Virus record (IMG/VR): IMGVR_UViG_3300046167_000966
Location: 1-36,656 of that record
Strand: one strand, 5' to 3'
Length of the DNA stretch: 36,656 nucleotides
Source of the DNA: a virus
This document shows, piece after piece, positions 1 through 36,656 of this stretch. The position numbers were made by a program, and so were the translations under genes. The notes under the pieces are model-generated. The model searched no databases and had not been told where the DNA came from. It saw nothing but the letters and a program-made list of their open reading frames with translations. Each line of letters opens with the position of its first letter. Position 1 is the stretch's first letter.

Positions 1-168
1 TTAGTACGTCTTCTTCTTCTTACGCTTAGGGTTCTGTGATTTCTTTAGTGCTTTCTGTGTTGGAGCACCCTTTGTTCCTGGTTTTCTCATCTTCTCGCCA
101 CTTCCTTTTGCAATACGTTTACGTTTAGCGTGGATGTTATCCCACAATCCTCTTTTCTTAGCTGCCAT
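1..168 (-). CDS. Small lysine/arginine-rich protein (55 aa)
   Basis: This short gene encodes a strongly basic protein that begins MAAKKRGLWDNIHAKRKR and ends in a run of lysines. ATG at 166-168 follows an AGGAAG ribosome site. I recall closely similar small proteins (GLWxNIHAKRKRI...GSGEKMRKPG...KGAPT) from marine phages and viral metagenomes, but their function is not known to me. The charge suggests nucleic-acid binding or packaging with DNA, which is inference. It is the last gene of the late transcript, 12 bp after the next small basic gene. No cysteines, membrane segment or enzymatic motif are visible. The gene is complete to its TAA at the window edge. Confidence 0.72.
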   Translation of the reverse strand: MAAKKRGLWDNIHAKRKRIAKGSGEKMRKPGTKGAPTQKALKKSQNPKRKKKKTY

Positions 169-180
169 AATACTTCCTCG

Positions 181-438
181 CTACTTCCTTGATTTAGAAC
201 CGCTGCACTTCCAACGTTTACGTGATAAACGTAGAGGTGAGTTCGGGTCCTTAGCTGCTTTACTATGCTTCTTCATTTGTCCAGCAGACCTGGCGCAGTA
301 TGAGTCGCCTTTACTTGTACCTGGTCTAACCCTGGGACCACCGCCCTTAGCTTTACCAGCTTGTCCGTAACTAACTTTCTTACCAGAAGCAGTTATCTTG
401 ACCTTAGCTTTTCCCTTACGGGGTTTCCTAGTTGCCAT
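181..438 (-). CDS. Small basic protein, DUF6321-like (85 aa)
   Basis: This is a second small, strongly basic protein. Its conserved core reads SGKKVSYGQAGKAKGGG, RVRPGTSKGDSYCARSAG, then LSRKRWKCSGSKSRK at the C-terminus, with two conserved cysteines. I recognise this pattern from a family of unknown function in marine phages (I believe DUF6321). I prefer the ATG at 436-438 because the family pattern starts there and a GGG-rich ribosome site precedes it. An upstream in-frame ATG at 469-471 has no clear Shine-Dalgarno and would extend the overlap with the holin gene. Its position after holin and endolysin marks it as late. Function is unknown; DNA binding or a minor virion role is a guess from charge. 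Confidence 0.75.
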   Translation of the reverse strand: MATRKPRKGKAKVKITASGKKVSYGQAGKAKGGGPRVRPGTSKGDSYCARSAGQMKKHSKAAKDPNSPLRLSRKRWKCSGSKSRK

Positions 439-907
439 TTCTTTGTTTCCCTTTTCTAATAGTGCCTCCATCAGGAGTCATGTCGTTACGTGATGCACCT
501 TGTACTTTCTCATAGGTCCTAAGTGTCCCTAGTCCTAACATACCAAGTAGTACGGGCATTAATGTTCCTAAGTCAAACTCAGGTAGACCTGATAGGTCTA
601 GTTCTGTTCCTGTGAACTCTGCTATATAGAATGCAATAGATTGTATAACTCTAGAGACTACAAAGGTCCAGGCTAATGCTATACCACATACCCATCCTAC
701 AAACGGTCTCCAGCCTGATACAAATAATCTACCACTCTTAGCTTCTTCTTTATTAACAGCAAGCTGTGCTAAGTCGGCTTCTCTAGCTAACTTAGTTATA
801 CGGAACTTCATTGCTGCTTTTTCTTCATCAGAAGTATGCAGGTCATCTATTATACCAAACACTCCTCCTACTACATCACCTATGATGCCTGTTGTAAATA
901 TACCCAT
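428..907 (-). CDS. Holin, 3-TM family (159 aa)
   Basis: This is a probable holin, the inner-membrane protein that forms lesions and releases the endolysin to the cell wall. The segment SGWRPFVGWVCGIALAWTFV (about residues 64-83) with hydrophobic stretches up to about 98 and again at about 112-128 matches the phage/GTA three-transmembrane holin family, whose hallmark is the GWRPFxGW motif. The N-terminus is a glycine- and isoleucine-rich hydrophobic stretch followed by a charged linker rich in E and K, and the C-terminal tail is basic. The gene abuts the endolysin (sharing base 907) and overlaps the downstream basic gene by 11 bp, so the lysis genes are translationally coupled. I saw no separate Rz/Rz1 spanin. 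Confidence 0.82.
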   Translation of the reverse strand: MGIFTTGIIGDVVGGVFGIIDDLHTSDEEKAAMKFRITKLAREADLAQLAVNKEEAKSGRLFVSGWRPFVGWVCGIALAWTFVVSRVIQSIAFYIAEFTGTELDLSGLPEFDLGTLMPVLLGMLGLGTLRTYEKVQGASRNDMTPDGGTIRKGKQRNGN

Positions 908-1515
908 TACATCTCCTTCAATGCTGTGTAGAACTTAGTAGCATACCCAGCTATCATAGGACCATTCTTTCCTACGTCACCGTTTATAATACCTCTAGCC
1001 TTAGTCCACTCAGAGTACGTAGGGTTCTCGTAGGGTAACATATCAGCTAAGCTTTTATTCCTATAGCTCCCTGTCTTCATACCCCATATCATAGCGCGTA
1101 CTGATACCTCTAAGTCTAGCATAAGGTCTGGGTACGTTACCAGGTCTAACCCTAGTGCATGTCCTGTACTTGCATAGTTACTTAGATGTGTTAGCTGTAC
1201 TAACCCTCGGCCATAATAGCTCTTACCGTTACTCTGTGGTAACGCATAGTCTACGCTTATTACACCCTTCTCATATAACCTAGCTACTGCCTTACGGCTA
1301 CCAGCGTCGGTCTTACAGAACCCTTCTCGTACAGGTTCCATGCGTCCACCTGTCTCATGGTAAGCTGTAGCCAGTACATAGGCTATCTGTTCCATTGTAA
1401 GGTCGGACTCTAAACAAGAATTTATAAGACACTCAAAGCCTACTACCTGTGCAGCAGTTAGCTTACTGTCTTTCATAAAGGGACGTACAGAATCAAAGAA
1501 TGCTGCTATGTCCAT
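907..1515 (-). CDS. Endolysin, glycoside hydrolase family 19 type (202 aa)
   Basis: This is a peptidoglycan-degrading lysozyme of the GH19 (chitinase-like) fold that breaks the cell wall at lysis. The family's catalytic motif is visible as AYHETGG, with Glu54 as the expected acid. It is followed by SYYGRGLVQLTHLSNY (residues 99-114) lining the substrate cleft and RGIINGD near residue 174. There is no signal peptide or N-terminal membrane anchor, so it should depend on the holin for export. About 200 aa is a normal length for a single-domain phage GH19 enzyme. The gene sits between a coiled-coil protein and the holin, sharing one base with each, which suggests a compact lysis operon. Confidence 0.9.
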   Translation of the reverse strand: MDIAAFFDSVRPFMKDSKLTAAQVVGFECLINSCLESDLTMEQIAYVLATAYHETGGRMEPVREGFCKTDAGSRKAVARLYEKGVISVDYALPQSNGKSYYGRGLVQLTHLSNYASTGHALGLDLVTYPDLMLDLEVSVRAMIWGMKTGSYRNKSLADMLPYENPTYSEWTKARGIINGDVGKNGPMIAGYATKFYTALKEM

Positions 1516-1892
1516 TAGCTTAACAACTTCTTTATCTCAGACTCAACACGTTTTATCTCAGCCTTCTTAGACTTTACTCTTTGTCTTAGTTCACTTTTCA
1601 ATAGCTCTGCATTAAGAGCTTTACGGTCTTGCATTGCTTTTACTTTAACTTTCATTTCTACTTGCTGCTCTTCCATACGCTCTATAGCATACAGCCTAGC
1701 TACCTCTAGCGTTTCTAGTACTTTCTTTAGATTATCTTCTGAACCCATGATACGTCCTATGGCGCGTACAGCACCTCTACGTAGTTCCTGAGTTGAGCCT
1801 GAGTTATCCTGCGGCCAGGGTAGTTTATTAGAATTAGTACCAACTACTCTTACAGTTGGCTTAGTCTGGGTCGGTTTGTCTTTCTTAGACAT
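1515..1892 (-). CDS. Coiled-coil protein between terminase and endolysin (125 aa)
   Basis: I do not recognise this protein. The first 35 residues are polar and proline/threonine-rich. From about residue 50 to the end it is a nearly continuous charged helix (many K, E, R, L and M with heptad-like spacing, ending KAEIKRVESEIKKLL), so a coiled coil is likely. There is no membrane segment or lipoprotein signal, which argues against a spanin. ATG follows a GGGAGA ribosome site, and its last base is the first base of the endolysin gene. Location suggests a late role in packaging or virion assembly, but this is not supported by any motif. Confidence 0.7.
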   Translation of the reverse strand: MSKKDKPTQTKPTVRVVGTNSNKLPWPQDNSGSTQELRRGAVRAIGRIMGSEDNLKKVLETLEVARLYAIERMEEQQVEMKVKVKAMQDRKALNAELLKSELRQRVKSKKAEIKRVESEIKKLLS

Positions 1893-1902
1893 TGGGTTCT
1901 CC

Positions 1903-3720
1903 CTAGTATCGTTGTTTTAAATTATTAAGTACATTCGGACTTAAAGTATTCAAGCCGAACATTGAGTTATAGTTATTAATAGGTCTACCGTTTCCTAACG
2001 GGTCTTCCATCATAGTCCTATATCGTTGTGCTTCTGCTGCCACTTGCGCTTGCAAATCATCTACAGCTAGTAAGTCTATCCAGTTACCTACGCTACCAGC
2101 TACCGCATCAAGCCTATCGTCATGTGACAGACTACCTCGGTCCCTGGTTACTTTAGCAAGCTGGTGAAAGAAACTATACGAAGCTCGGTTTACAGCAGAG
2201 TACTTCTGCACAGAAGCCCAGTCATCCTGGATAAGGTCTAGCTCTACAACCAATCTACCTGAACCTATAACAGGCTCTAGCTTATCAATTATACGTAGTT
2301 CCTTCTGCCCTGTTTCCCAGGGGTCATCTATCTCTACACCAGCATTTACTTCCTTCATAGCCTTGTATAAAGTCGGTTCCCATACTTTTTGCAAAGCACC
2401 ATTACCGTAGTTACGTTCTATGGATATCTTATTAGGTTTCCATTTAACAGCTACTCTAGTTAGTTCTTCTAAGTCAGAAGCTTCTAGTCCTCCAGGTACA
2501 CCGCCTACAGCTACCAGGTAAACCTTATTACCTAAGAACCTAGTTACAGCATAGCCTGTCTCATCTCCGTTCTGTCCACCACCAGCAGGGTCAACATACA
2601 TATGTGTACCTGTGAACTCCCCGTACTCAGTACCAAAGTCAGAGCACATATACATAGGGTCTCTAATAGGATAGTCACTTGGAGTCGGTACTCTGTTATG
2701 TATAGACGGTTGGTGGTTAAGAAGTATAGGACTTCTACCTTTATTTATATTCATAAAGATTAATTTATTTAGTTTCAAGGGATACCTAGCTTCGTCTGCA
2801 AGTCTAGTATCTAGCATATGCTGCAGCTGGAAGTAAGCAGCTCCCTGGTCAATCTCTTTCTTAACTAGGATATCTTCTCCTAGTATAACACTATCTGTTG
2901 GCTTACCTCTGTTACCTAGTAGACCAGCACCTGTTGCCAGTGACGGGTCTTTCTTAACTGCCTCTGATATCATAGGAGCTAAGTGTTCTCCGTAGTTATC
3001 TAATTCTCTTTCTGTAGGATATCTACCAGGCCATATACGTATATCAAAGCCACGTCCAGGTAAAGCATTATATATACTGTCTACACTCTGTGGTGTACCT
3101 AGATATATAATATCTCCCTGTGAACATATAGAAGTAAAGTCCCTAGTTAAGTTCGTAAGCTTCATCCTAGCATCTGCAGTCAAAGCATTCTTAGCACTCT
3201 CGATATCATCTGCAATAAGTACGTCAGCACGTTTACCTTGCAGGTTAGATGTAATACCCACACACGCTACACTAGGAGACTTCTCAGGTCCCTTTAGTAC
3301 ATAGTGTATATCATATGCAGTAACAGATGCTCGGTCTCCTGCAGACTTATCTGGCAGCATACAGGACAGCTCTTCCATACCATTTAGTATCTGGATAATC
3401 CAATTACTAATCTCCTTAGCCATTGTATCACCAGCAGATATAATAAGTATCCTAGCTGTCGGGTTATGTATTAGTCTCCATACAGCATACGCAGCAGTAG
3501 CCGTGGTCTTAGCCTGGCCACGCTGCGCCTGTATCATTCTATATAACGGACCGTACTGTAAGTAGTTCGCCATATCTAATTGATTATTAGTACAGTTAAA
3601 TCCCATAAGGTTAACCATTACGTCATATAAGAAGTCTTGAAAGTTAGGGTAAGCCTCCTGAATAATAAGCAGCTCTTTAATACGGTCTGCTTTATTCATT
3701 TCCCTAGCATCACGCCCCAT
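1903..3720 (-). CDS. terL: Terminase large subunit, T7 gp19-like (605 aa)
   Basis: This is the ATP-driven DNA packaging motor and headful or concatemer-cutting nuclease. The N-terminal ATPase has a Walker A-type loop AQRGQAKTT (Lys71), a Walker B stretch ADVLIADDIE (Asp171-Asp172) and the coupling-type segment IIYLGTPQ around 205. The C-terminal RNase H-like nuclease starts with MYVDPAGGG (Asp377) and has a late acidic DDRLDAVAG motif. Length fits T7 gp19-like terminases. It begins 1 bp after the terS stop. ATG at 3718-3720 is taken; a second in-frame ATG seven codons later is possible, because neither has an ideal Shine-Dalgarno. The motor docks on the portal encoded at 21165-22748. Confidence 0.95.
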   Translation of the reverse strand: MGRDAREMNKADRIKELLIIQEAYPNFQDFLYDVMVNLMGFNCTNNQLDMANYLQYGPLYRMIQAQRGQAKTTATAAYAVWRLIHNPTARILIISAGDTMAKEISNWIIQILNGMEELSCMLPDKSAGDRASVTAYDIHYVLKGPEKSPSVACVGITSNLQGKRADVLIADDIESAKNALTADARMKLTNLTRDFTSICSQGDIIYLGTPQSVDSIYNALPGRGFDIRIWPGRYPTERELDNYGEHLAPMISEAVKKDPSLATGAGLLGNRGKPTDSVILGEDILVKKEIDQGAAYFQLQHMLDTRLADEARYPLKLNKLIFMNINKGRSPILLNHQPSIHNRVPTPSDYPIRDPMYMCSDFGTEYGEFTGTHMYVDPAGGGQNGDETGYAVTRFLGNKVYLVAVGGVPGGLEASDLEELTRVAVKWKPNKISIERNYGNGALQKVWEPTLYKAMKEVNAGVEIDDPWETGQKELRIIDKLEPVIGSGRLVVELDLIQDDWASVQKYSAVNRASYSFFHQLAKVTRDRGSLSHDDRLDAVAGSVGNWIDLLAVDDLQAQVAAEAQRYRTMMEDPLGNGRPINNYNSMFGLNTLSPNVLNNLKQRY

Positions 3721-3721
3721 C

Positions 3722-4072
3722 TTATTGAGTACCTGTCAAAGGTAAAGATGTTACGTTAGAAAAGTCTGGTCTATTAGCTTTCTTATTTCTTAGTCTTTGT
3801 TCAAGTTCACTTAACTCATCTATCTGTTCAGAATCATAACTTATGTTATTATCTTTTAAGAACTTAGCTATAGCAGATAACATAGCTGGACTAGGTTCTA
3901 TACTTAGGTATTCTAGTTCACCCATTATCTCTGAGTTAAATTCATCTGAGTTAAATGCTTCTTGAGCTTTATCTAGTTTATCTAAGTAACCCTGTAACAC
4001 TCTAGTAAATATTGTTGTAAGTGTTGAATGTAAGTTACCAAGATTCTTTTCTGTTGCAGCTCCTTTTGCCAT
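3722..4072 (-). CDS. terS: Terminase small subunit (116 aa)
   Basis: This is the probable DNA-recognition subunit that loads phage DNA on the large terminase. It is a small, helical and mostly acidic protein placed directly upstream of terL, as T7 gene 18 is upstream of gene 19. Conserved features for this type are the stretch SPAMLSAIAKFLKDNNI (residues about 61-77), which resembles the helix-turn-helix or oligomerisation helices of T7-like small terminases, and the polar C-terminal tail. ATG follows a good AAGGAG site. Identification rests on both this segment and position. Confidence 0.85.
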   Translation of the reverse strand: MAKGAATEKNLGNLHSTLTTIFTRVLQGYLDKLDKAQEAFNSDEFNSEIMGELEYLSIEPSPAMLSAIAKFLKDNNISYDSEQIDELSELEQRLRNKKANRPDFSNVTSLPLTGTQ

Positions 4073-4082
4073 TATAATCTCC

Positions 4083-4325
4083 TTATAAAAATGTTTTAGT
4101 TAGTAACCAGCCAAGAGCAGTGAATAGAATAGGTGTTACTGTTACCGTAGTTGTATATACTACAGCCCTAGCATAACTAGCTTTTTCTAATACCTTGATT
4201 CTATTTGAATGATTGTTTAACCTTTCTTCTACTGCTGTAAATTTATTAAGAACAGTTTTTAAGTCAGCACTCATAGAACCAAGAAGCATATATAATTGAG
4301 TATCCTCTTCAGGTAAGTTAGGCAC
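4083..4325 (-). CDS. Small coiled-coil protein with C-terminal membrane segment (80 aa)
   Basis: The N-terminal 50 residues form an acidic-to-charged helix with heptad-like spacing (VLNKFTAVEERLNNHSNRIK), followed by a hydrophobic segment AVVYTTTVTVTPILFTALGW (about residues 54-73) that should cross the membrane once. This layout (short coiled coil, then one transmembrane helix) is seen in XhlA-like and other small phage membrane proteins that help lysis, so a holin partner or pinholin is possible. Position between the fibre and terS also matches T7 gene 17.5, the T7 holin. Translation starts at GTG (4323-4325), five bases after a perfect AAAGGAGG, and no better ATG precedes it. Function is inferred, not shown. 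Confidence 0.72.
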   Translation of the reverse strand: MPNLPEEDTQLYMLLGSMSADLKTVLNKFTAVEERLNNHSNRIKVLEKASYARAVVYTTTVTVTPILFTALGWLLTKTFL

Positions 4326-4344
4326 GATAGCCTCCTTTAGTAAT

Positions 4345-4362
4345 AGGGGGCCGAAGCCCCCT
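4345..4362 (-). promoter_or_regulatory. GC-rich hairpin with cUUCGg tetraloop after fibre gene
   Basis: In minus-strand RNA this folds as AGGGGGC, loop UUCG, GCCCCCU: seven perfect pairs closed by the classic very stable C(UUCG)G tetraloop. It starts three bases after the fibre stop and ends just before the AAAGGAGG site of the next gene. No U tract follows, so it is more likely an mRNA-stability or processing element than an intrinsic terminator. Confidence 0.75.
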
Positions 4363-4365
4363 GGT

Positions 4366-7300
4366 TTAATTTTCTAAATTAGCCATTCGTAACTCTAGGT
4401 CATCAATCTTAGCTAATGCTTCTTGTAGTGCAGATGTAAGTAAAGGTACAAGCTTAGACTGGTCAATACCTTGATAGTCTGGAACCTCTACACCATCCTT
4501 GTTAGTTTTAGTAGCATCTTTTTCGCCACTAATCGCTTCAGGTACTACCTCTTGAACCTCATGTGCTAAGAAACCATCTACTCTAGTGCCTTCTTCTTTC
4601 CACTCAAAGTTAACAGGCTTCAGTGCTTTTACTCTGTCAATACTGTCCTGCATAGGATGTATGTCAGTCTTTAGTCTATAGTCTGAACTTGTGACATAAC
4701 TTACTGAAAATGCACTAACATCTATTCTACCTATCTCACCATAAATATTTTCAAATCCTACATGGGTTTGAGTAGTGCCAACGCCACCAACAGTTTGTAA
4801 AGCACGCGAAGCTCCTACTACAGTAGACTCTATAAACCCAGTATTTACTGGACTAGCCCCACCTACGTTTAATGCATTAGTTACATCTAAGTTACCTAGT
4901 ACCTCTGCACCAGAAGATGTTGTAGCAAATTTACCCACACCATTATAGTATGAGGTAACACCTGCACCAGGTTGTGCATATAGCATAGGTGTATTACCGT
5001 TAGCGTATAGGTATATGCTTGAACCAGAATCAATATAAAGATTCCCTGTTCCAACATCCCTTATCCAAGAATTACCGTCATGGTATATTTCTAAGTCATC
5101 AGAATTACCTAGTAATAATTTATTGTTGTCTGGTAAATCTATATTACCTGTTACATCTAGATTGCCCGACGGGATACTAACGTTTCCGCTACTATCAATA
5201 CGCATACGTTCTGCGTTTGCAGTTTGGTCACGTATAGCAAACCACGCAGTTGCCTGTATCTGCCAATCTTGATTGTTATCAATATCTTCCAATGTAATAT
5301 AAGGTGCATTTGATGCTAAATGTAATAGTGAACTCGGTGATGCAGTTCCTATGCCCAATCGCCCTGAGCTATCTATAGTAGCCCTAACATTACCAGCATT
5401 ATCTGTCCAAGTAGTTTTACCTAATCCGTCTATTGTGAAAACTGGATAATAACCTGCCGCTACACCATTCCAACCCATAGCCGCTTCAAATATTGTTGAA
5501 GTGCTACTTGCCCAAGCATTCATAACGGATAACCCGTTCTTACCTGATGCGTTAGAGTTTTGTTGTACTTTAGCTAAGAAGTCACCTGTGGTTGTATAGG
5601 TTGTACCATTAGCAACATCTATAGCACCTGTTACATCTATACCCGTACTATTAATACGCATACGTTCTGCGCCTGCTGCTTTAATAACAGTTGCAAAACC
5701 ACCATCATTAGCATTTAACGTTAAATTAGAATTATGCGCTTGTATCTCCGCAGGATACATATGCGTTCTGACTGCATCTGTATCGTTAGTAATTCTTATT
5801 GCCTCTGTAGAGGAGTTTGCAACAGTTGTTTGTAGCTTTACAGATGGTGACGTAGTTCCTATGCCCAAGCGGCCATAATTATCAAGACGCATACGTTCAG
5901 TTACAACATCATCTACACCGCCATTATTTTGCAATGTACCAAATCTAATGCAACTATCGGGCGTTGTGTCTAATGCGTTTGCCCTAATAAATGCAAGCAC
6001 TTCATTACCATCTTCAGATGTATCATTTCCTTTAAAATCAATACCGCCAATCAACTCATTAGCGCTTATAGATGTAATAGAATTTTCTAGTGTTAGTGTA
6101 GAGCCACCGCTTCTAGTAGCATTTAGATTACCTGATGGTATACTAACGTCACCGCCTGTAGCAATCGTTAATCTTTCTGATGCGGCGGCAGTCCCCTCAC
6201 TGATTGTGAAAGACGTACCTAAGTTTCCTGATATACCTGCTTTCCATTCTGCTGTAGTTACATTGTTTCGTCCAAACGTAACATTTGGCGCACCATTTCC
6301 CCTTAGATGAATACCTGTGTAGTTTGTAGGATTAGCAACCTCTATACCACCTGTTACATCTATACCACCAGAATCAATACGCATACGTTCTGTACCCGCA
6401 CTATTTACAAACAAATGGTCTGCTTGTACAGGACTAGCTGTGTAGGCACGATGTATCATACCCCAATTAGCGTCTGCATAAATAGAACCCGCTTCATACG
6501 CACCGCCTGAACCAAAGGTTAAACTTGCAGTAGCATTTACATTACCTGTTACATCTATACCAGTTGATGTTGTTTCAAACTTCTTACTATTATCATAATA
6601 TAAATCAACGGAACCGTTACCATCTGCTGTCAAATATGTTTCAGTTCCTGCACCTGTTCTTAGTCGTAAACTTGTAGCATCTATAAATAAGTTACCTGTA
6701 CCACTGTCCTTTATATATGAATGACTAGAGTCGTGATAGATTTGTAAATCACTATTACCAAACTTAGCTTTAACATTGTCGTTAAACAGTATGTCACCTG
6801 TCATTGTGCCACCAGCTTTAGGTAGCTTCTGACTAAGGTTAGTAGCTGTAGTAGTAGCAAAGTTAGGGTCATCCCCTAGGGCCTGTGCTAGCTCATTAAG
6901 CGTATCTAACGTACCAGGAGCTGAGTCTACTATACCAGCTACCGCTGTATCAGCGTAACTAGTGTAGTAAGAACCATGTTGCCCGTCTAATGTATCAGCA
7001 TCTATATTCAATGCATCTATATCAGCTTTAGTTTGGTCAGCAGTAGCACCTGCTTCTATACCGTCTAGCTTTGTATGGTCAGCGTCTGTAAAGTCATTAG
7101 TTGTAAGACCACCATCACCTATAGTATAAGTAGTATTGGTGTTAGTGTCTGTAGAACTGATTGTACCGTCAGCAGCTATAGTTACGTTAGTACCAGCAGT
7201 AAGGGCAGCTACAACATTATCTGTATCTGTAACATCAGCCAATGCTTCTATTGCATCTAGCTTAGCGCCATCAACAGCCATATCTCTAGTGTTAACTGTA

Positions 7301-8280
7301 CCCGTAATACTTATATTACCTGTACCTGTTATATCCTGATTATTAAGGTCTAGGTCTCCTCCAAGCTGGGGAGTAAGGTCGTCTACTATATCAGATACAC
7401 CACCGCCACCGCCTGTAGCAGTAGAAGCTATAGTACCATCTGACGCTATAGTTATATTAGTACCTGCAGTTAGAGCTGCTACTACGTTAGCTGTGTCAGT
7501 AACATCAGCATTAGTTTCTATTGAATCAAGCTTACTGTGGTCTGAATCAGTAAATACGTTTGAGTTAATTGCTGCTTCTACTGCGTCCCTAATTTCTGCA
7601 TCTGTTTGGTCTGCAGTAGCATTAGTTTCTATAGTATTTAGCTTTGTCTTATCTCCATCTACGAATGCACCCTCAGAAGGTTTTACTTGTAGAGTAGATA
7701 CAGTAACAGATTTAATACCTGCTAAGTCTGTTACTTCAGAGTCCATTACAGCACCAGCTGCAGTTACATTAGCTGTATCTGTTACATCAGCACCAGCCTC
7801 TATACCATCTAGCTTACTCTCGTCTGCATCTGTGAATGCATTAGTGTTAGCGTTACTCTCGTAAGCTGTCTTTATTTCAGCAGCAGTCTGGTCTGCAGTA
7901 GCTCCTAATTCAATAGTATCTAGCTTAGTCTGTTGAGTAACATTCTTATCTAACACTTCATGTATAAGCATTATAAGCTGCTTGTTAGCTATGTTTAAGT
8001 TATCTCTTGTTATGTTAGAACCTGCCGTGTAATCTGATAGCAACAAATTACTAGGGATAGTTCTAGCTATTTTAATTATATCTCCGTTAGTTAGTCCGTT
8101 TATTACAACTTCACTGTCACTAGTCCAGGTAAAGTTAGTATAGTAAAGAGGGTCGCCTGAACCATCTACCTGATTGTTTATTTGAATAGTTACATACGCT
8201 CTATTAAGTATACCTAATGAGAAAGGGATAGCAAATGACGCTTGTCCTGAGTATGTGTATTCCACTGTAGTTAGGGCCAA
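4366..8280 (-). CDS. Tail fibre with T7 gp17-like N-terminus and S74 chaperone domain (1304 aa)
   Basis: This is the host-recognition fibre. Residues 1 to about 115 match the T7 gp17 N-terminal domain that attaches the fibre to the tail. Six KLDxIE-type repeats follow between about 118 and 410, then a long beta-rich shaft with recurring IYHD, TGNLxID, DVTGN and ERMRID blocks. The C-terminus from Ser1199 (SSDYRLKTDIHPMQ) is a Peptidase_S74 intramolecular chaperone, which in this family trimerises the fibre and then cuts itself off before the serine. Translation starts at TTG (8278-8280), five bases after AAAGGAGG; this start is needed to keep the gp17 domain. Hairpins lie on both sides of the gene. 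The repeats make recombination and host-range shift easy (inference). Confidence 0.93.
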   Translation of the reverse strand: MALTTVEYTYSGQASFAIPFSLGILNRAYVTIQINNQVDGSGDPLYYTNFTWTSDSEVVINGLTNGDIIKIARTIPSNLLLSDYTAGSNITRDNLNIANKQLIMLIHEVLDKNVTQQTKLDTIELGATADQTAAEIKTAYESNANTNAFTDADESKLDGIEAGADVTDTANVTAAGAVMDSEVTDLAGIKSVTVSTLQVKPSEGAFVDGDKTKLNTIETNATADQTDAEIRDAVEAAINSNVFTDSDHSKLDSIETNADVTDTANVVAALTAGTNITIASDGTIASTATGGGGGVSDIVDDLTPQLGGDLDLNNQDITGTGNISITGTVNTRDMAVDGAKLDAIEALADVTDTDNVVAALTAGTNVTIAADGTISSTDTNTNTTYTIGDGGLTTNDFTDADHTKLDGIEAGATADQTKADIDALNIDADTLDGQHGSYYTSYADTAVAGIVDSAPGTLDTLNELAQALGDDPNFATTTATNLSQKLPKAGGTMTGDILFNDNVKAKFGNSDLQIYHDSSHSYIKDSGTGNLFIDATSLRLRTGAGTETYLTADGNGSVDLYYDNSKKFETTSTGIDVTGNVNATASLTFGSGGAYEAGSIYADANWGMIHRAYTASPVQADHLFVNSAGTERMRIDSGGIDVTGGIEVANPTNYTGIHLRGNGAPNVTFGRNNVTTAEWKAGISGNLGTSFTISEGTAAASERLTIATGGDVSIPSGNLNATRSGGSTLTLENSITSISANELIGGIDFKGNDTSEDGNEVLAFIRANALDTTPDSCIRFGTLQNNGGVDDVVTERMRLDNYGRLGIGTTSPSVKLQTTVANSSTEAIRITNDTDAVRTHMYPAEIQAHNSNLTLNANDGGFATVIKAAGAERMRINSTGIDVTGAIDVANGTTYTTTGDFLAKVQQNSNASGKNGLSVMNAWASSTSTIFEAAMGWNGVAAGYYPVFTIDGLGKTTWTDNAGNVRATIDSSGRLGIGTASPSSLLHLASNAPYITLEDIDNNQDWQIQATAWFAIRDQTANAERMRIDSSGNVSIPSGNLDVTGNIDLPDNNKLLLGNSDDLEIYHDGNSWIRDVGTGNLYIDSGSSIYLYANGNTPMLYAQPGAGVTSYYNGVGKFATTSSGAEVLGNLDVTNALNVGGASPVNTGFIESTVVGASRALQTVGGVGTTQTHVGFENIYGEIGRIDVSAFSVSYVTSSDYRLKTDIHPMQDSIDRVKALKPVNFEWKEEGTRVDGFLAHEVQEVVPEAISGEKDATKTNKDGVEVPDYQGIDQSKLVPLLTSALQEALAKIDDLELRMANLEN
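7050..7930 (-). repeat. Degenerate KLDxIE coding repeats in fibre gene
   Basis: Six copies of a motif around TKLDxIExxA(T/D) followed by ADQT or DVTDT recur at fibre residues about 118, 156, 213, 250, 340 and 404, often with an intervening FTDxDxxKL. At DNA level the copies are diverged but alignable. They form part of the fibre shaft and are coding, not a CRISPR or intergenic array. Confidence 0.8.
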
Positions 8281-8305
8281 TCTAGCCTCCTTTAGTTAAA
8301 GTTGA

Positions 8306-8325
8306 GGAGGGCCTTATGGCCCCCC
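8306..8325 (-). promoter_or_regulatory. GC-rich hairpin upstream of fibre gene
   Basis: Minus-strand RNA folds as GGGGGGCC, loop AUAA, GGCCCUCC: eight pairs including one G-U. The same bases on the plus strand would give an A-C mismatch, which supports action in the transcript. It follows the internal virion protein stop and precedes the fibre's AAAGGAGG by about 15 bases. No U tract follows. Confidence 0.72.
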
Positions 8326-8331
8326 AGTATT

Positions 8332-11300
8332 TTAATTTAGTTTATAGTATTCTTTCATGCCTTCGTAATCATCAATAGCATTACCTATATTAATACGCCC
8401 GTTATCACTATATACCTCACCTAAATTTTTCATAGATTCCATATAATTTATATTTGAAGAAATACTTGAATCATCTGCACCAGTATTTCGTGTACCAAAA
8501 GAATTAAATATAGTTCCTAAACCAATTAGATTTGTAAAAGGAAGAGTTCTCATTGAAGCCATATCATTGTAATTTGCATTTCCTGTAACAAAATTTACAA
8601 AGCTTCCTGGGAGCCTATAAGCATTCTCCAACATTTTAATAGCTGGAGGAGTAAGTCCTGCTTGGTCTGTATACTTATTAAAACGCATTTCATCTATACC
8701 AAGTAAAGTTCCTATAGGGTCTGCTACTAAAGGAACCCACCCTAACATATTAGAGTATGCTATACCTCTAGCAACATGTTCAGAGGTAGGACGTTCTTTT
8801 CCAGTAAGAGCATCTTTCATATAAGATACTGCCATAGCTGTACCTAGTGTATATAGTACTCCTGTTAAAGCTTCCATATCTCTGTGCTTCAAGTGTCGTA
8901 TAGCTTGCTTACTAAACGCTTGCATAGGGAATGTAATAAGGTGAGTCATTAAACCACCTGCTTTAGTAAATATAAAAGGGTCTTGTTCACCTATCATAGA
9001 TTTTTGTACTGATTGGTTAACAGACCTAATCATGCTTGGAGCAAACTCTTCTCTTAGCTCAGGAGTCCAATCTTTTAAATTAAGCTCGTCTACAAATTGA
9101 TTTCCAAAAGCAGATTTTCTCATTTTAACAGTACCATTTTTTAATAGTCCTGCATACTTAGTTAACATTACATCATCAACACCAAAGTCATCTAGTATTC
9201 TGGCACGTTGTTTTTTACTAAGTTTTAATGTGCCATCTTTCTGCATAGCTTTGTTTATTTGTCTAAACAATTTATCAGACGCACCTAAAGCAGCAGTTGT
9301 TTGTTGCCAACCTCTTACATGGTTAAACCCAGATAAGAAAGACTGTATGTAAGAAAGATTACCGCCGTACTCTTGTATTTTATTTTTAACAAATCCAGCT
9401 TCTTGAGGATTTAATTCATCTAACATTAAATGCGGAGCCATAAACTCATGCTCTTTACCTAACTTACCTGTTATCCAAGACATCTCTTCTAAAAGCTGTT
9501 TTCTGTTTTCTCGTAAAGCTTTATCAAATAAAGGTTTAATACCTCTTTGAAAGAAAGAAGCCATACCGTACTGAGTCAAAATAGCACCAGTTTCAATTAA
9601 CTGTGTTTGTCCTAGTGCATCTAGCCAAGCAATATTAGTCATGCGTTTCATAGCTGATACATAAAAACCCTGGTCTTCTAGTACATCTCCTGTAAGTGTA
9701 GATACACCTTTGACAGAGCCACCATCAAAAGCAGAAAACATTGCCCTTAATTCATTTTCTGTAACGTCATTTATACCTAATCTTTTTTGGTCTGCCATAG
9801 CAGCAGCTATAAAAGCATTTCTATCTGCAGTATTTCTTATACCATATCTAGCTAGTGCTGAAGCACCTGCAGTTTTTCTAGCATACTGTTGTGTAGTTTT
9901 ATACATATCATTATCTATTAAATCTACTATTTGTATTTTACTTCCATTAGGTAAAGAAATCTCTGCAGATAAATCTAAATCATTGCGCTTTTTAGCAAAA
10001 GATATTTTACTTTTTTCTGTAAGACCTTCTCCTAAAGTTTTCATTAAGCCTTGAATACCTTCATCACTCATATCTGTAAGTTCTCTTAAGGTTCTTTCTA
10101 GATTTTCTCTACCATCACCTGTTAGTAATGCACGTACAGACATATCCATAGATGTACCATCAGCGTTATCTAAAGACCGTTTTACTACTGCTTTAGCTAT
10201 AGCCATAGATACTACATCATCAAAATTAGGATTCATAAATTTATAGTTATTAGCAAGCCCTTTTTCTATTGCTTGTCTTGTAAGTTTTTTATCAGCAGAA
10301 GATTTTATAATTTTAGCTATGTTAGAGTTCCAAAGCATAGGTTGATAATGTTCCCTATAACTAGTATTTCTATTTTGAAAACCATCAACAGCGTTCTTTT
10401 CAGGATTTAAACCTTTAGCATTTAGTATATCAAAAGCTTCATCATACATAGCATCTAATTTATCAGCTAAACTTTTAACAGCAGGGTTATTAGTTGTTTC
10501 TTTACCTAAAGCCCTAGCATTGCGTTCTAACATTACTTCACGCATCATGGCTAGTTTAGTATCACGGCTAACTATATTAGGTTTTTTATTATTAAAATCT
10601 CCTTTAAGTCTAGCGTATTCTTTAAAGTCATCTCCAGAACCATCTAACTTAGAGGCTATTCTATTATGAAGTACAGGTTCTAAAGATGCAGCAGTGTTTC
10701 CAATCCTAGCGTATCCTGTAGGACTTTCTATTATCATGCTACCAAACATATTAAGAACAGTAGATTTACTTTTGTATACCGCCCCTGATATTCTGGAACC
10801 CATAAACATCATGTATTTACTGTTAGCTAGTTTAGATACCCAATCATCCCATTCTTCTCGTCTTTCTTTATACCCTACTCCTTTTGCCCATGCCTCTGAC
10901 TCTTCTATAATCTCAGCACTTTTTCCAGATATAGGTCTTCCTAAGTCGTCAATCATAGGAGTAGAAGGTTCTACTGTACCTGGTGTTAAATCTTTATCAG
11001 GTATTAAACCTTGAGAAGGTGTTTCAGAAGAATCCGTTTTAGCTAGTAATTTTTCATCACCTCTAAGTAAAGCTTCAGTATACTCATCTCCAAGGCTAAT
11101 GTATTGTGGTCGCATGAAATTACCTAGTACGCCTGTACCTGCTCCCATTATACCACCTGTTAAAGCACCTAATGTAGTAAATATTACAGCTTCATCAAAG
11201 CCACTTCCTTCTGTAGATATTGCATCTACTCCTCCTAATAATGCACCTGCAGCTGCACCTGATTTTACTCCTGTACTTACACTGTTAAGTAGATAAGCTT

Positions 11301-11937
11301 TTTTAGTCGCTGTAGTAGATAAAGTTTTAGCGCCCATAGCTGTATACTTTGCTGCACCAAATCCAAAAGGTATTAATGCTGCGTCTAAATCTACTAATTG
11401 TCCTGCTAATCGAGTAAGGTGATAACCACGTTGTCTTTGTATAGAATCTTCTAATCTAAGTCTGTTTAATACGCGCTCTTTAGAACGAACTGCTGCAGAT
11501 AAACTACCTGACTCTAATATAGATTCATGATATCTTTCAGGAATATTAGCTGTTAAACTCTCAATATGTTCAGCTATAATAAAATCAGGGTCGTTTCCTT
11601 CCGCAGTTCTACCAAAAATAGTGTCTACTATAGTAGCTAAACTTTCTGCTCCATAACCAAAACCTTTTATTACAGCTGCTATTGGTTCAGTTATACCTTC
11701 AAACTCATCACCTTTTTGTGCTATAAAACTAGTAGCAAATTCTTGTGATTTTTTTTCTATAAAGTTAAGACCTTTGTCTTTTCTAAATTGTCTAACACCT
11801 GCCTGTTCATCTCTAAGCCTGTCCATTACATTAGAGCCAACAGTTAAGTCCATGCCCATCTTAAAGTTTTCTTTAAAACCTTTTTGATTTTCTATATCTT
11901 CTAGGATTAACTCTGTTAATCTTCCTGGGGTTGCCAT
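8332..11937 (-). CDS. Internal virion protein, T7 gp16-like (1201 aa)
   Basis: This is the large ejection protein expected to leave the capsid first and form a channel across the cell envelope for DNA entry. Order (third of three internal proteins before the fibre) and size match T7 gp16 (about 1300 aa). The C-terminal third carries the recognisable segment THLITFPMQAFSKQAIRHLK followed by hydrophobic stretches (YTLGTAMAVSYMKDAL, NMLGWVPLVADPIGTLLG) seen in gp16-type proteins. Near residues 207-270 there are glycine/alanine-rich hydrophobic segments. I see no lytic transglycosylase signature (no catalytic ES plus GLMQ-type motif) at the N-terminus, unlike T7 gp16. ATG follows AAAGGAGG. Confidence 0.85.
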   Translation of the reverse strand: MATPGRLTELILEDIENQKGFKENFKMGMDLTVGSNVMDRLRDEQAGVRQFRKDKGLNFIEKKSQEFATSFIAQKGDEFEGITEPIAAVIKGFGYGAESLATIVDTIFGRTAEGNDPDFIIAEHIESLTANIPERYHESILESGSLSAAVRSKERVLNRLRLEDSIQRQRGYHLTRLAGQLVDLDAALIPFGFGAAKYTAMGAKTLSTTATKKAYLLNSVSTGVKSGAAAGALLGGVDAISTEGSGFDEAVIFTTLGALTGGIMGAGTGVLGNFMRPQYISLGDEYTEALLRGDEKLLAKTDSSETPSQGLIPDKDLTPGTVEPSTPMIDDLGRPISGKSAEIIEESEAWAKGVGYKERREEWDDWVSKLANSKYMMFMGSRISGAVYKSKSTVLNMFGSMIIESPTGYARIGNTAASLEPVLHNRIASKLDGSGDDFKEYARLKGDFNNKKPNIVSRDTKLAMMREVMLERNARALGKETTNNPAVKSLADKLDAMYDEAFDILNAKGLNPEKNAVDGFQNRNTSYREHYQPMLWNSNIAKIIKSSADKKLTRQAIEKGLANNYKFMNPNFDDVVSMAIAKAVVKRSLDNADGTSMDMSVRALLTGDGRENLERTLRELTDMSDEGIQGLMKTLGEGLTEKSKISFAKKRNDLDLSAEISLPNGSKIQIVDLIDNDMYKTTQQYARKTAGASALARYGIRNTADRNAFIAAAMADQKRLGINDVTENELRAMFSAFDGGSVKGVSTLTGDVLEDQGFYVSAMKRMTNIAWLDALGQTQLIETGAILTQYGMASFFQRGIKPLFDKALRENRKQLLEEMSWITGKLGKEHEFMAPHLMLDELNPQEAGFVKNKIQEYGGNLSYIQSFLSGFNHVRGWQQTTAALGASDKLFRQINKAMQKDGTLKLSKKQRARILDDFGVDDVMLTKYAGLLKNGTVKMRKSAFGNQFVDELNLKDWTPELREEFAPSMIRSVNQSVQKSMIGEQDPFIFTKAGGLMTHLITFPMQAFSKQAIRHLKHRDMEALTGVLYTLGTAMAVSYMKDALTGKERPTSEHVARGIAYSNMLGWVPLVADPIGTLLGIDEMRFNKYTDQAGLTPPAIKMLENAYRLPGSFVNFVTGNANYNDMASMRTLPFTNLIGLGTIFNSFGTRNTGADDSSISSNINYMESMKNLGEVYSDNGRINIGNAIDDYEGMKEYYKLN

Positions 11938-11957
11938 AACTCCTCCTTTAAATTAAA

Positions 11958-11978
11958 GAAGGGGCATATAGCCCCCTC
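11958..11978 (-). promoter_or_regulatory. GC-rich hairpin between internal virion protein genes
   Basis: Minus-strand RNA folds as GAGGGGGC, loop UAUAU, GCCCCUUC: eight pairs with one G-U that would be an A-C mismatch on the other strand. It lies nine bases after the stop of the 1137-aa gene and about 10 bases before the AAAGGAGG of the 1201-aa gene. A short UU follows, too weak for a clear terminator. Confidence 0.7.
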
Positions 11979-11986
11979 AAATATGT

Positions 11987-14900
11987 TTAAAACTTAGGCA
12001 TTGTACCTAACTTTTCATATGCGTTTAAGTATTGTTCACTATCATACGCACCAGTAGCAAGTCCTATTGTACGAAGAGTTCTTTTACTATGCCAGGCCCC
12101 ACCTATTTCTGCAGCAGGTACTGTTATAAACAAACTTCCTAAATCTGTCTCAGGAGTAAAAGTACTTGAATACGCTGGATTAATTGTAAGTGTCAACATA
12201 CCATCTTTGAGTACAGCATTGTATTTACGTGTACCCCTCAGCCCTTGGGAAAATATGTCTATCCAATTATCGTTACCTTTCATACCAAGATTTCCAGGTA
12301 AAGTTGCTTCCCATTTACCACTTTTATCTGCAAATAGTTTAAACTCTCTATCTTCTGGTTTATCTGAAGTCATTCGGGTAAGTATATAAGAATGAACTGC
12401 TATAGGTATAGTTGAATTACTATATCCAATTTCTCCTTCTCTGTAGCCCTGAAGAGCGCCAAAGAATTGATTCGCTAAAGTTCCGTTTTCAATACCATCA
12501 TTTACTATAATACCTTCTCCTACCTTAGCTACTTGTTTACCTATAAAACTTTCTGCCAAATCAAAAACAGCTTTATCGTTTGCTCCTGGATACAAAGCTA
12601 CATAAGCCCCTATTGCTTCTAATGTAAGAGCTTCTAGACTTTCTAATGTTCCTATAGGCGCGTAATCTTTATTAGTTAAATCATCAAAAGCTTTTTTAGC
12701 TAATTTTGATACGCTATTATAAGTAGCTTTAGTTATATATTTATCTGATATGTTATCTATTCTAGCTTCCATAGCTTTTACTTCTTCAGGACTTTTAAGA
12801 CTATACGCTTTTACTACTCTGTTAAATGCCTGTTCAAAAGTAGCACCTGTATCTGACATAAAGGTTGCTATAGCACTAGCATGTAGTCTAGCATTAGTAT
12901 CTTTAAAAAAATCATCTGCAAGTCCAGGGGTTGTAAGCCTAACTTGTTGGTATTGGTTTATCATACCTTCCATGTATTGAAAAGAAGGGTCATCTTTTGA
13001 AAGAGTACCAGCATTTTGAAGATTAATAATTCCGTTAAAGTCTTTTGAAAAATCAACAGATTCAGGAAAATAACCATTAAACTTTTGTATTGCACTTGGG
13101 TATCCATTAAGTTCTGCTTCTTTAGCAAAGTCAGAATCTAATATTGCTACATTGTCTAAGTCTCCTGTAGTTGTCCCTGTTAATCCAAGACTATGTAACT
13201 CTGTTGCTAACCTATACTGCCTATTATTTTTAGTATCTATTGCTAATGCAGTCTTTATTCGGGAAGCATGATAACTTTTAAAGGTATCAAGATGTTTACG
13301 ATGTAAGCCTGACTCATTAAGAATTTCATCTATTTGAGCAGTATAACTATTAGACCAAGCATTAAGTTCTTGTGCAGTAGGAATATTACCATTTGCAAAC
13401 ATATTAGCTCTTATAGCATCTTGTCGCCTATCTAAAATTTCCATTCGAGTAGTAATATTTTGGAGCTGTTCTTTTTTATAAGTACTAAACTCTTGTTTAC
13501 TTATTATATCTAAAGAATTAGAAAAATACTTACGTCTGTCTTCAGTTAATGCTAAGTGTTTAATACTTGAGTATTTAATATAATCTTCTCTATGTTGTTC
13601 GGCAGTTATAAAACCCTGTTCAAAAAGAGTTCTACTTGTTTGCATATTAGTATCGAAAGTAACATTTGCTTGTGCAGTTATAGCATCACTAGTTGTCTTA
13701 GTATTTTCGTTAAGAGCTTCAGTAACTTGAGCATTAGTTGGTTCATCAAAACCTGAAATATTATTAAACCTAGTGTTTATAAACTCAAACATTTCTTCAT
13801 CTTTTGAGTTATCTACGTTTATTTTAGGCATTGAGTTGCTTCTAGCCTCAGCAGCTTTAACGGCAGCACTAACATCTTTATATGCTTTTAAAGTAGTCCC
13901 AGTAATAGTGTCTACTACACTTTCTCCTTGGGATGTTGCAGCTTTAAGAGCGTCACCGTCAGAAAGAGTTCTACCAGAAGAATCTACAGTAGGTATATTA
14001 TACCAAGAACCATTAATCTCTTTTGTAATAGTTTTTTCAGAAAATACTTCTCCATTTTTAGACCATATAGTCCTGCCCTCTGGGGTTTTTTTACCTGTAT
14101 TAAAAGGAAAAGAACTTGTACTTTCTAAAAACTTATTAATATCTTCAGTCGAATAATTTTTAGAAAGTATACTTGCATATAAAAATTGCTTGTTTTGTTC
14201 TTCTTTACCTGGCCCTGAATGAAACTTTACATTAATACCACTAGTACCGTCTGCAATACTCTCTAATTTATCTTTAGGTATATTTAGCTGGTATTCCAGA
14301 GTATCATATAAAGCAAAATTGTTTCCAGTTATCAAAGCGTTTTGTACTCTAGCAGTATCCATTTTACTAACGGCGGCTTCGTCAGAAATGCCTTTTATAG
14401 CAATAGCCCTTTCATTAAAAAGAACATCATAATCTAAAGAATGTTTTGAATAGTGTTCTTCTAATTCATTAGAAATATCCTCTGCAGTTTTTCTACCAGT
14501 TTCTCCAGACTTTAGTATTGCCTGTTCTTTTTGATAAAAATCTATTCCTGCCTCTGAGTATGCTCTAGATTGCTGTGCTTTATATTGCTCATTAATACTT
14601 TGTAGCTCTGACGAAGTCAAGTTTAAATCAGTAACTTTATTAAACTGTTTAAGATTTCTCCATACATCAGGAGAACCATTTAAAAGGCTATTAAATATAG
14701 ACTCTTTTATAGAATTATTTTGTTCTTTCTTACTTAAAAGAGCACCCGTTTTAATAATATTATCCATACCATCATTAATAACCTCTTCGGTTACAGGACC
14801 TTTTCCTAATAAAGAAGTTACCGCAGATGTAAAGTTTCCTTTAGTTATGCCTCTATTATAATCTACATGAAGCTGCGTATGCTTTTCAACTAAACCAGGT

Positions 14901-15400
14901 AAGAGTTTATTCATTCCCTCATTCATCATTTGAGATAGTCTAGGGTCTATTGGATAACCGTATTCATCTTCTGAAAGCTTACTTATTTTTTTAGTTAAAT
15001 AAGAGGCGTAGTCTTCAGAAGACATTGAATAATCTTTTTGTTGCAACTCAACATCTAATTCTGATATAAGAGAAGATATACTAGTGTTTGCAGACATTAC
15101 TCTCCAGCCTTCAAGAGCGTATTTATTAGCTCCTTCTTCTAACTTTAAAGATTCTAATGATTGTCCTTGTCTAGCAGCAATTTGCCCTCTTAATGATGCT
15201 TCTTTATTTTTAGTATTAATGTAATTTTTAGCTGCGCCAGTTGTAAAGTTGCTTACAGTATTTAAAGCCTGTAAGGTTGTTTGATTAACTAAGGGTCCTT
15301 GTGATGTACCTGAAGTAAAAGCAGGTGCATTTTGAACTCTAGATTCTCTTTGGATTGCTCCTTTTAGTTTATCATCTACTTCTTCTCTTCTTGTAGCCAT
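11987..15400 (-). CDS. Internal virion protein, T7 gp15-like (1137 aa)
   Basis: By order this is the middle ejection protein, which in T7 (gp15) forms the periplasmic tunnel with gp16 and gp14. It is a long, mainly helical, polar protein without membrane segments or an enzymatic motif, and is longer than T7 gp15 (about 750 aa). The N-terminus (NQTTLQALNTVSNFTTGAAK) and many Q, N and S-rich helices resemble gp15-like proteins of marine T7-like phages. ATG follows AAGGAT. Sequence recognition alone is weak; the call depends on position between a gp14-like and a gp16-like protein. Confidence 0.8.
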   Translation of the reverse strand: MATRREEVDDKLKGAIQRESRVQNAPAFTSGTSQGPLVNQTTLQALNTVSNFTTGAAKNYINTKNKEASLRGQIAARQGQSLESLKLEEGANKYALEGWRVMSANTSISSLISELDVELQQKDYSMSSEDYASYLTKKISKLSEDEYGYPIDPRLSQMMNEGMNKLLPGLVEKHTQLHVDYNRGITKGNFTSAVTSLLGKGPVTEEVINDGMDNIIKTGALLSKKEQNNSIKESIFNSLLNGSPDVWRNLKQFNKVTDLNLTSSELQSINEQYKAQQSRAYSEAGIDFYQKEQAILKSGETGRKTAEDISNELEEHYSKHSLDYDVLFNERAIAIKGISDEAAVSKMDTARVQNALITGNNFALYDTLEYQLNIPKDKLESIADGTSGINVKFHSGPGKEEQNKQFLYASILSKNYSTEDINKFLESTSSFPFNTGKKTPEGRTIWSKNGEVFSEKTITKEINGSWYNIPTVDSSGRTLSDGDALKAATSQGESVVDTITGTTLKAYKDVSAAVKAAEARSNSMPKINVDNSKDEEMFEFINTRFNNISGFDEPTNAQVTEALNENTKTTSDAITAQANVTFDTNMQTSRTLFEQGFITAEQHREDYIKYSSIKHLALTEDRRKYFSNSLDIISKQEFSTYKKEQLQNITTRMEILDRRQDAIRANMFANGNIPTAQELNAWSNSYTAQIDEILNESGLHRKHLDTFKSYHASRIKTALAIDTKNNRQYRLATELHSLGLTGTTTGDLDNVAILDSDFAKEAELNGYPSAIQKFNGYFPESVDFSKDFNGIINLQNAGTLSKDDPSFQYMEGMINQYQQVRLTTPGLADDFFKDTNARLHASAIATFMSDTGATFEQAFNRVVKAYSLKSPEEVKAMEARIDNISDKYITKATYNSVSKLAKKAFDDLTNKDYAPIGTLESLEALTLEAIGAYVALYPGANDKAVFDLAESFIGKQVAKVGEGIIVNDGIENGTLANQFFGALQGYREGEIGYSNSTIPIAVHSYILTRMTSDKPEDREFKLFADKSGKWEATLPGNLGMKGNDNWIDIFSQGLRGTRKYNAVLKDGMLTLTINPAYSSTFTPETDLGSLFITVPAAEIGGAWHSKRTLRTIGLATGAYDSEQYLNAYEKLGTMPKF

Positions 15401-15406
15401 AACTAT

Positions 15407-15964
15407 TTATCCTTCTGTTGTTGGGGTAAAGAAGCTATTTAATAATTTACTTCCAAACTCTTTTTGGCTTGCATAACCCTGAAGAGCACTTGTACCCATA
15501 CTTAATAATAAACTACCTACACTAGGTCCAGGTATAACTGTCCTGTCTTCTCCTAGTATTTGTCCTACGTTAATGTCTCTACGTTGTTGACCTAACTGTC
15601 TAAAGAGGCTAGAAGTATTTTCCATTCTAGCTGCCTGTGCTCTCATAGCACTACGCTCTAAACCTGTCATTACTGCTTCAACTGAACCACCCGTAACACC
15701 AGCAGCAGCAGCAGACACTTCAGCCTGGGCTTTCTGTGCCATACTCTGCATTTGGATTTGTTCGCTCAAGTCTCGGTCAGCTTGTCTCGCGTCTATTTCT
15801 TTAAGTTCTAAAGCATCTCTTTGTAAGTTAGCATTTAAACCTAACACAGCGTTCTTATGACGTTGAAACTCTCTTTGTAATTTAGTTTGTTCTCTAGCTA
15901 GAAGATGATTTGTTAAAGCTGTACCAGCTCCAACTAAAGCTTGTCCTATTGCTGCTGCAGACAT
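15407..15964 (-). CDS. Internal virion protein, T7 gp14-like (185 aa)
   Basis: This is a small ejection protein that in T7 sits in the outer membrane end of the ejection channel. It shows the typical pattern: an N-terminal small-residue segment (AAAIGQALVGAGTALTNHLL), a long Q/R-rich helix, and AAAAGVTGGSVEAV around residue 85, which recurs in gp14-like proteins. The start used is ATG at 15962-15964, preceded by AGAAGGAGG and overlapping the stop of tail tube B by one base. A longer frame from 16003 exists but lacks a ribosome site and would run inside the upstream gene. Confidence 0.87.
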   Translation of the reverse strand: MSAAAIGQALVGAGTALTNHLLAREQTKLQREFQRHKNAVLGLNANLQRDALELKEIDARQADRDLSEQIQMQSMAQKAQAEVSAAAAGVTGGSVEAVMTGLERSAMRAQAARMENTSSLFRQLGQQRRDINVGQILGEDRTVIPGPSVGSLLLSMGTSALQGYASQKEFGSKLLNSFFTPTTEG

Positions 15965-18549
15965 TATATCCTCCTTCTGCCTCCACGAACTTGGCCTACC
16001 CATTCTATTTCATTTATGTTAATAGGTACACCACCATTAGCGGTAATTGTTAATTCAGAAATATCTGATTGTTCTCTAAAAGGAACATCAAAACTTCCAC
16101 TCTTTATTCCGTCCCCCTCAGGGTCGTCTGGGTCAAACGCTAATCCTACTCCATCGTTAGACAAAGTACGTACAGATGTTATCTGTGCAGATGCGCTTCT
16201 ATATTTACTACCTACGGTAGCAGTCATAGGACCACTGTTGTTAAAATGAACTATAAACTTAGATATAACTAACCTTATAAATCTTATTACTATGTTATTA
16301 CTATCACGTATAAACGGCATAGTAGGTTTAAATGTAGAGGTTATATCATAACCTGCGTATAGTGTAGAGTTCTTAGGTACAGTAGCAATAGGAAACTTAT
16401 AGTCATACCACATAGGAGTACCATTTGTATAAGTATTAGATGCACTAGCAGTAGGTGTTAAATGTTCTGCAGGTTGCCCTGGACTATCACACCCAGCCCC
16501 TTGTATAATAACTAGGTTGTTATCTAAGAATTGATATACAGAGTATACATCTCCATACGGGGAGGATGTATCATTAGGCATATTAGTTCTGCCCATTGTA
16601 ACACCATAGTCAAGAGTACCAGTACCATCATATATTTCATATGAATCTAAAGCTAAAGGATACTCTAGCCCATTTGCATTAGGACTATCTAAGTCTAATA
16701 CAACTTGAAGAAGTTCTCCGTTATGAGGGCTAGTTATTCCACCTTTAAAGTGTAATACATATAACTTATTTTTATCAAAGTAATAGTTAACTATCTCCCC
16801 AGGAAATTCCCATTTAAACCATGCAGATTGTAATTTCTTTTCGCCATCCCATAACTGTTTATAGCCATATAAAGTCCATTTATTATAACTAGTCCTTACA
16901 AATAAAGTATCTGCAGTATCAGAGTACTTCATTTGCTCTATATCACCTACTATAAGTTTAGGTACACTAGCTGTAATGGATACAGCTTGATTAGACTCTA
17001 TGTTACCAGATGTATAGAACTCTTTTACTCCTCCGTATTCTCCTATAGAGAATGGAAACAGAACTGTTCTACCTGTAGCTACAGGTCTAACGCCATCTTG
17101 TATATCGTAAGCAGTTGTCTGTACTAATGAAGCGTTAGATGAAGTTAATGCACTACCACCTTGAACAAGGAACTGTACTTTATCCCCAAACAATATTAAG
17201 TCCCTATCAAAAGGTACTATATACAAAAGACTGAACTCATCAGCAGTTGTTGATATTATTTCTATCGGGTCAGTTGCTATCTCAGCCACAGCAGAGTTCT
17301 TAAAGAAGTCTGTTGGTTCATTAGTAACAGAGAAGTTAGTAACAGGTCCTGCTACAGTAACAAGTCTAGATTGAAAGCCACTTATATCTTTTATTTTCTT
17401 ACCTACAAAAGCAGGTTTAGGATTAGTCTCTTCCTCACCTGTGCGTCTAGGAACCCATTCAGCTACATCTATAGCCATGTCGTATGTACCTGTAGTAGGA
17501 GTAACTCTCATAGGCATAGTTCCAGCATCTAAAGCTGCTGCTTCGGATACGTTATACCACTCTCTCCATATACCCTCATCTCCAAATCCAGAGCCTACTG
17601 TATTAGTGTAGTTAGATTCAAAACGCATCCAGAAATCATCTGCTGTTCCGTCTAATCCATGTACTTTAACTAGCGTACCGTGTGGTGCTGTGTTAGCTAA
17701 CTTGTCGGTGTTCTTAGCTACGTTACTTGATTCTACTAATGTAGCACCCCCTTCACCATCTGATACTGTAATAGTTATTCCAGGAAGACCTGTAATAGAT
17801 ACAACAGAACCGCTTACTAGTACAACAGTACCTGCAGGAGCAGATGCTGCTAAAGAAATTTTCAACTGGCTGGCAATGTAGTCAGAGGTTGTTTGACTTG
17901 CGTGACCTGTGCCTGTTCCGTTAGGTGTTGTATATGACCCACTGAAGTTTACGTTATTATCAGCTGATACATTTACTGTATAAGTATGTGAGAACTGTCC
18001 ACCTAGAGATGTAACTAGCCCTACGTCCTTTATTACCTCAGCTTCTTGGGCTGCAATAGTAGCAGGACTGTTATCCATAGCGACTATTTTGTTTCTATTT
18101 AAAACATACGCAACAGTTTCTTCACCGTTGTCATAAACATATACAGATAAGTCATTTTCGCTATCTGATAAGTAGTTGTCGGCTGCTGTAGTTAAACTTA
18201 CGTTTAGTACTTCTCCGTTTTGATTAAGTATTTCTATACCATTTACGCTAATACCTATTTGATATACAGTACCTTCTATGGTAAAAGTATAGTACTTTCC
18301 AGTAGTATCAATTTTTGGAGATACTATAATAGGAAGCTCTGCTCCAGGTTTAGATATAATAGTTGAAGAACTTGATGAAACATTTTCTTCTACAATACCA
18401 AGTAAATTAGAACCTGGTCTAGTTTTTATTCCTTCTACAACGTCTGACATTAAGTTAACTTGTTCTGTTACTTTACCATCGCGTCTTATGTGAGGAGGTT
18501 GCTGGCTAATACCTTGCAACATGCTTCCTAATGTATTTGTATCAGCCAT
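15964..18549 (-). CDS. Tail tubular protein B, T7 gp12-like nozzle (861 aa)
   Basis: This is the tail nozzle below the gatekeeper ring, through which DNA leaves. Length is close to T7 gp12 (about 794 aa). The N-terminus GSMLQGISQQPPHIRRDGKV is a hallmark of this family, with the SQQPxxxR segment at about residues 14-22, followed by QVNLMSDVVEGIKTRPG. The middle is beta-rich, and the C-terminus carries PFREQSDISELTITANGG, also typical. It follows tail tube A by eight bases. ATG has an AGGAGA site. Confidence 0.95.
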   Translation of the reverse strand: MADTNTLGSMLQGISQQPPHIRRDGKVTEQVNLMSDVVEGIKTRPGSNLLGIVEENVSSSSSTIISKPGAELPIIVSPKIDTTGKYYTFTIEGTVYQIGISVNGIEILNQNGEVLNVSLTTAADNYLSDSENDLSVYVYDNGEETVAYVLNRNKIVAMDNSPATIAAQEAEVIKDVGLVTSLGGQFSHTYTVNVSADNNVNFSGSYTTPNGTGTGHASQTTSDYIASQLKISLAASAPAGTVVLVSGSVVSITGLPGITITVSDGEGGATLVESSNVAKNTDKLANTAPHGTLVKVHGLDGTADDFWMRFESNYTNTVGSGFGDEGIWREWYNVSEAAALDAGTMPMRVTPTTGTYDMAIDVAEWVPRRTGEEETNPKPAFVGKKIKDISGFQSRLVTVAGPVTNFSVTNEPTDFFKNSAVAEIATDPIEIISTTADEFSLLYIVPFDRDLILFGDKVQFLVQGGSALTSSNASLVQTTAYDIQDGVRPVATGRTVLFPFSIGEYGGVKEFYTSGNIESNQAVSITASVPKLIVGDIEQMKYSDTADTLFVRTSYNKWTLYGYKQLWDGEKKLQSAWFKWEFPGEIVNYYFDKNKLYVLHFKGGITSPHNGELLQVVLDLDSPNANGLEYPLALDSYEIYDGTGTLDYGVTMGRTNMPNDTSSPYGDVYSVYQFLDNNLVIIQGAGCDSPGQPAEHLTPTASASNTYTNGTPMWYDYKFPIATVPKNSTLYAGYDITSTFKPTMPFIRDSNNIVIRFIRLVISKFIVHFNNSGPMTATVGSKYRSASAQITSVRTLSNDGVGLAFDPDDPEGDGIKSGSFDVPFREQSDISELTITANGGVPININEIEWVGQVRGGRRRI

Positions 18550-18557
18550 GACTTCTC

Positions 18558-19190
18558 CTAGCTAGTTTGAAATATTGTTTTAACTCCACCTGAACCAGCA
18601 CTACTACCAATGTGTTGATAGTTAGAGGGTCTAGGTATAAAGAATGTTCTTCCAGAGCCTGAGGCAAAGAAGTTCATATCCATACGTGCTATGTTTACAG
18701 AGTTAAGTTCTAGCTCTGACAACTGTGCAGCCTGAGCATATACTTGTAACTTCTGCATACCACCATCTTCGTCTGCATAGAACTTAAATCTACAAGCTGC
18801 CCTAATAAACTTAAGGGCTTCCCTGGGCATAAGCGCTAGTTCTATTTCTCTGTGAACGTAGCACTCTACATCTTTACCTATAATGTCTGTTCTCTTATCT
18901 ACATTGTATAAGAAGTTACCCGCGACAGCTAGATTAGACCCATCTGTGGGGTCAACTGCTACAGCATTAGACGGTACTGGAATCCTACCCGTGTTATCTT
19001 GTGATAGAGTTTCTATTGAATTGTTAAACCATAGCGGTTTACTTGAGAAATCTTCTATGACTTCTTCTAGTACAGCGTTGGCTGTAATGTAATCAGGATG
19101 TGACGTGTCTTCTCCAGCTAAGGGAGCAGAACCTATTGTACGTAACATACTGTTTATTAAACTCAGTTTAATGTTGGCCGTTGTAGGCAT
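18558..19190 (-). CDS. Tail tubular protein A, T7 gp11-like gatekeeper (210 aa)
   Basis: This forms the dodecameric ring joining portal and nozzle. The core resembles gp11: LINSMLRTIGSAPL, the segment NAVLEEVIEDFSSKPLWFN (residues about 37-55), a mid-protein MPREALKFIRAACRFKFYAD and helical AQAAQLSELELNS. Length fits T7 gp11 (196 aa). I use ATG at 19188-19190 because AAAGGAA precedes it by seven bases; a longer frame from 19241 would add 17 residues lacking family features and would run into the hairpin after the capsid gene. Confidence 0.92.
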   Translation of the reverse strand: MPTTANIKLSLINSMLRTIGSAPLAGEDTSHPDYITANAVLEEVIEDFSSKPLWFNNSIETLSQDNTGRIPVPSNAVAVDPTDGSNLAVAGNFLYNVDKRTDIIGKDVECYVHREIELALMPREALKFIRAACRFKFYADEDGGMQKLQVYAQAAQLSELELNSVNIARMDMNFFASGSGRTFFIPRPSNYQHIGSSAGSGGVKTIFQTS

Positions 19191-19216
19191 AGTAGTTCCT
19201 TTCTTTTTTGTTGTAA

Positions 19217-19255
19217 AGATTCCCGAACCCACGGAGAGCAAAAGCCCAGGAATCT
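19217..19255 (-). promoter_or_regulatory. Second hairpin in capsid-tail A intergenic region
   Basis: The minus strand has AGATTCC and, 25 bases later, a perfect complement GGAATCT followed by TTTACAAC. This seven-pair stem encloses a large loop and lies just downstream of the capsid terminator and upstream of the tail A ribosome site. It could be a backup terminator, a 5' UTR structure of tail A or chance. Confidence 0.4.
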
Positions 19256-19262
19256 ATAAAAC

Positions 19263-19296
19263 AAAAAAAGGCCCTCCCGAATAAACAGGAGAGCCT
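19263..19296 (-). terminator. Rho-independent terminator after capsid gene
   Basis: Minus-strand RNA forms AGGCUCUCC paired with GGAGGGCCU (nine pairs, one U-G), a ten-base loop, then UUUUUUU. It begins 10 bases after the capsid stop. T7 has its main terminator (Tphi) at the same place, allowing high capsid expression with partial read-through to tail genes. Confidence 0.9.
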
Positions 19297-19306
19297 CGTT
19301 AATTAT

Positions 19307-20284
19307 TTAGTCGAATGAACGGACTACGCGAGCGCAATCTGGTCTGTCATAGTTAACACCGAATGCTAAGTATGAATCGATGAACCACTGAAGTTCTTTA
19401 TCGTCGTAGTATACCTTAGAAGTTAATGGTATAGTCTCTGCAGCGAATAGAGCTTTAGGGTGCATAATGATAGCTTTACTTCTAGCTTCTGCAGCAGTTA
19501 CGTCATAGAAGTTAGAGTTCTTAGCGTCAGACATTACATGACCAGTAATAGCAGCAGTTGGTATTCTGGTAGTAGACACAATCGGAACACCTTTAAGAGT
19601 CCTGAATGTACCATTTGCAAAGTCACCGTTGTCTGAAGAGAAATCACGGTTAAGTAATTTGTCATTATTAAGTAGTACGTCTTGATATGTTGGACGCACG
19701 AACACAACGCATTCTTCAATGTCAATGTCTTCTTCTTCCATAGCTGTTATCTGTGCAGCAATAGCTTCATAGAATTTAGTTGGGTCTAGGTCATCATTAG
19801 ATGCGGCCATTGTAGTTGTTGAACCTGCACCGAATGCACCGTTATAGTTAGTACCATCGGCATCTGTTGGAGCAGCCGCTGCTGCACCTTTGATAGCTGC
19901 GATAATATGAGCTTGGTCAAATAGTTTACCGAGTTCTTTACCGTGGTCCATACCTAACTGTTGACGTGCGTTAAAGTCTGTTTGGAACTCATTCAATAGG
20001 TCACGGTTATCGCGAGCTAATGAAATCGTATCGACTGTTACGGCTGTACGTCCGAATGAAGTTGGAGCAGCATCGGGTCTTACACCAGCTACTACCTTCT
20101 TAAGAACAGTACGTCCGACACGACGCTTAATCTTTGTGTCTGTACCTTGTAGGTTATCTATGTTTACGAAGCCACGCATGATGGACGACTTAGCGAATTG
20201 TGAATCCACTGCGCCAGCATACTCTTCAATCATTTCTGACGTAGCCTGAGCACTCAAGTGAGTTGAGTCTGAAGGGATAGGCAT
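19307..20284 (-). CDS. Major capsid protein, T7 gp10-like (325 aa)
   Basis: This is the HK97-fold shell protein. The N-terminal helix region (SAQATSEMIEEYAGAVDSQF), the segment SIMRGFVNIDNLQGTDTKIK, RRVGRTVLKKVV and the P-domain-like VVFVRPTYQDVLLNNDKLLN (around residues 195-215) are characteristic of T7-like capsids. Length fits gp10A (345 aa). It follows the scaffold gene with a small hairpin between and is followed by the window's only strong intrinsic terminator, consistent with high expression. The stop is at 19307-19309 with no sign of a gp10B-type frameshift extension before the terminator. Confidence 0.95.
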   Translation of the reverse strand: MPIPSDSTHLSAQATSEMIEEYAGAVDSQFAKSSIMRGFVNIDNLQGTDTKIKRRVGRTVLKKVVAGVRPDAAPTSFGRTAVTVDTISLARDNRDLLNEFQTDFNARQQLGMDHGKELGKLFDQAHIIAAIKGAAAAAPTDADGTNYNGAFGAGSTTTMAASNDDLDPTKFYEAIAAQITAMEEEDIDIEECVVFVRPTYQDVLLNNDKLLNRDFSSDNGDFANGTFRTLKGVPIVSTTRIPTAAITGHVMSDAKNSNFYDVTAAEARSKAIIMHPKALFAAETIPLTSKVYYDDKELQWFIDSYLAFGVNYDRPDCARVVRSFD

Positions 20285-20308
20285 ATTAATTCCTTATATT
20301 TAATGTTG

Positions 20309-20322
20309 TGGGATTATTCCCA
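20309..20322 (-). promoter_or_regulatory. Small hairpin between scaffold and capsid genes
   Basis: Minus-strand RNA forms UGGGA, loop AUAA, UCCCA (five perfect pairs), nine bases after the scaffold stop and about 12 bases before the AAGGAA site of the capsid gene. The AUAA loop is the same as in the hairpin before the fibre gene. It is weaker than the other late-region hairpins. Confidence 0.5.
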
Positions 20323-20331
20323 GTTTATAGG

Positions 20332-21156
20332 TTAGATACCTAGCTTACGGCCTTTTGCTCTTGCCGCTTTTATAGCTGTTGTATCTTGACCTTTACGGTT
20401 TGCCATAGCCATACGCTTATAATATTCGCGTGCAGTTATAGCTTCGGACTGGGTAGTTGTATCAACATCAGGGTCAACTCGGTTTGTGTCCGTAATTTGT
20501 GTGTTGCCAGAATCGGCATTGTATTTATTTAATAGTTCTGTAGCTGCGAACCTAGCTTTAGCACCTCCTGCAGATAAGAGTTCATTGTACTCTGCTTTCT
20601 CTGCATCAGGCAAGTCAGAATTGTCTGACCAGTTCTGTATAGCTTCCCAGTTAGCTGCGCCACCTACGGCTTCATTAACTGTCTTAGCTATCTCTACGTT
20701 TTTAGCAGCTATCTCTGTAGCATAGGAGGCTGCACCTGACATAATGATTGTAGCATTTGATTCACCTACTAAGTTAGTAAGCTCTGCTTTGTCTATCTTA
20801 GACATATCATTATCCCGTACAGCGTCAAACAATAATGCCTTCGCCTGTTCGGGTGTTCCTCCAGCGTTCTGTATTAATCTCAGAACACTATTTCCTACTT
20901 CGCTATTTGTATCTCCCCAAGCTTGTGTATCAAGAGGAGCCTCACCATCGTCAGGCTTTCCTTCCTCTTTATCATCTTCTACCAAGGCTGCGTCTGCTTC
21001 AGGGTCTACGGGTTTATCCTTGGCCTCTGTATTTGACACAGCTTGTATTGGGGCTTCTTCAACTGGGGTTTCTTTAGCAGCTGCTTGTTCAGCTACCTCA
21101 GCAGCTTTACGCTCTTCAGTTGAAATATTTGAATGTGGGTTACTTTCATCAGTCAT
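20332..21156 (-). CDS. Capsid assembly scaffolding protein, T7 gp9-like (274 aa)
   Basis: The scaffold directs procapsid assembly and leaves before DNA fills the head. The protein is very acidic in its first 90 residues (many E, D, A and P), has a helical centre with QNAGGTPEQAKALLFDAV, and a basic C-terminus (YYKRMAMANRKGQDTTAIKA, ending ARAKGRKLGI), the usual charge layout for scaffolds, whose basic tail binds the capsid protein. It lies between portal and capsid as in T7. Length is close to gp9 (307 aa). Confidence 0.9.
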   Translation of the reverse strand: MTDESNPHSNISTEERKAAEVAEQAAAKETPVEEAPIQAVSNTEAKDKPVDPEADAALVEDDKEEGKPDDGEAPLDTQAWGDTNSEVGNSVLRLIQNAGGTPEQAKALLFDAVRDNDMSKIDKAELTNLVGESNATIIMSGAASYATEIAAKNVEIAKTVNEAVGGAANWEAIQNWSDNSDLPDAEKAEYNELLSAGGAKARFAATELLNKYNADSGNTQITDTNRVDPDVDTTTQSEAITAREYYKRMAMANRKGQDTTAIKAARAKGRKLGI

Positions 21157-21164
21157 ATACTCTC

Positions 21165-22748
21165 CTATTGTTGACCGTCCATATTATCTATTTCTGATTT
21201 ACCAGCATACTGTGCTACGTTAGCAGCAGTATCTATCTCAGCTTGTCTACCAGCCATCTCTAGCTCCTGTTGCTGCATAGCTTGCATCTCTTCAGGAGTG
21301 TTCAGGAAGTCTGCTAACGCAACACCTCTGTTTACAAAGATAAACTGTCCGAACCTACTTGGATTAAATATAGACCTAATCTCTTGAGGTACAGCTTCTA
21401 ACATCTGTAAGTCACTGATAGCTAATCTTAAGTTATCAATCTGACCTTCTCTGGATAAACTCTCTAGACCTGTAGTAACTAGTACTTCAAACTGGTCATC
21501 AAGATTACCTACAGAACCTATGTTCATTTTAGATAAAGCGTAATCAGCTTCTTTCTGTTGCCATTGTAAAGCAAGTTGAGAATACAATCCACCAAAGGAA
21601 CTTTCTAGTTCTCTGGCTACAAGCCTTATTTCCTCTGCAGTAACACGTTCCGCATCACGTACATTAGATAATAAGAATACTCTGGATAAATCACCCTCCC
21701 ATTTAGCTACTATATTAGCTATGGTATCTAAGTCACCACGTAAGTTAATCTCTGGTACAGCTATGTCCTCTGCATTACCTGCAAAGTAAGCACCTCGCTG
21801 TGCATTATTAAGTTCTCTTAGTTGTAAACCTAAGGCAGAGCCTGGTCTAACAAAGAACTTAATGTCAGCTGCAATAGCTACCATATCTGTAAGAGCCTCT
21901 GTGGTTACATCTAGCTTATGGAATGTAGTAGAGTTATCTTCTACTAAACCAGTAGCATAATGAAAACCAGAAGGTAAGTTCCAGGCTAGAGGAAGTAAGT
22001 CAAAGTCTTTCTTAACATACTTAATCTGTTTACCTATAGCTACACCCTCTACTTCTTGTTTAAAGCACCAGCGTCCATCAGCTTCCAGTTTATAATGAGA
22101 TAATAATTCCATCTTGTCATCATCTTTAACCTTAGGATGCACTTCTCTAATCATAGCTTGCATTTCTGGGTCAAAGGTACAATACTTCTTTCGGTCATAT
22201 AGTACAACTTCAATGGCATTACCCTCTATATCACGTCTAATTCCATAGCGGTCAATAGAGTACAGTATTCTTTTGCCTGACGGCATTCTTCTAAGTAAAG
22301 CATTACCTGTAATAATAAGATGCTTACATGCTTCAATGGCTACAGGTCTGTATTCTACTAGTCTAAGGTTTCTTATAGCCTCTTCTTCTATCCTAGTAGT
22401 AGCTTCTCTTATCTGCTCTTTAACAGCAGCTAATTGGTCTGGAGTATTCTCTTGCTCCAAAGCAGTTTTAGTTTTAGGAGTTATAGCTACAGTAAAGAAT
22501 GGCCTGGATAAGGGGAACAGTACATCTACTATTCTATTGGCTAAGTGATTAACCCACTTAGCTCCCATCATCACAGAACCTTTAGTCATCTCTGTATTCT
22601 GTTGGTGTGTCTCTCTATCAGCCCGAAGTATATTAGCTAGAGTCCATCTAGCATAAGCCTCACTGCGCTCTAGTAAGTCACCTTTCTCTTGGTACATCTG
22701 CATCCAGACTTGACCAATGTTTCCCTTAGGGCTTGGATAAGTACTCAT
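21165..22748 (-). CDS. Portal (head-tail connector), T7 gp8-like (527 aa)
   Basis: The portal ring is the DNA gateway and docking point for terminase and tail. It is close to T7 gp8 (536 aa) in length and shows the family's N-terminal segment (ERSEAYARWTLANIL), then GAKWVNHLANRIVDVLFPLS, a middle beta region and the helical LSRVFLLSNVRDAERVTAEE around residue 360-380. The C-terminus is Q/E-rich. Its ATG overlaps the stop of the upstream 97-aa gene in an ATGA, so the two are translationally coupled. Confidence 0.95.
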   Translation of the reverse strand: MSTYPSPKGNIGQVWMQMYQEKGDLLERSEAYARWTLANILRADRETHQQNTEMTKGSVMMGAKWVNHLANRIVDVLFPLSRPFFTVAITPKTKTALEQENTPDQLAAVKEQIREATTRIEEEAIRNLRLVEYRPVAIEACKHLIITGNALLRRMPSGKRILYSIDRYGIRRDIEGNAIEVVLYDRKKYCTFDPEMQAMIREVHPKVKDDDKMELLSHYKLEADGRWCFKQEVEGVAIGKQIKYVKKDFDLLPLAWNLPSGFHYATGLVEDNSTTFHKLDVTTEALTDMVAIAADIKFFVRPGSALGLQLRELNNAQRGAYFAGNAEDIAVPEINLRGDLDTIANIVAKWEGDLSRVFLLSNVRDAERVTAEEIRLVARELESSFGGLYSQLALQWQQKEADYALSKMNIGSVGNLDDQFEVLVTTGLESLSREGQIDNLRLAISDLQMLEAVPQEIRSIFNPSRFGQFIFVNRGVALADFLNTPEEMQAMQQQELEMAGRQAEIDTAANVAQYAGKSEIDNMDGQQ

Positions 22749-23038
22749 AGCAGCCTCATATTGTTATAGCCTCTGACAGGGTCTCCCCCACCTAAGCCAC
22801 CTAAGCCCATAACTCTTGGTCTGGGACCTGTTGTTGGGCCTTGTGTCGGGCGTCTACGTAGTAACGTCCGTCCACCTTTAGCTGCACCAAATATTATATC
22901 CGCACCAGTATCTTCCTGGGTCTCAGATAAAGCAGCTGCTTCTATAGCCCTTGTCTCTGCTTCTTGGTTGGCTCGCTCTTGTTCTTTTCTAGCTTTCTTA
23001 GCTTGCTTTGCAGCAAGTAGTCCTGTTATAACAGACAT
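22745..23038 (-). CDS. Small protein preceding portal (97 aa)
   Basis: I cannot assign a function. The first half is a charged helix (KQAKKARKEQERANQEAETR) that may form a coiled coil; the second half is arginine-, glycine- and proline-rich (TLLRRRPTQGPTTGPRPRVM) and probably disordered. Small proteins at this place in T7-like phages (T7 gp6.7 and gp7.3) are minor virion or tail-assembly factors, so a similar role is possible. ATG has a perfect AGGAGG and overlaps the acetyltransferase gene by 14 bases; the end overlaps the portal start. Confidence 0.7.
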   Translation of the reverse strand: MSVITGLLAAKQAKKARKEQERANQEAETRAIEAAALSETQEDTGADIIFGAAKGGRTLLRRRPTQGPTTGPRPRVMGLGGLGGGDPVRGYNNMRLL

Positions 23039-23457
23039 TTTATATGTCCTCCTAGTTCTAAAGTGTAGGATGTTTCAGATACCGAGAAGCCTTGTCGCTG
23101 TAGCAGCTTACCTATTCGTAAGTCACTGTTGCTTAAGGTGCTCATAATAACTGCATCTACCTTTAATTTCTTGGCTTCCTTAATGAATGTGTTAAGTAAC
23201 TTAACTCCAGTCATTCCTTCACCATCAGCGTACCACCCTATCTCTAGTAGCAGGGTCCTGTCTCTGAAGGGGTCTTTGTAGGTCATGCCTACTATAGCCC
23301 CAGCACCTGAACAGAACACTACACCATGTTTAATAAAACCTAATAAGGTTATACGCGCTCTTTCTCTATTTATTTCTGGTAGTCCATAGTCATCATTAAA
23401 TACCTCTGCGATATCTAATATATGGTCTACGTCTGATACTAAGGCCCTTCGTACCAC
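23026..23457 (-). CDS. GNAT-family N-acetyltransferase (143 aa)
   Basis: The protein has the GNAT layout: an N-terminal RRALVSDVDHILDIAEVFND, a central beta strand pair (GVVFCSGAGAIVGMTY), a strand LLLEIGWYADGEGMTGVKLL that corresponds to the acetyl-CoA-binding turn and following helix, and a C-terminal LRIGKLLQRQGFSVSETSYTL. It should transfer an acetyl group from acetyl-CoA to an amine; the substrate is unknown. Its place among late genes before the portal is shared by GNAT genes in some marine T7-like phages (recollection). The start is GTG at 23455-23457 with AGGGAG six bases upstream. Confidence 0.78.
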   Translation of the reverse strand: MVRRALVSDVDHILDIAEVFNDDYGLPEINRERARITLLGFIKHGVVFCSGAGAIVGMTYKDPFRDRTLLLEIGWYADGEGMTGVKLLNTFIKEAKKLKVDAVIMSTLSNSDLRIGKLLQRQGFSVSETSYTLELGGHIKCLL

Positions 23458-23633
23458 GGATATCTCCCTAATACTTCTGACAATGCAGCTCTTATTTCAG
23501 CCTTAGCATGTTCAGAGCCTATACCAAACTCACCATCACCTCGTTGTAAGGTAGAGGGCGCAGTCATAAATGTCAGGATACGTCTAACCGACTGGCTAAC
23601 GTGTCCATCTGTAGTCTTTGATTCTATTTTCAA
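23439..23633 (-). CDS. Hypothetical protein (64 aa)
   Basis: I do not recognise this short protein. It contains a basic segment QSVRRILTF, then GDGEFGIGSEHAKAEIRAAL and an aromatic end RYPWYEGP; no membrane segment or cysteine motif is present. It starts with TTG (23631-23633), preceded at six bases by AAAGGAG, and no ATG with a better site exists until residue 23. The gene overlaps the GNAT start and lies two bases after the 48-aa gene, so it belongs to the late operon. Confidence 0.6.
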   Translation of the reverse strand: MKIESKTTDGHVSQSVRRILTFMTAPSTLQRGDGEFGIGSEHAKAEIRAALSEVLGRYPWYEGP

Positions 23634-23634
23634 A

Positions 23635-23781
23635 TCAGTCTCCTTTGATAGGATTACTTACCTCGTAAACTAATTCAGAACCTAATTCTTCTTGTAACTC
23701 TAAAGGTATCTCAGAGCCTACAGCTATAAATTTAATAGCGGTAAGTATCTGGTCGTCCTTAGATAAATCTGCATAGGACAT
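23635..23781 (-). CDS. Hypothetical protein, first gene after late promoter (48 aa)
   Basis: This is a short acidic protein beginning MSYADLSKDDQILTAIKF and containing EIPLELQEELGSELVYEV. Function is unknown. ATG at 23779-23781 has a perfect AAAGGAGG and lies 23 bases after the predicted transcription start at 23804. A longer reading frame from 23817 would start upstream of that transcription start and lacks a ribosome site, so the shorter form is preferred. Confidence 0.65.
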   Translation of the reverse strand: MSYADLSKDDQILTAIKFIAVGSEIPLELQEELGSELVYEVSNPIKGD

Positions 23782-23800
23782 AATACCTCCTTTCGTTATA

Positions 23801-23820
23801 TCTCTATAGAGAAGCACTAA
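23801..23820 (-). promoter_or_regulatory. Phage RNA polymerase promoter driving late genes
   Basis: The minus strand reads TTAGTGCTTCTCTATAGAGA, identical at 19 of 20 positions to the sequence at 28587-28606. The CTATAG core with purines after it matches the T7 promoter core (CACTATAGGGAGA), with the start predicted at G 23804. It lies in the gap between the RNA polymerase stop and the first late gene. Confidence 0.82.
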
Positions 23821-23821
23821 G

Positions 23822-26284
23822 TTAATTAAAGAAGTAGTCTGAGTTAAGTACCTCCGTTATATCCAAGCTTCCTCTATTAGGTAAACTCGGTAATTCTACG
23901 TCATAAACGTCTTCATGTTGCTGTTTAAAGTCTTGTAGTACGTCGTTGTAGTTATGCAGTGCTACAAACTGCTGCCTTATATTCTTCTGTAGGTCTGCTG
24001 CATACTTAGCTGGTACACCAAAGTCATCATGTATCATAGCGAAGTTAGATACTCCGTTACCTGAACACGCATTGACAACCATCATCATATGACAAGCATC
24101 CACATGATGTACTAGGTTAGGACTACTGCCCTGACGCTGCTTCCTAGTATCTAACTGGTCTGTGTAAGTAGCTACTCTTACTTGTAAGTTACCATTGATT
24201 TGTGTACGTATCTGTTTAGACTTGTACTTCTGTGTAGCTTGTAGTACAGGGAATCCTAATGGACTGTAGTACTTCAATGGTATATTCTTCCTAGCAAGTA
24301 TAACGCTGCACTCTTGTATCCAATCCATAGCTGCCCTAGCTGCTATAACTACCTCGTTTATAGAGGCCCATAGCAATGGGTTAAGGTATATAGAATGTTT
24401 AAAGAATGTATTCTTATCGAACTTATCTGAAAGATTGTCAGTCACGTAGTTGTATATACTAGTAGTACATGCCTGTTGAGTTGACCCATAAGGCAGGGTC
24501 ATTACAGGTTTCTTAGGTAGCTTACGTGACATACCTCCTGGACCTAGAGCCTTTAGCCAGTTGATAGCAGGAGCCTCTCCTAGCTTTGCTCGGTCTAATA
24601 GTTTAGCGTAACACACGTTAGCTACGTCCTGATATATATCAGCAGGTAAAGTGTTAGGGGATAGGTTAACTGACTTACCACCTACTTCATCTGATAGCAT
24701 AGCAGAGAAGTGTTGTAGTCCATTGCAGCTACCATCTAGTGCTACAGGTAAGTGAGATACGAACTCATAAGGGTTACTCAACTTAAACATATCAGCACAT
24801 TCAAATACCCAAGCAAGGAACTGGAAAGGCTTGTCTGAGTTAGCCCAGAAACCTCTGTTACTTATAGGGTCATTAGCGCATTCTATAATGAAGTCTTTGT
24901 TATCTTGTACCCAAGCAACTCTATCTTCATAGCTTACCTTATCATTACCGTACTTGTTAGCACCGTTTATCATGAACCAGCGTAGCCCATTCTCATCAGT
25001 CAAGGCATCGCCTGTACTGAACTCAATCAAAGCTTTACTGTGGTCAGTACCCTGCGGAGTTAACCCAGCACTAGCTGCGTATACTCTACCACGGAAGTCA
25101 CACTGGTATACATACCAGAAGTTATCATGCTTCTCCATCTCTCTAGCTAGTCTCATAGTACGTATGAGGGCTAGGTTCTTGGCTACTCGTTCTTTCTCTT
25201 GGGTATGCAGCTCTCTAGTAACTACTTTCCATTCATTGAACATAGCAAGCTCAGGGCTATCGTAAGGTAGCTCAGATGCTATCTGGTGCTCCTCTAGGGG
25301 ACAAGGTGGGAATACATAAGGCTCAGAGCGTGGCATACCACAGCCCAAGTTCTTAGCCCATACCTCATCTAACACAGCCTTAACTCTAGTGTTAATTCTC
25401 CAAGCAGTTGCTTGCATTGTGTTAACTGCATTCAATACTCCAGGCATATCTGCCTCAGCATACATAATCTCTCGCTCTTTACTCATAAGCTTAGACTTAA
25501 TCAAAGGCGTTCTCTTACGTAGGTTAGGAGACCAGAAGCCTCCATCTGTTACCGATATCCAATTAGCTGGTGGTATTATGCAAGGCATTCTATCTGGACT
25601 AGTTAGCTCTACTACCTCATCATGATTAGATATCCAATCTAAACATGCTTGAGTAGGCACTAACATAGATTGTCCCTTCATGTAGCCTTTACTAGCAGGG
25701 GCATCATTGCGCTCTACTAAGTCACACACTTCCATGAGCAAAGATATAACCAGAGCACCAACACCAAAGGCATCTTGCTCTGACCAACTCTCCCACAGTA
25801 ATCCTCTGTCCTTACCTTTAGCAGTAAGTACAGTTCTCTTGTGCCTGTAGTTAGCTATGTTCTTACGCTGCATGTCTCGTATAAGACTATCGTAGTATTC
25901 TTTGTACTCTGTTTGAAACTTGGTTAAGCGCAGCTCGTCCTCACACTGCCTACCTATCTGAATAGATATGCTTGCTATACCTGTACCATTCTTAAACACG
26001 GATGCTATAACATTCCTTAAGGCTATCATAGCAACCTTATCTGTATCTATTGTGTCCAGTAACTTACTGAACTTGTTCCTACGTCTACCTTCAGGGTGCT
26101 TGCCCTCTAAGTAAAGAGCAATTCTATCTGATATAGTTATGACGTAGGACTTGAGAAGTCTGCTGCCAGCAGAAGTCTCGTGTCCTCTAGACTCAGTAGC
26201 TTCAGCTTGCTGCTTGCGGAATCTTTCGACTCCGCGAGTAGCCATGTTGTGCTCCCAGTCTAGTTGCTCTCCTATGGTTTTCAT
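23822..26284 (-). CDS. DNA-dependent RNA polymerase, T7-like single subunit (820 aa)
   Basis: This enzyme transcribes phage genes from its own promoters. Key T7 residues are all recognisable: DFRGRVY (residues 396-402), the first catalytic aspartate Asp517 in ALDGSCNGLQHFSAML, Lys591 and Tyr599 in KKPVMTLPYG (T7 Lys631, Tyr639), and the second catalytic aspartate Asp753 in MIHDDFG (T7 Asp812). Length is slightly under T7 (883 aa), with a shorter N-terminal promoter-binding part. The gene shares one base with endonuclease VII and is followed at once by a phage promoter. Its place after the replication genes is the phiKMV arrangement. The host polymerase must transcribe up to this point first (inference). 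Confidence 0.97.
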   Translation of the reverse strand: MKTIGEQLDWEHNMATRGVERFRKQQAEATESRGHETSAGSRLLKSYVITISDRIALYLEGKHPEGRRRNKFSKLLDTIDTDKVAMIALRNVIASVFKNGTGIASISIQIGRQCEDELRLTKFQTEYKEYYDSLIRDMQRKNIANYRHKRTVLTAKGKDRGLLWESWSEQDAFGVGALVISLLMEVCDLVERNDAPASKGYMKGQSMLVPTQACLDWISNHDEVVELTSPDRMPCIIPPANWISVTDGGFWSPNLRKRTPLIKSKLMSKEREIMYAEADMPGVLNAVNTMQATAWRINTRVKAVLDEVWAKNLGCGMPRSEPYVFPPCPLEEHQIASELPYDSPELAMFNEWKVVTRELHTQEKERVAKNLALIRTMRLAREMEKHDNFWYVYQCDFRGRVYAASAGLTPQGTDHSKALIEFSTGDALTDENGLRWFMINGANKYGNDKVSYEDRVAWVQDNKDFIIECANDPISNRGFWANSDKPFQFLAWVFECADMFKLSNPYEFVSHLPVALDGSCNGLQHFSAMLSDEVGGKSVNLSPNTLPADIYQDVANVCYAKLLDRAKLGEAPAINWLKALGPGGMSRKLPKKPVMTLPYGSTQQACTTSIYNYVTDNLSDKFDKNTFFKHSIYLNPLLWASINEVVIAARAAMDWIQECSVILARKNIPLKYYSPLGFPVLQATQKYKSKQIRTQINGNLQVRVATYTDQLDTRKQRQGSSPNLVHHVDACHMMMVVNACSGNGVSNFAMIHDDFGVPAKYAADLQKNIRQQFVALHNYNDVLQDFKQQHEDVYDVELPSLPNRGSLDITEVLNSDYFFN

Positions 26285-26682
26285 TACTTGTTCCTTTTAG
26301 CCTCAGCTCTTTTCTTGCGCTGCTTTAAGTTACGTCTGTCTCTCTTCTCTGCGTCAGTTAAATGTGTCGGATGTAGTATAGGTCCATGTGGCATATGGTC
26401 ATGACGCTCGTAATATTCAAGTAGCTTACTTAAAATATTTCTAGCCTCTCCTTTCTTCATACGTCTAAGCAGGTTCCATATCTTACCTTCCATACCATTA
26501 CAGTTGATACATAACACGTCACGTATTATACCTGTAGTATGGTCATGGTCTAAAGCAGGTCTCTTCTTTGACCTAGCTGTACCTATCTTACCTTCACATA
26601 AAGGACAAGTATTATTTTGTTTCTTTAATAGTAAAGCTCTCACGCTTTTTATCTGGCTTGTTCTCAGTTTCTCGTATTTCAT
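26284..26682 (-). CDS. Recombination endonuclease VII (132 aa)
   Basis: This is a His-Me finger nuclease that resolves branched DNA such as Holliday junctions before packaging. The zinc site is visible as C26PLC29 and C58INC61, with the catalytic core LDHDHTTGIIRDVLC (Asp45, His46, His48, Arg54) and Asn62, as in T4 gp49-like proteins. The C-terminus is highly basic. It takes the role that gp3 endonuclease I has in T7, and is the usual choice in phiKMV-like phages. Its ATG overlaps the stop of the 48-aa membrane protein gene in an ATGA; a GGAGGAG ribosome site lies upstream. Confidence 0.92.
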   Translation of the reverse strand: MKYEKLRTSQIKSVRALLLKKQNNTCPLCEGKIGTARSKKRPALDHDHTTGIIRDVLCINCNGMEGKIWNLLRRMKKGEARNILSKLLEYYERHDHMPHGPILHPTHLTDAEKRDRRNLKQRKKRAEAKRNK

Positions 26683-26825
26683 TTTTCTTTCTCCTCCAGA
26701 GTCTCCCGTAGAAAAGCATCGATACTGTCAGCCAGGATAACGTAAAAGCCATAGGCTATTAGCATCACCATACAAACTATGATAGCAAGTAGTCTTGCTA
26801 CCAGTTCTCCAATTAATCCATTCAT
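26679..26825 (-). CDS. Small single-pass membrane protein overlapping exonuclease gene (48 aa)
   Basis: This gene is easily missed because 98 bases of it overlap the 3' end of the exonuclease gene in another frame. It reads MNGLIGELVARLLAIIVC, continues MVMLIAYGFYVILADS, and ends with a charged tail rich in E and K. Residues about 9-32 form one clear transmembrane helix. ATG at 26823-26825 has AAAGGAAG seven bases upstream, and its TGA overlaps the endonuclease VII ATG (ATGA), so it fits the operon like a real gene and could couple endonuclease VII translation. Function is unknown; a membrane toxin, holin-like or host-membrane effector are all possible. Confidence 0.68.
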   Translation of the reverse strand: MNGLIGELVARLLAIIVCMVMLIAYGFYVILADSIDAFLRETLEEKEK

Positions 26826-27645
26826 GTTTACTTCCTTTATATAAATCTCTTACTATGTCATAGCATTCTATGTTTGACTTAGCATCCTTCAAGAAGTTGT
26901 ATGTAGTAACAGGACCACACTTATGGTCTCTACCGTTCTCATGGTAGCTAGGTAATCCTAATATGTTATCTGCAGCGTCACCCATTAACAGCTGCGCCCA
27001 GAAGAACTTAGTTCCTCTACCCACTACCTTAGGTGACTTCTTACTTCTATCTAATCCTATCCATCCGAATGTATCTTCACAGTTAAGTACTAGTTGTTCA
27101 TTGTAATCCCAGTAATATCCTGGGGCCATATTTAAATCCTTGTCCTTAGAACAGAGGACATGAAGGTCTGGATTGCCTTCTTCCATTGCCTTATACATCG
27201 CCTGACATAAAGCATCATCCGCTTCTTGATTGAGGGAGATGTTAGAAGGCAAAGATTCACCCATGTAGGCTCTAATGGTATCAAGGTGTTCAGGTTTAAC
27301 CCGTCCTTTCCTGTTACCCTGGTACTCCTTGGCAACCGCAGTATCGGACCGTCCGCCCTTAGTCGAGGCTGGTGGAGTGATATATAATACATAGCTCTCT
27401 GCTCCTACTAATTTAGTTTGATAATCTGCTATAGACCTGACTTGTTCTTTCATCTGCTCCAGAGTTCTCCTGGGTTTCAATCCATCGAGCTCATCTCTTG
27501 TCTCACAGGCTACTTGATACGCTATGAAGTCAGCATCTATATGTGCAACTCTCCCTGGAACCTGAGCAGCATAACTGCCCAGGACCATAGAGTGTACGTT
27601 GTTATCTAAATCAGAGAAGTCTATCTGGTCTAGCAAGTTAGTCAT
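26728..27645 (-). CDS. 5'-3' exonuclease, FEN/PIN family (305 aa)
   Basis: This flap-type exonuclease removes RNA primers and degrades host DNA, like T7 gp6. Metal-binding acidic residues of the family can be followed: Asp37 and Asp39 in HIDADFIAY, the YQGNRKGR arch segment (109-115), Glu141, Asp143 and Asp144 in NQEADDAL, Asp168 and Asp170 in SKDKDL, and Asp223 and Asp226 in MGDAADNILGLP (helix-hairpin region). Length is typical. It shares one base with the SSB stop. The last third of the protein (CYHSLYGDANSLWLLRYPG end) overlaps the small membrane gene. Confidence 0.92.
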   Translation of the reverse strand: MTNLLDQIDFSDLDNNVHSMVLGSYAAQVPGRVAHIDADFIAYQVACETRDELDGLKPRRTLEQMKEQVRSIADYQTKLVGAESYVLYITPPASTKGGRSDTAVAKEYQGNRKGRVKPEHLDTIRAYMGESLPSNISLNQEADDALCQAMYKAMEEGNPDLHVLCSKDKDLNMAPGYYWDYNEQLVLNCEDTFGWIGLDRSKKSPKVVGRGTKFFWAQLLMGDAADNILGLPSYHENGRDHKCGPVTTYNFLKDAKSNIECYDIVRDLYKGSKHEWINWRTGSKTTCYHSLYGDANSLWLLRYPG

Positions 27646-28538
27646 TATGCAAGGCCAAGTAACTCTAGAGGATTATCCTCCGCTGCTGCAGCTACTGCTA
27701 CAGGGGCAGGGGTCTCTACTACAACAGGCTTAGTGTTGTTGTAAGCCGAGTCTGATATAGCCTTAGCCTCTAGTGTAGTCTTGAGTGCATTGTTCTCAAT
27801 CAGCATACTCTCTAGCTTAGAACCACTTAGGTTAGATGCACCTAGTATTTTAAACTGTACGAAGTTTCTGCTTAGTTCTACATCAACACCATCAACCTTT
27901 CTGGTATATGTACCGTCTTGGTACAGTGAGTTCCACTGGTCCATGCTAGGTGCAGACCAAAGGAATACTTGTAATGGTCCGACAGCAGCAGGTACAGGGA
28001 CTTCTCTAGTCTCATTAGTAGCTGCAGATGTTTCGATAGGTGGTGAAACCATCCAACCATCTACAGGAGTATAGATGTTAGCGTACTTAATACTAGGGTC
28101 CTTCTTTGAGGTGTTATGTTTTATTCTTATTATACATCCTGACCCTACCATCTGTGCCATGTGAACGACATCCGAGTTAGGTCTACGCATTTTATTAAAC
28201 AGTTTAAAGTACTTAGCACGTTCATTAGTAGAAAGCTTAATTGTTTCTCTGTGAATTGTTGGTACTATCTTCTCAGCTTCCCCATCCTTAGCTACATTCT
28301 TCATGTAGGCTGGTCCATTGAGTTCCCATGTTAATGTTACCATAGGTGCATCAGGTTTCTCTTGTCCCTGATAAGGTCTCTGAGGTTGGTATCCTAATTC
28401 AACATACCCTATAAGCCTAGCTGTAGTTACACCCTCAGGTGTTACAGGTCTTACGTATGCAGATTTAGTTACTGTTTGGTTTTCTAATGAACCAGAAGAT
28501 GCTAGTTCTTTAATGTCGTTTAGTAATGAGTTAGTCAT
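27645..28538 (-). CDS. Probable single-stranded DNA-binding protein (297 aa)
   Basis: Position between DNA polymerase and exonuclease, and a layout of beta-rich core plus an alanine/proline-rich linker and short acidic tail (AAAEDNPLELLGLA), suggest a phage ssDNA-binding protein. The core has TTARLIGYVELGYQ, VTLTWELNG, GSGCIIRIKHN and QVFLWSAPSMDQW, a pattern I associate with a family found beside polymerases in phiKMV-like and marine podoviruses. In other SSBs the acidic tail contacts polymerase and helicase. It is the first gene after a phage promoter (52-base leader). The functional name is an inference; the gene itself is certain. Confidence 0.7.
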   Translation of the reverse strand: MTNSLLNDIKELASSGSLENQTVTKSAYVRPVTPEGVTTARLIGYVELGYQPQRPYQGQEKPDAPMVTLTWELNGPAYMKNVAKDGEAEKIVPTIHRETIKLSTNERAKYFKLFNKMRRPNSDVVHMAQMVGSGCIIRIKHNTSKKDPSIKYANIYTPVDGWMVSPPIETSAATNETREVPVPAAVGPLQVFLWSAPSMDQWNSLYQDGTYTRKVDGVDVELSRNFVQFKILGASNLSGSKLESMLIENNALKTTLEAKAISDSAYNNTKPVVVETPAPVAVAAAAEDNPLELLGLA

Positions 28539-28586
28539 ATTAGCTCCGTTATATAATAATTGGTTTTAATTAAGAGAAACTTACGT

Positions 28587-28606
28587 TCTCTATAGAGAAG
28601 CATTAA
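28587..28606 (-). promoter_or_regulatory. Phage RNA polymerase promoter before SSB gene
   Basis: The minus strand reads TTAATGCTTCTCTATAGAGA, differing at one base from the late promoter at 23801-23820. The predicted start is G 28590, 52 bases before the SSB ATG. The stop codon of the DNA polymerase gene lies inside the promoter. Confidence 0.8.
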
Positions 28607-30837
28607 GCTTCTAAGTGATGTAGGTCTAACATATTCCTACCCATCTCTACATCCACAGGGAATGGGACAGGACAGTCTATGTTAAAATGTTTCTTTAGAT
28701 AAGTTGGTACTCCTTCCATAATAATTTTAGCAGTCTTTAAGACTTCTTCTGCGACTGACGCATCCATGTCGAACCATACACAGTCATGCACTGTGTTAAC
28801 TAGGAATGCTTTACCATCCCAGTTATCTTTCTTCATGAAGTAACGCCATAGTTTACCTAGTACTAGCTGTACTATCTCACCCCCTGTGCCTTGAACAGGA
28901 TAGTTCTTAAGCTCAGGTGGACTGAACGTGTCTATGATACCACGCTTCTTGAGAAAGGATGGTGCATCATATGTTCTCCATGAGTACATTGTACCCGTGG
29001 GTGACTGCCACTCGCCTCTCCTGAATGCTCGGTATCCCATGAGGGGGTCTCTGAATCCCTCAGCAGTTGCAGTAACTGTACGCTCTACCTCAGCATTGAA
29101 ACTGATAACGCCTGGGTAGAGTTTATTCTCTGCCTCTATCAACTCTTCTACATCCTGAATGGACATACCTGTTGATAGTGCAATGGTACTAGCCCCTGCG
29201 CCATAGGTACGTTGGAAACTAAACTCCTTAGCACCTTGTCTGCGTGGCTGCCATGTCTTGTAGTTCGGGTCAGTCTCATCCTTACACCACTTCACAGCAT
29301 CCTTGTAGTCTATATTAAACTTAGCGGATACACGCTTGCAGTGAAAGTCTACACGGTTAATCAAGTCAGAGACTAGCTGCTTGTCATTAGTAAGCAGCCC
29401 TTGGACTACAACTTCTAGTTGGGAGTAATCTATCTCGCCAACCATACCGTCCTTGAATCTGGATACGAACATAGCTTTGACACGCGAAGGTGACTTCGGT
29501 ATGTTCTGACAGTTAGGATTAGAACTAGATAGTCTGCTTGTTACTGTAGTAGTATGGTTAAGCATGTGGTGTAGGACATTATCCTCAGGACTTACGCAAG
29601 TCAGCATACCTTTCATGATACCATTACCATCCACAGTCACGTAGTAAGTACCTATCTCCTTGTCTAATCTAATCTTCTCAGCTAACGCTTTAAGGAAGGG
29701 TACGTCTGAGTTACCTAACATAATCATTGTCTCTGAATCAGTTGAGTAAAGTACATTACCCCTGCCATCAGTGTTCTTAGTTTTCTCAGCACCCACCTCA
29801 GTAGGGTTAACATATCCTGGCAAGTCATAGTATCTATCTTGTAGCTTAGTCTTTAGCTCTCCCTTCACAGCTACATTCTTGAACCTAAGCTTGCCCTTGT
29901 TCTTGCCTGACAGAAATACATCTTGTGTTTGTGTACCTAGCAGCTCTGGTTTTACAGGGACTGCATTAACTAGGGGCCACTTCTCTGTAGCCTTGAGTCT
30001 TGCTAGTTTACCTGTCTTCTCGTCTAAGTAGGTATCACGTACACGGTAGCGTATTGAACCACCATATATTATGGCAGACTTACATACGGTAGAGGACCAC
30101 TTGAATCCTACTTCCTCAGGTATATCTGCTATGTATTTACTCAGGTCTTTCTTGGCAGCTTTCAGTTGGTCATTGAGAAGTGATAAGTCTTTCTTGGCTG
30201 TGGTAGTACATACCTTAAGCCCATTGTATTCCATCTCAGTTGTTGCTGCAAGTCCATCCATACGTAATCGTAATGATTCTGTCATGCCTAGTGTCTGGGC
30301 AGATTTAAGTTGCCCAAGGTATATTAGTTCCGTGTTGCCTATGTCGCCTGAGTTCCTGCCCTCAGCCTCAGTACCAATCAAATAATCTTTGACTAGCTCT
30401 GGGTCAATGTCTGCGGTCTGTACTCCTGATTGCCACAAGGCTTTCATTCCATCTATTTTCTTTCTACCTCCATAAGTTTCTACAATACTATCCATAGAAT
30501 TCATGTGATACTGTCGCTGCATAGCATTCAATAAGTACTCAGCGTACTGCGTACACCATATACTACCACCACGTTTATAGAAATCACGTAGGTAAGGGTT
30601 GCCAGCTTGCATCTCGTAAAGTAAATCGAACTTAATGTTGTGTCCTACTAGTACAGTTACATCATCGTCAATCACTAACCAGTTATCCTGGGAAGGTTTG
30701 TAGAACTGCACAGAGTTCTGTGCATCTCCTTCTTTCTTCCATCCCCTAGCTACTACGTAGTTCTCAGGTATGAAAGGATTAGCAGTACGCTTATACTTCT
30801 TATGTATCTGGGTCTCACTATCGAACACTAAGTACAT
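28603..30837 (-). CDS. DNA polymerase I family, T7 gp5-like (744 aa)
   Basis: This is the replicative polymerase with proofreading. The N-terminal 3'-5' exonuclease has Asp6 and Glu8 in FDSETQ and GHNIKFD (Asn67, Asp71). The polymerase domain has motif A GEIDYSQLE (Asp470), motif B RRQGAKEFSFQRTYG (Lys537, Phe541, Tyr545), and motif C VHDCVWFD (His684, Asp685). Length is near T7 gp5 (704 aa). Position 541, equivalent to T7 Tyr526 and E. coli Phe762, is phenylalanine. T7 uses host thioredoxin as clamp; whether this protein has such a loop cannot be told by eye. It starts next to the 70-aa gene and ends in a promoter. Confidence 0.97.
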   Translation of the reverse strand: MYLVFDSETQIHKKYKRTANPFIPENYVVARGWKKEGDAQNSVQFYKPSQDNWLVIDDDVTVLVGHNIKFDLLYEMQAGNPYLRDFYKRGGSIWCTQYAEYLLNAMQRQYHMNSMDSIVETYGGRKKIDGMKALWQSGVQTADIDPELVKDYLIGTEAEGRNSGDIGNTELIYLGQLKSAQTLGMTESLRLRMDGLAATTEMEYNGLKVCTTTAKKDLSLLNDQLKAAKKDLSKYIADIPEEVGFKWSSTVCKSAIIYGGSIRYRVRDTYLDEKTGKLARLKATEKWPLVNAVPVKPELLGTQTQDVFLSGKNKGKLRFKNVAVKGELKTKLQDRYYDLPGYVNPTEVGAEKTKNTDGRGNVLYSTDSETMIMLGNSDVPFLKALAEKIRLDKEIGTYYVTVDGNGIMKGMLTCVSPEDNVLHHMLNHTTTVTSRLSSSNPNCQNIPKSPSRVKAMFVSRFKDGMVGEIDYSQLEVVVQGLLTNDKQLVSDLINRVDFHCKRVSAKFNIDYKDAVKWCKDETDPNYKTWQPRRQGAKEFSFQRTYGAGASTIALSTGMSIQDVEELIEAENKLYPGVISFNAEVERTVTATAEGFRDPLMGYRAFRRGEWQSPTGTMYSWRTYDAPSFLKKRGIIDTFSPPELKNYPVQGTGGEIVQLVLGKLWRYFMKKDNWDGKAFLVNTVHDCVWFDMDASVAEEVLKTAKIIMEGVPTYLKKHFNIDCPVPFPVDVEMGRNMLDLHHLEA

Positions 30838-31050
30838 TTACTCCTCCAAAATTTTTATCACAAAATATGTGTTACTATATTCTAATTCTAATTCATGTAT
30901 TACTTTTTCTATTTGATATTCAAGAGGCTCTGCCTCAGTCTCGCATAGTATAATCTCATCCTCTCTACCTATGCCAGAGATACGGGCAACTCGCCCTTGT
31001 TTCCTTAAGTCATTCTCAAGGTTACTATTTATATAGTCATAAATATCCAT
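30838..31050 (-). CDS. Small acidic protein (70 aa)
   Basis: I do not recognise this protein. It is helical at the N-terminus (IYDYINSNLENDLRKQG), has a short beta-like region (GREDEIILCETEAE) and an acidic, hydrophobic C-terminal helix and strand. Its start is coupled to the metallophosphoesterase stop (TAATG), and its stop abuts the DNA polymerase start codon, so it is in the replication operon. It could be a small regulator or accessory factor of replication, but nothing in the sequence proves it. Confidence 0.65.
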   Translation of the reverse strand: MDIYDYINSNLENDLRKQGRVARISGIGREDEIILCETEAEPLEYQIEKVIHELELEYSNTYFVIKILEE

Positions 31051-32267
31051 TAGTCAATATGTCCTAACTGAATTGCAAAACTATCAAAGATAGTTGTTCT
31101 TCTGTTATCCTTTCTTTTTACGTGGGCGAACATAATCTGAGCAGGTTCACCATCATACCCTACGATACCTGAGTACTCTTCTCCGTGTCTGCTGTCACCA
31201 AAGAATGCACCGTTGACTACATACCTGTTGTTATTGAACTGACATATGTTATGTTTGTCACCCATTCTAAACAGAGTGATGTACGTTTTTAACTGGTCAG
31301 TTCTTTTAGCTAGGTGGTTCTTCATCTGAGTATACCCAGCTCCAACACCTACACCATGTTCATAAAGAACCTTAGTTCCATAGATATCATGTACGTGGAA
31401 TGCTCCCTCAGGTATAATGAACTCAGCATCCATGTCACTTATCTCACACATAGCTTTCAATGCATGATACAGCGGCCATGACAGCTGCTCTCTCCCTGGC
31501 TTAAACATAAACAAGCCGTGTCCATCCCAGTCATGGTTCCCTGTGATACATATAACTTTCATAGGCGCGTTCACTGTAGCTAGTTCTCGCAGCACTACAT
31601 TATATAGTATATCTATGCTGCGTTTAATCTGGTCAGCTGTTCCTATATCACAAGCTCTGGCAGATTGCAACCCATGTTTCTTATCAGACTCAATAATATC
31701 TCCTAACAATGCCAGAGTTATACCATCTATCTTATAGCCCAGGGTCTTGTACTGTTCGATACGCTGCATCGCTACAGTAATCCATTCCTGAACACGGCGA
31801 TAGGCTACATCAGAATCATACCCAGACATCAGCTTACCTATCTGTAAGTCAGAGAAGAGTAGCTCAATGATTATACCCTTACCCTTAGAGTTGTTAGGTC
31901 GTAACTGGATAGGGCCTAGAGACCTCAAGGATGCTTCCTGAGCAGCTTTTTTGATTTCTAGCAGTACTGTATCCTTTGTCACAGCAATGGTCTCAGCGGC
32001 CTTTAAATTCCTTCGCAGCTTTGTGTTAGTTAGCATCAACTTCCTATTAGTTTTCTGTAATGAGAAGTTATCTGATAGCTCAGACAAGTCTTCGCTTGGG
32101 TCAATCCAAGTCTGAAGGTTCTGTCTTGATACCTTACTACGTTCTCCTGCTCTTATAAAGGACTTGTATATATGATTAAGTTTACTAGCTGCTTGTGTTA
32201 AGTTACCATTAGATTCCTTAACAGCATCAGCCAACTCTTTATCCGTCCAATCTTTTCTTTTTCCCAT
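31050..32267 (-). CDS. Calcineurin-like metallophosphoesterase with N-terminal HTH-like region (405 aa)
   Basis: A two-metal phosphoesterase domain begins near residue 130: FSDLQIG (Asp140, with Gln142 where histidine is usual), LLGDIIE (Asp190), ITGNHD (Asn244-His245) and HGVGVG (His304). The first 55 residues (DWTDKELADAVKESNGNLTQ and on to KVSRQNLQTW) look like a DNA-binding helix-turn-helix, followed by a charged linker helix. Metallophosphoesterases sit in the replication cluster of phiKMV-type phages, but their substrate is not settled; nucleic acid is likely with an HTH attached. It lies between helicase and polymerase genes. Confidence 0.88.
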   Translation of the reverse strand: MGKRKDWTDKELADAVKESNGNLTQAASKLNHIYKSFIRAGERSKVSRQNLQTWIDPSEDLSELSDNFSLQKTNRKLMLTNTKLRRNLKAAETIAVTKDTVLLEIKKAAQEASLRSLGPIQLRPNNSKGKGIIIELLFSDLQIGKLMSGYDSDVAYRRVQEWITVAMQRIEQYKTLGYKIDGITLALLGDIIESDKKHGLQSARACDIGTADQIKRSIDILYNVVLRELATVNAPMKVICITGNHDWDGHGLFMFKPGREQLSWPLYHALKAMCEISDMDAEFIIPEGAFHVHDIYGTKVLYEHGVGVGAGYTQMKNHLAKRTDQLKTYITLFRMGDKHNICQFNNNRYVVNGAFFGDSRHGEEYSGIVGYDGEPAQIMFAHVKRKDNRRTTIFDSFAIQLGHID

Positions 32268-32276
32268 GTTAATCTC

Positions 32277-33539
32277 CTAATCTAAGTTCGCTGCTTCAAT
32301 AGGTAAGTCCTCGAAGCGTGCTATCTGGGGTTTAAATGCTACTGTAGACCTAGGGCAGCTCGCTGCACCTTCTCTACGTAGCTTGTTTTTTGGTAGACCT
32401 AAGTATCTATAGCCTTCATAGGACGGCTCATTCAAAGCGCCTATCATTAGCTGGAAGTCACATGCTCCCTGCTTGCCTGTCTTACTATCCTTTAACATAC
32501 CCAGTGACGGGAATGAAAGGTTGTCTCCCTCATTACTTATCTGTGATGTAGCTAGGCCGACAGCATCATACTTGACACCTATCTCCCTGGCCCAGGAGTA
32601 CATCTCTTCTAGTGCTAGGTCAGTCCTAGCTTCACTTTTAAATCCCCTTATCTTATCTATCATATCATAAACTATTATAGCTGGGTCGTTAGCACGTATT
32701 AAGTTCTCAACTGCATACGTATCTTGTCCGTGTATATCTACAATTCTAATCTTGTAGGGGTCATCTGATTTAATAGCTTTCTTGTAAGCTTCCATAGGGT
32801 TAGGAGTGTTACGTATCTGTGACACCTGCATACCTAACGCAGCTTGTACTAGTCTCAGGAATATTCTATCTCCTCTTCCTTCATTGTTTAACCATAGGAT
32901 AGTCTTATCCTCAGGTATCTGTGTTACTAGGTGGGTTAGCTCTGACGCTAAGAAAGTAGTCTTACCCTTGTCAGGTCTACCTGCTATGATACCGAAGTCA
33001 CCCGCACGTAATCCGCGCTGTGATTTACGTAGGCTCTCAAGCCTCCATTGATATCCAGAGGTTTCTTTACTATCTTCTAGCAGCTCATTGAGGTCAGGCT
33101 TTATATAATCTAACGATTTTATATCACAGTCTCTCTCGAACTCATCTGATACCCCACGCAGCTCTGCATGTAGGTTAGCCACGTCACCCATATCCCACTT
33201 GTCAATAAGGTTAGCTATGTCTGTACCCATACGCAGCTCTAACAAGGAACGCATGACTCCAGACTTCTCTTCCTCTGACACGTCATTAACTATATGAGAT
33301 ATGATACCTTCATAAGCAGTCCTTGTCTCCTCAGCCATGTCAGGGTTGTTAGCTCTGAATATGGTAAGCAGCTTTTGAGCATCTACGCTCTTAGCCTCAG
33401 GACAGTTCTTAAAGTATGTCTCATAGGACTTAAGTATCTGTATAGTCTGGGGGTCCAAGGCTTTGTTAGGTATCCTACCTTTAATCCTAAAGAACTCTCC
33501 GCGATACTTAAGCATCTGTAGCAATGTTAAGTCTATCAT
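32277..33539 (-). CDS. DnaB-like replicative helicase, without primase domain (420 aa)
   Basis: This is a hexameric RecA-fold helicase that unwinds DNA at the fork. Walker A is GRPDKGKTT (Lys193), the catalytic glutamate is probably in WLNNEGRG (Glu220), and Walker B is AIIVYDMIDKIRG (Asp292). Residues 1-150 are a helical N-terminal region with no zinc finger and no TOPRIM motif, so the primase half of T7 gp4 is absent. ATG follows CGGAG. The gene is between the dNMP kinase and the metallophosphoesterase. A separate primase could lie in the missing early part of the genome. Confidence 0.92.
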   Translation of the reverse strand: MIDLTLLQMLKYRGEFFRIKGRIPNKALDPQTIQILKSYETYFKNCPEAKSVDAQKLLTIFRANNPDMAEETRTAYEGIISHIVNDVSEEEKSGVMRSLLELRMGTDIANLIDKWDMGDVANLHAELRGVSDEFERDCDIKSLDYIKPDLNELLEDSKETSGYQWRLESLRKSQRGLRAGDFGIIAGRPDKGKTTFLASELTHLVTQIPEDKTILWLNNEGRGDRIFLRLVQAALGMQVSQIRNTPNPMEAYKKAIKSDDPYKIRIVDIHGQDTYAVENLIRANDPAIIVYDMIDKIRGFKSEARTDLALEEMYSWAREIGVKYDAVGLATSQISNEGDNLSFPSLGMLKDSKTGKQGACDFQLMIGALNEPSYEGYRYLGLPKNKLRREGAASCPRSTVAFKPQIARFEDLPIEAANLD

Positions 33540-33542
33540 AAT

Positions 33543-34052
33543 TTACTCCGTTAATACAGACCGCATGACACATTCTACAGCATGCCTTAGGTCGTTTAAG
33601 TCTCCGTTGTTATGTATTACTATATCGTGGTCCCCAGGCCCAATGTCAAGCCAAGGCTCTAAATTTTCTTCACCTAACCTTCCTGTAGCATCTACCCAGA
33701 TAGTTAAATCAAACAATTCCTTTACCTTTTCGAACTCAGAACGTCTACGTATACCTACACGTAAGTCTCCACCTGTTAGGCACTCAACAGTAAGCTTATC
33801 AGGACCAAAGTTTCTCACGTACTCGTACCACCACTCTCTACGCTTAACTCTATCCAGATAACACATCATTATTTGGTCTTCTAAGCAACCATAGCCATAG
33901 TAATTCTTTGGTAACGCATGCAGCACGATATCTCTGGCTACAATCATAGATGCATCTTTCTTTCTAAAGTTATAGCTTGTTAAGATATCTGCTACGGCAT
34001 CTTTTCCATGCCTAGCGTAACCATTAATCATTATTTTCATTCTATCATCCAT
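33543..34052 (-). CDS. Deoxynucleoside monophosphate kinase (169 aa)
   Basis: This kinase phosphorylates dNMPs, recycling nucleotides from degraded host DNA into precursors for phage synthesis. The P-loop is GYARHGKDAVAD (residues 11-22), in the degenerate GxxxxGKD form of the phage T4 gp1-like kinase family. IRRRSEFEK (residues 101-109) and the later FDLTIWVDA strand also fit this family's LID and substrate regions. Its start overlaps the nrdB end by eight bases, grouping it with nucleotide metabolism. Confidence 0.85.
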   Translation of the reverse strand: MDDRMKIMINGYARHGKDAVADILTSYNFRKKDASMIVARDIVLHALPKNYYGYGCLEDQIMMCYLDRVKRREWWYEYVRNFGPDKLTVECLTGGDLRVGIRRRSEFEKVKELFDLTIWVDATGRLGEENLEPWLDIGPGDHDIVIHNNGDLNDLRHAVECVMRSVLTE

Positions 34053-35007
34053 TTACACTCTCCCAATCCCAGTCACCTGACATACCAGCAGTAGAATATT
34101 CCGTCACACGTTTCTCAAAGAAATTATCATGTGATGCACCATTCAGTATCCACTCTAGCCAAGGCAAGGGGTTGTCTTTCACTTTAAAGTTAGGTTTCAT
34201 TCCTAGTTGCAGCAGCCTCCTATCTGCTATGTGTCTTATGTACTGCTTAACATCCTTTTCAGTTAGTCCTTCCATGTCTAGCCCGTTAAAGGCTAACTCA
34301 ATAAACTTATCCTCCAGAGACACCACGTCCCTAGCTATTTGATACACTTTAGACTTCAGCTCATCTGTTACAATCTTAGGATGCTCTGAACAGAACTCCC
34401 TGAACAATTTTGCATTACCTTGTACGTGCAAATTCTCATCTCGTATTGACCACTCAACAATAGTACCCATACCCTTCATCTTACCAAAGCGTTGGAAGTT
34501 AAGTAGCATCACAAAGGACGCGAACACAGACAGGCCCTCATTGAACACAGACTTAGCTAATGCAAGGGCAGTACCTTGAAAAGTATTACTAGTCTTGTCA
34601 CTCATGAATGCTATCTTGTCAGCCATCTCAGTATACTCAAGGAACTTATGAAAGTCCTCATCTGGTAGACCTAACGTATCGTTCAGTAGAGCGTAGGCTC
34701 TCTGATGGATAGCTTCTCTAGCTGCGAATGAGGATAGCATATTCCTAGCCTCATTATTCTTGAACACAGGGATGAGCATCTCATGATAGTTCTGTCCTAC
34801 CTGTACGTCAGCCTGTGTAAACATCCGCAGCACCTGTGTGATAAAAGTTTTCTCCTCTTGGGTCAGCTTAGTCTTCCAGTCTTGGATGTCCTCAGATAAT
34901 TCTGCCTCATCCTCAATCCAGTGTACCTCTTCATGTTTTTTTGATAGCTCTACTGCCCAAGGGTACTTGAAAGGCTTGTAGGCTTTACTGTAGTCTAATA
35001 ATGACAT
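34045..35007 (-). CDS. nrdB: Ribonucleotide reductase class I beta subunit NrdB (320 aa)
   Basis: This subunit holds the di-iron centre and tyrosyl radical that starts ribonucleotide reduction. All metal ligands are seen: Asp67 (TQADVQVG), Glu98 and His101 (REAIHQRAY), Glu157 (FNEGLSVF), Glu191 and His194 (RDENLHV), and the radical tyrosine is Tyr105. The C-terminal peptide (AGMSGDWDWESVNG) is the tail that binds NrdA. Length is slightly under E. coli NrdB (376 aa). A hairpin separates it from nrdA; ATG has GGAG at a good distance. Confidence 0.96.
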   Translation of the reverse strand: MSLLDYSKAYKPFKYPWAVELSKKHEEVHWIEDEAELSEDIQDWKTKLTQEEKTFITQVLRMFTQADVQVGQNYHEMLIPVFKNNEARNMLSSFAAREAIHQRAYALLNDTLGLPDEDFHKFLEYTEMADKIAFMSDKTSNTFQGTALALAKSVFNEGLSVFASFVMLLNFQRFGKMKGMGTIVEWSIRDENLHVQGNAKLFREFCSEHPKIVTDELKSKVYQIARDVVSLEDKFIELAFNGLDMEGLTEKDVKQYIRHIADRRLLQLGMKPNFKVKDNPLPWLEWILNGASHDNFFEKRVTEYSTAGMSGDWDWESVNG

Positions 35008-35052
35008 ATTTTCTCCATTTTTGGCTTAAAAATTTTTGTTATATTTTTGTGA

Positions 35053-35072
35053 ATGAGTACAGACGTACTCAT
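35053..35072 (-). promoter_or_regulatory. Perfect hairpin at nrdA end
   Basis: An 8-bp perfect inverted repeat (ATGAGTAC, loop GTCT on the minus strand, GTACTCAT) contains the nrdA stop codon and lies 45 bases upstream of the nrdB start. The bases that follow on the minus strand are A-rich, not U-rich, so it is not a standard terminator; it may limit decay or separate the two messages. Confidence 0.55.
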
Positions 35073-36187
35073 CCTTCACACGCTAGGCATTCCTCATCTT
35101 CAGTTTCCATCAGTTGAGCGTATCCTCCTATGTATTGTCCATCTATGTATATCTGGGGTACTGTATAAACATCCCTGCCTGTTACTTCACTAGCAGTTTT
35201 ATTAATATCCGTTAGGGATATGTATTCGTAATCAATGTTTCTGAATGTAAGTTCCTCCTTAGCTAATTGACAGTATGGGCAATCATCCTTACCATATATA
35301 ATACTCCTGTTATCAGATTTCAAGGCTACCCTCTCAACTTTCTCAGATACATTCTCTGCTCTGGACGTTGACTCTGTGCGTAGGTAGTACAATCCCTTGA
35401 GACCACTCTTCCAAGCTTTTAGATGTGTCTTGCTAACGTAGCTCTTACTAGCACCAGAGGGAAAGAATAGATTAACAGACTGGCCCTGACATATATAAGG
35501 TTGTCTATCAGCCGCATGTTTAATTACCCAGTTCTGGTTAAGTTCATCTGCTGTTTTGAATACAGCTTTCTCACCTTCTTTCAGGAAAGGTAGATGCTGC
35601 ACTGAACCTTTGTTAGTTATGATTGAGGTCCATGTTGCATCATTGTTTTCGCCACGCTTATCCAGAATCTTACTAAGATATTCATTCTTCACCAAGAAAG
35701 AACCTGCCCGTGTCCTATGCGTATACGCATTAGCCTTGAGAGGCTCAATAGACGGGGAAGTAGAAAGTATTATACCTGATGAAGCGTTAGGGGCTATAGC
35801 TAGTAGGTGGGAGTTACGTCTACCCGTACCCTTGCCATCTAAGTACTCACCGCGCTCGTCTGCAAGCTTCCTTGTCTGTTGCAAGGCCCTTGCTTTTATT
35901 GTCATAAAGACTGCCTTGTTTATATCTCTGGCCGCCTCACTCTCCCAAGGTACACCACTCTTTTGTAAAAGGCTGTGGAATCCCATAGCACCTAGTCCAA
36001 GAGAGCGTTCTTGTTTCGCCGAAAAGATTGCCTTGCTCAGTGCAGGCGGCGCTTGGTTTATGAAGTAGGTCAGAATGTTATCTAGCATAGTAATTAAATC
36101 CTCTACTATAGGCGTATCTTTCCACTCATCATAGAACTCTAAGTTAAGTGAGGATATTGGGGGTGTTTTTATTGTGTTTACGGCCAT
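35069..36187 (-). CDS. nrdA: Ribonucleotide reductase alpha subunit NrdA, 5'-truncated, with internal glutaredoxin domain
   Basis: This is the C-terminal half of a class Ia large subunit, which reduces ribonucleotides. The family match starts at ISSLNLEFYDEW, directly after the position of E. coli Cys462, so active-site Cys225, Asn437, Cys439, Glu441 and Cys462 are lost. Retained are GLGAMGFHSLLQ, the radical-transfer tyrosines 267-268 (LKGLYY) and the redox tail C367LAC370. Between these, residues about 293-362 form a glutaredoxin domain (CPYC 303-306, TVPQIYIDGQYIGGY). The first ten residues (MAVNTIKTPP) are antisense of terC and not native, so the ATG at 36185-36187 is artificial. As present here the fragment cannot be an active reductase. 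Confidence 0.93.
   Translation of the reverse strand: MAVNTIKTPPISSLNLEFYDEWKDTPIVEDLITMLDNILTYFINQAPPALSKAIFSAKQERSLGLGAMGFHSLLQKSGVPWESEAARDINKAVFMTIKARALQQTRKLADERGEYLDGKGTGRRNSHLLAIAPNASSGIILSTSPSIEPLKANAYTHRTRAGSFLVKNEYLSKILDKRGENNDATWTSIITNKGSVQHLPFLKEGEKAVFKTADELNQNWVIKHAADRQPYICQGQSVNLFFPSGASKSYVSKTHLKAWKSGLKGLYYLRTESTSRAENVSEKVERVALKSDNRSIIYGKDDCPYCQLAKEELTFRNIDYEYISLTDINKTASEVTGRDVYTVPQIYIDGQYIGGYAQLMETEDEECLACEG
36155..36161. other. Phage-bacterial junction
   Basis: NrdA homology on the minus strand ends at about 36157, and TerC homology on the plus strand (GGVFIVFTAMKEI) begins at about 36159. Both genes are cut inside conserved regions, within a few bases of each other, at a short G run. 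No att-like repeat, tRNA or integrase is visible. Confidence 0.85.
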
Positions 36188-36656
36188 GAAAGAAATATGG
36201 CATATGGTGAGTTTTCAAGATTTCACAGTTAGTTCCTCGGAATCTAAAAGCTCTGTATCAAAAATTATAACTATGATCGTCGTGATGAATGTTGTTTTTT
36301 CTTTTGATTCAATCCTTAGTGCAATGGCGCTAACAGATGTTTTGTGGATCATGACTACAGCTATAGTTATTGGGGGGTTGTTGATGATTTGGTTATCTGA
36401 AAAGGTAACAGATTTCTTGACAAAAAATAGAATGTATGAGGTTTTGGGTCTATTTATTCTATTTATAGTGGGTATTATGTTACTAACAGAAGGAGGACAC
36501 TTGGCTCACCTCGAGCTTTTCGGTGAAGAAATTGTACCAATGAGCAAGACAACATTCTATTTTGTCATTGTTATTTTAGTGCTTATAGATATTGTACAAG
36601 GGCGATATCAAAAAAAAATAATTAATGCTCAAAGCAGAAAAAAAAAGGAAGATTAA
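36174..36656 (+). CDS. TerC-family integral membrane protein, C-terminal half (5'-truncated, bacterial)
   Basis: This is bacterial, not phage. It reads TAMKEIWHM, then MNVVFSFDSILSAMALT, the second copy of the TerC signature with acidic Asp in a membrane helix, and later KNRMYEVLGLFILFIVGIML, EGGHLAHLELFG and a basic C-terminus; five or so membrane helices are visible. TerC proteins are linked to metal-ion export or tellurite tolerance. A full protein is about 240 or more aa; here the N-terminal half (the first signature and several helices) is missing. Homologous codons run upstream to about 36159, and a stop lies in frame at 36132, so the GTG at 36174 is only a formal start. It is the only real plus-strand gene. 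Confidence 0.9.
   Translation: MFTAMKEIWHMVSFQDFTVSSSESKSSVSKIITMIVVMNVVFSFDSILSAMALTDVLWIMTTAIVIGGLLMIWLSEKVTDFLTKNRMYEVLGLFILFIVGIMLLTEGGHLAHLELFGEEIVPMSKTTFYFVIVILVLIDIVQGRYQKKIINAQSRKKKED

Follow-up and report, generated by a model that had tools for sequence, protein, structure and literature searches.

A glutaredoxin domain inserted in the C-terminal redox arm of a phage ribonucleotide reductase NrdA and its probable role as tethered reductant

The turnover of ribonucleotide reductase (RNR) depends on an external redoxin, and the phage locus described here raises the question of whether the large subunit, NrdA, may carry such a redoxin within its own C-terminal arm. The window, meaning the whole stretch of DNA analysed, comprises the 36,656 nucleotides of the IMG/VR virus record IMGVR_UViG_3300046167_000966; an ORF on its minus strand (35069-36187) encodes a 372-aa NrdA fragment in which the LYY that ends the barrel (residues 266-268) is followed by a glutaredoxin (Grx) domain at approximately residues 294-363, with CPYC at 303-306, TVP at 342-344 and GGY at 354-356, and then by the CLAC redox tail at 367-370 (Table 1). 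The LYY presumably corresponds to the radical-transfer tyrosines Y730/Y731 of E. coli NrdA, and a linker of 34 residues separates it from the first Cys of the Grx. The segment 35069-35330, to which the original prediction drew attention, begins within the final residues of the linker and, read along the gene, continues through Grx and tail to the stop codon.

Table 1. Features at the nrdA-nrdB end of the window, with strand and supporting evidence
Feature	Position	Strand	Evidence
Phage nrdA, 3' part (end of barrel, linker, inserted Grx, redox tail, stop codon)	35069..36156	-	Pfam PF02867 and PF00462; L005 homology
LYY, barrel end	35384..35392	-	invariant across NrdA alignments
Barrel-Grx linker, predicted disordered, holds recombination breakpoint	35309..35383	-	AlphaFold (L005) and identity switch
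Inserted glutaredoxin domain	35099..35308	-	PF00462; AlphaFold and Foldseek; E. coli Grx3 1fov profile match
CPYC dithiol active site of Grx	35270..35281	-	sequence; both Cys invariant, 65 fused homologues
TVP (cis-proline) motif of Grx	35156..35164	-	sequence; V-P nearly or fully invariant
GGY motif, Grx glutathione groove	35120..35128	-	sequence; both Gly invariant
CLAC redox tail of NrdA	35078..35089	-	CxxC kept in 85/85 complete fused homologues; same motif ends unfused NrdAs
nrdB, radical-generating subunit, without Grx domain	34045..35007	-	PF00268 E 2.2e-73
TerC-family membrane protein gene, truncated; host-like sequence joined to the phage contig	36157..36656	+	PF03741 E 5.5e-19

A Pfam search of the 372-aa ORF places a Glutaredoxin domain at residues 297-353 (PF00462, 44.9 bits against a cut-off of 22.9 bits, E 1.3e-11) beside the RNR barrel (PF02867, E 9.6e-56); both matches lie far beyond chance and bear out the original prediction of a complete CPYC/TVP/GGY glutaredoxin between the barrel end and the CLAC tail. 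AlphaFold modeling of the NrdA of a sister contig, L005, with 59 homologues gives a mean pLDDT of 83.8, and 84-90 over the Grx domain; the predicted Grx fold of the CPYC segment is thus upheld, as the domain stands confidently between a disordered linker (568-587, pLDDT <50) and a disordered tail (659-668). The C-terminal 97 residues of the window protein, folded alone, reach pLDDT 83-89 over the domain core. Foldseek returns 84 PDB matches at E<=0.001, and the 50 matches listed are glutaredoxins or Grx-domain proteins.

By profile the best solved relative of the domain is E. coli Grx3 (1fov, E 1.3e-14), which has the same CPYC, TVP and GGY; Grx3 is a stand-alone protein, whereas the window Grx is flanked by NrdA barrel, linker and redox tail. 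The NrdH-redoxin 1h75 matches much more weakly (E 1.8e-5), and an identity as NrdH-redoxin was rejected on this comparison. The conserved columns include the cis-Pro of TVP, the GG motif and a Lys at position -3 from the first Cys, as expected of a dithiol Grx; a CPxC active site is present in all 85 complete fused NrdAs, and the two Grx cysteines and the two tail cysteines are invariant among 65 fused homologues. The window allele has Ala directly after GGY, a position that is acidic in most relatives. From sequence and model, the inserted domain is classed as a Grx3/GrxC-type dithiol glutaredoxin, and glutathione-dependent disulfide reduction is its predicted activity.

The window copy of nrdA is cut short at the contig end. 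Phage DNA homology to the sister contigs stops at base 36156, and all relatives align only from residue 11 of the window ORF onward; residues 1-10 are therefore not phage. The segment beyond the junction is exactly 500 bp, with a TerC frame open right from the junction and a GC content of 0.336 against 0.397 in the phage part, and TerC sequence is absent at the corresponding place in L005 and L002. The join at 36156/36157 most probably stems from a chimera formed in assembly or library preparation, and with host-like TerC DNA behind it the window lacks the 5' part of nrdA. L005, which is 97% identical to the window over 4 kb and 100% identical across most of the nrdA 3' part, carries a complete uninterrupted 668-aa nrdA where the window has the join.

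The L005 NrdA has PF02867 and PF00317, the cysteines C107, C290 and C305/306, LYY at 562-564 and tail cysteines C663/C666; on its barrel, active-site Cys, LYY and C-terminal CxxC it is assigned to the class I RNR large subunits, and the window protein lacks the first three of these Cys positions because it is truncated. No ATP cone was found in the L005 NrdA. The original prediction had placed the enzyme in class Ia, which the sequence does not support: the fused NrdA is assigned to NCBIfam NF006577 and scores far below the cut-off of the class 1a model NF006578, and the most similar alpha folds among solved structures belong to class Id (~34% identity), the metal subclass not being readable from this sequence. 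The best NCBIfam score of the window NrdB is to NF009398, a Grx-NrdB fusion family, below the cut-off of that model; the match covers profile positions 92-405 only, and since it starts at position 92 the N-terminal Grx part is absent from the window NrdB.

The internal placement of the Grx had been thought unusual, an expectation overturned by at least 85 phage NrdAs with exactly the same order, several named phages included. The 85 complete fused proteins, and six S-TIM5-like contigs in addition, share the order barrel-linker-Grx-CxxC tail; the complete fused form occurs in at least 81 IMG/VR contigs among L002-L100, a lower bound given that the second IMG/VR scan covered the best 80 of 577 relatives. 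Named phages with a fused NrdA are C48C1 (69% identical to the window protein), Delftia phage PhiW-14, Acinetobacter phages nACB2 and SH-Ab 15599, the S-TIM5 group and S-CBWM1; they have the domain order of the window, but their proteins are mostly annotated as plain large subunit. The fused NrdA family is widespread, with members in many marine phages, and largely unremarked. Three peptide patterns run against 84,980 bacterial and archaeal genomes, a search too narrow to show absence from bacteria, returned one locus; it lies on a contig of phage-like character from a Sphingobacteriales MAG (L183), where a 247-aa ORF (3309-4052) separates the fused nrdA from nrdB.

Across the 85 complete fused proteins the distance from LYY to CPxC is 27-41 residues (median 34), and that from GGY to the tail Cys is 9-39 (median 18); the window value for the latter, 10, is among the shortest. 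In unfused relatives the linker runs directly into the tail, as in KVERKALKEHKPTEDDECLACHA of L009, whereas in fused NrdAs ~70-90 residues of Grx and spacer stand between linker and tail. This comparison identifies the Grx as an insertion within the NrdA tail arm. The nrdA genes of nACB2 and SH-Ab 15599, both Grx-fused, are ~200 residues longer than those of relatives, the extra length in nACB2 being an intein-like insert after SNLC; the nrdA of S-CBWM1, also Grx-fused, has an annotated intein.

A PF00462 search found exactly one Grx in each of 30 fused records, eight of them >100 kb, and in every case it lies inside the long nrdA frame. Among 14 unfused records the Grx is at the NrdB N-terminus in five, at the NrdB C-terminus in two and in a separate small ORF in four, so that 11 have exactly one above the cut-off and none has two; one further record has a sub-threshold PF00462 match, better read as thioredoxin, and the same search found no Grx in the remaining two. 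The contrast between fused and unfused records has a Fisher p of 5e-8, which overstates the evidence as kinship is uncorrected; many of the records compared are also fragments. Methylophilales phage Melnitz and its relatives (Grx-NrdB), and Citromicrobium phage RXM and Vibrio phage qdvp001 (NrdB-Grx), have related RNRs and, like the window, one Grx per genome joined to RNR; their Grx is on NrdB, N-terminal in Melnitz and C-terminal in RXM and qdvp001, rather than on NrdA. In Shewanella phage 1/40 (L176, 1792-3716) a separate Grx gene shares 10 bp with the end of nrdA, so that a fusion would be one step away. The four alternative places for a single Grx (its own gene, either terminus of NrdB, or the NrdA tail) suggest strong selection to keep a Grx with the phage RNR.

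On a tree of the NrdA core the fused proteins fall in three groups: group 1 with the window, group 2 with PhiW-14, nACB2 and SH-Ab 15599, and group 3 with S-TIM5 and S-CBWM1, whose core is distant from that of the window and whose Grx lacks the KTAAEVTGR motif. A single clade of all fused NrdAs is rejected on this tree (p-AU 9.2e-5), meaning that the arrangement arose or was lost repeatedly; groups 1 and 2 as one core clade are not rejected (p-AU 0.317). The Grx tree, built on 70 columns only, joins the Grxs of groups 1 and 2 with moderate support (92/91) and places those of group 3 and the NrdB N-terminal Grxs elsewhere; one clade for the Grxs of all three groups is borderline by AU test (p 0.055). 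As judged from these trees, the pattern requires either two or more independent gains or a single old gain with several losses. The idea that the NrdB N-terminal Grx shifted locally over the border between nrdB and nrdA is unsupported, since on the same 70 columns this Grx forms a clade separate from the NrdA Grx (100/99); the Grx thus looks replaced, not moved.

The domain has also been exchanged between phages. It occurs in two alleles, CPYC with a spacer of 10 residues (window and L003) and CPWC with one of 17 (L002), recombined onto two NrdA core alleles in the otherwise very similar phages L002, L003 and L005. The window and L005 share 91-98% DNA identity with L002 in the core, 61-68% in the Grx and mostly >92% in nrdB; with L003 the values are 56-84% in the core, 95-99% in the Grx and mostly >90% downstream. 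Synonymous divergence follows the same pattern, dS being 1.46 in the core and 0.13 in the Grx for L005-L003, and 0.31 and 1.43 for L005-L002, so that the identity switches do not stem from selection on the protein. The two switch points fall within or next to the linker (around 35310-35380 of the window), so that at least two exchanges had the linker as border; near-identical phages have thus recombined at a breakpoint in the linker and traded the Grx segment.

It is proposed, with a probability of roughly 80%, that the Grx3-type domain in the C-terminal arm of NrdA serves as a tethered reductant of the tail; the proposal draws on sequence, structural models and analogy. After each turnover the tail CxxC would reduce the active-site disulfide and itself become oxidised; the oxidised tail would be reduced by the CPYC pair of the tethered Grx, and the Grx in turn by host glutathione. 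The insertion would replace a separately encoded or NrdB-borne Grx. We infer the electron flow, glutathione as donor and the choice of client, which may be the subunit's own tail or that of its partner; even if the enzyme were self-regenerating with glutathione, as the original prediction suggested, the cycle would still require host glutathione reductase and NADPH. Median dN/dS over unsaturated pairs is ~0.15 for the Grx, 0.08 for the core and ~0.10 for the tail, indicating purifying selection on Grx and tail; together with the Grx fused to NrdB in Facklamia ignava, an efficient reductant of its RNR as described in PMC6187632, this makes a tethered reductant the best reading. The built-in reductant beside the tail that the original prediction put forward is accordingly still the best explanation, as a deduction from these lines of evidence. 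Against it stand the spacer of the window allele, where the tail Cys would have only the 10 residues after GGY for reaching into the active site or back to the Grx, the Ala after GGY in that allele, and the thioredoxin-like protein that S-TIM5 carries, as do three of the four relatives tested among the contigs. In its favour, the window phage and most group-1 relatives showed no thioredoxin. A bolder version is tentative: the tail may be a self-contained two-step redox arm, served by the Grx in cis or by that of the partner, free of host thioredoxin and diffusible Grx, and exchanged between phages as a cassette that tunes the enzyme to host redox conditions.

The short spacer of the window allele would also fit a route in which the active site receives its electrons from the Grx itself, leaving the terminal CxxC as a relic, and glutaredoxins can reduce many disulfides; this is very unlikely, as the tail cysteines are invariant in 85/85 fused proteins from three groups, the tail is under strong purifying selection, and the RNR active site is buried where a globular Grx should not reach. 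Somewhat less improbable, though still unlikely, is that the Grx serves other phage or host clients and that co-expression or dosage is the sole reason for its fusion to NrdA. As the sole Grx in the fused phage records it must take on every phage Grx task; its placement nevertheless tracks RNR, being in relatives on NrdB or in a small gene that in phage 1/40 overlaps the nrdA end, and dosage alone explains poorly an insertion inside the tail arm instead of at the very end. An assembly artefact, a frameshift or a chance fusion of two genes has next to no probability: the window contig does hold a chimeric join, but it lies ~850 bp from the Grx, and the single-ORF fusion recurs in more than 80 independent contigs and in finished phage genomes. 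The complete homologues refute a frameshift or assembly fusion, L005 encoding Grx and NrdA in one intact ORF as foreseen, and the fused nrdA being an intact single ORF throughout L002-L006.

Fusions of a Grx to each of the RNR components are known, grx::nrdA being reported for two viruses (PMC6187632); the placement of the Grx inside the tail is not discussed in the passages of that paper on fusions, and our guess is that the two viruses are PhiW-14 and S-TIM5. The Grx-ATP cone-NrdB of F. ignava and the Grx-NrdB of Francisella, as presented in those passages, resemble the window in joining a GrxC-like domain to a class I RNR; their Grx is at the NrdB N-terminus, followed in F. ignava by the ATP cone, whereas in the window it lies inside the NrdA redox arm. 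Searches for Grx terms in three phage RNR surveys (PMC3653736, PMC6370689, PMC12918982) retrieved no description of a tail-arm Grx, and the passages retrieved from PMC6370689 mention Grx trimming for the beta subunit only. As far as the openly searchable literature shows, the distribution and exchange results are provisionally considered new. In annotation and phylogeny of marine phage RNR, NrdA should be trimmed as well as NrdB. A Grx in the tail arm also offers a natural single-chain system in which to study re-reduction of the tail without a diffusion step, and raises the question of whether the tail is served in cis or in trans.

The rest of the window encodes a single-subunit RNA polymerase (phrog_414) and a family A DNA polymerase on the minus strand (23822-26284 and 28603-30837) and a phrog_342 internal virion protein (8332-11937), which is a T7-like podovirus layout.
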